Positions 1 to 64,000 of a DNA stretch of 64,000 bases are shown here, piece after piece (positions within the stretch are counted from its first letter, which is position 1; each line of letters begins with the position of its first letter). The position numbers were made by a program, and so were the translations under genes. The notes beneath the pieces were generated by a model, which saw only the letters and a program-made list of their open reading frames with translations, made no database searches and was not told the DNA's origin. The DNA comes from Desulfovibrio piger (GTDB lineage Bacteria > Desulfobacterota > Desulfovibrionia > Desulfovibrionales > Desulfovibrionaceae), in the NCBI RefSeq assembly GCF_012843875.1, contig NZ_JABAFY010000001.1:1-64000 (forward strand). Reading direction: 5' to 3'.

Positions 1-70
1 TTACCTCGTCAATTTTATGGGGCTACTTTACCTTGCTTTGGCCTGTATCCTTTGGAGAAAACTGGTATAG
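1..70 (+). CDS. C-terminal end of a membrane protein, truncated by the window edge
   Basis: Reading from base 2, an open frame runs to a TAG at 68-70. It encodes 22 residues: a strongly hydrophobic stretch ending in a basic WRK motif, as expected for a last membrane helix with a cytoplasmic end. The DNA is clearly more AT-rich than what follows. It lies 57 bases before gtrA on the same strand, so it could be the last codons of another envelope-glycan gene. Only the tail is visible and the call rests on hydrophobicity, so chance is possible. Confidence 0.35.
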   Translation, partial: YLVNFMGLLYLALACILWRKLV

Positions 71-127
71 CAAGGTGTATGCCGGACATTCTCTAAGTCA
101 GGGCAGCCCAATCCCAAAGGAGTCTTT

Positions 128-508
128 ATGTCCCTTGCCAGCCGTGGCGCGGAATTTTTCCGCTTCTGCATCGTGGGCGGTCTGACCTTTCTGGTGGACT
201 ACGGCCTGCTGTTCCTGCTGACCAGCGTGCTGGACGTCCATTACCTCTGGTCGTCCGCCTGGGCCTTCATCGTGGCCGTCATCGTCAATTACTACCTTTG
301 CGTGTTCTTCGTCTTCCATCAGGCGGCACGCAGCTTTGCCCGGCAGGTGGTCTTCGTGGGATCGAGCCTGGCCGGTCTGGGCATCAATCAGGTCTGCATG
401 TGGCTGCTGGTGGACAAGCTGGCCCTGCACTACATGCTGGCCAAGGTCGTGGCCACGGGCGTGGTCATGATCTGGAACTACATCATGAAGCGCAAGGCCC
501 TCAGCTGA
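128..508 (+). CDS. gtrA: GtrA-family membrane protein (putative polyprenyl-linked sugar flippase)
   Basis: 126 residues, the usual size for GtrA. Four hydrophobic segments lie at roughly 12-34, 38-60, 70-90 and 96-118, with a short basic C-terminus (MKRKALS). GtrA-like proteins are thought to flip undecaprenyl-phosphate-linked sugars across the inner membrane. An SD (AAAGGAG) sits 5 bases before the ATG. The gene converges on a GtrB-type transferase (600-1607) and a polytopic membrane protein (1597-3285). Together these resemble the three parts of a Gtr glucosylation cassette, although here they are on opposite strands. Family assignment is firm; the substrate is not known. Confidence 0.85.
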   Translation: MSLASRGAEFFRFCIVGGLTFLVDYGLLFLLTSVLDVHYLWSSAWAFIVAVIVNYYLCVFFVFHQAARSFARQVVFVGSSLAGLGINQVCMWLLVDKLALHYMLAKVVATGVVMIWNYIMKRKALS

Positions 509-569
509 CCGGGCAGGGAAGCTCCCCAGCCTTTTCGCTGCGTCCTTTCCAGCGTTGTCCAAAATGGAA

Positions 570-593
570 AAAGCCGGGCTGTTGCCCGGCTTT
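570..593. terminator. Bidirectional terminator between gtrA and the GT2 gene
   Basis: A perfect 10-bp stem (570-579 with 584-593) has a 4-base loop. A-rich and T-rich flanks allow it to stop transcription from both sides, as fits two convergent genes. Confidence 0.85.
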
Positions 594-599
594 CTTCAT

Positions 600-1607
600 T
601 TACGCCTGAGGGGCTTGCTCCGGCCTGTTCCCGCCGGAGGACATGCCTGTCCTGCCCTGCCGCAGCAGCAGTGACAGCACATTGAGCTGGATCTCGAAGG
701 CCTGCCGGGCCCGCTTGCGCTGGCAGTCCAGGGTCAGGCCGGCAACAAAGCTCAGCAAAGCCGCCAGCATGCAGAATCCGGACACGATCAGGGTCGGGAA
801 GCGGGGTACGAGCCCGCTGGACATGTATTCGCCCAGCACAGGCAGGAACAGCCCCAGAGAAAGCAGGGCCAGCAGACAGGCCACCGACCAGAAGACCAGC
901 AGGGGACGGTAATCCTTGAACAGGACGGCGATGGTCTTCAGGACGCGGAAGCCGTCCCGGAACGTGCTCAGCTTGGAAAAACTCCCTTCCGGCCGGTCGC
1001 GGTACTGGATGGGCATGGAAGCGATGCGGAAATTGTTGGCCAGGGAAAAGATGGTCATCTCCGTCTCGATCTCGAAGCCCTGCGAAAGGATGGGGAAGGA
1101 TTTGACGAACAGGGGCGACATGGCCCGCATGCCCGTCATGACGTCCTCGATCTGCCGGCCGCGCTTCCAGAACATATTGATGCAGCGGCGCACCAGCATA
1201 TTGCCGCAGTTGTGGAATGGGCGCTTGTTCTCCGTGAAGTAGGTGGAGGACAGCCGGTCGCCGATGACCATGTCCGCACGTCCTTCCAGCACGGGCGCGC
1301 ACAGGGCCGCCGCCTGCGAAGCCGGATAGGTGTCGTCCCCGTCCACCATCAGATAACAGTCCGCCTCGATGTCACGGAACATGGTCCGCACCACGTTGCC
1401 CTTGCCCTGACGGGGCTCGGGGCGCACGATGGCACCGGCCTCACGGGCCAGACGGGCCGTTTCGTCGGTGGAATTGTTGTCATAGACATAGATATCGGCA
1501 TCCGGCAGGGCCTGACGGTAATCCCTGACCACGTTCCCGATGGTCAGCGCCTCGTTATAGCAGGGGATCAGGACCGCGATCCTGTTGCCTTTCTTCTCAG
1601 TCTGCAT
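600..1607 (-). CDS. GT2 polyprenol-phosphate glycosyltransferase, GtrB/DPM1-like
   Basis: 335 residues. The N-terminal GT-A domain shows the GT2 opening with CYNE near residue 16, YDNNSTDET near 43, and the DxD-type DGDDTYP near 92 that binds the metal and nucleotide sugar. Two hydrophobic segments near 240-300 match GtrB/DPM1-type enzymes that load a sugar onto a polyprenyl phosphate at the inner membrane. The ATG at 1607 has a GAGGAG SD 5 bases upstream and overlaps the end of the upstream membrane-protein gene by 11 bases, implying coupled translation. The longer in-frame start at 1631 lacks such a site. The sugar is unknown. Confidence 0.88.
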   Translation of the reverse strand: MQTEKKGNRIAVLIPCYNEALTIGNVVRDYRQALPDADIYVYDNNSTDETARLAREAGAIVRPEPRQGKGNVVRTMFRDIEADCYLMVDGDDTYPASQAAALCAPVLEGRADMVIGDRLSSTYFTENKRPFHNCGNMLVRRCINMFWKRGRQIEDVMTGMRAMSPLFVKSFPILSQGFEIETEMTIFSLANNFRIASMPIQYRDRPEGSFSKLSTFRDGFRVLKTIAVLFKDYRPLLVFWSVACLLALLSLGLFLPVLGEYMSSGLVPRFPTLIVSGFCMLAALLSFVAGLTLDCQRKRARQAFEIQLNVLSLLLRQGRTGMSSGGNRPEQAPQA

Positions 1608-3285
1608 ATCCGCTCCTCGTGACCTGTGCATCGGCGTCCGCCGCTACCGGCGAACGCCGCAGCAACAGCCAGCCTTCATTCTCAAAAAGCAGGACACCGT
1701 AACGCAGCAACAGGGCTTTGTGCTCCACATGGCGCGTCAGCAGCAACGCGGCCTGCTCCGTACGCCAGACCTCCATATAGCCGGTGGCATCGGCCGCCAT
1801 GCGGTGTTGCATGGCCAGCCAGCGCCGGGCCATATCCGGGTCGGCGGCATAATAGATGACGTTCCCGTCCTTGTGTACGGGCAGCATGGGCATGCGGGCA
1901 GCAAAGCGCACGGCCATGCAGTCTCCGTCAGTAAAAACCAGCTCTTCCGGTCCCGCCTGCGAGCGCAGGGCCTGCAGGGCATCCCGCAATCCCAGGGAAT
2001 GCGCCTTGATCTGCCGGGCCTCTTCCGTATCCAGCCAGCCCAGACCGGTCATGTCCGCCAGGGCATGCCGGGCCGCCACCACCTGTTTGCCCTGCCCCAG
2101 CGACAGCAGGACGACAGCCAGCAGGATGACGATGCCACGGCGCAGCAGGGGGGCAAGGCCCTGCCAGTACAGGGACAAAAGACAGGTCAGCAGCAGCCAG
2201 GAAAGCGGCACCAAAAAGCGCGTGCCCCGCAGGATCTCCTGACTCATGTTCTGCCGCCCCAGATGGCGGGCCAGCCACATCTCCAGGGCGCAGAGCACAC
2301 AGCCGCCCGCGATGCCCAGCACCATGCCCGGCATGAGCCGCAGCAGAGTGCGCAGCGGCCCGGCCAGCTGCTGCCGCTTTTTGAACAGCACCACCGCCGA
2401 CACGACCGCCGCGGGGAACAGCGGGACGGGGAAGGTATAATAGCGCGATATGTCCGCAAGGCTTTGCCAGACATCATGCCAGTCCTTGCTGTAACGCAGG
2501 GCGCGCACCTCGGCAAAAAGCCCGGCATACTCGGCCGGCGGTGCTGGTGTATCCGCAAGAAAAACTTTCAGATATATAACAACGGGAACTGCGAAGCTCA
2601 ACAGATTCAGCAGGCTCAGGCCCGCGTGGCGCCACAGTCCCCTGTCCCGCCAGAGCAGGAACAAGGCCATGAAGAACATGGCTCCGCCCATGAGGGCGCT
2701 GACCGTATGCACCAGCATGGCACAGCCTGACAGGAACATGACCACAGGCTGCAGCGAAGGGCGTTTGACGGCCGCACAGGCCAGCAGCAGAAGGAAGGGC
2801 CAGAGATCGGCATAGAAGATGCGCGGCACCGGATCCGAGCGCATGCTGCCCCAGAAGGTGCCGAACGACCAGTGCACGGCAATGCTCATCAGGATCGAGA
2901 GCAGGACCGCCAGAGAGGGGCTGCGGAACAGGCAGCGCCCCAGGATGTAATAGGCAAGGAAGTGCAAAAAGACGCCCAGCGCGCCCACACGCAGCATGTC
3001 CGTGGCCGCATTGTCCCCGTCGGGGAGCAGACCCGCCAGGGCCGTCAGCAGGTTGGGCACGCCCGGATCCTGCGGGAAAAAAGACGCCACCGGGTCACGG
3101 GCAAAGGCCGCGGGGTATTCCCCGGCTTCCATGATCTGCGCGTAGTTCTGCAGGTCGCTGTCCATGCCGATGCCCTGGGGATTGAGGTCCAGCGTCCCCT
3201 GCAGGGCACACCAGCAGAACAGCGCGGCCAGCAGGACCAGAAGCAGATCCGCAAGCCGGTGTCTTTTGTGTTCAGTCTCTTTCAT
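1597..3285 (-). CDS. Polytopic membrane protein, likely glycosyltransferase of a Gtr-like cassette
   Basis: About 562 residues with roughly ten hydrophobic helices, the first near 11-32, then a soluble C-terminal part of about 150 residues. Short polar loops between helices, including DSD and DPVASFFPQD after the first helix, resemble GT-C membrane glycosyltransferases. No diagnostic motif is strong enough to name a family. It overlaps the GtrB-like gene by 11 bases, so it probably receives the polyprenyl-linked sugar made by that enzyme. The start is uncertain: ATG at 3285 or 3315, neither with a good SD. 3285 was chosen because the helix follows at once. Confidence 0.65.
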   Translation of the reverse strand: MKETEHKRHRLADLLLVLLAALFCWCALQGTLDLNPQGIGMDSDLQNYAQIMEAGEYPAAFARDPVASFFPQDPGVPNLLTALAGLLPDGDNAATDMLRVGALGVFLHFLAYYILGRCLFRSPSLAVLLSILMSIAVHWSFGTFWGSMRSDPVPRIFYADLWPFLLLLACAAVKRPSLQPVVMFLSGCAMLVHTVSALMGGAMFFMALFLLWRDRGLWRHAGLSLLNLLSFAVPVVIYLKVFLADTPAPPAEYAGLFAEVRALRYSKDWHDVWQSLADISRYYTFPVPLFPAAVVSAVVLFKKRQQLAGPLRTLLRLMPGMVLGIAGGCVLCALEMWLARHLGRQNMSQEILRGTRFLVPLSWLLLTCLLSLYWQGLAPLLRRGIVILLAVVLLSLGQGKQVVAARHALADMTGLGWLDTEEARQIKAHSLGLRDALQALRSQAGPEELVFTDGDCMAVRFAARMPMLPVHKDGNVIYYAADPDMARRWLAMQHRMAADATGYMEVWRTEQAALLLTRHVEHKALLLRYGVLLFENEGWLLLRRSPVAADADAQVTRSGYAD

Positions 3286-3325
3286 AGCGGCAGCCCGTCT
3301 CTTGATAGATGCCATCCCGCCGGTC

Positions 3326-4303
3326 TCAGTCCCGGCGGGATTCCTTTTCCGCAGCCTGCCGGCGGGCGGCCGCCAGCTCCCGGGCACGCCGGATCAGGCG
3401 CTGGTCCATGCGCCGCATGATCTGGCGGCTGTGCGTCAGGATGTACACCCCGCCCAGGATGCCCACGGCGCCGAAGGCCTCGCGGAAAGCAAAGTCCTCT
3501 CCCAGCAGGGTCACGCCCAGGACAACGCCCACCAGCGGCATGATGTTGAGGAAGATGGCCGCCTGCCCTGCCCCCACCACCTTGACCCCCATGTTCCAGA
3601 AGATCATGGCGCACACGCCGCCGATCCAGACGATATAGACCATACAGGCCAGGGTCGTGCCGCCCACGCTGTGCACGTCCAGCTGGCCGGTCAGCGCGGC
3701 GTAGATGAAGGTGCCCGCCGTCCCGAACAGCCCGGCCCAGGCCGTGGTCGTCAGGGGCGGAAGATGGCGCATGACGCGGAAGCCCGTCAGGGAATAGACG
3801 GCCCAGCCCAGCTGGGCGGTGAAGAACAGCAGATCCCCCTTGTTGAAGGAGATATGCAGCAATACGTCTATCTGTCCCTTGCTGACGAGGAACAGCGCCC
3901 CTGCCACGGAAAGCAGGATCCCCAGCAGTTCGATGGGCAGCAGGCGTTCGCGCAGGAAGATCAGGGCCACCAGTGCCGTCACGGCCGGAGTGGTCGTGGC
4001 GATGAGAGTGGCATTGCTGACCGTGGAGAGCTGCAGACCGGTGAACTGGGCGATATTGTTGAGCGCCACACCGGTGATGCCCATGAGCAGCAGGGCCGGC
4101 ATCAGGCGCAGCGGCGGCAGGAGCGGCAGCCCCCGCCAGCGCATGAGCGCGAAAAAGGTGATGCTCATGAGCAGATAACGCACTGCGGTCATGGTGGACG
4201 GGTTCAGCTCCCGCATGGTGATCTTGACCAGCAGCGGCTGGGCGCCCCACAGGGCGGCCGTCAGGGCCAGCAGGGCAAAATATCGGCTTGTGGCTGTCGT
4301 CAT
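3326..4303 (-). CDS. EamA/DMT-superfamily inner-membrane transporter
   Basis: 325 residues. Two copies of an EamA-type five-helix unit give about ten helices, with typical patterns such as LWGAQPLLVKI at the start and ALNNIAQFTGLQ and FWNMGVKVVGAGQAA further in. Members export amino acids or other metabolites; the substrate cannot be read from sequence. The tail is basic and Arg/Ala-rich. The ATG at 4303 has a GGAG SD 8 bases upstream; an in-frame upstream extension is non-conserved and rejected. The gene precedes the membrane glycosyltransferase-like gene by about 40 bases on the same strand and may be cotranscribed. Confidence 0.88.
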   Translation of the reverse strand: MTTATSRYFALLALTAALWGAQPLLVKITMRELNPSTMTAVRYLLMSITFFALMRWRGLPLLPPLRLMPALLLMGITGVALNNIAQFTGLQLSTVSNATLIATTTPAVTALVALIFLRERLLPIELLGILLSVAGALFLVSKGQIDVLLHISFNKGDLLFFTAQLGWAVYSLTGFRVMRHLPPLTTTAWAGLFGTAGTFIYAALTGQLDVHSVGGTTLACMVYIVWIGGVCAMIFWNMGVKVVGAGQAAIFLNIMPLVGVVLGVTLLGEDFAFREAFGAVGILGGVYILTHSRQIMRRMDQRLIRRARELAAARRQAAEKESRRD

Positions 4304-4626
4304 GATCTTCTCCAGAGGCCTTCCTGTGCGCGCACCATAGCGCAAAATAAAAGATTTTTCGAGATATACGCACGCAGGATCCCCGCCGGGCCCCCCCGAT
4401 CCTGAACCGGCGTTGACGTGATCTGCGGCGGCAGGCAGCAGTGCTGTGGTTCCTTTAACAAAGGTATCGCAAATCCCGTACCGCCGCTTTTCTTCCCTGC
4501 TGACCGGTAGGGGCACGCAGTCCGGGATCGATGCTGGCCCTGTTCTGCGTTATACGCAGAGATAAGCCGGCACAGGTTCGCTACCTTTTTGAGATGATTG
4601 CCTTTTTATTTTTCAAAGGCAAAATA
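4304..4626. other. Intergenic region between the EamA gene and the iron-regulated pair
   Basis: No convincing gene. The right half is AT-rich and holds an 8-bp inverted repeat (4598-4605 with 4615-4622, 9-base loop) just left of the Fur box. It must carry the promoter of the minus-strand EamA gene, but no clear -35/-10 pair was found. Confidence 0.5.
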
Positions 4627-4679
4627 AATTGAAAACAATTTTCAATTCCGTTGACATCATTTTTCAATCATGGCATGTT
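4627..4679 (+). promoter_or_regulatory. Fur box and overlapping promoter
   Basis: A perfect 9-bp inverted repeat with 3-base spacer occupies 4627-4647. Its core TTGAAAACAATTTTCAA matches the published Fur consensus of metal-reducing deltaproteobacteria (WTGAAAATNATTTTCAW) at 16 of 17 positions. A second, weaker copy (4 mismatches) lies at 4651-4667. A TTGACA at 4651-4656 with a CATGTT 17 bases later (4674-4679) can serve as -35/-10, so bound Fur would block RNA polymerase. This predicts derepression of the downstream pair in low iron. Confidence 0.8.
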
Positions 4680-4713
4680 TGCCCCAACAAAACACATTAC
4701 CACAGGAGCCACC

Positions 4714-5148
4714 ATGCCGAGATTGGAAAACCTTCCCCAGACCCGGATCTCTTTCCGCCGCAGTGCCAACAACCTGCACATCGCCACCGGCGAGGATCTG
4801 GATCTGGAACAGGCCCGTGCCATCCTGAACCTTATGCGCTGCCACAGCAACGACTGCAACAAATTCTTCATCGATGTGCGCCATGTGACCCGCATCCAGC
4901 CGGCGGCGGCCGCCGCCCTGCGCGGTGCGCCCCAGCCTTCCATCGCGCCGCAGCGCATCCACTACAAAGGCTCCCGCGGCTTCGAGCTGGCGACGAGCGG
5001 CAACAAGGTCCTCATTGTCCCTGAAAAGGCAAAGCATGTTTGCAAGGGCACCTGCCCCAACTGCCGCTGCAAGGACAAAAAAGCCCGCGCCAAGGCGCGG
5101 AATACGGCCCGGGCGGCTGTGGCGTCGGGGGGCGCCGCTGTTGCCTGA
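4714..5148 (+). CDS. Fur-regulated STAS-like protein with Cys-rich basic tail (function unknown)
   Basis: 144 residues. Residues about 10-85 look like a STAS-type fold: a strand, then FFIDVRHVTRIQPAAAAAL, which resembles the conserved strand-loop-helix of anti-sigma-factor antagonists. The usual phosphorylatable Ser is replaced by Pro-Ala. Residues about 107-125 hold a cluster, HVCKGTCPNCRCKDKK, with four Cys within ten residues, followed by a Lys/Arg/Ala-rich end; this could bind metal. The ATG at 4714 has an AGGAG SD 5 bases upstream. The gene sits directly behind a Fur box and 34 bases before the porin gene. The fold is inferred by eye; no function is assigned. Confidence 0.75.
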   Translation: MPRLENLPQTRISFRRSANNLHIATGEDLDLEQARAILNLMRCHSNDCNKFFIDVRHVTRIQPAAAAALRGAPQPSIAPQRIHYKGSRGFELATSGNKVLIVPEKAKHVCKGTCPNCRCKDKKARAKARNTARAAVASGGAAVA

Positions 5149-5182
5149 TGGATGTGAACCTCAAACAGTAAGGAAGAAGGTC

Positions 5183-6703
5183 ATGAAAAAAATTCTTACC
5201 CTCATGCTGGCTGCCAGCATGCTCCTGGGGGCCGCCAGCGGCGCCAAAGCCATCGATTTCAAAGCCTCCGGCGAATGGCTGGTGGGCTTTGGCCTTGGTG
5301 ACGGCAGCCTCATCAAGGATGTGGACAACAAGAAGTACCACCACGACGATACCTTCAACGCCGGTCAGCGCGTCCGCCTGCAGCTGGATGCCGTGGCCTC
5401 CGAATCCCTGTCCGGTACGGTGTTCTTCGAGATCGGCGACCAGATGTGGGGCAATGCCGAAAGCGGCGGCGCCCTGGGTGCCGACGGCAAGGTGGTGAAG
5501 GTCAAAAATGCCTATATCGACTGGATGGTGCCCAATACCGACCTCAAGCTCCGCATGGGCCTGCAGGCCGTGGCCCTGCCCAACGTGGCCGGCGGTTCCG
5601 CCATCATGGACGGTGACGCCGCCGCCGTGGTCGCCAGCTACCAGTTCAACGACAACGTGGGCCTGACCGCCCTCTGGATGCGTCCGCTTAACGACAACTA
5701 CACCGGCACCAATGCCGACGGTGAAGCCTACGGCAACGGCTACAACAACTATCTGGACAACATGGACCTCTTCGCCCTCATGCTGCCCCTGAAGTTCGAC
5801 GGTGTGGAGCTGACCCCCTGGGCCATGTACGGCATGCAGGGCAAGAACACCCGCTTCAATGAAGGCGGCGTGGGTACGGCCGACGGCGCGCTGGACGTGA
5901 CCCTGCCCGGCTACCTGCCCGGCATGAACGAGTTTGCCCTCGGCAAGACCGGCAAGGCCTACGGCTCCATGTTCTGGGCCGGCCTGCCCGTGGCCATCAC
6001 GGCCTTCGACCCCCTGAACATCGAATTCGACATCAATTACGGCTATGTGGAAGCCATGGGCCGTTATGACGTGCTCAAGCGCGGTACGGACTGGGTGCGC
6101 GGCAACAGCAAGCGTGAAGGCTGGCTGGTCAAGGCCCTGGTGGAATACAAGATGGACTGGGGCACCCCCGGCATCTTCGGCTGGTATGCCTCCGGTGACG
6201 ACGGCAACGTCAAGAACGGTTCCGAGCGCCTGCCCTCCATCGCCGGCGCGGGCAACTTCACATCCTTCATGGGTGACGGCAACCTGGCCTGGGGCACCGG
6301 CTACAACTTCTACGACAACAATCTGACCTACGCCGGTACCTGGGGCGTGGGCCTGCAGATCGCGGACGTGAGCTTTGTGGAAGACCTCAAGCACACCTTC
6401 CGTGTGGCCTACTGGGGCGGCACCAACAGCCCCTCCATGGTCAAATACATGGGTTCCGCCGTGGCCTGGGACGACACCACCGCCGCCCAGGACGGTCCCT
6501 ATCTGACCACCAACGACGGTCTGCTGGAATTCAACCTGGTCAACTCCTGGCAGATCTACGAGAACCTGGAAGCCAATCTCGAGCTCGGCTACATCATCAA
6601 CATGATGGACAAGGACACCTGGGACAAGAGCTACGTCAGCGATCGTAACTGGTCCAAGCAGGATGCCTGGAAGGCCCAGCTGATCTTCGCCTACAGCTTC
6701 TAG
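5183..6703 (+). CDS. Outer-membrane porin, Desulfovibrio type
   Basis: 506 residues. A signal peptide (residues 1-23, ending AKA) precedes a mature chain rich in alternating polar/aromatic strands. The last residue is Phe in a strand (IFAYSF), the usual outer-membrane beta-barrel end recognised by the Bam machinery. It matches the abundant homotrimeric porin family of Desulfovibrio. The ATG has a purine-rich SD (AAGGAAGAAGG) just upstream. It lies 34 bases after the Fur-regulated gene with no terminator between, so it may be iron-responsive, though a separate promoter in the upstream gene is possible. A strong terminator follows at 6766. Confidence 0.92.
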   Translation: MKKILTLMLAASMLLGAASGAKAIDFKASGEWLVGFGLGDGSLIKDVDNKKYHHDDTFNAGQRVRLQLDAVASESLSGTVFFEIGDQMWGNAESGGALGADGKVVKVKNAYIDWMVPNTDLKLRMGLQAVALPNVAGGSAIMDGDAAAVVASYQFNDNVGLTALWMRPLNDNYTGTNADGEAYGNGYNNYLDNMDLFALMLPLKFDGVELTPWAMYGMQGKNTRFNEGGVGTADGALDVTLPGYLPGMNEFALGKTGKAYGSMFWAGLPVAITAFDPLNIEFDINYGYVEAMGRYDVLKRGTDWVRGNSKREGWLVKALVEYKMDWGTPGIFGWYASGDDGNVKNGSERLPSIAGAGNFTSFMGDGNLAWGTGYNFYDNNLTYAGTWGVGLQIADVSFVEDLKHTFRVAYWGGTNSPSMVKYMGSAVAWDDTTAAQDGPYLTTNDGLLEFNLVNSWQIYENLEANLELGYIINMMDKDTWDKSYVSDRNWSKQDAWKAQLIFAYSF

Positions 6704-6765
6704 TCCTCCCGGGGCGGGCCATCCGCCCCTTTCCCGCGCGTGCTTCTCCTTCCCGCGCGCACTCC

Positions 6766-6797
6766 GCCGCCGCTGTTTTTGCAGGAACAGCGGCGGC
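6766..6797 (+). terminator. Terminator after the porin gene
   Basis: A 12-bp perfect stem (6766-6777 with 6786-6797) and 8-base loop is followed by CTCCTTTTT. A smaller 7-bp GC hairpin lies just after the stop codon at 6711-6729. Confidence 0.85.
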
Positions 6798-6865
6798 CTC
6801 CTTTTTCCGGCGGCTGCCGGCAGGCTCATCCGGCGCCGTGGGCACCGGATGCAAGATGCTCCTGC

Positions 6866-7273
6866 CTAGGGCAGACGGGCATACTCCTCTTCGCTGACAG
6901 GCTCCAGCCACTGGGAGCGGCAGCCCTCACCGGGGACTTCTACGGCCAGATGCACGAACCAGCTGTCCCTGGCCGCGCCGTGCCAGTGCTTGACCCCGGC
7001 GGGGATGTGGACCACGTCGCCCGCGTGCAGTTCTCGTGCGGGCTTGCCCCACTCCTGATACCAGCCGCGCCCGGAGGTGCAGAGCAGTATCTGCCCGCCG
7101 CCGCTGGCGGCCTCATGGATATGCCAGTTGTTGCGGCATCCCGGTTCGAAGGTCACGTTACCGATGACGACCCCTTCGGTGGAAAGCATGTTCAGGTAAC
7201 TGTTGCCGACAAAGTAGCGGGCATAGGCCGTGTTGGCACCGCCCGGGGCGAAAGGCCCCCTGTTTTCCTGCAT
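6866..7273 (-). CDS. Small cupin-domain protein
   Basis: 135 residues, a single cupin barrel. Motif 1 is seen as NNWHIHEA followed by GGGQILLCTSGRG, and motif 2 as PAGVKHWHGA. The His residues are the usual metal ligands. Cupins of this type commonly accompany carboxymuconolactone-decarboxylase-like proteins, and one lies at 8641-9399. The ATG at 7273 has an AAAGGAAA SD; in-frame extension further upstream is not family-like. It is divergent from the AraC regulator at 7530, which probably controls it. Reaction unknown. Confidence 0.88.
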   Translation of the reverse strand: MQENRGPFAPGGANTAYARYFVGNSYLNMLSTEGVVIGNVTFEPGCRNNWHIHEAASGGGQILLCTSGRGWYQEWGKPARELHAGDVVHIPAGVKHWHGAARDSWFVHLAVEVPGEGCRSQWLEPVSEEEYARLP

Positions 7274-7529
7274 GGTCGTTTCCTTTTGTTGATCGTTATA
7301 TGTCACGCCCGGCCGGTATCGCCGGAGGTGCGGCCACACTGCCGGGCAGCCGCGGACGGACTGCGCCGTGTACCGCTGCAAAGACAGAGCCTTCCTGAGG
7401 CTGGGGAAACACATCCCCTCCGGCGCTCTTGCACAGTCGTGCCGTCTGCCCGCGGACGCCACTGGCGGCGTCTTCTCTCCCTGCCGTCTGTTGGTTACAC
7501 TGGACAGGCAGCCCGAACCGGAGGTCCTC

Positions 7530-8471
7530 ATGGCATCCTCAGCCCTGTCCATCAAAGAAGATATCCTTGCCGCCCTGAAAGACATCCTGATGCGGCACCT
7601 CCCCGCCCCGGAGATCCGCCCCAGCTCCATCGACGGTCTGGTGCTCGTCCGGCGGGAGGACTCGCCCGCACCTGACCGCTGCTTCGAAAGACCGCTGGTG
7701 TCCGTCATCGTCCAGGGAAGCAAACGCTCGCTCATCGGCTCGCAGGAATTCGTCTTCCGACGGGGCCAGTTTCTGGTCTCCGGCATCGACATGCCCAGCT
7801 CGTCTTCCTTTTTCGATACGGCTCCCGGACAGCCTTTCCTCTCCCTCTTCTTCTATCTGGACAGGCAGATCCTGACGGACCTCATGCTCAGGATGCGGCC
7901 TGCGGGCAAAACGCCGCAGGAAGACGGCCCCGGCGTCGCCGTGGCGGATGCCGAACCGGAATTCCTGGAAGCGGTGCTGCGCCTGGCCGAGCTGCTGGAC
8001 AAGCCGGAGCAGATCGCCATCCGCGCCCCCATGATCCTGCAGGAGCTGCACTATCTGCTGCTGATCGGGCCCCTGGGCCATGTGCTGCGCGGACTCTATG
8101 CCCAAGGCTCGCAGAACAGCCAGGTCTTGCAGGCCGTCTCCATCCTGCGCCGGGATCTGGGGGCCCCGGTACGCATGGAGAGCCTGGCACGGCAGGTGGG
8201 CATGTCCCTGTCCACGCTCCATCGTCATTTCAAGACCGTCACCGGCCTGAGCCCCCTGCAATACCTCAAACAGCTCAGGCTGCACGAGGCCCAGCGCCTG
8301 ATGCTCATGGAAGACATGCGCGCGGCCTCGGCGGCCCTTTCCGTAGGCTATGAGAGCGTGCCCCAGTTCAGCAGGGAGTACAAACGCATGTTCGGCGAAC
8401 CGCCCCACCGGGACATCCAGCGGAAACGCACGCTTGCGCCTCTGGGCGAAGCCGGGGCGGGCGGCCTTTAG
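7530..8471 (+). CDS. AraC-family transcriptional regulator
   Basis: 313 residues. The N-terminal half (about 25-180) resembles the AraC_N ligand domain of the type I subfamily (VIVQGSKRS and GQFLVSGIDMPSSS stretches). The C-terminal part (about 215-310) holds two helix-turn-helix units, including RMESLARQVGMSLSTLHRHFK and AALSVGYESVPQFSREYKRM. The ATG at 7530 follows a GGAGG SD by 5 bases. The gene is divergent from the cupin gene and next to the CMD-domain gene, and likely regulates both. The inducer is unknown; related regulators often respond to aldehydes or oxidants. Confidence 0.92.
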   Translation: MASSALSIKEDILAALKDILMRHLPAPEIRPSSIDGLVLVRREDSPAPDRCFERPLVSVIVQGSKRSLIGSQEFVFRRGQFLVSGIDMPSSSSFFDTAPGQPFLSLFFYLDRQILTDLMLRMRPAGKTPQEDGPGVAVADAEPEFLEAVLRLAELLDKPEQIAIRAPMILQELHYLLLIGPLGHVLRGLYAQGSQNSQVLQAVSILRRDLGAPVRMESLARQVGMSLSTLHRHFKTVTGLSPLQYLKQLRLHEAQRLMLMEDMRAASAALSVGYESVPQFSREYKRMFGEPPHRDIQRKRTLAPLGEAGAGGL

Positions 8472-8640
8472 GATACGTCCGCGTCATCCGTCCGCGGGCC
8501 GACCCTGTTCCGCGCCGGTGCGGCCCGTCCTCGTAGGGCCGCGCCCTTCCTGACCTCAAGACCATCCCGTCATTCCCGCATGCCCCGGCAACAGGAACAC
8601 AGCCGGGGCGCGCGGTGACACTATCCTCCTGCCCGGTGCT

Positions 8641-9399
8641 CTAGGCCTCCGGCAGCACGCTGTTGACGCAGGCAAGAGCGTTGAGCGTGCGGGGGAAGCC
8701 GATGCAGGGCAGCATCTGCAGCAGGGCATCCACCAGCAGCTGCTTGCCGTTGCCCACGGCGGCATTGCCCTGCACATGGGCCTTGACCTGGGCCTCACAG
8801 CCGCCCAGCGCGCTGATGATGCAGAAGGTCAGCAGCTCCCGCAGCGGCAGATCAAGCCCCGTGCGCGTATAGATGTCGCCGAAGCAGAACGCGGAAAGAT
8901 GCCGGACGAGGATCTCTCGCTGTCCTTCAGGGGCCGAAGCGTGCATCTTGCTGATGGCATCCCCGAAAATACCGGTCTGTACGGCAAGGCCTTTTTCAAA
9001 GCGGTCTTCTTCGCTCACCGTGCCGCCTTCAGGCAGGGGCAGGGCGATACCGGCGGCCTCCAGGGCGGCATCCGCATGGCGCAGGGCCGCCTCCGTCCGC
9101 GGGAAGCCGATATAGGGCGCGCACTGGTACAGGGCCTCGCGGATCTCTTCGGGACGCACGCCCTGATGCAGGGCGGCCCGTGTCTCCTCCCCTATCCCCT
9201 CCGGCGTCTGGATGGCGGCCAGGACGACCAGGGTGATGAGGCGGCGCCGACGCGCATCCAGGCAGCCCTGTCCGGCGATCTCGCCGTATTCCAGGCGCTC
9301 CCGGATAGCCGCCAGTTCGGGATCCGTCCCGGCCAGTGCCGGGGCCCCCGTCTTGCCCAATTCCTTCCTGTACGCTTCCGCTTTCTGCATCCTGTCCAT
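8641..9399 (-). CDS. Tandem carboxymuconolactone decarboxylase (CMD/AhpD-like) protein
   Basis: 252 residues with two CMD-type helical domains, about 30-115 and 150-245. Each carries a conserved stretch of the type ALYQCAPYIGFPR or ALLQMLPCIGFPRTLNAL. The second domain also has GGCEAQVKAHVQGN, which matches the catalytic or metal region of the family. Such proteins are often uncharacterised oxidoreductase-like enzymes that protect against peroxide or act on lactones. The SD for the ATG at 9399 (GGGGAA) is modest. It forms a functional island with the cupin and AraC genes. Confidence 0.88.
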   Translation of the reverse strand: MDRMQKAEAYRKELGKTGAPALAGTDPELAAIRERLEYGEIAGQGCLDARRRRLITLVVLAAIQTPEGIGEETRAALHQGVRPEEIREALYQCAPYIGFPRTEAALRHADAALEAAGIALPLPEGGTVSEEDRFEKGLAVQTGIFGDAISKMHASAPEGQREILVRHLSAFCFGDIYTRTGLDLPLRELLTFCIISALGGCEAQVKAHVQGNAAVGNGKQLLVDALLQMLPCIGFPRTLNALACVNSVLPEA

Positions 9400-9737
9400 G
9401 GTGTTCCCCACGATATCTTCAACGGTTGTGCCGGATGCCCCGGCATGAGAAAGACGGCCCGCTGCCGCATACCGGGGAACGCAACGCAAAGATGCCTCCT
9501 GCTCCCCGTCGACGCAGACCGGAAGGCTCCGCCCTTTTCCGGCAGATCCCGTCCGGGCAACGGACCTTTGTCCTGTGCTTACCGGGATACGCCGCCCCGG
9601 CTGCCGGGTACAGACCTGTTCCTGGCAAATAGTTGCCCAAAACTGTCGCGGGATGGCCCACGAAAAAGGGGACACCTTGCGGTGTCCCCTGCGTATGTTC
9701 GCTGAAAGGCTGCGCCACGGCAGCCGGGCGGGATGGG
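9400..9737. other. Intergenic region with the spoT terminator
   Basis: No gene seen. The right end contains the terminator of the rel/spoT gene; the left end must contain the promoter of the CMD gene, which was not identified. Confidence 0.5.
9667..9690 (-). terminator. Terminator of the rel/spoT gene
   Basis: A 10-bp perfect stem (9667-9676 with 9681-9690) and TTGC-type tetraloop, with a T-run on the minus-strand 3' side. Confidence 0.85.
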
Positions 9738-11897
9738 CTAGGCTTCTTCGGTATCGCGCACCACTTCGAGGATGCCGGACTGGCCGCGGATGGCCTCGAT
9801 GACATCATAGAGCTGGGTGGCGTTGCACACTTCCACGGTCAGGCGCAGTTCGGCCCGGCCGTCCACCAGCGCCCGCGAAGACAGCGCCGTGATGTTGATG
9901 CCCTGCAGGGCCAGGAGCTGGGCGATGCCCGCCAGCACGCCGCTGCGGTTCTGGGCCAGGATGAAGATGCCGGCCTCGTAGGGCTTTTCCTCCTCGCCGT
10001 CCCAATGCACGGAGATGAGGCGCTCCGGCTCCATATTGGCTACATTGGGACAGTCCGCACGGTGGACGGTGACGCCCATGCCGCGGCTGATGTAACCGAT
10101 GATGGGGTCCCCCGGCACCGGGTTGCAGCACTTGGCAAAACGCATGAGCACGCCGTCACAGCCGGAGATGCCCACGCCGTCGCTCTTGCGCTTGGCGGCT
10201 TCCTTGCTTTCCTTGATGGTGGGCGTGGCCGGTTCCGCAGCCGCGGCATTATCGGGATGCAGGACGGCATAGAGCTTGTTGAGCACACGGCGCGGCGTGA
10301 TATGCGCATAGCCCACCGAGGCCACCAGCTCGTCCACGTTCTCGAAGTTCATCTCCTGGGCCACGATGGCCAGCTGGCCGTCCTTCAGGGCGCGCGCCAC
10401 ATTGAGGTTGACCTTGCGGCCTTCCTTTTCCAGCATGTCGCGGCCCAGGGCCAGGGCATGGGCGCGTTCCTCGGTACGCAGGTAGCGCTGGATGCGGCTG
10501 CGGGCGCGGGCCGTCTTGACGATCTTGAGCCAGTCGCGATTGGGGTTGCGCGAAGGATCGGTGATGATCTCCACGATGTCGCCGTTCTTGAGCGGCGTGC
10601 CCAGCGGCATGAGGCGGCCGTTGATCTTGGCCCCGGCGCAATGATGGCCCACCTTGCTGTGGATGTGGAAGGCGAAGTCCAGCGGCGTGGCGCCTTCGGG
10701 CAGTTCCTTCACGTCACCGGCAGGGGTGTAGACGTAGACCTCGTCCTTGAACAGGTCCAGCTTGAGCGAATGCATGAACTCGCGCGAGTCCGCTTCGTCG
10801 CCCTGGCGCTCGAAGATTTCGCGCAGCCAGGAGAACTGTTCCAGGTCCTTGGAGTTGACCCGGCCCTTTTCCTTGTACAGCCAGTGCGCGGCCACACCGT
10901 GTTCGGCCTGCCGGTGCATCTCTTCGGTACGGATCTGGATCTCGATGCGCTCGCCCTCGGGCCCGATGACCGTGGTATGCAGGCTCTGGTAGCCGTTGGC
11001 CTTGGGCATGGAGATATAGTCCTTGAAGCGCCCGTGCACCGGCTTCCACTGCGAGTGCACCAGACCGAGCACCGCGTAACAGTCGCGGATGTCCTTGACC
11101 AGCACGCGGAAGGCCATGATGTCGTGCATCTCGTCCAGGGTCAGGGACTGGGACTGCATCTTTTTGTAGATGCTGTACTTGTGCTTGATGCGCCCGTAGA
11201 CCTGCCCTTCCAGACCGTTGGAAGCCAGCAGATCCTGGATGAGGGAGACCACCTTTTCGATGATCTGCTTTTCCACCACCTGATGCGCGTCCAGCCAGTG
11301 GTCGATCTGGTTGTAGATGTCCGGCCGCAGGTATTTGAAGCTCAGGTCCTCCAGCTGGCGCTTGAGCAGGTACAGGCCCAGACGGTTGGCCAGGGGCGCG
11401 TAGATGTCCATGGTCTCCTGGGCGATGCGGCGCTGCTTGTGGGGCTTCTGGAAATCAAGGGTGCTCATGTTGTGCAGGCGGTCGGCCAGTTTGACCATCA
11501 GCACGCGCATGTCGTGGCTCATGGCCAGGATCATCTTGCGGATGTTCTCGGCCTGCGCCTCTTCCTTGTTCTCGAAGACGATCATGCTGATCTTGGTGAC
11601 ACCGTCCACGATGTCGGCCACGTCTTCGCCGAACTTGTCGTCGATCTCTTCGATGGTGGTGCCGGTGTCTTCCACCGTATCGTGCAGCAGGCCCGCCGCC
11701 ACCGTGGGCTCGTCAAAGCCCATGTCGGCCAGGGTATAGGCCACGGCCAGCGGATGGGACAGATAGGGCTCGCCCGAAAGGCGCGTCTGCCCCGCGTGAG
11801 CTGTGGCGGCGAACACATAGGCCTTCTGGATCAGCTCCAGATTGGCATCATGGTTGTTGGCCGCCACCTTGTCGAGAATTTCCTGAATACGAATCAT
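9738..11897 (-). CDS. spoT: Bifunctional (p)ppGpp synthetase/hydrolase, Rel/SpoT
   Basis: 719 residues, full length for the family. The order is: HD hydrolase domain with LLHDTVEDTG near 70 and ADRLHNM near 145; synthetase domain with RIKHKYSIYKKM and YQSLHTT near 235-330; TGS domain near 395-455; a Cys/His region (KCCNPVPGD and HRADCPN) near 550-590; and a C-terminal ACT domain. An RFKD sequence in the synthetase domain is the RxKD type of bifunctional enzymes rather than the ExDD of RelA. An intact HD motif agrees with a hydrolase-competent enzyme. The ATG at 11897 has an AGGA SD; in-frame sequence further upstream is not conserved. Confidence 0.96.
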   Translation of the reverse strand: MIRIQEILDKVAANNHDANLELIQKAYVFAATAHAGQTRLSGEPYLSHPLAVAYTLADMGFDEPTVAAGLLHDTVEDTGTTIEEIDDKFGEDVADIVDGVTKISMIVFENKEEAQAENIRKMILAMSHDMRVLMVKLADRLHNMSTLDFQKPHKQRRIAQETMDIYAPLANRLGLYLLKRQLEDLSFKYLRPDIYNQIDHWLDAHQVVEKQIIEKVVSLIQDLLASNGLEGQVYGRIKHKYSIYKKMQSQSLTLDEMHDIMAFRVLVKDIRDCYAVLGLVHSQWKPVHGRFKDYISMPKANGYQSLHTTVIGPEGERIEIQIRTEEMHRQAEHGVAAHWLYKEKGRVNSKDLEQFSWLREIFERQGDEADSREFMHSLKLDLFKDEVYVYTPAGDVKELPEGATPLDFAFHIHSKVGHHCAGAKINGRLMPLGTPLKNGDIVEIITDPSRNPNRDWLKIVKTARARSRIQRYLRTEERAHALALGRDMLEKEGRKVNLNVARALKDGQLAIVAQEMNFENVDELVASVGYAHITPRRVLNKLYAVLHPDNAAAAEPATPTIKESKEAAKRKSDGVGISGCDGVLMRFAKCCNPVPGDPIIGYISRGMGVTVHRADCPNVANMEPERLISVHWDGEEEKPYEAGIFILAQNRSGVLAGIAQLLALQGINITALSSRALVDGRAELRLTVEVCNATQLYDVIEAIRGQSGILEVVRDTEEA

Positions 11898-12205
11898 AGC
11901 GTCCTGCCAGACGGTAAAAAGTTGACGATACCGGTTTTGTCCATGTTCGGCCAACTGTCCCGGCTTGTCAATGACGACGGCCCGGAAGGCAGGGACAGGC
12001 GAGAAAAGCTCCCTCCGGCCCGGGGAGGGCCGATGCAGGCCTCCCGATTGTCCGCAAAGGAGCCATGCTGCCGGGTCTCTCTCAGCCCTCCCGCGCTCTC
12101 CTTGTTGCCGCCGGGATCTCCGGGGCCTGTGAACAGCAGGAGGCCGCCCCCGAAGGAGCGGCCTCCCGACAAGCATCATGGTCTGTCCGTGCAGACCGGC
12201 ATCAG
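11898..12205. other. Intergenic region between rel/spoT and ilvA
   Basis: No gene supported. It holds the hairpin at 12139-12166 and presumably the spoT promoter. Confidence 0.5.
12139..12166 (-). terminator. Hairpin after ilvA, possible terminator
   Basis: A 9-bp GC-rich stem (12139-12147 with 12158-12166), 10-base loop. There is no T-run, so termination would be weak or factor-dependent. Confidence 0.5.
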
Positions 12206-13747
12206 TTAGTTGTCGTGATGCCAGCCCAGGAACATCTTGTAGGCCGGGTTGTCGGTCTCATCCACATGCGGGTAGCCCATGCGGTCGACGCGGGCCAGGA
12301 ACTCCTCGAAGTCCTCGCGCCGCTCTTCGGGAACTTCCACCCCCAGCAGCACGCGGCCGAAGTCCGCCCCGTGGTAGCGATACTGGAACAGGGTGAAGTT
12401 GTAGGTCACGCGCATGGCGTCCATGAAATTGAGCAGGGCACCGGGCCGCTCGGGGAAGAAGAAGCGGATCAGGCGCTCGTTGTGCACCTGGGGCGCGTTG
12501 CCGCCCACCATATGGCGCAGGTGCAGCTTGGCCAGCTCGTTGTCCGTAAGGTCGCAGGCGCTGAAACCGGCAGCCCGCAGGTCTTCCAGCACGGAGGCCA
12601 CCTCGTCGCTGTTCTTGATGTCGATGCCCACCAGCACATGGGCGTTGACCGGGTCGGCGAAGCGGGTGCACAGCTCGGTGATGTTGCGGCTGCTGATGGC
12701 CTGCACCAGCTGGCGGAAGCTGCCCGCCTTCTCGGGGATGGTCACGCCCAGCAGGGCTTCGCGGTTGGCACCGAAGCGCGCCCGTTCGGCCACATGGCTC
12801 AGACGGTCGAAATTCATGTTGGCGCCGCTGACCACGGCCACCAGGGTGGTGTCGCGCAGGTTGCCCGCGCGGGCATAGGCACGCAGACCGGCCAGGGCCA
12901 GCGCACCGGCCGGTTCGGCCACCACGCGGGTATCTTCAAAGATATCCTTGATGGCGCCGCAGATGGCGTCCGTGTCCACGGTGATGATGTCGTCCAGCAG
13001 GTCGCGGCAAAGGGCGAAGGTCTCCTCGCCCACCAGTTTCACGGCCACGCCGTCGGCGAACAAGCCCACGTCCTTGAGCTCCACACGATGCCCGGCCATG
13101 ATGGAACGGCGCATAGCGTCGGAGTCCACGGGTTCCACGCCGATGACGCGGATCTCGGGCCGCAGGTTCTTCACATAGGCGGCCACGCCGGCGGCAAGTC
13201 CGCCCCCGCCGATGGGCACGAAAATGGCGTGAATGGGGTCGGGATGCTGACGCAGGATCTCCATGCCGATGGTGCCCTGTCCGGCAATGACATCGGGATC
13301 GTCAAAAGGCGGGATGAACACGTAGCCGGTCTCCTTGATGAGATCCAGCGTATGCCGCCAGGCATCGCTGAAAGACTCACCGAACAGCACCACCTGTCCG
13401 CCCAGACGGCGCACGGCATCCACCTTGATGGCGGGCGTGGTCACGGGCATGACGATGACGGCTTCGCATCCCAGACGGCGGGCGGCCAGGGCCACCCCCT
13501 GGGCATGGTTGCCGGCTGAGGCGGCGATGACGCCGCGGCGCAGCTCTTCGGGAGAAAGACGGGCCATCTTGTTGTAGGCGCCGCGCAGCTTGAAGGAAAA
13601 CACAGGCTGCAGGTCGTCCCGCTTGAGCAGCACGCGGTTGCCCAGGCGGCGGGAAAGGCTCACGGCCTCATCCAGCGGGGTCTCGACGGCCACGTCGTAG
13701 ACCCGGCTCAACAACACCTTGTTCAGGTACTCGCTATGATTCGACAT
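12206..13747 (-). CDS. ilvA: Threonine ammonia-lyase, biosynthetic (IlvA)
   Basis: 513 residues. The PLP domain (about 15-320) has the Lys motif SFKLRGAYN, the ASAGNHAQG substrate/PLP loop and the glycine-rich GGGGLAAG phosphate cradle. The C-terminal part (about 325-510) contains two ACT-like regulatory repeats, as in the isoleucine-inhibited long form. It makes 2-oxobutanoate from threonine for isoleucine synthesis, upstream of IlvBN and IlvC encoded at 49-52 kb. The ATG at 13747 was chosen over one three codons earlier because the AAGGG lies at a workable distance; both are possible. Confidence 0.95.
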   Translation of the reverse strand: MSNHSEYLNKVLLSRVYDVAVETPLDEAVSLSRRLGNRVLLKRDDLQPVFSFKLRGAYNKMARLSPEELRRGVIAASAGNHAQGVALAARRLGCEAVIVMPVTTPAIKVDAVRRLGGQVVLFGESFSDAWRHTLDLIKETGYVFIPPFDDPDVIAGQGTIGMEILRQHPDPIHAIFVPIGGGGLAAGVAAYVKNLRPEIRVIGVEPVDSDAMRRSIMAGHRVELKDVGLFADGVAVKLVGEETFALCRDLLDDIITVDTDAICGAIKDIFEDTRVVAEPAGALALAGLRAYARAGNLRDTTLVAVVSGANMNFDRLSHVAERARFGANREALLGVTIPEKAGSFRQLVQAISSRNITELCTRFADPVNAHVLVGIDIKNSDEVASVLEDLRAAGFSACDLTDNELAKLHLRHMVGGNAPQVHNERLIRFFFPERPGALLNFMDAMRVTYNFTLFQYRYHGADFGRVLLGVEVPEERREDFEEFLARVDRMGYPHVDETDNPAYKMFLGWHHDN

Positions 13748-14149
13748 GGAAAACATCCCTTGTAAAAACGGTGCGCCTGCTCACGCCAGAGGCAGGCGGA
13801 ATCTTTGGAGCATATACCCATTACACACGCCCCACAAGGGGCCGGGGAGCCGCCTTTCCGCAGGACAACGGCTTTTCCGGCCACGGATGCCCCTGCGGCC
13901 CTTTCCTCAGGCCCGTCAAGTTCTGCTGCATATGAGACGGCAGCAGACATGCCCCGGGCCCGCCCTCTCTCCCACGAGTCGCCACCTGACGAAACCAGCC
14001 GCACATGGGCCTTCCTGCCATAAAAAAAGACCGCCATCCCACGGACGACGGTCTTTTTACCCAAACGGTCTTTTCCTGCCCCGTCAAGAGCAGTCCTCCT
14101 GCGCCTGCGATCGCTGTCCCGCCCCAGCAGGAAGCGGTACGGAAGCAGT
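13748..14149. other. Intergenic region upstream of ilvA
   Basis: About 400 bases without a supported gene. The right part has the bidirectional terminator at 14024-14058; the left part should contain the ilvA promoter and leader. No leader peptide rich in branched-chain codons and no T-box was recognised. Confidence 0.5.
14024..14058. terminator. Symmetric terminator
   Basis: 10-bp stem (14024-14033 with 14049-14058) with A-run and T-run ends. It ends the minus-strand transcript of the exported-protein gene at 14150. Confidence 0.8.
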
Positions 14150-14584
14150 CTATTTTTTCAGGGCCAGCGAATCCACGATGGCCTGGGCCTGGGCATCATC
14201 CACCTTCCCGGCCAGCAGGACGAGCACATGCCGGTCAGCTCCCAGAGCCAGCACGCCCCGCATGGGGATGTTCCCCGCATGGCCCTGCATCTCGTAGACA
14301 TCATCGGCCCGGGGCCGGACATCCGGCGCATCCAGCATCTTGCGGTACTCCTCCACGATGTCGGCGCGGCTGCGCGTACCGTTGAGGCCCGTCACCAGAC
14401 TCACCATGATGCCGGCATCCGGGGAAAGCATGGTCACGGAGCCCTTGTCCTGGGCCTCGATGGTCCAGCCCTCGGGGATGTCCACCGTGAAGAAACTGTC
14501 CGCCCCCAGGGGAGAGGCAAGGACGGGCACGGCCCCCCAGAGGAAGCAGCACAGCAAGATAGCGCAGTATTTCATTTTATTCAT
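14150..14584 (-). CDS. Small exported protein of unknown function
   Basis: 144 residues. It has a Sec signal peptide, residues 1 to about 23, with a helix rich in Leu/Cys and a cleavage context of VLA-SP. The mature part (about 120 residues) has strand-helix patterns (FFTVDIPEGWTIEAQD, VTMLSPDAGIMVSLVTG) similar to small periplasmic proteins with a PsbP/Mog1-like fold; this is only a resemblance. Its ATG overlaps the upstream stop (sequence ATGAATAA), so it is translationally coupled to the ADP-ribosylglycohydrolase-thioesterase gene. Confidence 0.75.
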   Translation of the reverse strand: MNKMKYCAILLCCFLWGAVPVLASPLGADSFFTVDIPEGWTIEAQDKGSVTMLSPDAGIMVSLVTGLNGTRSRADIVEEYRKMLDAPDVRPRADDVYEMQGHAGNIPMRGVLALGADRHVLVLLAGKVDDAQAQAIVDSLALKK

Positions 14585-15863
14585 GCTTGCCGCGGGTCTG
14601 GGCGCGGCTCTGGAATTTTTCCCTGTCCACCACCACGCGCTCGTGGGTGCCCTCTCCGATGGGGCCTGCTTCGTCATAGGCCGTCACCGCAAAGGTCAGG
14701 CCGCGCCCGTTGGCCGAGACCGCCGTCAGCTTCGCCTCAAAGCGCACCTTCATGCCGCAGGGGGTCGGCGCCATGTGGCTGATGTCCACACGGGTGCCCA
14801 CGCTGGTCAAGCCTTCGGGCAGGCAGGGACGCACAGCTTCCATGGCGGCCCGTTCCATGCCCATGATCATCATGGGCGTGGCCAGCACCCGGACCTCGCC
14901 GCTGCCCACCTGCGCGGCCAGCAGGCCTTCTTCCACCGTCGTTTCCCACTGTCCTGTCATCCCGGCTTTCGGCATGGTCTCCATGATGTCCCTCCCTGTT
15001 GCGGATACGGCTGTCTTCTGTTCCTGAACAGGATCGACCTTCCTGTCAAGCCGGATGCCCCTGTGCTCCGACAGCCAGTGGTACCAGGCAGCCACATCGC
15101 CGCGCAGACGGTCATCGAGGCGGGCCAGCGCCGCCTCCCGCAGATCCTGCGGCACACCGCCGTAAAAAGCCTCGGCTATGCTCCCGGCGATGGCGGCCTG
15201 CGTGTCGCTGTCACCGCCCAGCCAGACGGCATTGCGTACGGCCTCCTCGAAGGAACGGCTTTCCAGAAAGGCGATAATGGCTTCGGGGACGGACTCCTGA
15301 CAGCTCTCCTTGTGACGGTACGCGGGCCTGATCTCGGCCAGGCTGCGGGCCAGATCATACCCGTAGCGGGAAGAGACATAGTCACGGATGGCATCCCGCC
15401 CGGCACCGTCCCGGGCCAGGAAGATGGCTGCGGCCGTGGCGCAGGCCCCCTTGATGCCTTCGGGATGGTCATGCGTCACGGAGGCGCTCAGGGCCGCATA
15501 ACGCTCCGTTTCTTCCAGACTGTCACAGGCCCAGCCCACGGGCGAGACACGCATGGCCGAACCGTTGCCGAAACTGTTGTACGGCTCACGGCTGCCTGTG
15601 ACGATCCAGCGGAAAAAACGCTGACCGTAGCCCGCCCGGCTGTAGGCACGGCCATATTCGTGCATGGCGTCGATGAAGGCCTCCCGGCAGGCCTGTTCCT
15701 GCCCGTAGGCCTGCATCAGCCCCCGGGCCACGGCCACGGTCATCACCGTATCGTCCGTGAAACGGGAACAGGGAGAAAATAAAGGAAAGGCCTCCGCAGC
15801 TCCCTGCCACGGATGGAACTCGTAAGGACTACCCACCATGTCACCGATGATGGCTCCCAGCAT
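14577..15863 (-). CDS. ADP-ribosylglycohydrolase fused to a hotdog (FlK-like) thioesterase
   Basis: 428 residues in one frame. Residues 1-270 are a DraG-type ADP-ribosylglycohydrolase: GAIIGDMVGSPYE, RFTDDTVMT and GGDSDTQAAIAG supply the expected dinuclear metal ligands, and GNGSAMRVSP and THDHPEGIKGA are also family features. After a linker, residues about 294-428 form a hotdog domain like fluoroacetyl-CoA-type thioesterases (MGMERAAMEAVRPCLPEG, GTRVDISHMAPTP, GEGTHERVVVD). The ATG at 15863 has an AAGGAG SD. Residue 294 is a Met (14984) preceded by its own strong SD, GGGAGGG at 6 bases, so the thioesterase may also be made alone. Cellular substrates are unknown. Confidence 0.85.
   Translation of the reverse strand: MLGAIIGDMVGSPYEFHPWQGAAEAFPLFSPCSRFTDDTVMTVAVARGLMQAYGQEQACREAFIDAMHEYGRAYSRAGYGQRFFRWIVTGSREPYNSFGNGSAMRVSPVGWACDSLEETERYAALSASVTHDHPEGIKGACATAAAIFLARDGAGRDAIRDYVSSRYGYDLARSLAEIRPAYRHKESCQESVPEAIIAFLESRSFEEAVRNAVWLGGDSDTQAAIAGSIAEAFYGGVPQDLREAALARLDDRLRGDVAAWYHWLSEHRGIRLDRKVDPVQEQKTAVSATGRDIMETMPKAGMTGQWETTVEEGLLAAQVGSGEVRVLATPMMIMGMERAAMEAVRPCLPEGLTSVGTRVDISHMAPTPCGMKVRFEAKLTAVSANGRGLTFAVTAYDEAGPIGEGTHERVVVDREKFQSRAQTRGKHE
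14984..15000 (-). promoter_or_regulatory. Internal ribosome binding site inside the fusion gene
   Basis: GGGAGGG stands six bases before an in-frame ATG (14984) at the junction between the glycohydrolase and thioesterase domains. This is stronger than the SD of many genes here and suggests a second, shorter product or a recent gene fusion. Confidence 0.65.
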
Positions 15864-16136
15864 GATCGATCTCCTTGATACACGGCGCCTCATGGAAACG
15901 TCCTGCCCGTTCTTCTCCAGCAGGGAGGCTGCATCCCCGGGATGGCGCACTTCAAAGAAAAAAAGCTGGACGTGGCCGCAGAGACCAGCCTCCAGCCCTG
16001 GACAGCCTGTCCGGGAACAAAGATAGCGCCAAGGCGGAGCGTTTGCCACCATCACGACGGCGCACCTCACGGCACCTCTCGTTCCCGGATGCGGCATTGT
16101 TCACCGATGGCCCGCAAGCCGGAGACCCGGTAAACG
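15864..16136. other. Intergenic region upstream of the glycohydrolase fusion gene
   Basis: No supported gene. The promoter of the minus-strand fusion gene should be here; no clear boxes were found. Confidence 0.4.
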
Positions 16137-16341
16137 CTAGATCTTTCTGTACTTCCCCTTGGGGCAGACATGGCAACGGCCATCGGGCACAGCCGGTTTG
16201 CCGTACCAAAGGGGCTCTTGGTGGTACCGCAGGCACCGCGCTGGCCTCCGGCGCTCACCGTATGCCGTTGCAACGGACATCACCGCAAACATCACATTTA
16301 TAGATCGTTCCCGGAAAACCGCAGGTGGGACACACTAGCAT
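16137..16341 (-). pseudogene. Frameshifted small zinc-ribbon protein gene
   Basis: An ATG at 16341 with an AGAGG-type SD starts MLVCPTCGFPGT, then YKCDVCGDVRC, which is two zinc-knuckle halves, but a TGA ends it after 28 codons (16255). In another frame the same strand finishes with GRCHVCPKGKYRKI and a TAG at 16137, a typical zinc-ribbon C-terminus. The span is 205 bases, one more than a multiple of three, so one base inserted (or two deleted) would explain the break. A stretch in the third frame (ACGTTKSPFG) may be original coding too, favouring two deletions. It may be a decayed gene or a sequencing error. Confidence 0.6.
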
Positions 16342-16820
16342 GACGTACCTCTCAGGGTTGCAATGACACTGTCCGGCAGTGAATGCCCCATCCTGCTGCG
16401 GGATCGTTCCAGATCGCGGGTCATGTGAAAATTCTTTGTTCTTTTTTGTTATCCTGCGTGTATCATTGACCGATTATAATAAACAACCGTTTCTGTTTTT
16501 CATCTTTCAAGCACTTTTTTCCACCTGCGGTCCCTGCCGTCCAAAGACAGTGAGGAAAGCACCGAACATATCCACGCTTTCCACCAGGGCCTGCCGCGAG
16601 TGTCCCTGCCGGTCACGACAGCAGGCGCAGGACGGCGTGTCATGCGCCAAGGCAAACGGGGAATAGTCTGAACCGGAATGTCGTTTCGTTGGCGTGCTGA
16701 CCGGGCATTTTCCCGGCCAGATCTGGCGTCATGACCATGCGCAAAAGATGGATCATTTGCCGTCCTGCCGGGATACCTCACAGAAAGGCCCGGCAGGAAG
16801 ATGTCACATGGGCACAAAAA
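16342..16820. other. Non-coding, partly AT-rich spacer
   Basis: The part at 16430-16510 is unusually AT-rich for this genome and contains TATAAT-like sequences on both strands; it may carry the promoter of the zinc-ribbon remnant. A 10-bp inverted repeat (16763-16772 with 16789-16798, 16-base loop) lies beyond the tRNA terminator. No gene supported. Confidence 0.4.
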
Positions 16821-16850
16821 AAGCCCTCACGGAGATTTCCGTAAGGGCTT
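16821..16850 (-). terminator. Terminator of tRNA-Thr
   Basis: An imperfect long stem around AAGCCCT and its complement with an inner GGAAATCTCC-type part ends in a minus-strand T-run (16814-16822). It begins 9 bases after the tRNA 3' end. Confidence 0.85.
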
Positions 16851-16858
16851 ATTTTTTA

Positions 16859-16934
16859 TGGAGCCAGCTAAGAGACTTGAACTCTTGGCCTGCTGATTAC
16901 GAATCAGCTGCTCTACCAACTGAGCTAAGCTGGC
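16859..16934 (-). tRNA. tRNA-Thr(CGT)
   Basis: 76 bases with all four arms. The acceptor stem GCCAGCT pairs fully with AGCTGGC; a T discriminator and an encoded CCA follow. The D-arm is TAGCTCAGTTGGTAGAGCA and the anticodon stem-loop is CTGATTCGTAATCAG, giving anticodon CGT. The T-arm has the TTCAAGT loop. It reads ACG threonine codons. Confidence 0.97.
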
Positions 16935-16943
16935 GGACGGCTT

Positions 16944-16972
16944 GTTGTGTCAAAATATGGCCAGACTGTCAA
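16944..16972 (-). promoter_or_regulatory. Promoter of tRNA-Thr
   Basis: Minus strand: TTGACA (16967-16972), 17-base spacer, CACAAC (16944-16949). Transcription would begin just before the mature tRNA. Confidence 0.7.
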
Positions 16973-16996
16973 GCGGAAATATGCCCGGCCCCGGGA

Positions 16997-17380
16997 TCAG
17001 TCCGCAGTCCTTTCCAGATACAGGGGGATGACGTGCAGGCTGCGGCTGACTTCCTCGGTATGGCCCAGCCACCAGCGGACCTTGTCGCCGGGCCAACCCA
17101 GTTTTTCCGCCACGGCACGGGCCACGCCCGCCACATTGAGGATGGGATGGCGCTGGAAGACCTGCGGCAGTCCGTAGGTCAGATTGCAGGCAAGACATTT
17201 TCCGGGACGCTGATGCAGCTCAAAGGCCAGTTCCGCCTTCCCTTCTCCTTCGGAGCGGCAGACCAGAACGATGTCATAAGCGCCTTCCTCAGCGCCGCCG
17301 AACAGTGCGTCGAAAAAAGCCTCAGTGCGTTCCGGAGGGAACACACTTTCAAGAAAGGCCTTATCAAGAACCTTGCTCAT
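16997..17380 (-). CDS. Conserved Desulfovibrio-type hypothetical protein
   Basis: 127 residues, soluble, acidic N-half. Features are FFDALFGGAEEGAYDI, a central strand-rich segment, and RPGKCLACNLTYGLPQVF, which has a CLAC motif that could bind metal or be redox-active. The family appears limited to desulfovibrios; such proteins have carried misleading eukaryotic names in databases, which should be ignored. SD GGAGG stands just before the ATG. It lies 82 bases before the 3' end of gluQ on the same strand. Function unknown. Confidence 0.78.
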   Translation of the reverse strand: MSKVLDKAFLESVFPPERTEAFFDALFGGAEEGAYDIVLVCRSEGEGKAELAFELHQRPGKCLACNLTYGLPQVFQRHPILNVAGVARAVAEKLGWPGDKVRWWLGHTEEVSRSLHVIPLYLERTAD

Positions 17381-17461
17381 ATTGCCTCCAGCCCGACAAC
17401 GGGCAAGAAAATTTCAAAAGCTAAAGATAGCGTTTTTTTTCATAAAAGACAAATCCGCCCG

Positions 17462-18556
17462 TCAGCAGAGCAGGCACAGGGGCCGCAGCCAGTCCGGCAC
17501 ACAGGGCAGGTCCCGTAGGCAGACGTCCTGCCGGGGCAGGCGCTCCAGCCGGAAATCTGCCAGCAGCTCGGCTGCCGCCAGCGGTCGCATGTCCGGGCGC
17601 AGGCCTGCCAGACGGGCCAGCACACCCACGATCTCCGCCGCCGTGACGCCCTGGCGGCGCAGCTCGCGCACCCCCAGGCTCTGATGGCGCTTGGCCAGCC
17701 GCTCCCCCTGTCCGTCCAGCAGCAGCGGGATGTGCGCATAGGCGGGCGGTTCGAAGCCCCACAGACGCAGCAGGGCCAGCTGGCGCGGCGTGGACGTCAG
17801 TATGTCGCGGCCCCGCACCACCTGGGTGATGCCCATCAGGGCGTCGTCCAGGGCCACGGCCAGCTGGTAGGCCACCACGCCGTCGGAACGGCGCAGGGCA
17901 AAATCGCCGCCGCAGTCCTCCAGAGTGAAAGATTGCTCACCCAGCAGGCCGTCCTGAAAATGGAAACGTCCCTCGGGGCAGCGCAGGCGCAGGCAGGCAC
18001 GCCGCCCCTGTGCCTCGCGCTGGCGCCGTTCTTCCGGGCTCAGATGACGGCAGGTACCGGGATAGGGGGCCCCGGCATCATCCACATGGGGGGCTCCGGC
18101 CAGCTGGCGCAGCTCCTTGCGGGTGCAATAACAGGGATAGACCAGCCCGGCACGGTCCATGGCATCCAGCGTCGCATCATACAGGGCCGCGCGGGCGCTC
18201 TGGAAATAAGGTCCGCACGGGCCCTGCTCCGCCATGTCGCCCTCGTCCGGGATGATACCGTCCACGGCCGGGCCTTCGTCCCAGTCCAGCCCCAGCCAGC
18301 GCAGATCCTCCACCAGAGCCCGGGCATATTCGGGACGCGAACGCTGGGGGTCGATGTCCTCCATGCGCAGGACCAGCGTCCCTCCGGCGCTGCGCACCGC
18401 CAGCCAGGCCAGGAGGAAAGCCCAGGCATTGCCCAGATGCATGTAGCCCGTGGGGCTGGGGGCCAGCCGTCCCCGCACGGGACGGGAAGAGGCTGACGGC
18501 GCAGGATGGTAACGATAGGCTTGCAGGCTGCGGGGCAGTGCGCAGGGGATGGTCAT
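17462..18556 (-). CDS. gluQ: Glutamyl-Q tRNA(Asp) synthetase
   Basis: 364 residues, a GluRS-like catalytic core without the anticodon-binding domain. The HIGH-type signature is APSPTGYMHLGNAWAF (about 33-48), followed by RMEDID. A zinc site of the GluQ type is formed by CYCTRKEL and a later Cys near 150. The KMSKS-like loop reads GERLAKRHQSLGV near 285. The enzyme attaches glutamate to queuosine at position 34 of tRNA-Asp. SD GGAGG precedes the ATG. The C-terminal about 70 residues are more divergent. Confidence 0.94.
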   Translation of the reverse strand: MTIPCALPRSLQAYRYHPAPSASSRPVRGRLAPSPTGYMHLGNAWAFLLAWLAVRSAGGTLVLRMEDIDPQRSRPEYARALVEDLRWLGLDWDEGPAVDGIIPDEGDMAEQGPCGPYFQSARAALYDATLDAMDRAGLVYPCYCTRKELRQLAGAPHVDDAGAPYPGTCRHLSPEERRQREAQGRRACLRLRCPEGRFHFQDGLLGEQSFTLEDCGGDFALRRSDGVVAYQLAVALDDALMGITQVVRGRDILTSTPRQLALLRLWGFEPPAYAHIPLLLDGQGERLAKRHQSLGVRELRRQGVTAAEIVGVLARLAGLRPDMRPLAAAELLADFRLERLPRQDVCLRDLPCVPDWLRPLCLLC

Positions 18557-18611
18557 GCCGCCTCCGAAAACGCCCGTACGGGCCGTCTGTGTATCATGAA
18601 GGATATGAACG

Positions 18612-18651
18612 AAAGGGGAAGGGCCCCCTGACAGGAGCGCCCTTCCCCTTT
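18612..18651 (-). terminator. Hairpin after the rhodanese gene
   Basis: A 13-bp stem (18612-18624 with 18639-18651) with a 14-base loop; only a short T-run on the minus strand. It separates the rhodanese gene from gluQ. Confidence 0.7.
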
Positions 18652-18674
18652 GGGAAAATCTGTCTGCGCGGAGA

Positions 18675-19184
18675 CTATTTCTTGTTCCACGGCATGCGGG
18701 CCAGCAAAAGACCCAAGCCGCAGAAGCCCGTCACCCCGGCAAAGACCAGGCCCGCGCCCACGAAAGCGCTCAGCCAGAGCCACTGGGGCCAGGCAAGGCT
18801 CAGGGCCAGGCCCAGCAGCACCATGCCGCCCGCGCCGATCTGGATCTGGCGGAACATGGGCAGGCTGCGGCGGCTGCGCACCACAGGGAGACCGGCCTTG
18901 TCCCAGGCCGTGGCCCCGCCTTCCATCTGCCAGGCCTCACCGGCGGCCAGCTGTTCCAGAAGGTCGCTGTTGTTCTTGGTGCGGCGGCCCGAGTTGCAGG
19001 TGAAGACCACGGGCTTGTCCGTCACGGGGCGGAAATCCTGCCAGCGGATGACCGACAGGGGGGCGATCTCCGCGCCTTCGATGCGCAGGGACTCCACTTC
19101 ATCAGGTTCGCGTATGTCCACGAGCCGGATCTCGCCGGCTTCCAGTTTCCTTTTGACATCCTGGGGGCTCATGAGAGGAAGCAT
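18675..19184 (-). CDS. Membrane-anchored rhodanese (YgaP-like)
   Basis: 169 residues. Residues 1-105 form a rhodanese domain with the active-site loop FTCNSGRRT, Cys near 63. Residues about 115-165 contain two hydrophobic helices of the DUF2892/YgaP type ending in MPWNKK. Rhodaneses carry sulfane sulfur as a cysteine persulfide, which fits a sulfate reducer, but the acceptor is unknown. The ATG has a GGGAG SD. About 70 bases separate it from the NlpC gene upstream. Confidence 0.9.
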   Translation of the reverse strand: MLPLMSPQDVKRKLEAGEIRLVDIREPDEVESLRIEGAEIAPLSVIRWQDFRPVTDKPVVFTCNSGRRTKNNSDLLEQLAAGEAWQMEGGATAWDKAGLPVVRSRRSLPMFRQIQIGAGGMVLLGLALSLAWPQWLWLSAFVGAGLVFAGVTGFCGLGLLLARMPWNKK

Positions 19185-19255
19185 GATCGACTCCCGTATA
19201 TGCCGGGCCCGGGGCCCGGGTCATGCCGCCCTCCCGTTGCGGACGAAAGGACGGA

Positions 19256-20131
19256 CTATTTCTTGGTATTGCGTCCCTGCTTGCCGGAGCTCTTCTTGCT
19301 GCTGCTCTTTTTCTGGACGCTGCTCTTGCTTTTGCTGCGACTGCTTTTCTTGACGCTGCTCTTCTTGCTGCTGTCCTTCCGGCTGACGCTGCTCTTGCTC
19401 TTGTTGCGGCTGTTGTTCTTCTTGACGCTGCTCTTCTTGTCCCGCGAGCTCTTCTGGCTGACACCGGCCTTGCTCTTGCTGCGGCTGTGCGAGATCTCGC
19501 GCACGGCCTGCTCTTCGGCATAGGCGGCCATGCGCAGTTCCTCGGCACTGAAGGCGTCGCTGCCTTCCACGCGCCGGGCTCCCATGAAGGTAGTTCTGAA
19601 ATACGGGTCGTCAAGGCTGTTGATGCGCACGCGCGTCCAGCGACGGGGGCTGTGGACGAATTTCCCGTCCCCCACATAAATGCCGGTGTGGTAGCCGCGG
19701 CGGGGATGGTGGAAGGCCACGATGTCACCGGCGCGCATGTCTTCCACGCGGGTGATGCGCTTGCCTACGGCCGACTGTTCCCGGGCCGTGCGCGGCAGGT
19801 TGATGCCCACGCTCTTGTAGGCCCACTGGACGAGGCCGGAGCAGTCGAAGCCGCCGGGATTGCGCCCGCCGGGCACATAGGGGGTACCGATGGCGGAACG
19901 GGCCACCTGCACGGCCTTGGCCTGCCGGGGACCGCCCTCCTCGGCGCTTTCATCGAAAACGGCTTCATAGGAACGGCGGAAGCGGGCTTCCTGCGCCGCG
20001 CGCTGGCGCTGCGCATACCAGGATTCTTCAGGATAACCGGAAGAGCCGGACCCGGAATGGGAGGCGCAACCGGCGCTCAGGGCCAGCAGGCCCATGGCAA
20101 GGGGTATCAGCAGTCTTGGGACAAGACGCAT
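19256..20131 (-). CDS. NlpC/P60 (C40) peptidoglycan hydrolase lipoprotein with Lys/Ser-rich tail
   Basis: 291 residues. The signal peptide ends in a lipobox, LSAGC, with lipidated Cys near residue 22. The catalytic NlpC/P60 domain (about 70-190) shows FDCSGLVQWAYKSVG with the nucleophile Cys and YHTGIYVGDGKFVHSPR with the catalytic His. Residues about 215-291 are a low-complexity tail of repeated KSSVKK-like units, strongly basic and perhaps bound to wall or membrane phosphates. The DNA of the tail is repetitive, so its length may vary between strains. The ATG at 20131 has a GGAGA SD. Confidence 0.92.
   Translation of the reverse strand: MRLVPRLLIPLAMGLLALSAGCASHSGSGSSGYPEESWYAQRQRAAQEARFRRSYEAVFDESAEEGGPRQAKAVQVARSAIGTPYVPGGRNPGGFDCSGLVQWAYKSVGINLPRTAREQSAVGKRITRVEDMRAGDIVAFHHPRRGYHTGIYVGDGKFVHSPRRWTRVRINSLDDPYFRTTFMGARRVEGSDAFSAEELRMAAYAEEQAVREISHSRSKSKAGVSQKSSRDKKSSVKKNNSRNKSKSSVSRKDSSKKSSVKKSSRSKSKSSVQKKSSSKKSSGKQGRNTKK
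19262..19480 (-). repeat. Degenerate tandem repeat coding the Lys/Ser tail
   Basis: Imperfect units of Ser and Lys codons (AGC AGC GTC AAG AAG type) recur through the 3' end of the NlpC gene. Slippage could change copy number. Confidence 0.6.
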
Positions 20132-20294
20132 GCTTTCTCCGGGGTAAGAAATCGCAACCAAAAACGGGGGGAAGGGCCCGGGCGGCAGGGAAAAGCCCCG
20201 CATGCCGCCGGCAAAGGGACAGTCCCTGAGGGGGACAGGACGACGGCCGGACAGCCTGCCCTGCCCCAAGGCCATACGAAACTTGGGCTTGAGA

Positions 20295-20323
20295 GTATTA
20301 GCACAGGCTGCTGTCAAGTGTAA
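20295..20323 (-). promoter_or_regulatory. Possible promoter of the NlpC lipoprotein gene
   Basis: Minus strand: extended -10 TGCTAATAC (core 20295-20300) with a poor -35 TTACAC 17 bases upstream (20318-20323) in a T/A-rich stretch. Confidence 0.4.
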
Positions 20324-20370
20324 AAAACTTTTTGGGAAAAATTTTTTGACCGCAGTATCGTGCAAAAAAA

Positions 20371-20395
20371 GGAAGCCGGGGCTCTCCCGGCTTCC
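20371..20395 (-). terminator. Terminator after folE2
   Basis: 10-bp perfect stem (20371-20380 with 20386-20395), 5-base loop, seven T on the minus-strand 3' side. Confidence 0.92.
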
Positions 20396-20406
20396 TCAGG
20401 TGTGGG

Positions 20407-21198
20407 CTAGGCCTGTTCGTCCTGCGTTCGCAGGTCGCGTTCGATGCAGGCAAAGGCGTTGTGGCTGTGGATGGATTCCATGCTCTCCACTTCCACGCGG
20501 AACCAGCGCACATGCTCGTGCTCCGTCAGGCGCTGGGCCACGTTGCGCACCACGTCCTCCACGAAGGTGGGCTGGGCGAAGGCGTGCTCGGTGACGTATT
20601 TCTCGTCCTCGCGCTTGAGCAGGGTGTAGACGGCGGACGAGCCCGAAGCCTCGGCCATCTCGATGAATTCCTCGATCCAGCTGAAACCCGACATGCGCAC
20701 GGCCAGATGGATCATGGTGCGCTGGCTGTGCGCGCCCTCGCGGCTGATGGCCTTGGAGCAGGGGCACACGGTCATCACGGGCACGTCCACTTCCAGCAGG
20801 AAGGACTGGCCCTTCTCGTCCAGCTCGCCGGTCAAACGGCATTCATACGAGATGATGCTCTTGATGCCCGACGAGGGCGCGGGCTTGTGCACGAAATAGG
20901 GGAAGCAGAAGCGCACATAGGAACGGCGCGCTTCCAGACGTTCCTTGACCGTGGCCAGCAGGCGGCGCACCGACTGGTAGTTGATTTCGTCGTTCCATTC
21001 TTCCAGCGCTTCGATGAAGCGGCTCATGTGCGTGCCCTTGAACGAGGCGGGCAGATCCACACCAAGGTCCACCCGGGCCACGGTCTGGCGGCTGCCCTGG
21101 GCGCGGTCGCGCACCAGCAGGGGCATGGTGATGCCGCGGATGCCGACGCGGTCGATATTGATGGGAACCTTGGGGGCATGGCGTTGCACGTCTTCCAT
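20407..21198 (-). CDS. folE2: GTP cyclohydrolase FolE2 (type IB)
   Basis: 263 residues, typical for the GCYH-IB family. The catalytic/metal Cys stands in VCPCSKAIS near 142, followed by GAHSQR; the C-terminal strand block around SIHSHNAF is also conserved. It converts GTP to 7,8-dihydroneopterin triphosphate for folate and possibly queuosine routes. The FolE2 type tolerates metals other than zinc. Its ATG shares one base with the nikR stop (TAATG), so translation is coupled to the nickel regulator. Confidence 0.95.
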
Positions 21199-21617
21199 TA
21201 TGCGAGATCCTGTCCTGTAGTTGTACCGCTGAAGGTGCCGTGCTTGACACCCTTGCAGGAAATGAGCTTGTCGGCCAGCGCCCGCACGCGGGCGGCCTCG
21301 CCTTTGAGGATGAGCACCTCAAGGCAGTTGTGATGGTCCAGATGCACATGCAGGGTGGCGATGATGATGTCATGCTCGTCGTGCTGCATCTGGGTCAGGC
21401 GGCGGGCCAGGTCGTTCTTGTGATGGTCATAGACCAGGGTCAGCGTGCCTGCGCCCTGGCCGTCGGCCTGTTGCCACTCCTCGGCCACAAGGGCCTTGCG
21501 GATGAGGTCACGGATGGCTTCGGAGCGGTTGCTGTAGCCCTTGACGGCGCACAGGGCGTCGAAAGGTTCCAGCAGCTCTTCATCCAGAGAAACACCAAAA
21601 CGTGTCAGTTTTCCCAT
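21198..21617 (-). CDS. nikR: Nickel-responsive regulator NikR
   Basis: 139 residues. The N-terminal ribbon-helix-helix (1-50) begins [17 protein letters not shown] and contains [15 protein letters not shown]. The C-terminal ACT-like domain has [12 protein letters not shown], which supplies the His, His, Cys nickel ligands, with a further His from DHHKNDLA. NikR normally represses nickel uptake when nickel is plentiful; no nickel transporter is in this window. An AGGCG-type SD precedes the ATG at 21617. It is coupled to folE2. No GTATGA-type or similar operator was spotted upstream. Confidence 0.94.
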
Positions 21618-21936
21618 TGTTCGCCTCATGCGGCCGGGACACCGTCCGGCGGTGCCCGGTGGTGAATCTAGCAAAATCTTCCTGAAAATCCAGAGGCCTT
21701 TCCCCGCCCCTGCCCGCCGGAGCGGCGCCTTTCACGAAAAAACGTGCCGGGAAAGGGGCGGACAGGCCGGATGTCGGCCACAGGTGCGCGCCCGTCATGC
21801 CGGGCCGCTGCAGCAAGGGATACAAAAGGCCCCTGCCTGCGCATGTTGCCGCATGCCTTGCGGGGACAAGCCCCTCACGCAGGCAACGGGGGGCCGGCTA
21901 CCGGGGCGGGAGGGCTCCAGGGCCCACGATCCGGGC
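21618..21936. other. Intergenic region upstream of nikR
   Basis: GC-rich, no supported gene. It contains the end of the methyltransferase unit and the nikR promoter area; no clear boxes or terminator found. Confidence 0.4.
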
Positions 21937-22719
21937 CTACGCGGGCCGGACGCGGCGGCGTATCTCCCATACGGCCACCGTGACGGGCACGGGCTGGGCA
22001 TACAGGGGTTCCACACGCTCGGTGAACACGCGCCGCCCTTCCAGACCGCCGCCGTGCAGGGCCTGCAAGAAGGCCTCGTACACGCCGCGCCCGGGCTCGG
22101 CCACCCAGGCCGCGCCGTCGTCGGCCAGCACGTGGGAAAGGAAGTGCATCACCGGCGCCACGAAGCGCTTTTCGTACATGATGTCGCCGCCCCACAGGCG
22201 GAAGATGCTGCGGGGCCGCACGGCGGGCTGCCGCCAGTCCATGACGGTCCACAGGGGCGAGGACACCCCGTTGTGCCGGGCGTTGAGGCTGGCGAAGTGC
22301 AGGGCCTCTTCCTCATAGTCCATGCCGATGACCTGCGCGCCCAGCCACTGGCCCACCATGGCCGTGAGGCCCAGGCCGCAGCCCAGGTCGAGGCAGGGGC
22401 GCCCGGCGATCTCGGCGCGGCGCTCTTCCAGCCAGCGGCACAGGGCGATGCTGGACGGCCACAGTTCCGTCCAGTAAGGCAGACGTTCGTCCTCGAAGTT
22501 CTGCGGATCGTCCAGCATGGCGTTCCACAGGGTCTCCAGGTCGGCGGCGCGCTGCAGGCGCCACAAACGGCCGCAGGCCCGCACGGAGATGAAGGGCGTG
22601 TAGGCCGTCAGGCCGTGGCTTTCCTCTTCGGCTCCGGGAGCGGTCTCCGCCGCCGGAGCTTCCGTACTGTTGCAGGCCAGTCCGGCCTGTTCCAGCAAGT
22701 TTCCCAATCGCGTATCCAT
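21937..22719 (-). CDS. Class I SAM methyltransferase, METTL21/lysine-methyltransferase-like
   Basis: 260 residues. The SAM-binding motif CLDLGCGLGLTAM is near 108-120, followed by an acidic GMDYEEEAL strand end that binds the SAM ribose. The preceding LPYWTELWPSSIALCRWL resembles the PF10294 protein-lysine methyltransferase type. The C-terminal half carries the remaining Rossmann strands. The acceptor is unknown. The ATG at 22719 is the first that fits the domain but has no good SD; longer starts remain possible. It is divergent from cvpA. Confidence 0.82.
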   Translation of the reverse strand: MDTRLGNLLEQAGLACNSTEAPAAETAPGAEEESHGLTAYTPFISVRACGRLWRLQRAADLETLWNAMLDDPQNFEDERLPYWTELWPSSIALCRWLEERRAEIAGRPCLDLGCGLGLTAMVGQWLGAQVIGMDYEEEALHFASLNARHNGVSSPLWTVMDWRQPAVRPRSIFRLWGGDIMYEKRFVAPVMHFLSHVLADDGAAWVAEPGRGVYEAFLQALHGGGLEGRRVFTERVEPLYAQPVPVTVAVWEIRRRVRPA

Positions 22720-22906
22720 CCCGCAAGCATAGCGTATCGGCCCCCATCTGTACAGACGGACGGATTGTGTCCTGCCCCCCCTTTTGCTATGCTGCGCCCG
22801 TACCTGCACGCACGGATGCGGCCCGCCGCAGGCTGCCGGAGATCCCGGCGCCCCGCGACCCTGCCGCCCCGTCGGCCGCAGGAGGATCTTTTCCTACAGG
22901 AAGCTT

Positions 22907-23395
22907 ATGGGACAGGATATTTTCGACGTCATCATCGTGCTGGTCCTGACGGCCTTCGCGGCCCGCGGGTTCTGGACCGGCTTCGTGGGCGAGGTCGCCG
23001 GGCTGATCTCCATCGTGGGCGGCTTCTGGGTCTCCCACCATTTCCACACCGTGCTGGCCCCGCACCTCACCTTCATCACCGAACCGGCCTGGCGCAACAT
23101 CGCCAGCTATGTGCTGCTCTTCCTGGGCGTGCTCATCGCCGTTGGCCTGCTGGCGCGGCTGCTGCAAAAGCTGCTGGCCTTCTCCTTCGTGGGCTGGATC
23201 GACAAGCTCACCGGCGGCCTGCTGGGCCTGGCCAAGGGCGTGCTGCTCTGCGCCGTGGTCCTGCTGCTGTTGCAAAAGCTCTTCGGCGATGCCGAGTTCC
23301 TGCGCCATTCGCGCGCCCTGCCCTACTTCAATTCCCTGATAAGCCAGGTGCGCGGCTGGCTGCCGCCTGACCTCATCAGCCGTTTCGGACTTTAA
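22907..23395 (+). CDS. CvpA-family inner-membrane protein
   Basis: 162 residues with four hydrophobic helices: about 5-22, 27-48, 64-85 and 100-125. The pattern DIFDVIIVLVLTAFAARGFWTGFVGEVAGL at the start and GLLGLAKGVLLC in the last helix is typical of CvpA. Family members are linked to colicin V secretion, purF expression and envelope stress; the biochemical role is unsettled. An AGGAAG SD lies just before the ATG. It is first in a run with mazG, the lipoprotein and the GT39-like gene. Confidence 0.88.
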   Translation: MGQDIFDVIIVLVLTAFAARGFWTGFVGEVAGLISIVGGFWVSHHFHTVLAPHLTFITEPAWRNIASYVLLFLGVLIAVGLLARLLQKLLAFSFVGWIDKLTGGLLGLAKGVLLCAVVLLLLQKLFGDAEFLRHSRALPYFNSLISQVRGWLPPDLISRFGL

Positions 23396-23416
23396 CCCTC
23401 CACAAGGAACAGTTTC

Positions 23417-24214
23417 ATGAAAAGCGCTCTGGAAGAATTGCAGGCCGTCATCGAACGGCTGACCGATGCCGAGAACGGCTGCCCCTGGGACAAGGAGCAG
23501 ACCCCCGAAAGCCTGACCGAATACCTCATCGAGGAAAGCCACGAGCTGGTCAGCGCCATCCGCTCCGGCAACACGGCCGACGTGTGCGAAGAACTGGGCG
23601 ACGTGGCCTTCCTGCTGCTCTTCGTGGCCCATCTGTACCAGAAGCGCGGCCAGTTCAGCCTGGACGACGCCCTGAACAACAACCGGGCCAAGATGGTGCG
23701 CCGCCATCCTCATGTGTTCGGTGACGTGACCTTCGACAATCTGGACGAGCAGCTCAAGACCTGGGAAAAGATCAAGCGCGCCGAGCACACCGATGCCGAA
23801 GGCAAGCCCCAGGGCCTGTTCGACTCCCTGCCCTCCAGCCTGCCGCCGCTGACCAAGGCCTACCGCATCCACTCCAAGGCCGCCCGCGTGGGCTTCACCT
23901 GGCCCGAGGACGAAGAAGTGGAACAGCAGGTGGAAGCCGAATGGCTGGAATGGCTGGACGCCTCCGCCGGCGACGACGCCGAAGCCCAGAAGCACGAACT
24001 GGGCGACCTGATCTTCAGCATCACCGAGATGGGCCGCCGCAAGGGCATCAAGGCCAGCGAAGCCCTTGACCTGGCCACGGCCCGCTTCCTGCGCCGCTTT
24101 GCCCGCATGGAAGAACTGGCCCGGCAGCAGGGGAAGGACTTCCCCGACCTGTCGCTGGATGAGAAGGACGAGCTGTGGAACGCGGCCAAGGAAGAAGAAA
24201 AGGCCGCCCATTAG
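23417..24214 (+). CDS. mazG: MazG nucleoside triphosphate pyrophosphohydrolase
   Basis: 265 residues with two MazG repeats. The first has NGCPWDKEQT and EESHELVSAI with EELGDVAFLL metal-binding acids (about 15-85). The second has the same helix pattern, with HELGDLIFSI near 195. The enzyme cleaves NTPs and dNTPs to NMP and PPi and can lower damaged nucleotides or ppGpp precursors. An AAGGAA SD precedes the ATG. Its 3' end overlaps the next gene by 40 bases. Confidence 0.95.
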   Translation: MKSALEELQAVIERLTDAENGCPWDKEQTPESLTEYLIEESHELVSAIRSGNTADVCEELGDVAFLLLFVAHLYQKRGQFSLDDALNNNRAKMVRRHPHVFGDVTFDNLDEQLKTWEKIKRAEHTDAEGKPQGLFDSLPSSLPPLTKAYRIHSKAARVGFTWPEDEEVEQQVEAEWLEWLDASAGDDAEAQKHELGDLIFSITEMGRRKGIKASEALDLATARFLRRFARMEELARQQGKDFPDLSLDEKDELWNAAKEEEKAAH

Positions 24215-26289
24215 CGACCTTTGCCCTTTGGCGGCTTTTGGCGGTCGTGCTGGCCCTGCTGCTCTGCGCCTGTTCGCAGGAGGTCATGGGCCCGCACGGC
24301 CGCAAGCCGATGCTCCTGTCCGGGACGGAACGCCCCGACAGGGCCCCCGGCAGCCTGCTGCGCGCCGATCCCGGCTATATCCAGTGGCTGGAACGCCAGT
24401 CCATGCTGGGCAATGCCGACGACCTGGCCGCCGAGGTCTCGGGCTCGGAACGCCTGTGGGGCAACAGCGGCAGCAATGACCGCCTGCCCCTGCTGCTGGA
24501 TGCCGCCCCCTGCTGGCTGGAGGTCAATCCCCACACCCTGCGGGGCAAGGCCACGGCCATGCAGTCCCTGGCCCGCTCCGGCACACTGGAAGCCTTCCGG
24601 CGGATGGGCTTTTCCGGCCTTTACCTGTCCCCGTCCCAGGAACAGGGCGCCCTCTGGCACAACCAGCTCCGCCCCGATTTCGGCACGGGCACCACGTCCC
24701 TGGCCTTCGACGCCCGCAGCGGCGATGACGAACAGTTCGCCCGGCTCAACGCCCGTGCCGCCACCAGCGGCTTCCAGCTGGGCGGCTCCCTGCCCCCGGC
24801 CGCCACAGGCCTGGGCCCGGACTTTTTCCTCCAGGCCCGCCACGCCAGCCGCTTCAGCGGTCTGTACGCCATGATGGAGGCCCCCTCCTCTCTTTGGAGC
24901 ACGCTGCCCGCCTCGCCCCAGGAATGGGAATGCCTCCCCCTCAACGCCCGGCAATGCCGCGCCCTCACCGACAAGGGCCTGCTGCCCCCGGCCCTGCTGC
25001 GCGACAGCCTGCCCTGGGCCACGCCCGGCGGCTGGGCCGTCACCGGCGAAGTGCGCGGGGCCGACGGCAAGCCCCGGCGCTGGCTCTACCGCTATGCGGG
25101 CAACGTGCTGCGCCCCGTGCTGCTCTGGCAGGATCCCTCGGGACAGGCCCGGCGCGTGCTCTCCGCCGCCGTCATCCGCCATACCGGCCTGCAGCAGCAG
25201 ACCCTGGCCGGGCTGCACCTTGAAGCCATCATGGGCCTGGACGTGCCGCCCGACGGCGGAGCGCCCTCCCCCCGTGACCAGCTGGCCCCCGGTCTGGAGG
25301 CCCTGGATGCCCTTGCCCGCGAGATCCACCGCTACGGCGGCTGGGCCATGCAGGCCGACATCCTGCCCCCGTCGCTGACGCCCCTTATCCAGCGGGCCCC
25401 CGTGGACCTGACCCGCGATACCGTCACCAGCCCCGCCGCCGAATATGCCCTGCTCACCGGCGATGCCGCGCCTCTGGCCACATTGCTGCGCCAGTCCATG
25501 AACAGCGGTGTCCGGCAGGAAGGTCTGGCCCGCGGTCTGCACCAGTGGCGGGGCGTGGACTGGCGTCCCCTGCGCGACCTGCCCGGTGGCGAGGCCCTGT
25601 TCCAGCGTGCCTGCCGTCTTGCCGGCCTGCATGACGACGAGTATTTCTGGCCCACCACGCCCGCCGGACTGGCCCGGGAAGCCCTTGGGCGCAAGCCCGA
25701 TGCCGTTCCCGCCCGCGACCGGCGCGACACGGAACTGGAAGAAGCCTGCCTGCTGCTGCTTGCCTGGCGTGTGGGCCTGCCCGGTCTGGCCTTCGTGAGC
25801 CCGCAGGAATTGCAGGGCGCCCTGCCCCTGCCCAAGTCCACGCCGGGCACGGCTGCCAGCGCCGGTCTCGTCCCCCTTCTGGAGCCGGAGACCGCAGCCG
25901 GAGAAGTGGAGCCCGCGCCCCTGGCCTTTGGCCCGCTTTCGGAAGAGCTGCGCCTGCCCCGGAGCCCGGCAAGCATCATGGCGCGGCTGCTGCATGCCCG
26001 CGCCGTCTCCGGTGTGGCCCGGGGCCGGCTTTTGCGCGTGGTCAGCGGCCCTGCCGGGACTCTGGCCACCGTCACCCGTCTGCCTGACGGCAGCTGCTGG
26101 GTGCTGGCCGCCAACTTCGGCAGCGACAGCGCCACCCTTCGCATCCCCCTGCCCGTTTCCGGGGCAGCGCAAGATATCGTTGAACAGACGTCCCTGGCTG
26201 TCCAGGGAGGTCTGACCGTGACCCTGAACGGCCGTTCTGCCCGGCATTATCTGGTCGGAGCCGCCGCATCGCCCAAGGAGCCATCATGA
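24175..26289 (+). CDS. Lipoprotein with a degenerate alpha-amylase-like (GH13-type) barrel
   Basis: 704 residues from a GTG at 24175 with an AAGGA SD; the start lies inside mazG. The N-terminal helix ends in LLCACSQ, a weak lipobox. The middle resembles GH13 trehalose-synthase-like barrels: GTLEAFRRMGFSGLYLSPS (strand 2/helix), FGTGTTSLAFDARSGDDEQF, then TGLGPDFFLQ where an active enzyme would have its DxVxNH region. The usual catalytic Asp and His of that region are absent, suggesting a binding or structural role. The last about 90 residues look like the beta-sandwich domain of such enzymes. It overlaps the next gene by four bases (ATGA). Confidence 0.65.
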   Translation: MERGQGRRKGRPLATFALWRLLAVVLALLLCACSQEVMGPHGRKPMLLSGTERPDRAPGSLLRADPGYIQWLERQSMLGNADDLAAEVSGSERLWGNSGSNDRLPLLLDAAPCWLEVNPHTLRGKATAMQSLARSGTLEAFRRMGFSGLYLSPSQEQGALWHNQLRPDFGTGTTSLAFDARSGDDEQFARLNARAATSGFQLGGSLPPAATGLGPDFFLQARHASRFSGLYAMMEAPSSLWSTLPASPQEWECLPLNARQCRALTDKGLLPPALLRDSLPWATPGGWAVTGEVRGADGKPRRWLYRYAGNVLRPVLLWQDPSGQARRVLSAAVIRHTGLQQQTLAGLHLEAIMGLDVPPDGGAPSPRDQLAPGLEALDALAREIHRYGGWAMQADILPPSLTPLIQRAPVDLTRDTVTSPAAEYALLTGDAAPLATLLRQSMNSGVRQEGLARGLHQWRGVDWRPLRDLPGGEALFQRACRLAGLHDDEYFWPTTPAGLAREALGRKPDAVPARDRRDTELEEACLLLLAWRVGLPGLAFVSPQELQGALPLPKSTPGTAASAGLVPLLEPETAAGEVEPAPLAFGPLSEELRLPRSPASIMARLLHARAVSGVARGRLLRVVSGPAGTLATVTRLPDGSCWVLAANFGSDSATLRIPLPVSGAAQDIVEQTSLAVQGGLTVTLNGRSARHYLVGAAASPKEPS

Positions 26290-28682
26290 CAGAAAAAAAT
26301 CCCGATGCCGCCAGCAAGCTGGCCTGCCCTGAAGAGGAGATCCCCATGGGCATGACGCCCTGGTCCCAGCTGGATGAAGAGGCCCGGGCCCGGGTAAGCC
26401 GCCCCACCCCTGCCGACGGCCAGAAGAGCCCGGCCCCCGGCACAGCGTCTGTGGCCCCGGAACCGGCGCCCGCCCCGCAGCAAGAGTCCCCTATCCCCAT
26501 GCCCGCCGCAGAGGCCGTGCAGGCTGAGGACGCCCCGGCCGCTCCCGCCGCGCCCGTTGCCGCGCCGGTGGAAAGCCCTGCCGCGGACCAGACGCCCGAA
26601 GCGCCCCTGAGCATGGAAGCCGGGGAAGCGCCTGCGGCCCCTGCCGAGGCTGCACGGCCCGTACCCGCGACCGAGCCTGCCGTCACCGCCGAAGAAAAGG
26701 CCGACGGCAGCGAAGCCCCTGCGGAGGACGTCGCTGCCGATGCCGCCATGGCCGAAGCGCCCCGCAGCGGACGTCGCGGTCTGGCCACCATGCAGCCCGC
26801 TGCGATGGATGAACAGATCCCGGCAGCCGAAGCAGCTCCCCTGCCGGAAGAAGGCCAGGCGCCCGCCCCGCAGGCAGAAGCCCCGGCCGCTCCCGCCGCG
26901 CCGGTGGCCGTGCTGGAAGCCGGGCCTGCCCAGAAGGCCTTTGCCGTACTGGCCAAGATGGGCCCCCTGGCCCTGCTCCTGCTCCTGGCCTGCCAGCTCT
27001 GGCCCACCTTCCTGACCGGCGGTCTGTACTGCCCGCCGGAAATGAAACTGATGGATACCGTCCGAGAAGCGCTGGCCAGTGGACAGTGGTTCGCGCCCCT
27101 GCATAACGGTGATGCCCAGCTGCCCGTCTTCGTCTGGATGCTGGCCGCCCTCGACCTGGTGGCCCGCATGGTGCCGCAGCTTTCGGCCTTCGTCTGGCCG
27201 GCGGGCGCCGCTCTGGGCGGGCTGGCTTGTCTGTGGGGCACCTGGGCCCTGAGCCGTGCCGCCGGTTTCGGCCCGCAGGCCGCCCTGGCCTCCGGCCTGA
27301 TCCTGCTCTCCAGCCTGCTGTTCCCGCAGCTGGCGCATTTCATGGGCCCGCAGGGGCTGGCCACCGGTCTGTGCCTGCTCTCCATGGCCTTTTTCTGCAT
27401 GGGCTGGAAAAAGGAACACGCCTGGATCTCCCTGCCGCTGGCCTTCCTGACCTCCGGTCTGGCCGCGCTGACCGGCGGCCTGGTCTTCCTGATCCTGCCC
27501 CTGCTGACCAGCCTCGTCCACCTGTTCTGGACCTGGCGCATCCGTCGCGCCCAGCGCTTGGACGCGCTGGCGGGCTTCCTCCTGCTCCTGCTGCTGGGTA
27601 CCCTCTGGGCCGCCGCCATCATCTTCTGGGTGCAGGCCGAAGGCTACGCCCAGGCCGTGTCGGGCAAGTTCATCAGCCTGCCCTGGCCCCTGCCCGCCTT
27701 CTGGTGGCTGGCCCCGGCGCTGGCCGTGCTCGGCCTCCTGCCCTGGCTCTTCGTGGTCACCGGCGTCAACTGGGGCCGCGTGTTCGCCACCAGCTGGAAG
27801 ACCCTGCGAGCCAGCCGCAAAGAAAACAGCGGCAGCTCCTTCCTCTGGATCGCCCTGTTCTTCTCCCTGCCCTTGTCCCTGCTGGGTTCCGGCCTTGCCG
27901 GTGCCACGCCCGCGCTCTGCCTGCTGGCCATCCTGCTGGGCCGCGCCCTGGTCCGCATGGGCAGCCTGGGCAGCAAGTTCTTCTATCTGGTCATCGCCCT
28001 GCTCTTCCTGCATGCGGGCATGCTGCTGGCCGCCCTGCACTTCCCCGTGGCGCTGGAATGGCTCCGCACGTCCACCTCGCTGGCCATCCCCCAGCAGTAT
28101 GAGGCCCTGCTGACCAGTCTGGATGCCCTGCCCGTCCTGGGCGGCCTGTGCATCGTCTTTGCCGTGCTGCTGGCCCGCTTCACCCGCCGCGCCTGGCCCG
28201 GCGGCTCCCTGCTGGTCTGCACCCTGTTCGCCATCCTCCTGGCCCAGCCTGCCCACCTGTGGCTGGCTCCCCAGCTGGCCGGACATGCCGAGCTCAAGCT
28301 CGCCGCCGCCCAGCCCCTGAACGCCGCTGCCCCTGCCGCTCCGGCCGCTGTTAAGGAAAGCACGGCTCCTGCGGCCCCCGAAGCTGCTGCCGAAACGGCC
28401 GCACCGGAAACGCCCGCTGCTGAAGCCGCCCAGGCCCCTGAGGCCGCTGCTCCGGCTGAAGCCGCCCAGGCCCCGGAAACGCCGGAAGCCACCGCTCCTG
28501 CGGAAACGCAGGCTGCCCCGGCCGAGGAGGCTGCGGCCCCCGCTCCCGCGGAAGGTACGCCCGCGCCTGCGGAAAACGCGCAGCCTGCCGAACCCGTGCA
28601 GGAGGCGCCCGCCGTGCAGACCCTGCCCGCGGGCCCCGAACACGGCACGCCCATCCCGCCGGAAGCCGTTCCGGTCCAGTAA
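26286..28682 (+). CDS. ArnT/GT39-like membrane glycosyltransferase with Ala/Pro-rich arms
   Basis: 798 residues. The first about 215 residues are a low-complexity Ala/Pro/Glu region; then about 12 hydrophobic helices (about 218-680); then another Ala/Pro/Glu tail of about 120 residues. Just after the first helix, LYCPPEMKLMDTVREALASGQWFAPLHNGD aligns by pattern with the first periplasmic loop of ArnT/PMT enzymes, where an acidic DE-type catalytic pair is expected; here it is PE. Such enzymes move a sugar from a polyprenyl carrier to lipid A or protein. It is coupled to the amylase-like lipoprotein (ATGA overlap). The acceptor is unknown. Confidence 0.75.
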   Translation: MTEKNPDAASKLACPEEEIPMGMTPWSQLDEEARARVSRPTPADGQKSPAPGTASVAPEPAPAPQQESPIPMPAAEAVQAEDAPAAPAAPVAAPVESPAADQTPEAPLSMEAGEAPAAPAEAARPVPATEPAVTAEEKADGSEAPAEDVAADAAMAEAPRSGRRGLATMQPAAMDEQIPAAEAAPLPEEGQAPAPQAEAPAAPAAPVAVLEAGPAQKAFAVLAKMGPLALLLLLACQLWPTFLTGGLYCPPEMKLMDTVREALASGQWFAPLHNGDAQLPVFVWMLAALDLVARMVPQLSAFVWPAGAALGGLACLWGTWALSRAAGFGPQAALASGLILLSSLLFPQLAHFMGPQGLATGLCLLSMAFFCMGWKKEHAWISLPLAFLTSGLAALTGGLVFLILPLLTSLVHLFWTWRIRRAQRLDALAGFLLLLLLGTLWAAAIIFWVQAEGYAQAVSGKFISLPWPLPAFWWLAPALAVLGLLPWLFVVTGVNWGRVFATSWKTLRASRKENSGSSFLWIALFFSLPLSLLGSGLAGATPALCLLAILLGRALVRMGSLGSKFFYLVIALLFLHAGMLLAALHFPVALEWLRTSTSLAIPQQYEALLTSLDALPVLGGLCIVFAVLLARFTRRAWPGGSLLVCTLFAILLAQPAHLWLAPQLAGHAELKLAAAQPLNAAAPAAPAAVKESTAPAAPEAAAETAAPETPAAEAAQAPEAAAPAEAAQAPETPEATAPAETQAAPAEEAAAPAPAEGTPAPAENAQPAEPVQEAPAVQTLPAGPEHGTPIPPEAVPVQ

Positions 28683-29167
28683 GCGCCCGTCCATAGACCA
28701 AAAACAAGGGGAGAGCCTGCCAAGGCCCTCCCCTTTTGCGTTTCCTGTTTCCTTGCCCAGCGGGAACTCCACCCGCCAGCTTCGACAAAGACTCCCGCAC
28801 CTGTCTGCTGTCGGGCTGCCTGCCGCCCCACATTTCGGACAGCGGGACTGTGACAGCATCTCTTTATCCCTGCCGGACGACGTATCCGCAAACATACGGA
28901 AAGGATGCCGCCCGAGATGGCGGATCTCCCCTAAGCGACACGACACCACACCAACAAATGCGAACGTACCGGACCTGTCTCCATATCGTACTGTAAAGCA
29001 GGGAGGCCACCAGTCCCGCCCTCTGTTTGGGCGACAGCTCTTCTTCGTTTGGCGCTTCCGTCCGTCGCCGCCGCTAAGGCTCTGAAGGCCTTGCCGTGCG
29101 AGAAAAGGACGCTCCACATCCGCCTGCCAGCAGGGAGGATGCAAACGGAACAAAGCCAAACGGCATG
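28683..29167. other. Intergenic region between convergent units
   Basis: About 480 bases with no supported gene. It starts with the terminator at 28706. On the minus strand, 28740-28859 can encode a zinc-ribbon-like CPKCGAAGSPTADRCGSLC segment with no closing stop nearby, probably a remnant or chance. Confidence 0.4.
28706..28735 (+). terminator. Terminator after the ArnT-like gene
   Basis: 8-bp outer stem (AAGGGGAG with CTCCCCTT) plus a 4-bp inner stem after a mismatch, ending TTTT. Confidence 0.8.
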
Positions 29168-29207
29168 AAAAAAGCGCCCATCCCTCACGGGACGGACGCC
29201 TTTTTTT
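29168..29207 (-). terminator. Terminator after the small exported-protein gene
   Basis: Imperfect 12-bp stem (29168-29179 with 29194-29205) flanked by an A-run and a T-run, so it can work on both strands; it closes the glpX unit. Confidence 0.75.
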
Positions 29208-29233
29208 CAGAACAGCAGGCAGGGCCTGCGATG

Positions 29234-29716
29234 CTAGTGGGACATGCCCTCGTCAGGCATGCTCACCTTGAGCAGGCTGCCCAGATGCTTGCGGGCCAGC
29301 TCCACTTCGCTCTTGTCCACGACGGGCATATCCTTGGGACGGGCCTGCAAGTCATTGCCGTCTTCCACGATGACAAGCGCTGCGGCCATACGGCCCATGA
29401 CGCAGAAGAAGCGCCGGGCATCCCAGCCCTTGGCTTCCACCCAGCGGGCGGCATCCTCAGGATAGAGGAAATCCGCCTTGCCCCTGCGGGCCACGGGATG
29501 GGCCTCGATCCTGTTCTCACGGGCCCAGCTGCGGAACTGGGGCAGCACATCGAGAAAGCGCAGCAGTTCCTTTTCTTCCACCGGGCTCTGCCCGTCATAG
29601 ACCGTCGTCACGGCGGCCGCTTCCACGTCCACCGGGGCGACCACGGTCAGGCCGCACAGCAGCAGGCCGCAAAGCAGCCCGCTGGCCAGCCAGCCTTGGC
29701 ATCCTGTTTTTCTCAT
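29234..29716 (-). CDS. Small exported protein downstream of glpX
   Basis: 160 residues. A signal peptide of about 34 residues (Leu/Cys-rich core, ending near VEAAA) is followed by a soluble, mostly helical chain with alternating charge (EEKELLRFLDVLPQFRSWAREN, VELARKHLGSLLKV). No domain was recognised. It starts 17 bases after glpX on the same strand, so it is probably cotranscribed with it. The ATG at 29716 has no close SD (a GAGG lies 12 bases upstream). Confidence 0.72.
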   Translation of the reverse strand: MRKTGCQGWLASGLLCGLLLCGLTVVAPVDVEAAAVTTVYDGQSPVEEKELLRFLDVLPQFRSWARENRIEAHPVARRGKADFLYPEDAARWVEAKGWDARRFFCVMGRMAAALVIVEDGNDLQARPKDMPVVDKSEVELARKHLGSLLKVSMPDEGMSH

Positions 29717-29733
29717 CAAGCAACAAGCCTCGC

Positions 29734-30717
29734 TTAGTACTGCACGGCGCTGATCTTGGAGAGCCTGTCCATATTGTGGTAGGATTCCACATAGCGCAGG
29801 GTCCCGGTCTTGCCGCGCAGCACCAGGGAATGGGTCACCGCATGACGGGCGCTGTAGCGCACGCCACGCAGGAAATCGCCGCCGGAGATACCCGTGGCGG
29901 CAAAGAAGCAATCATCGCTACGCACCAGGTCGTGCACGGTCAGCACTTCGCGGATGTCGATGCCGGCCTCGTTGATGGCTTCCTTCTCCACATAGGACTG
30001 GGGATCCAGACGGGCCAGGATCTGGCCGCCCATCCCCTTGATGGCGCAGGCCGCCAGCACGCCTTCGGGGGTGCCGCCGGTGCCCATCATGACGTCGACT
30101 TCGGAACGCGGATCCACGGCCATCAGGGCGCCGGCCACGTCACCGTCGGTATGCAGCTGGATGCGGGCGCCCGTGCTGCGGATGTCTTCGATGAGCTTCT
30201 TGTGACGGGGCTTGTCCAGCACGAAGACCACCAGGTCCTGCACGTTCTTGCCCAGGGCGCGGGCCACGTTGTGCAGGTTGACGTCCACCGGGGCGTCCAG
30301 ATCGATCACATCGCGGGCCTCGCGGGCCACCACCAGCTTCTGCATGTAATAGCTGGGGCCGGGGTTGAACATGCTGCCGCGCGGCGCCACGGCCACCGTG
30401 GAGATGGCATTGGGACGGCCATAGGCCAGCAGGCTGGTGCCTTCCACGGGGTCCACGGCCACGTCCAGCTGCGGGCCGTCGCCCATGCCGACCTTTTCAC
30501 CGTTGTACAGCATGGGGGCGTGGTCCTTTTCGCCTTCACCGATGACCACGATGCCGTCCACATGCAGGGTGGAAAAACTGTTGCGCATGGCGTCCACGGC
30601 GGCGCCGTCACCGGCCTCCTTGTTGCCGCGGCCCAGCCAGCGGGCCGAAGAAAGCGCGGCGGCTTCCGTGATGCGAACGATGTCAAGAGCCAGGTTTTTC
30701 TCTGGTGCTTCAGGCAT
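29734..30717 (-). CDS. glpX: Class II fructose-1,6-bisphosphatase GlpX
   Basis: 327 residues, standard size. Metal and substrate motifs are GRGNKEAGDGAAVDAMR near 28-44, VIGEGEKDHAPML near 55, and DPVEGTSLLAYG near 86. GTGGTPEGVLAACA near 185 is the family signature loop. It hydrolyses fructose-1,6-bisphosphate in gluconeogenesis. The ATG at 30717 follows a strong GGAGGAG SD; a long upstream extension in frame is GC-rich shadow sequence. Confidence 0.95.
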   Translation of the reverse strand: MPEAPEKNLALDIVRITEAAALSSARWLGRGNKEAGDGAAVDAMRNSFSTLHVDGIVVIGEGEKDHAPMLYNGEKVGMGDGPQLDVAVDPVEGTSLLAYGRPNAISTVAVAPRGSMFNPGPSYYMQKLVVAREARDVIDLDAPVDVNLHNVARALGKNVQDLVVFVLDKPRHKKLIEDIRSTGARIQLHTDGDVAGALMAVDPRSEVDVMMGTGGTPEGVLAACAIKGMGGQILARLDPQSYVEKEAINEAGIDIREVLTVHDLVRSDDCFFAATGISGGDFLRGVRYSARHAVTHSLVLRGKTGTLRYVESYHNMDRLSKISAVQY

Positions 30718-30862
30718 GGTCTCTCCTCCAGATGCGAATGATGTCTGTCTGCGCTCCTGCGAGCGCTCCGGCGGCCATGCTCGTTCCCGCAGCCGCCTTC
30801 CCTTGGTATCAAATATCGTGCGCCTTGCGGCGCGTCCCCTTTTCCTCGGATAGCACGCGCCC

Positions 30863-32515
30863 CTACGGCATGCGGTAGCGCCCGGCCACCGGCACCTGCC
30901 AGCCCGTGCCGAAGGGCATGCGGCTGATGTGCAGGCCCAACGGCTCCTGACGGCGCTTGAATTCCGCGGCGAACAGCTTGCGGCGCACTTCCTTGCGCAG
31001 GCCCTCGTCGGCTTCCTGGGGCTGGGCCGCCGTCTGCCCGGCAAAGATCAGGCTCTCCAGCACCGGGTCCAGCACGTCGTAGGGCGGCAGGGAATCCGAA
31101 TCCTTCTGCCCGGGCCGCAGCTCGGCCGAGGGGGCCTTGTCGAAGATGGCCTGCGGGATGATGGTGGCCTGACGGTGATGGTTGTACCAGCCTGCCAGGG
31201 TGTAGACTTCGGTCTTGGTCAGGTCGGCGATGACGCCCAGCGCGCCCACGGTATCGCCGTACAGGGTGCTGTAGCCCACGGCGCACTCGCTCTTGTTGCC
31301 CGTGTTGAGCACCAGCGCCCGCGCCCGGTTGGCCAGCGAGGACACCATAATGCCCCGGATGCGGGCCTGCAGGTTCTCGAAGGTGGTGTCACCGGGGAAG
31401 GTCTCGAACAGGTCGAGCCCCGGCGCCAGCGCCGCGGAAAAACTCTCCATGACCGGCTCGATGGGCAGGGTCAGGGTCCGCACTCCCAGATTCTTGGCCA
31501 GCTCCAGCGAGTCGGTCACCGAACCTTCGCTGCTGTAGGGCGACGGCATGAGCACGGCCGTCACGTTGTCCGCGCCCAGGGCCTCGGCAGCCACACAGAG
31601 CACCAGGGCCGAATCCATGCCGCCGGAAAGGGCCACGATGGCCTTTTCCAGACCGCACTTGCGGACGAAGTCCCGCACGCCCAGGGTCAGGGCGTCCCAG
31701 ATGGCTTCGGGCAGGCAGGCGGGACGCGGATGCACGATGCCGCCGCTGCCCGCGGTGTCCACCAGCAGCACGTCCTCGGCAAAGGCCTTGCCGCGGGCCA
31801 GGATCTGCCCCGTGGGATCGAAGGCCAGGCTCTGGCCGTTGTACACGCGGCTGTCGTTGCCGCCCACCATGTTGACGGAAAAAAGATGCACATGATGCCG
31901 CGCCGCCACATGCGAGAGCATCTGCTCGCTCAGGCGCTGCACCCCCTTGCTGAACGGCACCGCCGCCATGTGGACGATGGCGTCCACACCGCGCTGCACC
32001 AGCTCCATGAGCGGGTTGTGGCCGCTGGCGTACTGGGTCTTCCAGAAGGCGCCGTCCTCGGTGGCCGATTCCTGGCACAGCACCACGCCAAGGCGCCAGC
32101 CGTCCAGGGCCAGGATACCGCAGGAGACGCCCCGGTCGAAGAAGCGGGCCTCGCTGTCCTGCCCGTAGGTCTGGTAGACCTTGCGCGAGACCACCGACCA
32201 GCGCCCTTTCTGCACCAGGATGGCCGCATTGGAGAGCAGGCCCGAGGCGTACACGCTGGCCACCGGCGCGCCCACCAGCAGGGGCGGCCCGTCCTGCAGG
32301 GCATCGGCCAGCATCTGCAACCCGGCCTTGCAGCCCTCGGCGAAGTCCTCGGCGCGCAGATAGCTGCCCGGGGCCACGCCGCACAGGGCCAGCTCGGGAG
32401 TGACGCACAGGTCGGCGCCCTGGGCGGCGGCCTCACGCACGGCGGCAAGGATGCGCTCGGCATTGCCGGCCACGTCACCGGTGACGGTATTGCATTGCAA
32501 GAGGGCGATCTTCAT
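30863..32515 (-). CDS. nadE: Glutamine-dependent NAD+ synthetase
   Basis: 550 residues. The N-terminal nitrilase-type glutaminase domain (1-255) has the Glu of TPELALCG, a Lys near 113 and the Cys in VVLCQESATEDG. The C-terminal synthetase domain (about 270-550) has the ATP loop LSGGMDSALV and GNKSECAVGYSTLYGD. It makes NAD from deamido-NAD using glutamine ammonia. The ATG has an AAGGA SD and lies 9 bases after the UbiD-like gene. Confidence 0.95.
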   Translation of the reverse strand: MKIALLQCNTVTGDVAGNAERILAAVREAAAQGADLCVTPELALCGVAPGSYLRAEDFAEGCKAGLQMLADALQDGPPLLVGAPVASVYASGLLSNAAILVQKGRWSVVSRKVYQTYGQDSEARFFDRGVSCGILALDGWRLGVVLCQESATEDGAFWKTQYASGHNPLMELVQRGVDAIVHMAAVPFSKGVQRLSEQMLSHVAARHHVHLFSVNMVGGNDSRVYNGQSLAFDPTGQILARGKAFAEDVLLVDTAGSGGIVHPRPACLPEAIWDALTLGVRDFVRKCGLEKAIVALSGGMDSALVLCVAAEALGADNVTAVLMPSPYSSEGSVTDSLELAKNLGVRTLTLPIEPVMESFSAALAPGLDLFETFPGDTTFENLQARIRGIMVSSLANRARALVLNTGNKSECAVGYSTLYGDTVGALGVIADLTKTEVYTLAGWYNHHRQATIIPQAIFDKAPSAELRPGQKDSDSLPPYDVLDPVLESLIFAGQTAAQPQEADEGLRKEVRRKLFAAEFKRRQEPLGLHISRMPFGTGWQVPVAGRYRMP

Positions 32516-32524
32516 AGACGATCC

Positions 32525-34366
32525 TTATTCGATAAGGCCGTGCAGCGGGCCGCCCGGCGCGGCCAGGGCATCCACACGGCGTTGAACGGCGGGGTCTTCC
32601 TCCAGGGCGGGCGCATGGAAGGGCTTGATGCGGGCATCCAGCAGCAGCGGCCCTTCGCAGGACCAGTGCCGCGCGCGGACCACGGCCCCGGTGCCGTAGA
32701 CGTCGGCAGCGGGATCGGAACGGCTGAAGGCCACCCAGAGGAAATTGTCGAAGTCCGCGGCGCAAAAGGCGGCATCGTCCGCCACGACCACCAGCGGGAA
32801 GGCATCGCGCTGCGGCCAGTGGGCCAGGCAGGCGGCCAGCTCCTCCATGCGCGGGTCGGTCTCGTTGCGGCCCAGCTCATGACGGGGGCCGCGCAGCACC
32901 AGGATGCCCGGCCCGGCACAGCGGGCGTCGCCGAAGCCTTCGGGCAGCGACGGCAGGTCGTGCACTTCCAGCGCTAGTTCCCGGCGCTTCTCGCCCGCCG
33001 AGGCCCAGATGAGCTTGGAGCCTTCGTTGAGGGCAAAACCGGTGTAGTCCAGCGTATCCGTGGTGGAGCGGGTGATGAAGTGCAGGTCGCGCTCGAAATC
33101 GGTACGCTCCAGCAGATGCCGGAAAAATGCCACCACGTCCCGCGCCCGCAGTCCCGGCGCATCCTCATACGCGGCCACCAGCACGTATTTGGCCAGGGCC
33201 GTCTGCGTGGTGCCCAGCATGTGCAGGGCGGCGGTCAGCAGTTCGCGCGGGCGGCGCTGCACCTCGTACGGCGTATAGCGCTCGCTGCCCAGGGCCAGCA
33301 GCAGGGGGTGCACCCCGGCGGCGTCCACGGCGTGGACCTCGCGCACGCCCTGGAAGACCTGAGGCACCAGCGCGCCGGTGAGCTCATGGATAAAGTCGCC
33401 GAAGACCGTGTCTTCCTGCGGCGGGCGTCCCACGGCCGTATAGGGCCAGATGGCGCCGGTGCGGTGATGCACGGCCTCCACCTGCAGGACGGGGAAATCA
33501 TGCTTCAGGCTGTAGTAGCCCACATGGTCGCCAAAGGGACCTTCGGGCTTGAGGTGCGGCAGGATGTGACCGCTGATGCAGAAATCCGCCTCGGCCAGCA
33601 CCGGCAGGGGCAGACGGCGGCTGTAATGCATGGCCGCACGGCAGCCCCCCAGCAGGCCCGCGAAGCGCAGTTCCGACAGGCCTTCGGGCAGGGGCATGAC
33701 CGCCGCCACGGTGAAGGCCGGCGGCCCGCCCACGAAAATGTTCACCGGCAGGCTCTGGCCCCGCTTGAGGGCCTCGGCATGGTGCACGCCGATGCCGCGA
33801 TGGATCTGGTAATGCAGGCCCACCTCGTCGGCGGCGTAGTCGTTGCCCGCCAGCTGCACACGGTACATGCCCAGATTGGAGGCATCCGGGCCGGGGCGTG
33901 CGGGATCCTCGCTGTAGACCAGCGGCAGGGTGATGAAGGGGCCGCCGTCCATGGGCCAGCCCACCAGACGGGGCAGAGCCGACAGGGCGCAGCGGTTCTC
34001 CAGCACGGGGGCCTTGGAGGTGCGGCGGGGCAGCATGTGCGGCAGCGCGGGCAGGGCCCGCAGGCTGCGCAGGGGATGCTTCAGGGCCGCGGCCGGATCG
34101 GCCTTGGCGGCCAGCACGGCTTCCACCCCGGCGAGGCTGTCGCGAAAAATGTAGTGCAGGCGCTCCGTGGTGCCGAAAAGGTTGGCCAGCATGGGGAAGG
34201 AGCAGCCCTTGACCCGCGTGAACAGCAGGGCCGGAGACTTGGAGCGGAAGGCCCGGCGCTGGATGTGCGCCAGCTCCAGATGCGGGTCCACGGGCACGTC
34301 GATACGGCGCAGCTGCCCGACCTTTTCCAGATCGGCCACACATTCCTGAAGGTTACGGTAGCCCAT
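32525..34366 (-). CDS. UbiD-family prenylated-FMN decarboxylase, probably menaquinone (futalosine) type
   Basis: 613 residues, longer than UbiD of E. coli and close to the epsilon-proteobacterial and Desulfovibrio menaquinone type. The motif PEGPFGDHVGYYS near 285 holds the acidic pair (Glu and Asp five apart) of the active site; Asp in place of the second Glu is known in the family. FVGGPPAFTVAAVMPLPEG is also typical. It would decarboxylate 1,4-dihydroxy-6-naphthoate-type intermediates (MqnL role), but substrate is inferred from lineage only. The ATG overlaps the Nudix stop (TGATG). Confidence 0.85.
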   Translation of the reverse strand: MGYRNLQECVADLEKVGQLRRIDVPVDPHLELAHIQRRAFRSKSPALLFTRVKGCSFPMLANLFGTTERLHYIFRDSLAGVEAVLAAKADPAAALKHPLRSLRALPALPHMLPRRTSKAPVLENRCALSALPRLVGWPMDGGPFITLPLVYSEDPARPGPDASNLGMYRVQLAGNDYAADEVGLHYQIHRGIGVHHAEALKRGQSLPVNIFVGGPPAFTVAAVMPLPEGLSELRFAGLLGGCRAAMHYSRRLPLPVLAEADFCISGHILPHLKPEGPFGDHVGYYSLKHDFPVLQVEAVHHRTGAIWPYTAVGRPPQEDTVFGDFIHELTGALVPQVFQGVREVHAVDAAGVHPLLLALGSERYTPYEVQRRPRELLTAALHMLGTTQTALAKYVLVAAYEDAPGLRARDVVAFFRHLLERTDFERDLHFITRSTTDTLDYTGFALNEGSKLIWASAGEKRRELALEVHDLPSLPEGFGDARCAGPGILVLRGPRHELGRNETDPRMEELAACLAHWPQRDAFPLVVVADDAAFCAADFDNFLWVAFSRSDPAADVYGTGAVVRARHWSCEGPLLLDARIKPFHAPALEEDPAVQRRVDALAAPGGPLHGLIE

Positions 34367-34857
34367 CAGTCATCCTCCCCTGCCGGTTCCACCGGCGCCA
34401 GCGTACGTTCTCCCGCCAGCCAGCGGCCGAAGTCCGCCAGGATGCGGGCATGGTCGAAACAAATGGGCTGCGGCAGCCTGTCCAGAGGATAGAAGGCCGC
34501 CCGGGCCGCATCGTCCCCGGCTTTCAGGGCCGCCGCATCACGCGGACGCCCCACGAAGACCACGCTCATGGTATGGCGGCGCGGGTCACGATCCGGGCGC
34601 GAATACACCCCCAGCACGCCCAGCAGCTCCACATCGAGGCCGGTCTCCTCGCGCATCTCGCGCACGGCGGCATGTTCCACCTGCTCGCCGTCGTCCACGA
34701 AGCCTCCCGGCAGGGCAAAGCCGTGCGGCTCGTTGACACGTTCGATGACCACCACGCCCCGTTCGGGATCATAGATGACCACATCCGTGGTGGGCGCGGG
34801 GTTCAGATACTGGATGACGCTGTGACCACAAGCGGGACAGGTGAGTTCTTTCTGCAT
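34366..34857 (-). CDS. Nudix hydrolase with N-terminal zinc ribbon
   Basis: 163 residues. A CPACGH knuckle opens the chain, and the Nudix box GFVDDGEQVEHAAVREMREETGL (around 50-73) has all metal-binding Glu residues. The domain organisation resembles ADP-ribose or NADH pyrophosphatase relatives, but the substrate is not known. The ATG at 34857 follows GGAGG. It is first of three coupled genes (Nudix, UbiD-like, NadE), so a role in nucleotide-sugar or NAD-derivative clearance is plausible. Confidence 0.9.
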   Translation of the reverse strand: MQKELTCPACGHSVIQYLNPAPTTDVVIYDPERGVVVIERVNEPHGFALPGGFVDDGEQVEHAAVREMREETGLDVELLGVLGVYSRPDRDPRRHTMSVVFVGRPRDAAALKAGDDAARAAFYPLDRLPQPICFDHARILADFGRWLAGERTLAPVEPAGEDD

Positions 34858-34970
34858 GGGTGCCTCCAGTGGCGCATGGTACGCCAGCAGCATGTTGGCC
34901 GCAAGCTCCATGTTCGACAGGGATTCCGATGCTCCGGGATGCGCCTTCCGCCTTTGGCGGCGGAGCGGGC

Positions 34971-35639
34971 TCAGGCCAGGTGCGGCGTGAAGCCCGCGGC
35001 CTTCAAAGCCTCCAGGCTCACGGCCCCCAGACGCAGCACGCGCAGGTCCGTACCGGCCAGCGGCTCCACGATGGTGGACGGCACGCCGCCTGCCGGGGCC
35101 GGGCCGCTGACCACCACGCCGTCGTCGGGCCCGGTCAGGGCCGCCAGCAGGCGTTCGTCCAGCTCCTCAGGCACACGGGCGGCCGCCTGGCCGCTGATGT
35201 TGGCGCTGCTGGCCGTCAGGGGCGCCCCGGCCAGACGGGAAAGCTGCGCCGCCAACGGATGGGGCGTCAGGCGCACGGCAGCCTTGCCCTTGGGGTTCAC
35301 CAGCTGCGGCGCCAGGGGCCGACGGCCTTCCAGCGGCGTCAGCCGGGCGGTCAGCACCACGGTCAACGGGCCGGGCCAAAAGGCCGTCAGCAGCGCTTCG
35401 GGAGCCTGCTCCAGCGTCACATAGGGGCGCAGCAGGTCAAGGCTGCCCGCCAGCAGGGGCAGAGGCATATGGACGGGCCTGCGCTTGGCCTGATACACTC
35501 GCGCCACGGCCACGGCCTGGTCGGCACAGCAGCCCAGGCCGTAGAACGTCTCTGTGGGAAAGGCCAGCACGCCGCCATCACGCAGTCTGCGGGCGGCGTC
35601 TTCCGCCGTGGATATCTGACACAACGATCGAGGAATCAT
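34971..35639 (-). CDS. tsaC: L-threonylcarbamoyladenylate synthase (TsaC/Sua5 family)
   Basis: 222 residues. The YrdC fold is recognised from GGVLAFPTETFYGLGCCA near 20-36, the KRRPVHMPLPLL lysine-arginine motif, and SSANISGQAAA near 160. It makes threonylcarbamoyl-AMP for the t6A37 tRNA modification. The ATG at 35639 shares the sequence CATG with the start of rlmH on the other strand, so the two coding regions touch head to head. A TTG at 35675 is a possible longer start. Confidence 0.92.
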   Translation of the reverse strand: MIPRSLCQISTAEDAARRLRDGGVLAFPTETFYGLGCCADQAVAVARVYQAKRRPVHMPLPLLAGSLDLLRPYVTLEQAPEALLTAFWPGPLTVVLTARLTPLEGRRPLAPQLVNPKGKAAVRLTPHPLAAQLSRLAGAPLTASSANISGQAAARVPEELDERLLAALTGPDDGVVVSGPAPAGGVPSTIVEPLAGTDLRVLRLGAVSLEALKAAGFTPHLA

Positions 35640-36111
35640 GACAGGGAAACCCTTGCGCCTGCTCAGTGTGGGCAAACTGAAAGTACCGTTCTGGAAAGAC
35701 GCCGCCGCCCACTACAGCCAGCGCATCAACCGCTGGCGGCGTCTGGAATGTGTGGAAGTCCGGGACGGGGACCCCGCCCTGCCCCAGGCCCAGCGCAACG
35801 AGCTGGAAGGCCGCCGTCTGCTGGAGGCCCTGGGCCCGCAGGACGTGCCCCTGGTGCTGGACGAGCGCGGCATCACCATGACCTCGCCCCAGCTGGCCCA
35901 GCTGCTGCAAAAGATCGACAACAACGCCATGGGCCGCGCCTGCTTCATCATCGGCGGCGCCTACGGTCTGGATGAGGCCGTGCGCCAGCGCGCCTGGAAG
36001 CTCGTCAGCCTCAGCAGCATGACCTTCCCCCATGAGCTGGCCCGCGTGCTCCTGCTGGAGCAGCTCTACCGCGCGGAGTGCATCATCCGCAAGGTACCCT
36101 ACCATCATTGA
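35638..36111 (+). CDS. rlmH: 23S rRNA pseudouridine-1915 N3-methyltransferase RlmH
   Basis: 157 residues, normal size. The SPOUT-type C-terminus has IGGAYGLDEAV, LSSMTFPHELARVLLLEQLYRA and the final PYHH, all family signatures for the trefoil-knot SAM site. SD GAGGAATC precedes the ATG. Its start overlaps that of tsaC on the opposite strand. A GC-rich hairpin follows at 36146. Confidence 0.96.
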   Translation: MTGKPLRLLSVGKLKVPFWKDAAAHYSQRINRWRRLECVEVRDGDPALPQAQRNELEGRRLLEALGPQDVPLVLDERGITMTSPQLAQLLQKIDNNAMGRACFIIGGAYGLDEAVRQRAWKLVSLSSMTFPHELARVLLLEQLYRAECIIRKVPYHH

Positions 36112-36451
36112 TGCGGCCTGCGGGCGCTTGTCTGAAAAATCCGCCGGGGAGGAGCGCCCCTCCCCACCATGCGCTTCATCTCCAGAGGAGCCTTGCCGCG
36201 AGCCGCCTCCGCTCGCCCCTCTGCCGTCCATGCCCCGGCGCTCTCCATCGCGACGGACACGGCCCTGCAGACCGTCTTTGGTCACACGCCCATGCCAAAA
36301 GGGACGGCTTTGTCCGGCAAAAAGCATCCCCGCGACCGGGGCTCCCCCGGCATCCGCTTCCTCTTTTCCAGACAAAACACGCTGGGGAAGGCCAAGAGAT
36401 TTGAGGAGAGGTCTGCCCTCTCCTCAAGAATCCCTCAACGTCCGCCCTTCC
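36112..36451. other. Intergenic region between rlmH and pglB ends
   Basis: Convergent spacer, no supported gene. It has a 7-bp GC stem (36146-36152 with 36159-36165) after rlmH and a strong stem at 36401-36427 after pglB. Confidence 0.5.
36401..36427 (-). terminator. Hairpin after pglB
   Basis: Perfect 10-bp stem (36401-36410 with 36418-36427), 7-base loop, no T-run; probable 3' end structure. Confidence 0.55.
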
Positions 36452-38734
36452 CTACAGCACTTCGTAGATACGGCAGAACACGTTGTCGTAGACCAGCTTG
36501 AAATAGGGCGAGATGGCCGGATCCTGCGGATTGCCCACCAGCAGGCGCACCATGAGCGAATTGTAGAGGTTGGCATCCATGGCCAGCTTCTCGTCCGTGA
36601 TGCGGTTGAAGAAGAAGTGCACGTTGCGGCGTCCGGAAAGGAATTCCTGCCGCTGGGCCGCCGTGGCCCGCGGATGGCTGTCGAACCACTGCTGGATGTA
36701 GTCCCGGCGGGTGACGCCCGTCTCCTCGAACACGCTGATGGACGCCGGACGGATGGGCGTGGCGCTGTCGTCCAGCAGGACCTCGCCCTTGTCCAGATTG
36801 TAGGCCACGGCCTGCGGCAGGATGGACAGGGCCGCGCCCTCTCCCTGCCGGGTCACGAAATCCCAGTTGCCGAAATTGCTGATCCAGAAACCGAGACGCA
36901 GCATCTCGAAGCTGACCGTCACGAACTGCCGCCCTTCGCCTTCCACCAGCGCCGTTTCCGGCGAGCGCAGCTTGTCCATGAGGTCCTGGGCCTGCTGGGC
37001 GTCCAGTCCGGCAAAGACCTCGCTGGCCACCTCCTCGTCGAAGGGGTCGCGCCCTTTGGCGAACTGGCTGGTATAGCGGATGAGCTGACGGGCGAAACGG
37101 GGATTGTCCGTACCCAGCACCGCCGCCGAAAGATAGAGCGGCGCTCCGGCATTGCGGGCACCGTCCGCGATGGTGAGGCGGTGGGCAAAATGATGGGCCG
37201 CGTAGCCCCAGTCCCACCACAGCCAGAGCGTGGCATCCTTGGGCACCACGGTCTGGGCCCGGCTGAGCATCTCGGCATGGCGGCGGTTGATCATGGGGCC
37301 CTGCGACATGGCCGGGATGATGTTCACGAAGGGGGCCACCAGCAGCGCCAGCAGCAGCGCGGAGGTCAGGATGCCCGTCACGTTGGGGCGCAGCTTGCGC
37401 AGCAGACGCTGGAGCATCCAGTACAGGGGCAGGGTCAGGCCCACGGCCACGATGGGCGCGCCGAACATGACCATGCGGCCGCCCATCTTGGTGCTGAGCA
37501 GGCCCAGCGCCGCCAGCGGCAGCAGGAAGAGCGCGCCGGGACGGCGGAAGATCACCCACACAAAGCCCAGCAGGCCCAGGGCCGCGGCCTCGTGCCAGGG
37601 ATGGAAATAGGCCAGCACGGCCAGCAGGCCAAGGTCCTGCACTTCGGTAAGGGCCTGTCCCGCAGGCGGATAGATGAGGGCCAGCGCCCCGCTGCCGCCC
37701 GAGACCTCGGCCTTCTTCATGTACAGGGAAAGCTGGTGGGTGATGGTCTGCAACAGTTCGCCCGACAGGAAGAGGGAGCCCACCCCCAGCCAGAGGAGGA
37801 TGAGGACCCAGGGGCGACACAGCCACTGGCGCAAACGGTACATCTGACGGGCGCGCGTCCAGCCCGCGGTCATGAGCAGGGCGCTGAAGCCGAAGAACAG
37901 GGGGCCGCCCAGGGTGGGCAGGGCGTAGGCCAGCGAGCCCAGCAGCAGAAGGTTGCGGCGGCCGCGCGGCGCCATGACCAGGCTCATGAAGGCCAGCAGA
38001 CAGACATTGTAGCGGGTCAGATAGGGGAAGACCGAGTGCCATTCCTGCGTCCACCAGGAGATGACGCCGGAAACGCCCAGCAGCACCACCCACTGCCAGC
38101 GCAGGGGGTTGCCCAGGCGCAGGTCCTGCTCGGCCAGCGAGCTGCCCCAAAGGCGTCTGGCCGCGGCCAAGCCGGAACCGACGATGAGCTTTTTCAGGAT
38201 CAGCTGGGGCAGGAGCATGTAGCGCATGGCCCAGCAGGCAGGCGCCAGGGTCATGAGCAGGGGGAAGAACAGGGTCACCAGGTCCGTGTCGTAGTAGCCC
38301 AGCAGCGTGCGGGCCAGGAAACCCGGCGCAAGGCTGGTCAGCAGGCCCGCCGCCACACCGGCTTCCATGCTGCCCAGGGCCCAGACCCAGGCGTAGACGA
38401 TGACGGCCACGAAGCAGGAGAGCAGCGCCGGGAACCAGAAGGCCACCGCTGCGGGATAGGTCCCCAGCAGATCGGCCATGCCGCGCAGCATGACGGCCAT
38501 GGGGTGCCCCACCGCATGGCCGAAACCTTCGGCACCGGCCACCCAGTGGTAGGCATCGTGCGTGGCCAGCAGCCATTCCGAGCCCAGACGGTACTCCGGG
38601 TTCTGCCAGCAGGGCCATTCCAGCATGCGCAGGGCAAAGGCCAGGCCCAGGGTCACCAGGCCCCAGAACAGGCCGTGCAGCCAGAAGGTGCGGTTCTCAG
38701 CGGTAAAATAGACGGAGACCGGTTTGTCCGTCAT
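36452..38734 (-). CDS. pglB: PglB/STT3 oligosaccharyltransferase
   Basis: 760 residues. About 12-13 membrane helices occupy the first about 465 residues, with a soluble periplasmic C-terminal domain. GYYDTDLV near 147 is the DxD-type metal site in the second external loop; LWWDWGYAA near 486 is the WWDxG acceptor-Asn binding motif. It moves a lipid-linked glycan to Asn of exported proteins; related Desulfovibrio enzymes have been studied as relaxed oligosaccharyltransferases. No other pgl glycan genes lie here. The ATG has an AAGGAG SD; rsmG lies upstream on the same strand. Confidence 0.93.
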   Translation of the reverse strand: MTDKPVSVYFTAENRTFWLHGLFWGLVTLGLAFALRMLEWPCWQNPEYRLGSEWLLATHDAYHWVAGAEGFGHAVGHPMAVMLRGMADLLGTYPAAVAFWFPALLSCFVAVIVYAWVWALGSMEAGVAAGLLTSLAPGFLARTLLGYYDTDLVTLFFPLLMTLAPACWAMRYMLLPQLILKKLIVGSGLAAARRLWGSSLAEQDLRLGNPLRWQWVVLLGVSGVISWWTQEWHSVFPYLTRYNVCLLAFMSLVMAPRGRRNLLLLGSLAYALPTLGGPLFFGFSALLMTAGWTRARQMYRLRQWLCRPWVLILLWLGVGSLFLSGELLQTITHQLSLYMKKAEVSGGSGALALIYPPAGQALTEVQDLGLLAVLAYFHPWHEAAALGLLGFVWVIFRRPGALFLLPLAALGLLSTKMGGRMVMFGAPIVAVGLTLPLYWMLQRLLRKLRPNVTGILTSALLLALLVAPFVNIIPAMSQGPMINRRHAEMLSRAQTVVPKDATLWLWWDWGYAAHHFAHRLTIADGARNAGAPLYLSAAVLGTDNPRFARQLIRYTSQFAKGRDPFDEEVASEVFAGLDAQQAQDLMDKLRSPETALVEGEGRQFVTVSFEMLRLGFWISNFGNWDFVTRQGEGAALSILPQAVAYNLDKGEVLLDDSATPIRPASISVFEETGVTRRDYIQQWFDSHPRATAAQRQEFLSGRRNVHFFFNRITDEKLAMDANLYNSLMVRLLVGNPQDPAISPYFKLVYDNVFCRIYEVL

Positions 38735-38864
38735 GCGTGCTCTCCTTTGTGGCAGAGAGTTTTCAGGCAGAAGAAGGGACGCATCCCGGGGATACGAAGA
38801 AACGTGCGGGGAAAAGGCGAAAAGCCTGGGGCCCTCCCGCGTGGGCAGCCCCTCCCCTCAAAAA

Positions 38865-39533
38865 CTATCCTTCGGCTCTCCGGCGCAGGGCCCAGAACCA
38901 GCGGTGCACGTTGTCGGCCGTGTAGGCGAAGGACCCCACCAGCGCCCAGCCGTCGATGTCCCCGGCGGCGGGCGGCTCCTCGCGGGCCAGGATCACCACG
39001 ATGCCGTCATCGGCCAGATGCGGGGCCACCAGCTCCAGCAGCTGCGGCCAGGGCATGAAGGCCCGGCTGGTGATGCAGTCGGCCTTGCGGGCCTGCTTGG
39101 GGAAAAAGTGCTCCACCCTGCCCCGGAAAACATGGGTCCCCGGCAGGGGCACGCGGGCCAGCACCGTGGAAAGGAACAGCGCCCGTTTCTCCCGGGCCTC
39201 CACCAGCCAGCAGGTGCCGCGCTGCCAGGCCATGCGCAGGGGGATGGCGGGCAGGCCCGCACCGGAGCCCAGATCCCAGCACAGGGGATCTTCGGGCAGG
39301 GGCAGGCCGTCGAGGAAGGTCGCCAGATGGAAGCTGTCGGCCACCAGGCGCTGCATGGCGTCGCGCCAGTGATGCGCGCCCACCAGGTTCATGGCCTTGT
39401 TCCAGCGGCAGAGCAGCTGCAGATATTCCGCCAGCCCGGGCAGGGCCGCCTCGGGCACCGTCACGCCCGCCTCCCGGGCGCATCGCGCCAGGGCGGACAG
39501 GGAGATGTCGTCGTGTTTCGCGTTGGGCTTCAT
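38865..39533 (-). CDS. rsmG: 16S rRNA (guanine-527 N7)-methyltransferase RsmG
   Basis: 222 residues. The GidB core is seen in RWNKAMNLVGAHH near 44-56 and the SAM loop WDLGSGAGLPAIPL near 86-99, followed by the EAREKRALFL acidic strand. It methylates G527 in the 530 loop of 16S rRNA. The SD (AAGG) is weak. It is 130 bases upstream of pglB on the same strand. Confidence 0.94.
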   Translation of the reverse strand: MKPNAKHDDISLSALARCAREAGVTVPEAALPGLAEYLQLLCRWNKAMNLVGAHHWRDAMQRLVADSFHLATFLDGLPLPEDPLCWDLGSGAGLPAIPLRMAWQRGTCWLVEAREKRALFLSTVLARVPLPGTHVFRGRVEHFFPKQARKADCITSRAFMPWPQLLELVAPHLADDGIVVILAREEPPAAGDIDGWALVGSFAYTADNVHRWFWALRRRAEG

Positions 39534-39630
39534 GGGCCTTGTGTAGCCTCTGGCGGCGGGACTTGCAAGCTCTGGCGCTCTGTCGTAAAAAAGACGACTT
39601 TATACCGCTTGCCAATCCATTTTTGGAGCT

Positions 39631-40584
39631 ATGAAAATGACATCGTGTGCATTGCTTTTTCCCGGCCAGGGCTCGCAGGAAGCGGGCATGGGCCGGGAGC
39701 TGGCCGAAGCCCGTCCCGAAGCCATGACGCTCTGGAAGCGCGCCGAAGCCATCAGCGGCCTGCCGCTGCGCGAGATCTACTGGGAAGGCGATGCTGCCGC
39801 CATGAGCGACACCCGCGCCCTGCAGCCCGCGCTGACCGTGGTCAACATCAACCTCTGGCGTGAGCTGGCGGGCAAGGTGCGCCCCTGTGCCGCCGCCGGT
39901 CACAGCCTGGGCGAATTCAGCGCCCTGGCCGCCGCCGAGGTGCTGGATCCCGAGACCGTGCTGCAGATCGTGTCCCTGCGCGGCCGCCTCATGGCCGAGG
40001 CCGATCCCGACGGCACCGGCAGCATGGCCGCCATCCTCAAGATGAAGCAGGAAGACGTGGAGGCCCTGGCCCGCGAGGCCGCCGTGGAAGCCGACGCCCT
40101 GCTCATCGTGGCCAATTACAACACCCCGGCCCAGTTCGTGGTCAGCGGTCACCGCGATGCCGTGGCCCTGGCCTGTCAAAAGGCCAAGGAGCACCGCGGC
40201 CGCGCCATCGAGCTCAAGGTGAGCGGCGCCTTCCACAGCCCCATGATGGAAAAGGCCTCCCGCGAGCTGGAGCCCCTGCTGCGCAAGGCCGTGTGGCGCA
40301 AGCCGCAGTTCCCGGTCTACTGCAACCTGCACGGCCGCGCCGTCACCGACGGCGAAAGCGCCAAGGAAAGCCTGCTCAAGCAGATGACCTCGTCCGTGCT
40401 CTGGATCGAGACCGTGCGCAACCAGTACGCCGACGGCGTGCGCCGCTGGGTCGAAGTGGGTCCCAAGGCCGTGCTGGGCAAGATGGTGCCCGCCTGTCTC
40501 AATCATCTGGACGAGGCCGCCCGCCAGGAACTGCGGGTGGAACTGGTCAACAGCCTCGAAAGCGTGGAAAATTTTTCGGCGTAG
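39631..40584 (+). CDS. fabD: Malonyl-CoA:ACP transacylase
   Basis: 317 residues. The acyltransferase opens with LLFPGQGSQEAGMG and has the nucleophile Ser in GHSLGE near 92; AFHSPMM near 205 carries the catalytic His. It loads malonate onto acyl carrier protein for fatty acid synthesis. SD GGAG precedes the ATG. It stands apart from other fab genes, 30 bases before argS, so housekeeping coexpression is likely. Confidence 0.94.
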   Translation: MKMTSCALLFPGQGSQEAGMGRELAEARPEAMTLWKRAEAISGLPLREIYWEGDAAAMSDTRALQPALTVVNINLWRELAGKVRPCAAAGHSLGEFSALAAAEVLDPETVLQIVSLRGRLMAEADPDGTGSMAAILKMKQEDVEALAREAAVEADALLIVANYNTPAQFVVSGHRDAVALACQKAKEHRGRAIELKVSGAFHSPMMEKASRELEPLLRKAVWRKPQFPVYCNLHGRAVTDGESAKESLLKQMTSSVLWIETVRNQYADGVRRWVEVGPKAVLGKMVPACLNHLDEAARQELRVELVNSLESVENFSA

Positions 40585-40614
40585 GCGCGAGCCCCGCCTC
40601 AGGAGATAAAATAC

Positions 40615-42270
40615 ATGCGCGCTACCGACGTTTTGCGCTCTGCCCTCATGGACATTGTGGAAGAGATGGGCCTCAACTGGCCCGCCAAAGCGGTCATCGA
40701 ACCGCCCCGCGACCCCAAACACGGCGACCTGGCCGCCAACATCGCCATGCTGCTGGCCCGCGAGGCCCACAAGAATCCCCGCGAACTGGCTCAGATCTTC
40801 GTGGAAAAGCTGCCCCAGCGCTGCGCCGACATCGAAAAGGTGGAAGTGGCCGGCCCCGGTTTCTGCAACGTGACCTTCAGCCAGCACTTCTGGCGCAAGA
40901 CCGTGTGTGAAGTGGAAGCCGCCGGTGCCGCCTACGGCCAGAGCAGCGTGGGCCAGGGCCGCAAGACCCTGGTGGAATACGTTTCCGCCAACCCCACCGG
41001 TCCCCTGCATGTGGGCCACGGCCGCGGCGCCGCCGTGGGCGACAGCCTGGCCCGCCTGCTGCGCAAGGCCGGTTTCGACGTGGAGACCGAGTACTACATC
41101 AACGACGCCGGTCGCCAGATGCGCATCCTGGGCCTTTCCGTGTGGCTGCGCGTGAAGGAACTGGCCGGTCGTCCCGTGGAATGGCCTGAAGACTACTACC
41201 GCGGCAGCTACATCATCGATATCGCCCGCGAGATGCTGGCCGAAGATCCCCGCCTGCCCGACATGGAAGACCAGGCCGGTCAGGACCGCTGCTACGAACG
41301 CGCCATGAACGAGATCCTGGACGGTATCAAGGCCGACCTGGCCGACTTCCGCGTGGAGCACCAGCACTGGTTCTCGGAAAAGACCCTGGTGGAGAGCGGC
41401 GCCGTCAAGGCCGCCTTCGACGCCCTGACCGAAGCCGGGCACACCTTCGACAAGGACGGCGCCTTCTGGTTCGCCACCCAGGCCCTGGGCGACGACAAGG
41501 ACCGCGTGCTGCGCAAGTCCGACGGCAGCCTGACCTATTTCGCCTCGGACATCGCCTACCACCACAACAAGTTCCAGCGCGGCTATGACTGGCTCATCGA
41601 CATCTGGGGCGCCGACCACCACGGTTACGTGCCCCGCATGCGCGCGGCCATCACCGCCATGGGCAAGCCCCGCGAAAGCTTCGACGTGGTGCTCATCCAG
41701 CTGGTGAACCTGCTCCAGGGCGGCAAGCCCGTGAGCATGTCCACCCGCGCCGGCACCTTCGAGACCCTGGCCGACGTGGTCAAGGAAGTGGGCGCCGACG
41801 CGGCCCGCTTCATGTTCCTTTCGCGCAAGAGCGACACCAGCCTGGACTTCGACCTGGAGCTGGCCAAGCAGCGCAGCCTGGACAACCCGGTGTACTATGT
41901 ACAGTACGCCCACGCCCGCATCTGCGCCGTGCTGCGCCGTGCCGAGGAACGCGGCATCACCCTGCCCGCCGCTGCCACGGACGAACTGCTGGCAGCCCTG
42001 GACACCCCCGAAGACATGGCCCTGCTGCGCAAGATGGCCGGTTTCGAGGACATGGTGGCCACCGCTGCCCAGGCCCTGGCCGTGCATCACGTCAGCCACT
42101 ATCTGATGGATCTGGCCGGTATGCTGCACAGCTACTACGCCAAGCATCAGGTGCTGCTGGCCGACGATACGGCCCGCACCCTCTCGCGTCTGGCCCTGCT
42201 GCGCGCCGTGAGCCAGGTGCTTCGCAACGGCCTTGATCTGCTGGGCGTCAGCGCTCCCGAGGCCATGTAG
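40615..42270 (+). CDS. argS: Arginyl-tRNA synthetase
   Basis: 551 residues, typical length. The HIGH motif is NPTGPLHVGHGRGAAVGD near 124-141, and the N-terminal Add-1 domain precedes it. The C-terminal helical DALR domain includes DNPVYYVQYAHARICAVLRRAE. SD AGGAG is 8 bases before the ATG. The SPOR gene begins five bases after the stop. Confidence 0.96.
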   Translation: MRATDVLRSALMDIVEEMGLNWPAKAVIEPPRDPKHGDLAANIAMLLAREAHKNPRELAQIFVEKLPQRCADIEKVEVAGPGFCNVTFSQHFWRKTVCEVEAAGAAYGQSSVGQGRKTLVEYVSANPTGPLHVGHGRGAAVGDSLARLLRKAGFDVETEYYINDAGRQMRILGLSVWLRVKELAGRPVEWPEDYYRGSYIIDIAREMLAEDPRLPDMEDQAGQDRCYERAMNEILDGIKADLADFRVEHQHWFSEKTLVESGAVKAAFDALTEAGHTFDKDGAFWFATQALGDDKDRVLRKSDGSLTYFASDIAYHHNKFQRGYDWLIDIWGADHHGYVPRMRAAITAMGKPRESFDVVLIQLVNLLQGGKPVSMSTRAGTFETLADVVKEVGADAARFMFLSRKSDTSLDFDLELAKQRSLDNPVYYVQYAHARICAVLRRAEERGITLPAAATDELLAALDTPEDMALLRKMAGFEDMVATAAQALAVHHVSHYLMDLAGMLHSYYAKHQVLLADDTARTLSRLALLRAVSQVLRNGLDLLGVSAPEAM

Positions 42271-42275
42271 ATCCT

Positions 42276-43064
42276 ATGGCCCAGCCTTTGCGAAAGATCC
42301 GCCAGCGTATCGCTCCCGCTGTGCCCAAGGGCGGTTTCAGCTTCACGCTGCCGCCCCTGGCCGCGGGGGCCGTCTGCATCGTCATGCTGGCCTGCATAGG
42401 CTGGGCCTTCTTCATGGGCTATATGGTGGGCCACGGCCAGAACCCCGGCGAAGAGATGCGGGAACTGACCGGCATCGGCCGTCCCGACAGGGAGACCCTG
42501 GCCGAGATGGACAAGGCCATGGCCGGTTCCGAAGACGCGGGCCTGCGCGACAAACTGGCCGACCTGAGCCGGCAGCCCGTGGGCGGCGCCCCTGCCGCTC
42601 CCGACGGGGATGCCGCTGCGGCCCCCGCTGCCGCTGCCAACGCATCCGCCGCACCGGCCGCGGCCCCTGCCGCCAAGAGCTCGTATCCTTTCAACAAGCC
42701 TTCGGACAACGGACTGGCGGCCTGGGGCAATGCCCCCAAGGGCGCGGCCCAGCCCGCTTCCGAAAAAACGGCGGCCCCGGCCAAGCCCCAGGCGGCGACG
42801 AACGGCGCGCCCCTGTATGATTTCGTGTTCCAGGTGGCGGCCTTCCGCAATGTGGACGACGCCGACCGCCTGCGCCAGCGCCTGGAAGGCCAGGGCCTGC
42901 GCACACGCGGCCAGAAAAGCGGCAAGCTGACCCTGGTCATGGTCCATATGCGCGGCACGGATCTGGATGCCGCCAACCTCAAAGAAGAGCTGCAACGCAT
43001 GCGGCTCGGCTCTCCCCTGCAAAAATCCAAAAAACGGGTAGGCGGCAAACCCCGCCCCCGCTAG
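42276..43064 (+). CDS. SPOR-domain inner-membrane protein
   Basis: 262 residues. A short cytoplasmic basic part, one membrane helix (about 28-50), an Ala/Pro-rich linker (about 105-180), and a C-terminal SPOR domain (about 185-250; YDFVFQVAAFRNVDDADRLRQRLEGQG). SPOR domains bind glycan strands lacking stem peptides and bring proteins to the division septum. No SD stands out before the ATG, and it follows argS closely, so it is probably read by coupling. It precedes the mla genes. Confidence 0.9.
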   Translation: MAQPLRKIRQRIAPAVPKGGFSFTLPPLAAGAVCIVMLACIGWAFFMGYMVGHGQNPGEEMRELTGIGRPDRETLAEMDKAMAGSEDAGLRDKLADLSRQPVGGAPAAPDGDAAAAPAAAANASAAPAAAPAAKSSYPFNKPSDNGLAAWGNAPKGAAQPASEKTAAPAKPQAATNGAPLYDFVFQVAAFRNVDDADRLRQRLEGQGLRTRGQKSGKLTLVMVHMRGTDLDAANLKEELQRMRLGSPLQKSKKRVGGKPRPR

Positions 43065-43082
43065 TGAGGCGTGTTACCCTTT

Positions 43083-43877
43083 ATGAGCAGCATCCTGACG
43101 TTCTGCAACCGGCTGGGCACCGCTGTGCTGCGCATGCTGGACAGTCTGGGCGCCGTGACCCTTTTCATGCTCGACGGCCTGCGCCATATCTTCACCAGTC
43201 CCCGCATCGTTCCCCGCACCATCCAGCAGCTGTACGTCATCGGTTACAAATCCCTGTTCGTCATCCTGCTCATCGGCATCTTCTGCGGCATGGTGCTGGG
43301 CCTGCAGGGTTACTATACCCTCGTCCAGTTCGGTTCCGTGGGCATGCTGGGCTCGGCCGTTTCGCTGAGCCTCATCCGCGAACTGGGCCCCGTGCTCACG
43401 GCCATCATGCTGGCCGGACGCGCCGGTTCCTCCATGGCGGCCGAGATCGGCGTCATGCGCATCTCCGACCAGATCGACGCCCTGGACGTCATGGACATCA
43501 ACTCCATGGCCTATCTGGTCAGCCCCCGCCTGGTGGCCTCGCTGCTGGCCTTCCCCCTGCTCACGGCCATCTTCGACGCCATCGGCATCATCGGCGGTTA
43601 CCTCACCGGCGTGCTCATGCTGCACATCAACGAAGGCGCCTATCTGTACCGCATCGCCAGCTCCGTGACCATGAACGACGTGGCCGGGGGCTTCATCAAA
43701 TCCCTGGTCTTCGGCCTGCTGGTGGCCACGGTCTGCTGCCATCAGGGCTACACCACCCACATGCGGCGTGACAGTGTGGGCCCCGAAGCCGTGGGCAACG
43801 CCACCACCTCGGCCGTGGTCATCTCCTGCGTGCTCATCCTGGTGGCCGACTATGTGCTGACCTCCTTCCTGCTGTAG
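43083..43877 (+). CDS. mlaE: MlaE-family lipid ABC permease
   Basis: 264 residues, five or six hydrophobic helices. Family features are GMVLGLQGYYTLVQFG, LIRELGPVLTAIMLAGRAGSSMAAEIG near 95-120 and FGLLVATVCCHQGYTT near 215. With MlaF and MlaD it moves phospholipids between outer and inner membranes. The ATG at 43083 is favoured over a GTG 12 bases earlier. mlaF follows six bases after the stop. Confidence 0.94.
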   Translation: MSSILTFCNRLGTAVLRMLDSLGAVTLFMLDGLRHIFTSPRIVPRTIQQLYVIGYKSLFVILLIGIFCGMVLGLQGYYTLVQFGSVGMLGSAVSLSLIRELGPVLTAIMLAGRAGSSMAAEIGVMRISDQIDALDVMDINSMAYLVSPRLVASLLAFPLLTAIFDAIGIIGGYLTGVLMLHINEGAYLYRIASSVTMNDVAGGFIKSLVFGLLVATVCCHQGYTTHMRRDSVGPEAVGNATTSAVVISCVLILVADYVLTSFLL

Positions 43878-43883
43878 GTGACC

Positions 43884-44699
43884 ATGAACGCCTGGGACAT
43901 CTCTTTTTCTTCCCTTTCCGTAGGCTACGGCGACCACGCCGTGCTGCATGACATCAACGCCACCCTGCCCGGCGGCAAGGTCTCCGTCATCCTGGGGGGC
44001 TCCGGCTGCGGCAAGTCCACCCTGCTGCGCCACATCATCGGCCTTTCGCGGCCCATCAGCGGCAACCTGCGCATCGGCGGCCAGGACCTGTTCAGCCTGC
44101 CCCATGCCGAGGCCCGGCGCATCCGCCGCCGCATGGGCGTGCTTTTCCAGGACGGTGCCCTGCTGGGCGCCCTGACCCTGGTGCAGAACGTCTGCCTGCC
44201 CCTCAGCGAGCATCTGCGCCTGCCCAAGGACGTCCTGCGCGAAGCCGGGCTGCGCGTCCTGCGCATGGTGGGGCTGGAAGACTTTGCCGACTATTTCCCC
44301 AACCAGCTTTCGGGCGGCATGCGCAAACGGGCGGGCCTTGCCCGGGCCCTCATCGCCGAGCCGCGCATCCTGCTGTGTGACGAGCCGACATCCGGCCTGG
44401 ACCCCATCACGGCAGCGCGCATGGATGCCCTGTTGCAGGCCATGCACCGCCAGTACCCGGAAATGACCATCGTGGTGGTCAGCCACGACCTGGCCAGCCT
44501 GCGCTGCATCGCCGACCATGTGCTGGTGCTGCGCGAGGGCCGGGCCATCTTTTCCGGTACGCTGCCGGAACTGGAGGCCAGCCGGGACCCGTACCTGCTC
44601 CAGTTCCTGCGCCGTGAAGGCGGCGACGAGGAAAGCCTGGCCGACGCCCCTGCCGACCCGCGCGTGAGCGCCGCCCTGGACAAATGGTTCAGGACCTAG
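43884..44699 (+). CDS. mlaF: MlaF-family lipid ABC ATPase
   Basis: 271 residues. Walker A GGSGCGKST near 37-45, Q-loop in VLFQDGALLG, ABC signature LSGGMRKRAGLARAL near 138-152, Walker B LLCDEPTSGLD and H-loop SHD are all intact. It powers MlaE. A GTG two codons upstream is an alternative start. Confidence 0.95.
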   Translation: MNAWDISFSSLSVGYGDHAVLHDINATLPGGKVSVILGGSGCGKSTLLRHIIGLSRPISGNLRIGGQDLFSLPHAEARRIRRRMGVLFQDGALLGALTLVQNVCLPLSEHLRLPKDVLREAGLRVLRMVGLEDFADYFPNQLSGGMRKRAGLARALIAEPRILLCDEPTSGLDPITAARMDALLQAMHRQYPEMTIVVVSHDLASLRCIADHVLVLREGRAIFSGTLPELEASRDPYLLQFLRREGGDEESLADAPADPRVSAALDKWFRT

Positions 44700-44814
44700 G
44701 CGGGGCCGGCGGCCCTCTGCCCTGTGCTGCGCTGCGGGGCCGTGCCGCCGCATCCATCGTCTGATACCCGGCGAGCCGCCAACGAATGTTGCCGTATATC
44801 GTTGCGGACGCACC

Positions 44815-44843
44815 TTGAAGATTGCCCCTGCCGGGCGTATAAC
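44815..44843 (+). promoter_or_regulatory. Promoter upstream of mlaD
   Basis: TTGAAG (44815-44820), exactly 17 bases, TATAAC (44838-44843), 34 bases before the mlaD ATG. This lets mlaD-C-A be transcribed apart from mlaE-F. Confidence 0.75.
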
Positions 44844-44876
44844 CATAGCGCGGCATTGCCGCACAAGGAAATTGCC

Positions 44877-45326
44877 ATGAATTCTTTCCGCCAGACCGCT
44901 GTCGGCATCTTCGTCCTGCTGGGCCTTGTCTGCGTGGCCTACCTGACCATCAAGCTCGGCAAGATGGAGGTCTTCGACAGCAAGGGCTTTGAGCTTGTGG
45001 CCAACTTCAACTCCGTTTCCGGTCTGCGCGTGGGCGCCGACGTGGAGATGGCCGGTGTGCCCGTGGGCCGTGTGGCCTCCATCAAGCTGGATGACGACCT
45101 TTCCCGGCGTCAGGCCCGCGTGGTCCTGATCCTGGACAAGGACCTGCAGCTGCCCGCCGATACCATCGCCTCGGTCAAGACCAGCGGCCTTATCGGTGAC
45201 AAGTACGTCAACCTGACTGCCGGCGGCTCCGAAGACATCCTGGCTTCCGGGGACACCCTGGAAGAAACGGAATCCGCCGTGGACATCGAATCCCTTATCA
45301 GCAAATACGCCCTGGGAGGTGTGTAA
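44877..45326 (+). CDS. mlaD: MlaD-family MCE lipid-binding protein
   Basis: 149 residues: one membrane helix (about 8-28) and a single MCE domain (about 38-120; FNSVSGLRVGADVEMAGVPVGRV). ASVKTSGLIGDKYVNL near 100 is typical. MlaD forms the hexameric ring that feeds lipids to MlaEF in the inner membrane. An AAGGAA SD precedes the ATG. mlaC follows two bases after the stop. Confidence 0.94.
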   Translation: MNSFRQTAVGIFVLLGLVCVAYLTIKLGKMEVFDSKGFELVANFNSVSGLRVGADVEMAGVPVGRVASIKLDDDLSRRQARVVLILDKDLQLPADTIASVKTSGLIGDKYVNLTAGGSEDILASGDTLEETESAVDIESLISKYALGGV

Positions 45327-45327
45327 T

Positions 45328-45984
45328 ATGAACAACCGTCGCACGGTGCTCGGCCTGCTGGCCGCTGCCGCCCTCACCCTCTGCCTGTCCCTGCCCGGCT
45401 TTGCCCCCGCCGCCGACGCGGCCGAAGCTTCTCCGGCCCGCAAGGCCCTGGAGGTCTCCATCAGCCGTGTGCTGGACTGCATCAAAAACCCCGACTATGT
45501 GAACCCCGCCACCCGGCCGCCCCTGCGCCGCCAGATCGAGGACGAGGTCTACCATATCTTCGATTTCGGCGAATTCTCGTCCCGTACGGTGGGCCCCCGC
45601 TGGAAGGAATTTTCCGCCGCCCAGAAAAAGAGCTTCAGCAATGCCTTTGCCGACCTGCTGCTGACCACGTATCTGAACAAGGTGGACGGCTATAACGGCG
45701 AGCAGGTGGCCTATACCGGCGAGATCGCCAATGCCGCCAAGACCCGTGTGGAAGTCCGCACCGAGATCACCATGAAGGACGGTACCCGTGTGCCCGTGGC
45801 CTATCGCATGATGGCCAAGGACAACAGCTGGCGCGTCTATGACATCATCGTGGAGAACCTGAGCCTGGTCAAAAACTACCGCACCCAGTTCCAGGACATC
45901 CTGACCAGCGGCACCCCTGACGAGCTCATCGCCCGCGTCAAGGCCAAGGCCGACGAAGTGCGCAAGCAGCCGGTCGGCAAATAG
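45328..45984 (+). CDS. mlaC: MlaC-family periplasmic phospholipid carrier
   Basis: 218 residues. A signal peptide (about 1-32, Ala/Leu core, ends near ADAAEA) precedes the MlaC/Ttg2 domain (FDFGEFSSRTVGPRWKEFS near 75, KDNSWRVYDIIVENLSLVKNYRTQF near 170). It shuttles phospholipids across the periplasm between MlaA and MlaD. The ATG at 45328 has a GGGAGG SD. Confidence 0.94.
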   Translation: MNNRRTVLGLLAAAALTLCLSLPGFAPAADAAEASPARKALEVSISRVLDCIKNPDYVNPATRPPLRRQIEDEVYHIFDFGEFSSRTVGPRWKEFSAAQKKSFSNAFADLLLTTYLNKVDGYNGEQVAYTGEIANAAKTRVEVRTEITMKDGTRVPVAYRMMAKDNSWRVYDIIVENLSLVKNYRTQFQDILTSGTPDELIARVKAKADEVRKQPVGK

Positions 45985-46002
45985 CCGCCAAACGGAGACA
46001 GC

Positions 46003-46836
46003 ATGCGTCCCCATATCCTTGTCCCGCTCCTGCTGCTGACGCTCCTGTGCGCCGTGCCCGCCGGTGCCGCTCCGGCCGCTCCGGCCACGGAACACGCGCC
46101 GTCGAGCCTGTATGACAGCAGCAGCCCCACCATGCCGGCCGGGGCCATCTCCGTGCATCCTTATGCCCATGAGCAGCTGGCTGACGGGGATTCCCTGGAT
46201 GATTACGACAGCGAGCCCCTGACCAGCATCGCCGACCCGCTGGAGCCCTGGAACCGCTTCTGGTTCGCCTTCAACGACATCTTCTTCCTGCATGTCGCCA
46301 AGCCGGTCTACAACTTCTACGAGACCGTCGTCCCCCAGCCCATCCGGGGCGGCGTCAAAAACTTCTATGCCAACATCCTCATGCCCAAGCGCATGATCAA
46401 CAGTCTGCTGCAGTTCCGCGTCAAGGAAGCCTTTGTGGAATTCGGGCGCTTCTGCATGAACACCACCGTGGGCCTGGGCGGCTTTGCCGATGTGGCCAGC
46501 ACCAAGAAGATCCTGGTGGACATCGATCCCGGCGGCGAGGATTTCGGACAGACCCTGGGCCGCTGGGGCATCGGGCACGGTTTCTACATCGTCTGGCCCT
46601 TCCTGGGCCCCAGCTCCGTGCGTGAAAGCATCGGCTTTGTGGGCGACTGCGCCACCGATGTCTTCTTCTTCGTCCATCCCTGGGAGCTGGCCACGGCTTC
46701 CGAGCTCTACCTGCGCTTCAATGCCCTGGACGACCTGCTGCCCACCTACGAGAGCCTGAGCGGCATCGCCGTGGACCCGTACATCGCCGTGCGCGAGGCC
46801 TACATCCAGTACCGCGAGGCGCGCGTCAAACGCTGA
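46003..46836 (+). CDS. mlaA: MlaA/VacJ-family outer-membrane protein
   Basis: 277 residues. After an N-terminal signal helix the VacJ domain (about 75-270) shows DPLEPWNRFWFAFND, LMPKRMINSLLQF and GRWGIGHGFYIVWPFLGPSSVRES. MlaA normally is an outer-membrane lipoprotein, but here the signal region ends PAGAAPAAPA and no good lipobox Cys was found, so it may be a soluble or differently anchored form. GGAG SD. A strong terminator follows. Confidence 0.93.
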   Translation: MRPHILVPLLLLTLLCAVPAGAAPAAPATEHAPSSLYDSSSPTMPAGAISVHPYAHEQLADGDSLDDYDSEPLTSIADPLEPWNRFWFAFNDIFFLHVAKPVYNFYETVVPQPIRGGVKNFYANILMPKRMINSLLQFRVKEAFVEFGRFCMNTTVGLGGFADVASTKKILVDIDPGGEDFGQTLGRWGIGHGFYIVWPFLGPSSVRESIGFVGDCATDVFFFVHPWELATASELYLRFNALDDLLPTYESLSGIAVDPYIAVREAYIQYREARVKR

Positions 46837-46862
46837 TCCGCCGTCACCTCGACGACATCCGG

Positions 46863-46904
46863 GGGAAGGAGCCGTTTCCGCAAGGAAAGACTCCTTCCCT
46901 TTTT
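46863..46904 (+). terminator. Terminator of the mla operon
   Basis: 9-bp stem (46863-46871 with 46891-46899) with an inner TTTCC/GGAAA pairing and a T-run from 46900. Confidence 0.88.
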
Positions 46905-46973
46905 CAAACCCGCCGTGCCGGGACCCTGCCGGGGACCGGCCGCCCAACCCAACAGCCGGGGAACACTCCGCCC

Positions 46974-47936
<963 letters not shown>

Positions 47937-48104
47937 GCCGCCATTGCTTTTAGATCGAGAGGAGATCCCCTTTCGCTCTGCTGTCGATGCCCGTAACTTC
48001 CTGCGTCGCAACGGGCACGGCCTTGCGGCCGCCATCCGGTCGCATCTTGCGGCAAAAAGGGGCCTCTCCCCTCGAACGCCCTTCCTCTCCCCAAGCACCA
48101 GTAT

Positions 48105-48133
48105 GTCCATCTGCCTTGCGGATGGACTTTTTT
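48105..48133 (+). terminator. Terminator, first after the ABC ATPase gene
   Basis: 7-bp outer stem GTCCATC with GATGGAC (48105-48111 with 48121-48127), then six T. Confidence 0.75.
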
Positions 48134-48254
48134 GTTTTGCAGCGGCCCGGGTCGCTCAGGGACGATCACAAAGCACCGGGATGGGGACAGGCCAGGCAGT
48201 GACAGGCTGCAGCCGTTACGACGGGCAGCAATAAGACAACCCCTGCCCTAAACG

Positions 48255-48282
48255 AAAAACACCCGCCGGAGCGGGTGTTTTT
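48255..48282. terminator. Bidirectional terminator
   Basis: 12-bp perfect stem (48255-48266 with 48271-48282), CGGA loop, A-run and T-run at the ends; it serves both converging genes. Confidence 0.9.
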
Positions 48283-48383
48283 TCCGTCTGCAAGTCACAG
48301 GGGCGACTGTTGGGGAAGCTGCGATAGAGATGCCGGTATGGCGGACGCCGCTCCCCTCCGGTCAGCCTGTTGAGCAGGCCGCC

Positions 48384-48986
48384 TCAATCGGAAGAGGGGA
48401 TGCGCCGGACAAGGACCTGGATCCAGCGTTCCCGCAGCTCCGCCGCACGGTCGTCCTCCCCTGTCCGCATATCCAGGCAGGAAAGCTCCGGCAGCGCATC
48501 CAGCAGGGCCCGGACACCGGCCTCGTCCATATCCGTGAAGCAACGACCGTCCGGGCTGTGGCGCTGCCCCTGACCGTACTTGAAATTGAAGAACATCACG
48601 CCGCCGGGACGCAGGGCACGCTGCAAACGCCGCAAGGCATCGGGCAGATCCGCCGGGGCCACATGCAGCAGGCTGGCACAGGCCCAGATACCGTCGAAAC
48701 GCTCCTGCCATGCCACGTCTTCGAAGCAGAGCACGGGCACCTCCTGCCCCAGCAGGAGCGCTGCCTGCCGGGCCATCTGCGGCGAAGCATCGAAGGCCTC
48801 CACCCGGAAGCCCGCCTGCCGGAAAGCCAGCGCGTCCCGCCCCGAGCCGCAACCGGCATCAAGGATGAGCCCGCCGGGGCGCACATGCGGCAGAAAACGG
48901 GCATACAGAGGCCGCAGGTCCATATCATGGGATGCCGCAGCGTAGCTGGCCGCGCGCTGGTCATAGAATGCCGTATCCGGTGCCAC
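48384..48986 (-). CDS. Class I SAM-dependent methyltransferase
   Basis: 200 residues from a GTG with a GGGAGG SD at 7 bases. The Rossmann SAM loop ILDAGCGSGRDALAF near 41-55 is followed by EAFDASPQM and, near 100, WACASLLHV. It belongs to the methyltransferase-11/25 type with small-molecule acceptors such as ubiquinone-like or tellurite detoxification enzymes; the true substrate is unknown. Confidence 0.88.
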   Translation of the reverse strand: MAPDTAFYDQRAASYAAASHDMDLRPLYARFLPHVRPGGLILDAGCGSGRDALAFRQAGFRVEAFDASPQMARQAALLLGQEVPVLCFEDVAWQERFDGIWACASLLHVAPADLPDALRRLQRALRPGGVMFFNFKYGQGQRHSPDGRCFTDMDEAGVRALLDALPELSCLDMRTGEDDRAAELRERWIQVLVRRIPSSD

Positions 48987-49179
48987 AGTTTTCCTCCCTT
49001 TGTCTCATCGTAGCGGGATGCACTGGTCATCGGCCGGACAGGGCCGCTCCCTCCCGGAACAGGGACGGAGCCTGTCCTTCCCGCTGTCTTGCCGCGGGAA
49101 GTCCCGGAGGCTGGTCGCTGCCCGCACGGCCATATCACAGGCCTTCTTTTCAACGCCCCTGCCCGGCCTCCGAAACAAA

Positions 49180-49203
49180 AAAGGGGGACCGAAGTCCCCC
49201 TTT
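49180..49203 (-). terminator. Terminator after ilvC
   Basis: 10-bp stem (49180-49189 with 49194-49203), CGAA loop and T-rich minus-strand tail. Confidence 0.9.
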
Positions 49204-49228
49204 GTGAGCGTCATGACGGACAGCGGAA

Positions 49229-50344
<1,116 letters not shown>

Positions 50345-50389
50345 TCATCTTCCGGTGGGGGACCGTCCGCGATCCCGCCGCCGGGGATG

Positions 50390-50878
50390 CTATTCACACT
50401 TTTTGGAGCGGCGCATGGCCACGGAACCGGTGCGGGCCACTTCCTTGATGCCGAAGCGGTGCAGCAGGCTCAGGATGGCGTCCAGCTTGTCGTGGTCGCC
50501 GGTGGCCTCGATGGTCATCTCGCTGGAGCTGACGTCCACCACCTTGCAGCGGAAGATCTCCACGGTACGCAGGATCTCGCTGCGGGCGGGGCCTTCGGCC
50601 TGCACCTTGACGAACATCATCTCGCGCTCGATGGCGGGCATGTCGGCAAAATCCGTCACCTTGATGACGGTCACGATCTTGTGGAGCTGTTTCATGATCT
50701 GCTCCAGGATCTGGCTGTCACCGTAGGTGGTGATGGTCATGTGCGAAACGCCCTCTTCCAGGGTAGGCGCCACATTGAGCGAATCGATATTGAAGCCGCG
50801 GCCGCTGAACAGGCCGGCCACGCGGCTGAGCACACCGGGCTCGTTCTCCACCAGCACGGAAAGAACATGTCTTTGCAT
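50390..50878 (-). CDS. ilvN: Acetolactate synthase small (regulatory) subunit
   Basis: 162 residues. The N-terminal ACT domain (about 3-78; LVENEPGVLSRVAGLFSGRGFNIDSL) binds valine for feedback inhibition; a second ACT-like part follows (about 85-155). The subunit activates IlvB. The ATG follows GAGGAGGG. The gene begins 12 bases after ilvB. Confidence 0.96.
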   Translation of the reverse strand: MQRHVLSVLVENEPGVLSRVAGLFSGRGFNIDSLNVAPTLEEGVSHMTITTYGDSQILEQIMKQLHKIVTVIKVTDFADMPAIEREMMFVKVQAEGPARSEILRTVEIFRCKVVDVSSSEMTIEATGDHDKLDAILSLLHRFGIKEVARTGSVAMRRSKKCE

Positions 50879-50890
50879 GGCGTCCCTCCT

Positions 50891-52582
50891 CTACACCAAG
50901 AGCATCTCATCCAGGGCGGCCCCGGCGGGCACCATGGGATAGACGTTTTCCTCGCGCTCAACCATGACGTCGATGAAGGCCGGGTTGGGCGAGGTCAGGG
51001 CCTTGCGCAGCACGTCTTCCAGCTCTTCGGGCTTGCTGATGCGGTAGCCTTCGGCGCCGTAGGCCTCAGCCAGCTTCACGAAGTCGGGCTGGGCCTCCAT
51101 ATTGGTATGGCTGTAGTTGCGATTGTAGAAGAGTTCCTGCCACTGGCGGACCATGCCCAGATGACCGTTGTTGAGGATGACCACCTTGACCGGGATCTTG
51201 TTCTGCACCACGGTGGCCAGTTCCTGGATGTTCATCTGGATGGAGCCGTCACCGGCCACGTTGATGACCAGCTTGTCCGGGAAGGCGAACTGCGCGCCGA
51301 TGGCCGCGGGGAAGCCGTAGCCCATGGTGCCCAGACCACCGCTGGTCAGCAGGGTGCGCGGTTTGGTGAAGGTATAGAACTGCGCGGCCCACATCTGGTT
51401 CTGCCCCACCTCGGTGGCGATGATGGCATCGCCCTTGGTGATGGAGTACATGGTCTCGATGACCTGCTGCGGCTTGATGTGGCCGTTCTTGTTGTAGGCC
51501 AGCGGATGGTTGGCCTTCCATTCATGCACGGTCTGCAGCCAGTCGGCATGCATGCCCGACCAGTCGGTATCGGCCATCTTGGCGCGGCAGATCTCCAGGA
51601 TACCTTCCAGGGCCTGGCGGCAGTCGCCCACCACGGGCACGTCCACTTCCACGTTCTTGCGGATGGAGGTGGGGTCGATATCGATATGCACGATGCGCGC
51701 ATGGGAGGCGAAGTCCTGCAGACGGCCGGTCACACGGTCGTCGAAGCGCGCGCCCACACAGACCAGCAGGTCCGCATGGTTGATGCTCATGTTGGCAGCG
51801 TAGGTACCATGCATGCCCACCATGCCCAGCCACAGGTCGCCGTTGGCGGGGAAGGCGCCCAGGCCCATGAGCGTGGTGGCCACGGGGATGTTCAGTTCGT
51901 GGGCCAGCTCGCAAAGGACTTCCGAAGCATTGGCCATGATGACGCCGCCGCCCGCCAGGATGATGGGCTTGCGGGCCTTGGCCAGCTCTTCGGCCGTACG
52001 GCGCAGCTGGTTCAGGTTGGGCTTGTAGGTGGGATTGTAACTGCGCATGAAGATATCTTCAGGCCAGACGAATTCCGTACGGGCCTGCATGATATCCTTG
52101 GGCAGGTCCACGAGGACAGGCCCGGGGCGACCGGAGCGCGCAAGATAGAAGGCCTGGCGGATGGTCTTGGCCAGGTTGCGCACGTCCTTCACCAGAAAAT
52201 TGTGTTTGGTACAGGGACGGGTGATGCCCACGATATCGACTTCCTGGAAGGCGTCGTTACCGATGAGCTGCGTGGGGACCTGTCCCGTGAAGACGACCAG
52301 CGGAATGGAATCACAGTAGGCTGTGGCTATGCCCGTAACGGTATTGGTGGCGCCGGGTCCGGAAGTGACCAGACAGCACCCAACCTTGCCGGAGGCACGG
52401 GCATAGCCATCAGCCGCGTGCACAGCCCCTTGTTCATGCCGCACCAGAACATGCTTCAGTTCCGGATGCCGCGGCAACTCGTCATAAATATCAATCACAG
52501 CACCGCCCGGGTAACCGAACAGTACATCAACACCTTCTTTTTTAAGGGATTCCAGGAGAATCTGCGCACCTGTGAGTTCCAT
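50891..52582 (-). CDS. ilvB: Acetolactate synthase large subunit
   Basis: 563 residues, full length. The chain starts MELTGAQILLESLKKEGVD, has FGYPGGAV with the ThDP Glu in VRHEQGAVH near 48, a central FAD-binding domain, and the ThDP pyrophosphate site GDGSIQMNIQEL near 440. It condenses pyruvate to acetolactate. SD AGGAG precedes the ATG. It is read with ilvN and ilvC, and IlvA (12.2 kb) supplies 2-oxobutanoate. Confidence 0.97.
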   Translation of the reverse strand: MELTGAQILLESLKKEGVDVLFGYPGGAVIDIYDELPRHPELKHVLVRHEQGAVHAADGYARASGKVGCCLVTSGPGATNTVTGIATAYCDSIPLVVFTGQVPTQLIGNDAFQEVDIVGITRPCTKHNFLVKDVRNLAKTIRQAFYLARSGRPGPVLVDLPKDIMQARTEFVWPEDIFMRSYNPTYKPNLNQLRRTAEELAKARKPIILAGGGVIMANASEVLCELAHELNIPVATTLMGLGAFPANGDLWLGMVGMHGTYAANMSINHADLLVCVGARFDDRVTGRLQDFASHARIVHIDIDPTSIRKNVEVDVPVVGDCRQALEGILEICRAKMADTDWSGMHADWLQTVHEWKANHPLAYNKNGHIKPQQVIETMYSITKGDAIIATEVGQNQMWAAQFYTFTKPRTLLTSGGLGTMGYGFPAAIGAQFAFPDKLVINVAGDGSIQMNIQELATVVQNKIPVKVVILNNGHLGMVRQWQELFYNRNYSHTNMEAQPDFVKLAEAYGAEGYRISKPEELEDVLRKALTSPNPAFIDVMVEREENVYPMVPAGAALDEMLLV

Positions 52583-52605
52583 AGGGTCAACTCCTGCGCC
52601 AGCAG

Positions 52606-52833
52606 TTATGCTCCGGCGCGATGGCTATCCAAGAGCTCCATGAGCTTGGTTTTGCCTTCAAGTTTTTGTTTCTTAAGCTGCTTCAGGGTCTGTTCCTCGG
52701 TGGGGGTACGGAAAGACTTGGCTTCCAGCTTTTCTACCTGCTTGCTGTAAATGACGTGGTCTTCCCATAGGGATTTCAGCTCCGGATCAGTGGGCAGTAG
52801 CTGTTCGATGAGTTCAATTTCATGCTGATCCAT
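52606..52833 (-). CDS. YdcH/DUF465-family small protein
   Basis: 75 residues, a single two-helix coiled hairpin (PELKSLWEDHVIYSKQVEKLEAKSFRTPTEEQTLKQLKKQKL), strongly charged. DUF465 proteins are common, small and of unknown function. The ATG has a GGAG SD at 7 bases. It is inside the ilv operon, 23 bases before ilvB. Confidence 0.85.
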   Translation of the reverse strand: MDQHEIELIEQLLPTDPELKSLWEDHVIYSKQVEKLEAKSFRTPTEEQTLKQLKKQKLEGKTKLMELLDSHRAGA

Positions 52834-52894
52834 AAGAAATCTCCAGCGTTAGATGTTCGGCGCCCGGCATGGCGCCCGTTACGACAAACCGCTG

Positions 52895-53197
52895 CTACAC
52901 CAGAGTAGCGGCAAACTGGGCCAGTGATGCGATGACGATGCGGTTGATGAGCTGGATGACCAGCAGCACCACCACAGGCGAGAAATCGATGCCGTTGGTA
53001 TAGGTGAAGGGCAACCATTTCCGCACCCGGTAGAACACGGGTTCCGTCAGGGTGCGCAACGCGCGCACCACAGGGTTGTAGGGATCGGGACGCACCCACG
53101 AAAGCACGGCCGCCACGATGACAACCCAGAAATACAGATTGAGGACTATGGCCAGCAGATCGACCACGGCCAGGATGACATTCTGTACAAAAAACAT
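52895..53197 (-). CDS. YggT-family membrane protein
   Basis: 100 residues with two hydrophobic helices (about 3-30 and 68-96). LSWVRPDPYNPVVRALRTLTEPV near 36 is the YggT hallmark. Members affect cell division or osmotic shock response. The ATG at 53197 follows the HAD gene's TAG by two bases, with its SD inside that gene. Confidence 0.9.
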   Translation of the reverse strand: MFFVQNVILAVVDLLAIVLNLYFWVVIVAAVLSWVRPDPYNPVVRALRTLTEPVFYRVRKWLPFTYTNGIDFSPVVVLLVIQLINRIVIASLAQFAATLV

Positions 53198-53199
53198 GC

Positions 53200-53844
53200 C
53201 TACTCCCATTCATTTTGCAGCAGCCCGGCCAGTTCGTCATAACCGGCTGCCGCGAGCGGGCCTTGCAATTCCCCGCCGAAGGCCGCGAACACGACGCCTG
53301 CGGCGGTGGCGGCTTTCTGGTCGTTGGGACTGTCGCCCACAAAAAGCACCTGCTCAGGATCGGCCCCCCACTGTTCAAGGATCAGCCGCACACCATCGGG
53401 GGCGGGCTTGGGGGCTGCTTCCGTCGCCGTGACTACAGGATTAAAATAGGAGGGCAACGCCAAAAAGTCCAGAACCCTTTGCATCCCTTCCGCAGTTCTG
53501 TTGGTATGCACGGCCAGACGCATGCCGTGACTGTGCGCGAGCTCAAGGAATTCCCGGTAACCGGGATAGATCTGCAGCAGGGGAACGATGTCGCGCGAAT
53601 AGATGACCTCCGTCCGCACCACTTCATACATGCGCTGATGCATCTCGGGAGGCACGATGTATTCCAGCGCCTGCCGAGCCGTGGCCATGAACGTATAGGC
53701 ATCCTGCTCCGGGGTCAGGGGCGGCAGTCCCAGGGCCGCCAGCACCTTGTTGTAAAAGATGGCGTTGGCGGCGCGGGAATCGATCATGACCCCGTCACAG
53801 TCGAAGATGATGCCGGTAAGGCCGTGCGGGAAAAGTTTGCCCAT
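53200..53844 (-). CDS. HAD-superfamily phosphatase (Gph-like)
   Basis: 214 residues. Motif I is IIFDCDGVMIDS near 12, motif II the Thr in VHTN, and motif IV GDSPNDQKAA near 172. The cap helices between 25 and 85 match phosphoglycolate-phosphatase-like enzymes. The substrate is not known. Its ATG overlaps the upstream stop (TGATG). Confidence 0.9.
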   Translation of the reverse strand: MGKLFPHGLTGIIFDCDGVMIDSRAANAIFYNKVLAALGLPPLTPEQDAYTFMATARQALEYIVPPEMHQRMYEVVRTEVIYSRDIVPLLQIYPGYREFLELAHSHGMRLAVHTNRTAEGMQRVLDFLALPSYFNPVVTATEAAPKPAPDGVRLILEQWGADPEQVLFVGDSPNDQKAATAAGVVFAAFGGELQGPLAAAGYDELAGLLQNEWE

Positions 53845-54806
53845 CAGTCGTCCCCGCGCAGCACTACAGTGCGTTCTTCCTGCCAGCCGGGGCAGCAGCG
53901 GGGCGCACGCGGACGCCCGAGGATGCGCCACAGGGGGGCACGCGCCTGCAACAGGGATACGGCGTTGCCTTCCGCATCACACAGGCGCAGGGGGCTGTCG
54001 TCGGGCAGGGGCCGGAACTCCAGCTCGCCCTGACCGTCCAGCAGGTCGCGACGCATGCGGCCCTCGGCCAGCAGCAGGCAGTCCGCCGGGGCAAAGCGCA
54101 CCACGGCGTCCAGCAGACGGGGCCAGGCGGGCAGCAGGGAATCGTCCACATGCACGGGGCTGTTGAGGGTGGCCAGCGTGGCCAGGGCGGCCTCCGTGTC
54201 GCGGGCATCGCCCGCCAGCAGGGCCGTCTCGTCAAGATCGGCGGGATCCATGTCCAGTGCGGCCTGCAGACGGGCATTGCTGCTGCTCAGGCTGGAGCTC
54301 AGGGCCTGGAGTTCGGCCAGACGCTCTTCCTGCAGCCAGCTCCAGAGCAGCATGCGCTGGGCCGCACAGGCCTTTTCCCGCTCTTCGCGGGCGGCTTCCA
54401 GGGCCTGGGCCGTCTCCAGGGTGCCGTCGGCCATCAGGCCGGCACGCAGGGCGCTTTCCGCGCTGTTGCGGCGGGCACGGCCCACGTCGGCGCCCAAAGT
54501 CCCCACCGGCTGGCCGGAAAGGGCGGCATCCCCCATGCGCTGGAGGTCGTCCAGACAGGCCGCGGCTTCACGCGGCGAAAAAGGCAGATCCTCCGGCATA
54601 TGCCACGGCCCCTCGGGAGCCGGGGCCGCGACGGTCACGGCACGACGGCCGGACGCCGTCAGCCCTCCGGCGGCAGGACGGGAAAATTCTTCCGGCAGAC
54701 CGGGCCACAGACGCAAGACAGGACAGGACCCTTCCGCGGGCAAAAGCAGTGCTTCTCCGGGCAGGGGACCACGCAGGGCGGGGACACGGATACAGAGTGC
54801 AGACAT
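53844..54806 (-). CDS. Hypothetical protein, first gene of the ilv-containing operon
   Basis: 320 residues, no signal peptide or membrane helix. The chain is Ala/Leu-rich; residues about 80-200 are strongly helical with charged heptad-like runs (ETAQALEAAREEREKACAAQRML), probably a coiled coil, and the ends look like small beta domains. No family recognised; it looks lineage-specific. SD AAGGAT precedes the ATG. It is coupled to the HAD phosphatase gene by overlapping stop and start. Confidence 0.75.
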   Translation of the reverse strand: MSALCIRVPALRGPLPGEALLLPAEGSCPVLRLWPGLPEEFSRPAAGGLTASGRRAVTVAAPAPEGPWHMPEDLPFSPREAAACLDDLQRMGDAALSGQPVGTLGADVGRARRNSAESALRAGLMADGTLETAQALEAAREEREKACAAQRMLLWSWLQEERLAELQALSSSLSSSNARLQAALDMDPADLDETALLAGDARDTEAALATLATLNSPVHVDDSLLPAWPRLLDAVVRFAPADCLLLAEGRMRRDLLDGQGELEFRPLPDDSPLRLCDAEGNAVSLLQARAPLWRILGRPRAPRCCPGWQEERTVVLRGDD

Positions 54807-55119
54807 GTATCATCCTTGGTTAAGCTGGAGTTTTTAGCATACGCCACAGGGGGACACGATTGCAAGGCCAAAGCCGTCATACCCTGACATCTCCGGCGCT
54901 CCCCTGCCCCGCCATGATTTATGGAAAAGCTTTTCCTCAGGGAGGCCCCGATCTTTTCCGGTGCCTGCCGTTACCCCGACCTGCCGCAACGGCGATGCAG
55001 ACCGCAGACTGTGCGTGCGGACATGGAAAACCGCCGTCCATCCTGTCAGAACAGGCTCCGGGCCTTCCCCCGGACGGGCACGGCCTGTCTGCCGTAAGGC
55101 GCAGGACGGGCCCGGATTA
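54807..55119. other. Divergent intergenic region left of the pdxS promoter
   Basis: About 310 bases with no gene; it should hold the promoter of the minus-strand operon starting at 54806, not identified. Confidence 0.4.
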
Positions 55120-55171
55120 TTGTCACTGACGACGATATGGCATATAACGCGCTTCTGGCCGTTAAACGGCC
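55120..55171 (+). promoter_or_regulatory. Promoter and 5' hairpin of pdxS
   Basis: TTGTCA (55120-55125), exactly 17 bases, TATAAC (55143-55148), followed in the leader by a 6-bp hairpin (55157-55162 with 55166-55171). Confidence 0.75.
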
Positions 55172-55218
55172 CCACGCAACTTAGCGCACCGCACGGCGGT
55201 GCCGAAGGAGTAGAAGAT

Positions 55219-56100
55219 ATGGAACAGGGCACCATTCGCCTGAAGACCGGTCTTGCAGAAATGCTCAAGGGTGGCGTCATCATGGACGTGACCACCCCCG
55301 AACAGGCGAAGATCGCCGAAGAAGCCGGCGCCTGCGCCGTCATGGCTCTTGAACGCGTCCCGGCCGACATCCGCGCCGCCGGCGGCATCGCCCGCATGGC
55401 TGATCCCACCATCGTCAAGCGCATCATGGAAGTGGTGAGCATCCCCGTCATGGCCAAGGCCCGCATCGGCCATTTCGTGGAAGCCCGCATCCTTGAGGCC
55501 CTGGGCGTGGACTACATCGACGAGAGCGAAGTGCTGACCCCCGCCGATGACCGTTATCATATCGACAAGCGCGACTTCACCGTGCCCTTCGTCTGCGGCT
55601 GCCGCAACCTGGGCGAAGCCCTGCGCCGCATCGCCGAAGGCGCGGCCATGATCCGCACCAAGGGCGAACCCGGCACCGGCAACGTGGTGGAAGCCGTGCG
55701 CCATTGCCGCCAGGTCATGGACGAGATCCGTGTGCTCTGCTCCCTGCCCGAAGCTGAAGTGGCCAACTTTGCCAAGGAAAACGGCGCTCCCCTGGAAGTC
55801 TGCATGGCCGTGCGCAAGGAAGGCCGCCTGCCTGTGGTGAACTTTGCCGCCGGCGGCATCGCCACCCCAGCTGACGCCGCCATGATGATGCACCTGGGCT
55901 GCGACGGCGTGTTCGTGGGCTCCGGCATCTTCAAGTCCGGCGACCCGGCCAAGCGTGCCCGCGCCATCGTGCAGGCCGTGACCAACTACAAGGACTACGC
56001 CCTGCTGGCCGAGATCTCCCGCGACCTGGGCGAACCCATGGTGGGCATCGACATCTCCACCATCCCGCCGGCCGAACGCATGCAGGAGCGGGGCTGGTAG
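55219..56100 (+). CDS. pdxS: Pyridoxal 5'-phosphate synthase subunit PdxS
   Basis: 293 residues, normal size. The TIM barrel has [14 protein letters not shown] near 17 (Asp and the Schiff-base Lys), [16 protein letters not shown] near 77 and [29 protein letters not shown] near 210. It combines ribose-5-phosphate, glyceraldehyde-3-phosphate and ammonia to pyridoxal phosphate. AAGGAG SD. pdxT follows one base after the stop. Confidence 0.97.
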
Positions 56101-56101
56101 C

Positions 56102-56683
56102 ATGGCCCGCATCGGAGTCCTGGCCCTGCAGGGGGCCTTCCGCGAACATGCCGCAGCGCTGCGCCGTCTGGGCGCCGATGTCTGCGAAGTGCGCCAGCTC
56201 AAGGACATGGAAGGCCTTGAGGGCATGGTCATCCCCGGCGGTGAAAGCACCACCATCGGCAAGCTGCTGGTGGAATGGGACATGCTGGAGCCGCTGCGCC
56301 AGCGCATCCTGGACGGCATGCCCGTCTACGGCAGCTGCGCGGGCCTGATCCTGCTCTGCAAGGAGATCGAAGGCTCTGACCAGCCGCGTCTGGGCGTGCT
56401 GGACGCCACCGTGCGCCGCAATGCCTTCGGCCGTCAGGTGGACAGCTTCGAGACCGACCTGCACATCGACGGTCTGGCCGGTGAGCCCCTGCGGGCCGTG
56501 TTCATCCGCGCGCCGCTCATCAGCCGCGTGGGCGAAGGCGTGCGGGTGCTGGCCCGTCTGGATGCCGACCGCGGCGAGCGCATCGTGGCCGTGCGTCAGG
56601 GCAATGTGCTGGCTACGTCCTTCCACCCCGAACTGACCCCGGACCTGCGCCTGCACCAGTATTTCCTGGACATGCTGGCCTGA
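56102..56683 (+). CDS. pdxT: PLP synthase glutaminase subunit PdxT
   Basis: 193 residues. The glutaminase triad is visible: Cys in YGSCAGLILL near 80, and His and Glu in TSFHPELTPD near 174-179. IGVLALQGAFREH and VIPGGESTTIGKL are family features. It supplies ammonia to PdxS. Confidence 0.97.
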   Translation: MARIGVLALQGAFREHAAALRRLGADVCEVRQLKDMEGLEGMVIPGGESTTIGKLLVEWDMLEPLRQRILDGMPVYGSCAGLILLCKEIEGSDQPRLGVLDATVRRNAFGRQVDSFETDLHIDGLAGEPLRAVFIRAPLISRVGEGVRVLARLDADRGERIVAVRQGNVLATSFHPELTPDLRLHQYFLDMLA

Positions 56684-57034
56684 TCCGCGGCATCTGCCGA
56701 AAAACAAGGAGCCCCGCGCCGAACGTTGCGTTCGCGCGGGGCTCTGTCGTTCTCTGGCACCGGGATGCGCCCAGGAGGATCTTTGGCTTCTTCTGTCAAA
56801 TGTCCGCCCCTTCCTCCGAAAATGTCTCCACTCCTGACCGGTACCTGGCGACCGGCCCGCACAAGGCCTGTCGTCCTCCCCTTCCCGGTACGGCCCGGAC
56901 TGCGGACCGCATCCCCCACAAGGGAGGCTTTCCTTTTCCGCGTGAACATGAAAGATTTGTCCCATGCGCCCTCTCCCGGCAGCAGCCGTATGGTTGCACG
57001 GGCGCAGCTGCCAACCTCCGCCACAGGAGTTCCC
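56684..57034. other. Intergenic region after pdxT
   Basis: No supported gene apart from the hairpin at 56709-56744. Confidence 0.4.
56709..56744 (+). terminator. Long hairpin after pdxT
   Basis: An 11-bp GC-rich stem (56709-56719 with 56734-56744), with a bulged base and five more pairs inside. T-run absent, so termination may be factor-assisted. Confidence 0.65.
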
Positions 57035-58000
57035 ATGAGCAATACCACCCTGACCGCCATCGACGGCCTGCTGGCAGGCCACGCCACGGACGACCGGAAC
57101 CATACCGGCTGCACCGCCATCCTTTGCCCGCAGGGCTTCACGCCGGGCATCGCCGTGCCCGGATTCGCCCCGGGCTGCCGCGAGACCGAACTCATGCGGC
57201 CCGAATCACAGGTGGATACAGTGCACGGCCTGCTGCTGGCCGGAGGCAGCGCCTTCGGACTGGCCGCTGCTGACGGCGTCATGCGCTTTTTACGCGAACA
57301 GGGACACGGATTCGCCATGCCGCACGGTGTCATCCCCATCGTCCCGGGGGCCGTCATCTACGATCTGGACATGAATGCCCGGCCCGGCGTGCTGCCCGAT
57401 GCGGACATGGGCTATGCCGCGGCCCGGGCGGCCTCGGCGGCACCGCTGGCCGAAGGCGCTGTGGGGGCAGCCTGCGGGGCCCGCTGCGGCCGCCTGTTCT
57501 GCCTTTGCCAGGATGCAGCGGGCAAACCGCTGGATCTTTCGGACAAGAGCGGTCTGGGCAGCCTGTGCCTGGAACGGGAGGGCATACGGGTGGCGGCCCT
57601 GGTGGTCCTCAATGCGCTGGGCAATGTCTACGATGCCCGGGGGAACTTTCTGGCCGGCGGGCGCTTCCCTGACGGCACGCCTGTGCCCCATGCGCAGGCT
57701 TTGGACGCTCTGGCCGGACAGGTCCCTGCCGGCAATACCGTGCTCACCGTAGTGGCGACCAACGTCCCCCTGGACAAGACCCAGTGCAGCCGTCTGGCCC
57801 GCATGGCCGCCACCGGTCTGGCCCGGCATATCATCCCCGCGCACATGCTCTTCGACGGGGATATCGTGTTCACGCTGGCCAGCAAGCAGCCCCTGCCCGA
57901 AGGGCACGGCCCCTGGAATGAGCTCCTGCTGGGGGCCCTGGCCGCTGACGCCGTGGCCGGGGCCGTCTGCCGTGCCGCCCGGCCGGGGATGTTCGCGTGA
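57035..58000 (+). CDS. P1-family (S58/DmpA-like) peptidase
   Basis: 321 residues. The family starts with a GLLAGHATD segment, GGSAFGLAAADGVMRFLRE near 70 and a self-processing region, AALVVLNALGNVYD near 185, where the alpha and beta chains are normally split. GAVGAACGARCG near 143 matches the GxGAGTGAxxG pattern of the family. Members are aminopeptidases or amidases; the true substrate is unknown. AGGAG SD. It has its own terminator. Confidence 0.88.
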   Translation: MSNTTLTAIDGLLAGHATDDRNHTGCTAILCPQGFTPGIAVPGFAPGCRETELMRPESQVDTVHGLLLAGGSAFGLAAADGVMRFLREQGHGFAMPHGVIPIVPGAVIYDLDMNARPGVLPDADMGYAAARAASAAPLAEGAVGAACGARCGRLFCLCQDAAGKPLDLSDKSGLGSLCLEREGIRVAALVVLNALGNVYDARGNFLAGGRFPDGTPVPHAQALDALAGQVPAGNTVLTVVATNVPLDKTQCSRLARMAATGLARHIIPAHMLFDGDIVFTLASKQPLPEGHGPWNELLLGALAADAVAGAVCRAARPGMFA

Positions 58001-58180
58001 TGCCGCATCACAGGGGGAGCCCTGCCGGACAAAGAGCCCCCCTTCCCTGCTCTCCGCTTTTTTCCGGCATGCGCCTCTGAAAAACTGCGGCGGGAGAAGC
58101 AGCGGCCCCCGCAGCGGGGCATATCGCCCTGCCGTGTCCGTGCCATCTCCAACAGCCGGAAACACTCCGGCCATCGTCTC
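58001..58180. other. Spacer after the P1 peptidase gene
   Basis: Convergent spacer without a gene; 58149-58174 closely resembles a sequence at 46949-46976. Confidence 0.4.
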
Positions 58181-58207
58181 AAAACCACCTGCCATGCGGG
58201 TGGTTTT
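58181..58207 (+). terminator. Terminator of the P1 peptidase gene
   Basis: 9-bp stem (58181-58189 with 58199-58207) followed by T-rich sequence. Confidence 0.85.
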
Positions 58208-58254
58208 TCATTTCGCGTCGTGCCGCCCGACAAGCTAAAGCCCAAAACGCAAAA

Positions 58255-58278
58255 AGGCCCCTGGTTTCCCGGGGGCCT
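58255..58278 (-). terminator. Terminator of the alcohol dehydrogenase gene
   Basis: 7-bp stem (58255-58261 with 58272-58278) with a minus-strand TTTTTGCGTTTT tail. Confidence 0.85.
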
Positions 58279-58303
58279 CCATTATGCAGCTATGCAGCGA
58301 GGA

Positions 58304-59503
58304 CTACAGGGCGGCCTTGTAGATGGCGGCCACAGCGGCGTCGCTCATCATGCGCGGGTTGGTCAGACCGCAGGCGTCCTTCTGGGCGTTGGCGGTCATG
58401 GTGGGGATGTCCTCTTCCTTCACTTCCTTGCCGTACTTCTTGCCCAGGGCGATCAGGCCTTCCGGGATACCCACGTCCTTGGACAGGATGCGGATGGCCT
58501 TGATGGCAGCCTGCGAAGCGTCGGTCGGGCTCAGGCCGTCCACGCGTTCGCCCAGCAGTTTGGCGATGCGGCCAAAGCGGCGGCGGCTGGAGATCAGGTT
58601 GTACTCGCACACATGGGGCAGCAGGATGGCGTTGCATTCGCCGTGCGGCAGGTCATAGAAGCCGCCCAGCTGGTGAGCCATGGCGTGCACGTGACCCAGG
58701 CTGGCGTTGTTGAACGCCATACCGGCCAGGTACTGGGCGTAGCACATGCCTTCGCGGGCTTCCATATCCTTGCCGTTGGCAACGGCGCGGCGCAGGTAGC
58801 GGTTGATGTATTCCATGGCCTTTTCGGCACAGGCGTCGGTCATGGGAGTGGCAGCGGTGGAAACATAGGCTTCCACGGCGTGGGTCAGGGCGTCCATACC
58901 GGTAGCGGCGGTCAGGGACGGAGGCATGCCCATCATCAGGACCGGGTCGTCGATGGCGACGCTGGGGGTGCAGCGCCAGTCGACGATGGCCATCTTCACC
59001 TTGCGGGAGGTGTCGGTGATGATGCAGAAACGGGTCATTTCAGAGGCGGTACCAGCGGTGGTGTTCACGGCCACATAGGGCGGGAAGGGCTTGCTGGATT
59101 TGTCCACGCCTTCGTAGTCGTGGATCGTACCGCCGTTGCCGACCACGAAGCCGACGCCCTTGCCGCAGTCATGCGAAGAACCGCCGCCCAGGGTGATCAG
59201 GCTGTCGCAACCGTTGCTCTTGTAAGCTTCGGTGGCTTCCGCAACGTTTTTATCCGTGGGGTTGGGCACGGTCTTGTCGTACACGGCATACTGCATGCCG
59301 GCGGCGTCAAGGATATCGGTGATCTGCTTCAGGATGCCCACGGCCACGATGCCCTGGTCGGTGACGATCAGTGGCTTCTTGCCGCCGAGGCTCTTCAGGC
59401 GATCGGGAATCTGGGTGGAGCAGTTCTGGCCGACCAGAGTCACGGTGGGGATGAAGAAGGACGTGATCTGGCCCATATGCATGCTCTTGACATCCGTGCT
59501 CAT
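58304..59503 (-). CDS. Iron-containing alcohol dehydrogenase (group III)
   Basis: 399 residues. The NAD(P)-binding part has LGGGSSHDCGKG near 93 and NTTAGTASEMTRF near 140. The iron ligands are in DALTHAVEAYVS near 195 and in AMAHQLGGFYDLPHGECNA near 260-280. Close relatives in Desulfovibrio are highly expressed ethanol or butanol dehydrogenases. The ATG at 59503 has an AAGGAG SD. A palindrome upstream may bind a regulator. Confidence 0.94.
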   Translation of the reverse strand: MSTDVKSMHMGQITSFFIPTVTLVGQNCSTQIPDRLKSLGGKKPLIVTDQGIVAVGILKQITDILDAAGMQYAVYDKTVPNPTDKNVAEATEAYKSNGCDSLITLGGGSSHDCGKGVGFVVGNGGTIHDYEGVDKSSKPFPPYVAVNTTAGTASEMTRFCIITDTSRKVKMAIVDWRCTPSVAIDDPVLMMGMPPSLTAATGMDALTHAVEAYVSTAATPMTDACAEKAMEYINRYLRRAVANGKDMEAREGMCYAQYLAGMAFNNASLGHVHAMAHQLGGFYDLPHGECNAILLPHVCEYNLISSRRRFGRIAKLLGERVDGLSPTDASQAAIKAIRILSKDVGIPEGLIALGKKYGKEVKEEDIPTMTANAQKDACGLTNPRMMSDAAVAAIYKAAL

Positions 59504-59588
59504 TGTGCAACTCCTTGGTTTGGGCATCTGAACGGTCTGGATCCCCGTCCGAGCCCGGTTTGGAAACGTTTATGGATGTACTGGAATC

Positions 59589-59633
59589 AACATACGCGAC
59601 CAGCCCCGCCATGGCAATAAGATTTTATAAAAT
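59589..59633 (-). promoter_or_regulatory. Promoter and palindrome upstream of the alcohol dehydrogenase gene
   Basis: Minus strand: TTGCCA (59612-59617), 17-base spacer, TATGTT (59589-59594). Immediately upstream, 59622-59633 is a perfect 12-bp palindrome, ATTTTATAAAAT, in the position of an activator site. Confidence 0.6.
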
Positions 59634-59637
59634 AGAT

Positions 59638-62600
59638 TCAACTTTTTTTGTCCTCCCCGAAAAGAACCGGGCAGGCCGGGGCTTCGCGGGGTTTTGAAAG
59701 GGTGCAGATGCGCGCCATGAGGCGCAGGTATTCCTTGCGCCTGTCAAGGAAGAAGGCCAGGGGTTTCGAGAAGTTGCGCCCAAGCAGGCCGTCCACCAGG
59801 AACTGGCTCACCTCCCGTTCGCGCATCAGCACCAGCTGGGCGCTGAGCAGCACGGCCCTGTCGGCCTCGGCCATGGAGCGCACCTTGTGCCGGAAAGCCT
59901 CCTGGGCGCGCGGCTGGTAGAACCAGAAATACATCAGGTCCAGAGCGCAGATGATGAGGATGCGCTCCAGGCGCTGGGCCTCCTCACCGCCACGTCCGCG
60001 CAGGCCACCGGGACGGGCCAGGCAGATCAGGGCGTCCTCGCGGGGGAAGAGCAGCTCCAGCTGGGTGTAGCAGTCGAAGATGCGCTTGATGGTGCTCTCG
60101 TAGTCCCAGCGACGCATGCGCAGGTTCACCTGGCTGTCGGCGTAGCCCTCGATGATGGCTGCCACGGTGTCCGAGGCCATCTTGGAGATGACGGCCGCGC
60201 TGGGCACCAGATACAGATGGGGATCGGCGATGCCCCAGAGCAGCAGCAGGTGGAAAAGGATGAAGTCATACAGGGACGAGACCGGGATGGCCAAGGCACT
60301 GCGGAACAGGTTGCCGATGGCCGCCTCGCGGGGGAAGCCCCTGTAGACGTTGTGCGCGAAGATATAGAAACCATTGACGATGTTCAGCACGGTGAAGACC
60401 ACCACGGGCTGTTCCGCCACTGTCACGCCGAAGCAGTCCTCCAAGAGCCAGACGCGGATCATCACCTCCAGCAGCAGCACCGAGATGCCCGTGTACATGA
60501 GCGAATCGCAGATGCGTTTGACGCTGACGTGCTCCTTCCAGTGGGTCAGGGTGCTGCGCTTGGCACCGCGGGCCGCCATGACCATCTGGACCACGTTGCG
60601 CACACCGGTGATGCCGAACCAGATGAAGGTGCCGAACCAGGCCAGGAACCACCAGTCCTGCGTATAGATGAAGGAGACGAAGGCCGGGATGAAGCCCAGC
60701 AGCACCTTGAGCCAGTTGCTCAGGCTGCTGTTGAGGTACTGGCCGTCGGGCCGGGCCTCCTCCCCCTGCGGCGCATCGGTCAGACCGTTACCGCGGAAGG
60801 GGCTCAGGCCGCCGAGGTTGACCATGTTGCCGCGGTTGCTGACGCGGCAATCCTCACTGGCCGCCCGCCACACGCGGCGGCGTTCCATGCCCAGATGGTC
60901 GCAGCCCGGCAAAAAGCGGAAATGGGCCAGCAGACGCTGCCCGGGCGAGGGGGTCTCCGGCTCGTTGTAGCGGATCTGCTCTTCCACCGGTGAATAGATG
61001 GGGATGGCAGACTGCTGGCTGCCCGACTTTTTCATGGCCAGCAGGGCCCGGCGCGGCAGCGTCTCCCGGATGGCCAGGCCCATGCCGTACGAGCGCGAAC
61101 GGCTGGCCGAATTGCTGCCCAGGCGCGACTTGAGAGGCTCGTGGCGGTATGCGGCCCAGAGCTTGGGGATGTCGCGCAGGATGGCATGGAACTTTTCCAG
61201 GCGTTCGTCGTCGCCCGTCATCTCCATCTGCCGGATCATCTGGCGCACCATCTGCTTCATGCGCGGGGCAAGGCCCTGGTTGAGCACGCGCTGCAATTCG
61301 TTGATGGCCGCGATATTGTTGAGGTGCCCTTCCACCCAGCTCTTCATGTTGAAGAGCTCCAGATGGGTGATGCGCCCCTCGCAGTCCCAGAGCAGCTCCA
61401 CCACGTCCTCCACGCTCAGGCCCTCGGTGCCCAGGATCAGACGGTTGCCCGTGGCAAGCCCGTTGAGATAGGCGGAAAGCTTCTGGGCGCTCATGCACAT
61501 CAATTCCGGCAGGTTGTCGCAGGCGCCCGGCTGCTCCGTATTGGGGATGCGCGGGTTGTGGCCGGGGTTCAGCCACAGGGCCTGCACATCGTCGGGGCCC
61601 AGATTGTCCAGACGCTGCAACTCTTCCATGGCCTCGGGATCGTCATGCCGGGCACGCAGGATCTCGGCCCGGGCCCGCAGGCTGGGCTGGATGTGCTTGT
61701 GCAGGTATTCGGCCAGACGCAGCAGGGAGGCATGGCCACGCCCCACGAAGTCGAGGAATTCCTCCAGGCCCATGGGCGCCACGGATACTCCCCAGAGCTG
61801 CTCCAGACGGGGACGCTCGTCCTCGTTCCAGACTTCCAGGGTGTGCAGGGCCACTTCGCGCCGCCAGTGCAGCACTTCGCGCCCCTTTTCCAGCATCTCC
61901 CGCATCTGCGGGCTGCGCAAAAAGTCCAGGAAGCCCTTGCCGGAGCTGAAGCCGCGCGGCATCCAGACCAGATTCACGAAACGGTCATAGAAGGGCACGC
62001 TGAACTCCAGGCCGATACGCACGGAGATGCCCACGATGCCCGAAGCGTGGATGACCTCCGTGGCGGCCTCCAGATCCACACTGTTGTCGTAGACAACCGT
62101 GATGGAACGCAGGCCTTTGATCCAAGCGTCCATGATGAGGTGGGTGGGCGTTTTGCGGCCCTTGGTGTTCACGTCATAGACATGGTCGTCGAAGGCGAGC
62201 TGGTTCCAGGCTTCGGGCATCTCGGGCAGATGGTAGCGCGCCAGCATGCGGCGCACCACGCGCGGCGTGCCCAGGGCGGTGCTGCGGAAGTCATGGGCCA
62301 GCATGAGCTGACGGGTCTCGTCGCCGTGGGCGCGTACCATGTCCTTCATGATCTGCATGAGCGCACGGGCGGTATTGCGGCGCAGGGCCGAATGGGCGCT
62401 GGTCAGCACCTCGTCATACAGGGTCTGCAGGGCCAGCAGGCGGTCACGCGAGCCGCCGACCTCCAGATTGCGCAGCAGGTTGATGACGGCATAGGCCATG
62501 CGGGAGGCCGGAGAGGTGACCAGCTCCTTGATGCCGTGGGGATGCAGCTCGGGATTGAAAAGATTGTCCCGCGAGGGCACGTTGGGCGCTTCAAGGATAC

Positions 62601-62667
62601 GGTTGACCAGGACGAGGATGTCCCTGTCCTGCTTGTCAAAAAAGATACGGTCAGTGAGTTTTGCCAC
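59638..62667 (-). CDS. Large membrane protein of unknown function (PHP-like N-terminal region plus four helices)
   Basis: 1009 residues from a GTG at 62667 that has a GGGAG SD six bases upstream; an ATG 42 bases earlier lacks one. Residues about 1-640 are soluble and mostly helical. A stretch near 190-240 (ITVVYDNSVDLEAATEVI, then GISVRIGLEFS) resembles a PHP-type phosphoesterase barrel, but the His/Asp metal ligands are largely absent. Four hydrophobic segments lie near 650-695, 725-745, 755-780 and 790-820; a soluble tail follows. Its other neighbours are hydG and an alcohol dehydrogenase, but shared function is unproved. Confidence 0.75.
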   Translation of the reverse strand: MAKLTDRIFFDKQDRDILVLVNRILEAPNVPSRDNLFNPELHPHGIKELVTSPASRMAYAVINLLRNLEVGGSRDRLLALQTLYDEVLTSAHSALRRNTARALMQIMKDMVRAHGDETRQLMLAHDFRSTALGTPRVVRRMLARYHLPEMPEAWNQLAFDDHVYDVNTKGRKTPTHLIMDAWIKGLRSITVVYDNSVDLEAATEVIHASGIVGISVRIGLEFSVPFYDRFVNLVWMPRGFSSGKGFLDFLRSPQMREMLEKGREVLHWRREVALHTLEVWNEDERPRLEQLWGVSVAPMGLEEFLDFVGRGHASLLRLAEYLHKHIQPSLRARAEILRARHDDPEAMEELQRLDNLGPDDVQALWLNPGHNPRIPNTEQPGACDNLPELMCMSAQKLSAYLNGLATGNRLILGTEGLSVEDVVELLWDCEGRITHLELFNMKSWVEGHLNNIAAINELQRVLNQGLAPRMKQMVRQMIRQMEMTGDDERLEKFHAILRDIPKLWAAYRHEPLKSRLGSNSASRSRSYGMGLAIRETLPRRALLAMKKSGSQQSAIPIYSPVEEQIRYNEPETPSPGQRLLAHFRFLPGCDHLGMERRRVWRAASEDCRVSNRGNMVNLGGLSPFRGNGLTDAPQGEEARPDGQYLNSSLSNWLKVLLGFIPAFVSFIYTQDWWFLAWFGTFIWFGITGVRNVVQMVMAARGAKRSTLTHWKEHVSVKRICDSLMYTGISVLLLEVMIRVWLLEDCFGVTVAEQPVVVFTVLNIVNGFYIFAHNVYRGFPREAAIGNLFRSALAIPVSSLYDFILFHLLLLWGIADPHLYLVPSAAVISKMASDTVAAIIEGYADSQVNLRMRRWDYESTIKRIFDCYTQLELLFPREDALICLARPGGLRGRGGEEAQRLERILIICALDLMYFWFYQPRAQEAFRHKVRSMAEADRAVLLSAQLVLMREREVSQFLVDGLLGRNFSKPLAFFLDRRKEYLRLMARICTLSKPREAPACPVLFGEDKKS

Positions 62668-62742
62668 GGCGTCTCCCTTTTTTTCCTGTCTATGGCCCGG
62701 GTTGGGCAAAACAGGATAACGGACTATGCCAACAAAAATAAA

Positions 62743-62784
62743 AAACCGCCACCGTCTGCCTTCTGGCAGTCGGTGGCGGCGGTT
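62743..62784 (-). terminator. Terminator after hydG
   Basis: A long hairpin (outer ACCGCCACCG pairing, inner CTGCC with GGCAG) with a T-rich minus-strand tail at 62732-62745. Confidence 0.9.
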
Positions 62785-62814
62785 TCGCTGAAGAACGGCC
62801 CTGGCCGCTGCCTG

Positions 62815-64000
62815 TTAGATGAATTCGTCCATGCGGCCCGACTTGACCTTCTGCAACAGGCGTTCTGCCGCGCCGCGCTCCACATCGCTCATCTGCGGGA
62901 GCTTGCGGGCGATCAGGCGTTCACCCGCTTCGCGGGTAAAGGGCGTCGCGTAGTTGAGCAGGAACTCTTCAAAAGAGGCGATGGAGTTGGGGCTGCACTG
63001 GCTGCGCATGCCGCACTCGCGCACCATGCTCATGAAGTCCGCACCGCTGCGGCCCAGACGGGGACAGGCGGTACAGAACGAGGGCAGGTGCTCGGCCTCT
63101 TCCATAAGGAAGCGCACAACTTCGTCCAGATGGGTGTCTTCGCCCAGCGGGAAGGGGATGCCGTCGGGACCGGGCTTTTCGCTCCAGGTCTCGTAAGCGC
63201 TGCCCACGCTGCCCGTGAACACCTGGGAGACACCGCTGCTACAGGCGTCACGCCACAGGCCGGAAGGCTCACGCGTGGTGACGACGACGCCCGCATGGGG
63301 CACGGCCAGACGCATGATGGCCACGCAGCGCAGGAATTCGTCATCCGAAAGCGGATGCGGGGGCACGAACAGGCTGCCCGGCGCAGGACGCAGACGGAAC
63401 ATGCTGATGGTGTGGCCGCCGGCACCGAACAGGCGGTTGAGATGGGCCACATGCAGCATGGTGGCCAGCACATCGAACTGCCAGGGCGCAAGGCCCAGCA
63501 GCAGGCCAAGCCCCACATCGCGCACACCGGCGCCCAGGGCCACTTCAGGCGCGTTGAGGCGCTTTTCGTAATGGCTCTTGGGCCCGGCCACATGGGCGGC
63601 CTTGTAGTAATCGGGATGGTAGGTATCCTGATAGATCAGGACGTTGCCCACGTCAGCATCCAGCAGCACGCTGTACTGGTCGGCATTCAGCGGCCCCACG
63701 TTGACGTTGACGCGGCGGACTTCGCCGTGACCGTCGAACACGGTGTACATGATGCTGATGGCTTCGGCCAGGTATTCCACATCGGCATTGGGCAGCTGGC
63801 CGGAGACCAGCACGATGCGCTTGTGGCCCTGACGGATCAGCTTGCCGGCGGCCTCGCGCATCTCGGGCGAGGTCATGTACTTGCGCTGGATGAGCGTATT
63901 GCTCTTGCGATTGGCGCAATAAAGGCATTCACTGCCGCAATGGTTCGAGATGTGCAGCGGAGCGGTCAGCACGATACGGTCACCATAGACCTTCTGCTTG
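62815..64000 (-). CDS. hydG: [FeFe]-hydrogenase maturase HydG, 5' end beyond window
   Basis: About 395 C-terminal residues are visible; the frame runs on past base 64000. The radical-SAM CX3CX2C cluster (SNHCGSECLYCANR) is near the visible start. At the C-terminus CTACPRLGRSG and a later Cys give CX2CX22C, the auxiliary-cluster motif specific to HydG. HydG cleaves tyrosine to make the CO and CN ligands of the H-cluster. It ends at 62815 with DEFI and is followed by a strong terminator. No hydE or hydF is visible; they may lie further right. Confidence 0.96.
   Translation of the reverse strand, partial: KQKVYGDRIVLTAPLHISNHCGSECLYCANRKSNTLIQRKYMTSPEMREAAGKLIRQGHKRIVLVSGQLPNADVEYLAEAISIMYTVFDGHGEVRRVNVNVGPLNADQYSVLLDADVGNVLIYQDTYHPDYYKAAHVAGPKSHYEKRLNAPEVALGAGVRDVGLGLLLGLAPWQFDVLATMLHVAHLNRLFGAGGHTISMFRLRPAPGSLFVPPHPLSDDEFLRCVAIMRLAVPHAGVVVTTREPSGLWRDACSSGVSQVFTGSVGSAYETWSEKPGPDGIPFPLGEDTHLDEVVRFLMEEAEHLPSFCTACPRLGRSGADFMSMVRECGMRSQCSPNSIASFEEFLLNYATPFTREAGERLIARKLPQMSDVERGAAERLLQKVKSGRMDEFI

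Follow-up and report, generated by a model that had tools for sequence, protein, structure and literature searches.

Within the window, 64,000 nucleotides of contig NZ_JABAFY010000001.1 of the gut sulfate reducer Desulfovibrio piger, a gene for a lipoprotein (treL) runs directly into a gene for a membrane protein (arnL), which raises the question of whether the two form an envelope-glycan system, as had been proposed, or something else. We compared the window with two sets of loci. The first gave alignments A1 and A2; the second, of named loci, gave A3, A4 and the material for folding. A3 omits fragments and loci with long inserts (L094, L106, L108, L113, L120, L125 and L129), and A4 consists of the window and 46 loci.

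Organization and conservation of the locus

The conserved unit opens with cvpA (22,910..23,395, plus strand), of the CvpA/colicin V production family (Pfam Colicin_V, E 4.4e-33), which holds the same position in 53 of 54 named loci. The nucleoside triphosphate pyrophosphohydrolase gene mazG (23,417..24,214, plus strand) scores 286 bits against NCBIfam PRK09562, for which the cut-off is 208, and was also found in 53 of the 54. Next comes treL (24,175..26,289, plus strand, 704 aa), whose start is likely the GTG at 24,175; we read GAGAAGGA upstream of this codon, and with this start the gene overlaps the 3' end of mazG by 40 bases. The last gene, arnL (26,286..28,682, plus strand, 798 aa), starts at an ATG, 5 bases upstream of which, inside treL, lies a ribosome-binding-site-like AAGGAG (26,275..26,280, plus strand). 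As the first-pass annotation had stated, the treL stop and the arnL start overlap in the letters ATGA (26,286..26,289, plus strand). The exact overlap is common but not universal, since it occurs in 14 of 47 treL-arnL pairs. A GC-rich, terminator-like hairpin lies 3' of arnL (28,706..28,735; we assign no strand, and the prediction places it on the minus strand), but it is weak evidence, with six such sites in the region against 3.4 expected in shuffles.

Conservation of the gene neighbourhood had been named as a check on the proposed glycan system, with a lack of conserved pairing in related genomes as a ground for giving it up. This ground falls away: the order treL-arnL is present in 46 of the 54 named loci, seven of the others stop at contig ends, and both genes are kept in nearly all Desulfovibrio genomes searched. 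Values of dN/dS are 0.06-0.30 for the arnL core (14 pairs) and 0.11-0.34 for treL (12 usable pairs), so that, judged by their sequences, both genes are under purifying selection. For this comparison treL and mazG were taken as stop-to-stop frames, pairs with dS > 1 were saturated, and the L089/L094 pair gave no mazG value. The mazG/treL values of two L104 pairs (identity 0.74-0.90, dN 0.6-1.1) were dropped as artefacts, probably caused by runs of N that shift codons. Because gene order is conserved throughout the genus and selection acts on both proteins, the pairing is not due to chance.

Some loci count against the pair model. L099 has treL without arnL in the roughly 9 kb read downstream, and in several genera treL and arnL are unlinked. 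Outside Desulfovibrio, cvpA and mazG were found only at L133 among the other-genus loci; the proposed link to these genes thus holds in Desulfovibrio and one other genus, but not generally.

ArnL: fold, active site and arms

On its own, the window ArnL matched no Pfam or NCBIfam family, and a profile of the ArnL family was needed to identify it. The sole PDB match of this profile is ArnT (5ezm/5f15, E 7.8e-7). The predicted structure (pLDDT 88.9) points the same way, matching 5f15 with a Foldseek E value of 5.9e-10 and a VIA Z score of 29.1 (rmsd 3.6 over 423 residues); the next family reaches 22.6. Of the earlier label "ArnT/GT39-like", the first half is borne out by the profile and the second is loose, as single members match PMT_2 in 12 of 47 cases (best 3.1e-8) and the window protein does not.

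The site of the ArnT D55-E56 pair (numbered as in 5ezm) is occupied by CPPE (residues 249-252; 27,030..27,041, plus strand). The remark that the window protein carries PE instead of DE therefore extends to the whole family, in which no member (0/47) has Asp at D55. Lys is equally absent (0/47) at K85, the lipid-phosphate-binding position, and only one of the 47, not the window protein, has Asp at the acceptor-site position D158. Residue 252, at the position of E56, is Glu in 46 of 47 and Asp in the remaining one, and Pro280 and Asp426 are each found in 47/47. This near-invariant Glu after the lost Asp may be a sign that the protein still binds a ligand or a metal, or that its catalysis has changed. 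Among 32 ArnT homologues from other genera, D55 is present in 27, K85 in 26 and D158 in 29, and 26 have all of D55, E56, K85 and D158. One such residue-complete homologue adjoins treL in L148 and another lies one gene away from it in L134, so the presence of TreL is compatible with an intact transferase. Two further homologues, in L170 and L172, lack the Asp in genomes without treL, which counts against the pair model.

The gene neighbours of these homologues differ as well. A PAP2 phosphatase gene adjoins arnL in 23 of 27 other-genus loci with the D-E pair and in none of the five without D55. We found no match to PAP2, Maf-like or MATE families in the 54 named Desulfovibrio loci or in the window, and none to PAP2, MptE-like, PMT_2 or the ArnT equivalog model in the window genome. 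Because 20 of 61 Desulfovibrio genomes have a PAP2 match somewhere, its absence characterizes the locus and the window genome but does not apply to the genus as a whole.

ArnL could still be a lipid-linked-sugar glycosyltransferase in which Glu252 replaces the lost Asp while TreL binds or positions the acceptor. The constancy of Glu252, Pro280 and Asp426, the full ArnT fold of the model and the intact homologues near treL fit such an enzyme. It would have to work, however, after the joint loss of the Asp, the Lys and the acceptor Asp, and with the PAP2 neighbour gone. In PMC7801869, the equivalents of D55, K85 and D158 are linked to catalysis or substrate binding, the first Asp occurs in all transferases found there, and changes at D77/E78 abolish the yeast enzyme. 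We regard an active ArnL as unlikely, though it deserves serious weight.

Ala/Pro/Glu-rich arms flank the membrane core, and the predicted topology is N-in/C-out. The N-terminal arm (26,286..26,942, plus strand) is predicted to be cytoplasmic by the positive-inside pattern, and the C-terminal arm (28,287..28,679, plus strand) periplasmic by topology. Their composition (29% Ala and 18% Pro in residues 1-215; 38% and 20% in residues 668-798), set against that of the core (15% and 6%), agrees with the long Ala/Pro arms described at first pass.

We asked how arm length relates to treL in 105 of 112 arnL-positive genomes, omitting contig-edge fragments and a weak match in G422; G448, with a short C-terminal match only, was not scored as treL-positive. 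In other genera the N-terminal arm measures 59-296 aa at the 13 loci with treL, even where the genes are unlinked, and 0-85 aa at 18 of 19 loci without it. The outlier, L160, has a 217-aa arm without treL because PAP2 and arnL share one frame. The association is confounded, since the 19 treL-less tips fall into just two clades on the arnL tree and so represent few independent events. Divergence of treL and arnL is also correlated (partial r 0.456, reached by 0 of 2000 label permutations), but the value for treL and mazG is higher (0.536), and we dropped co-divergence as support for a partnership because it is not specific.

TreL: lipid anchor, barrel and active site

The lipobox of TreL reads LLLCAC, and its Cys33 (codon 24,271..24,273, plus strand) is invariant in the 18 rows of A1 and in all 51 rows that span the region (L094 lacks it), in keeping with the original description of a lipoprotein. 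In other genera, 15 of 16 TreL proteins have a lipobox-like Cys, with L139 as the sole exception and L145 judged by eye. None of the 51 rows has Asp at +2 after this Cys. In E. coli, lipoproteins without Asp at +2 are sorted to the outer membrane. By this rule TreL would end up in the outer membrane, and only the periplasmic arm, by spanning the gap, could then link it to ArnL, which counts against the pair model.

The initial annotation had not recognized TreL as a degenerate relative of trehalose synthases. The window sequence as a single query found no PDB relative, and here too a profile was needed. TreL matches TIGR02455 (TreS_stutzeri) at 130.7 bits (E 5.3e-38), below the curated equivalog cut-off of 719.4. 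Trehalose synthases head the fold matches of its AF2 model (pLDDT 88.5), which aligns to 5x7u with a Foldseek E value of 1.2e-18 (TM 0.60/0.73) and to 8z2u with a Z score of 31.1 over 497 residues. As modelled, TreL has a (beta/alpha)8 barrel of the GH13/trehalose-synthase type.

We scored the TreS positions in a 52-row TreL alignment with L130-L132. TGLGPDF (residues 211-217; 24,805..24,825, plus strand) is the retained part of a TreS loop: its T, G, G, P, D and F are each found in 52/52, and the preceding Asp (0/52) and His (1/52) are lost. GLHLE (residues 346-350; 25,210..25,224, plus strand) stands at the site of the TreS nucleophile motif GLRLD. Residue 350 is never Asp (E in 37, K in 6, A in 4, S in 2, and G, T and R in one each); the alignment here is ambiguous by two residues, and Asp appears in 2/52 in the alternative register. 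Ala394 (25,354..25,356, plus strand) marks the site of the acid/base Glu, which is present in 0/52, and the stabiliser site, residue 459, has Asp in 1/52. Going by the alignment, TreL is without the GH13 triad of Asp nucleophile, Glu acid/base and Asp stabiliser, which is also lost in 15 of 16 treL rows from other genera. L169 retains the nucleophile and NHD, has Tyr in place of the acid/base and scores 698 bits against TIGR02455, making it a near-intact lipoprotein TreS member within the same bacterial family.

If TreL were active on alpha-glucans or trehalose, with ArnL as an accessory membrane protein, its acidic residues would have been rebuilt, and D356 (48 D and 4 E of 52), D395 (40 D and 7 E) and D411 (52/52) could serve. 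But D411 and the TGxGPDF loop are common to true TreS and need not be catalytic, and the three catalytic positions appear to be filled by varied, mostly unsuited residues. We consider an active TreL very improbable.

A candidate pseudoenzyme pair and comparable known systems

The loss of catalytic residues in both proteins suggests that the pair took on a different task in the envelope, probably one that involves no enzymatic activity. There is about an even chance, in our judgement, that TreL and ArnL, two repurposed sugar enzymes, are inherited together and probably interact as a pair in the envelope. TreL would be lipid-anchored in the envelope, with its barrel docked on the periplasmic face of ArnL. 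ArnL would have lost sugar transfer in the ArnT manner and would serve as a membrane scaffold or lipid-linked-glycan binder, with one arm extending into the cytoplasm and the other into the periplasm. If the link to cvpA is a guide, the pair would have a part in maintaining the envelope. That both genes are instead left over from an old sugar module and decaying, kept only through their linkage to cvpA-mazG, has little to commend it: the missing catalytic residues, the short treL frames in L125 and L129 (both near contig ends) and the lack of arnL in L099 fit, but dN/dS well below 1, invariant lipobox and fold residues and retention across the genus do not. The surface-sugar system first envisaged is borne out in part. 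Its roots in two glycan-acting families and its conserved pairing stand, but sugar transfer finds no support: ArnL lacks three of the ArnT residues, TreL lacks the GH13 triad, and the window genome gave no match to PAP2, MptE-like, PMT_2 or ArnT equivalog models.

More tentatively, the two may form an envelope complex of pseudoenzymes, with a dead TreS lipoprotein in the role of heavy chain to a dead ArnT. A sugar-transfer module would thereby have turned into a receptor, a scaffold or a carrier of lipid-glycan, in each case without catalysis. The steps could be read within one bacterial family: ArnT is intact and accompanied by PAP2 in the first, intact with TreL at its side in the second, and changed from Asp to Glu next to TreL in the third, and in the last both partners are fully degenerate and stand under cvpA-mazG. 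The ancestors of a pseudoenzyme pair have usually disappeared, which makes its origin hard to follow. In this case the conversion is traceable and testable because a single family contains intact, partly and fully degenerate ArnT homologues as well as TreS lipoproteins, of which one is near-intact and many are degenerate. Such genes should not be annotated as ArnT or TreS.

Our search of the open-licence literature returned nothing on a Desulfovibrio trehalose synthase with a lipoprotein and glycosyltransferase, on a GT-C pseudoenzyme or on a GH13 pseudoenzyme lipoprotein, and Desulfovibrio with aminoarabinose gave, by title, Pseudomonas work only. Desulfovibrio "ARNT" papers were set aside, since those examined among the matches listed use the term for PAS domains (Per-ARNT-Sim). 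PMC6705877 concerns a near relative of the window organism with E. coli O157:H7 and two Vibrio species, and offers a direct phenotype.

ArnL resembles ArnT, the lipid A aminoarabinose transferase of the GT-C class, in fold, profile match and the Glu after the lost Asp. Unlike ArnT, it lacks the equivalents of the catalytic Asp, Lys85 and D158 and a PAP2 neighbour, and it has long Ala/Pro arms and a partner gene for a GH13 lipoprotein. TreL shares fold, sequence kinship and the TGxGPDF loop with the P. stutzeri-type TreS, but is a lipoprotein that has lost nucleophile, acid/base and stabiliser and scores below the TIGR02455 cut-off. PIGU, a GPI transamidase subunit, has a GT-C-like fold outside the GT-C family according to PMC12041525; the ArnL model matches it (7w72_U) at Z 16.6, a distant likeness of fold only, and PIGU belongs to a eukaryotic multi-subunit complex. 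The analogy for the proposed docking is human 4F2hc, the heavy subunit of heteromeric amino acid transporters, which PMC8537225 describes as a membrane-anchored, extracytoplasmic GH13 domain without an active site that partners a many-helix membrane protein. The TreL profile matches 4F2hc at E 0.046-0.097 over 41 residues, below significance, and 4F2hc serves here as an analogy only. By analogy, TreL would also be a GH13 domain without an active site, anchored to the membrane through its lipobox and lying outside the cytoplasm, but where 4F2hc has a helix as its anchor and a disulfide bond to an SLC7 transporter, TreL would have a lipid anchor and a putative GT-C partner.

An ArnT fold in ArnL

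In the window, cvpA (22910-23395), mazG (23417-24214), the lipoprotein gene treL (24175-26289) and the ArnT-like gene arnL (26286-28682) all lie on the plus strand. Translation of treL starts at a GTG at 24175, within mazG and with GAGAAGGA upstream, an assignment that is only probable because later in-frame starts exist. The arnL gene starts at an ATG at 26286 with AAGGAG upstream, and its start shares an ATGA with the treL stop. The window belongs to a Desulfovibrio genome near D. piger; its treL is 97% identical to that of D. piger ATCC 29098 (L076). Our analysis confirms and extends the first-pass annotation of this gene pair, whose Ala/Pro arms, lipobox and CPPE motif are all as described there.

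Searched alone, the window ArnL matched no Pfam or NCBIfam model. A profile of 47 ArnL-family cores found one protein in the PDB, ArnT (5ezm/5f15, E 7.8e-7), and 12 of the 47 members match PMT_2. A model of the core (pLDDT 88.9) matches 5f15 with a Z of 29.1; the next family, oligosaccharyltransferase, reaches 22.6. As described in PMC7801869, D55 and E56 are the active site of ArnT, K85 binds phosphate and D158 binds the acceptor, and replacing the pair equivalent to D55/E56 in a yeast enzyme abolishes function. None of the 47 ArnL-family members has an Asp at the D55 place or an equivalent of K85, and a single member has D158. The E56 place is kept (46 Glu, 1 Asp), and P280 and D426 are each retained instead in 47/47. 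Given this conserved Glu (Glu252), ArnL may still have a ligand or use a different chemistry, a reading that we consider unlikely. By profile and model, ArnL has an ArnT fold but not the key residues of ArnT. Its loop charges fit an N-terminus inside and a C-terminus outside, so the N-terminal arm would be cytoplasmic and the C-terminal arm periplasmic.

TreL, a relative of trehalose synthases

TreL matches the NCBIfam model TIGR02455 (TreS_stutzeri) with an E of 5.3e-38 and 131 bits, far under the cut-off of 719. The top structural matches of a TreL model built from 48 family members (pLDDT 88.5, pTM 0.90) are trehalose synthases (5x7u, E 1.2e-18), and the model aligns with 8z2u at Z 31.1 across 497 residues. 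We compared motifs in an alignment (52 rows) with three plasmid TreS-type proteins, L130-L132, of which only L130 is annotated (treS) and L132 reads short. The TreS motifs GLRLD, FQELN and QNHDE, which we take to hold the nucleophile, proton donor and stabilizer, are replaced in TreL: no row has Asp at residue 350 or Glu at residue 394, and one has Asp at residue 459. The first-motif alignment is ambiguous by two residues, and neither register has a conserved Asp (2/52 at residue 348). PMC8537225 describes the nucleophile, proton donor and stabilizer of GH13 enzymes as an Asp, a Glu and an Asp, respectively. All 51 rows that span the lipobox retain its Cys. TreL is a degenerate trehalose-synthase relative.

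The triad is also lost in 15 of 16 treL rows from other genera. The lipoprotein TreS of L169 (401-2587, genome G358) scores 698 bits to TIGR02455, has the lipobox and keeps RLDAN and QNHDE, with Tyr replacing the acid/base Glu; it is possibly a first step of the conversion. In L120, treL (5279-8491) is interrupted after its GLD motif by a long insert, ~300 residues of low-complexity and partly repetitive sequence rich in Ser, Lys and Glu.

Conservation and stages of loss

A scan of 84,980 species, each represented by a single genome, yielded 54 treL loci, all Desulfovibrio or Desulfovibrionaceae by record title save L079 (Deltaproteobacteria bacterium). Upstream of treL, mazG and cvpA are present in 53 of these, and seven of the eight loci without arnL (L106, L108, L109, L113, L121, L125 and L129) lie on contigs that end at most ~500 bases past treL. 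The eighth, L099 from Desulfovibrio, lacks arnL though ~9 kb was read downstream; it probably corresponds to L048 in the 1.4 Mb genome G009. The exact ATGA overlap occurs in 14 of 47 treL-arnL pairs, the window counted. An order-wide search of 247 genomes detected treL in 88, which all belong to the window's own family (G448 is a short match only). The dN/dS values are 0.06-0.30 for the arnL core (14 species pairs), 0.11-0.34 for treL (12 usable pairs) and 0.05-0.23 for the mazG control (11 usable pairs); TreL and ArnL are maintained by selection, treL more loosely. Two copies of treL, at L109 and L118, come from contigs that share an accession series (JAFTDR) and an isolate title, possibly a duplication or mixed assembly.

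When the two profiles were run against 149 genomes of the family, 112 genomes from 33 of 44 genera had arnL homologues, and 63 genomes from 17 of 44 genera had treL. We fetched 40 other-genus regions and aligned 32 ArnT homologues, 26 of which keep D55, E56, K85 and D158; the Lys motif of L146 sits in an insertion. D55 is missing from L133, L147, L152, L170 and L172. In the arnL tree (FastTree, midpoint root), L133 and L152 group with Desulfovibrio, the homologues with the D55-E56 pair form a separate part that includes L147, and L170 pairs with L172. L133 has the Desulfovibrio order cvpA-mazG-treL-arnL and a degenerate ArnT. In L147, Glu replaces the Asp, the Lys is absent and the gene adjoins treL, while an intact ArnT adjoins treL in L148 and lies one gene from it in L134. 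Different stages of loss can thus be seen for ArnL and TreL alike. Since the genomes that carry L170 and L172 have no treL, loss of the catalytic Asp is not linked only to treL.

N-terminal arms of ArnT homologues span 59-296 aa in genera with treL (13 loci) and 0-85 aa in 18 of 19 loci from genera without it, with whole-ORF genus medians of 839 versus 602 aa, an association that is no more than suggestive, because the treL-less tips form two clades. The long-armed exception is L160, where PAP2 and ArnT-like parts share one open frame (2510-4837), possibly a natural fusion. A co-divergence analysis did not single out the treL-arnL pair.

Of the 27 other-genus loci with the D55-E56 pair, 23 have a PAP2 phosphatase gene (PF01569) touching or next to the ArnT gene, and 15 have a Maf/MptE-like gene inside the fetched stretch; neither occurs in the five other-genus loci without D55. 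No match to those PAP2, Maf-like or MATE proteins was found among 6,705 ORFs from the 54 treL loci and the window, and the window genome had none to PAP2, MptE-like, PMT_2 or the ArnT equivalog model. PAP2 is present somewhere in 20 of 61 genus genomes. Thus, the setting of intact ArnT homologues is missing at the Desulfovibrio loci, and two degenerate proteins are kept. The Maf/MptE-like - PAP2 - ArnT-like module, conserved across Desulfovibrionaceae genera (L134-L138, L142, L144, L146 and L153-L171), looks like an uncharacterized lipid-linked-sugar system.

A putative non-catalytic pair

The suggestion of an envelope surface-sugar system is partly supported: arnL follows treL in 46 of 54 loci, but D55, K85 and the TreL triad are gone. 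TreL and ArnL are variant members of known families whose evolution can be read as a series, and their function is putative. The simplest interpretation is that they form a non-catalytic pair, in which the TreL barrel would be a docking or glycan-binding partner and ArnL a membrane scaffold or lipid-glycan binder. In E. coli, lipoproteins without Asp at +2 are sorted to the outer membrane. Since no TreL has Asp at +2 after the lipobox Cys (0/51 rows), this rule would place TreL there, and contact with ArnL would need the C-terminal arm or a different sorting rule.

Both proposed roles have likenesses in known systems. PIGU has a GT-C-like fold outside the GT-C family, according to PMC12041525, and is essential for its transamidase, with a role given as unknown in 2020 (PMC7125958). 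The human heavy subunit 4F2hc, as presented in PMC8537225, shows that a GH13 domain lacking its active site can act as partner to a polytopic membrane protein, and TreL could play a similar role.
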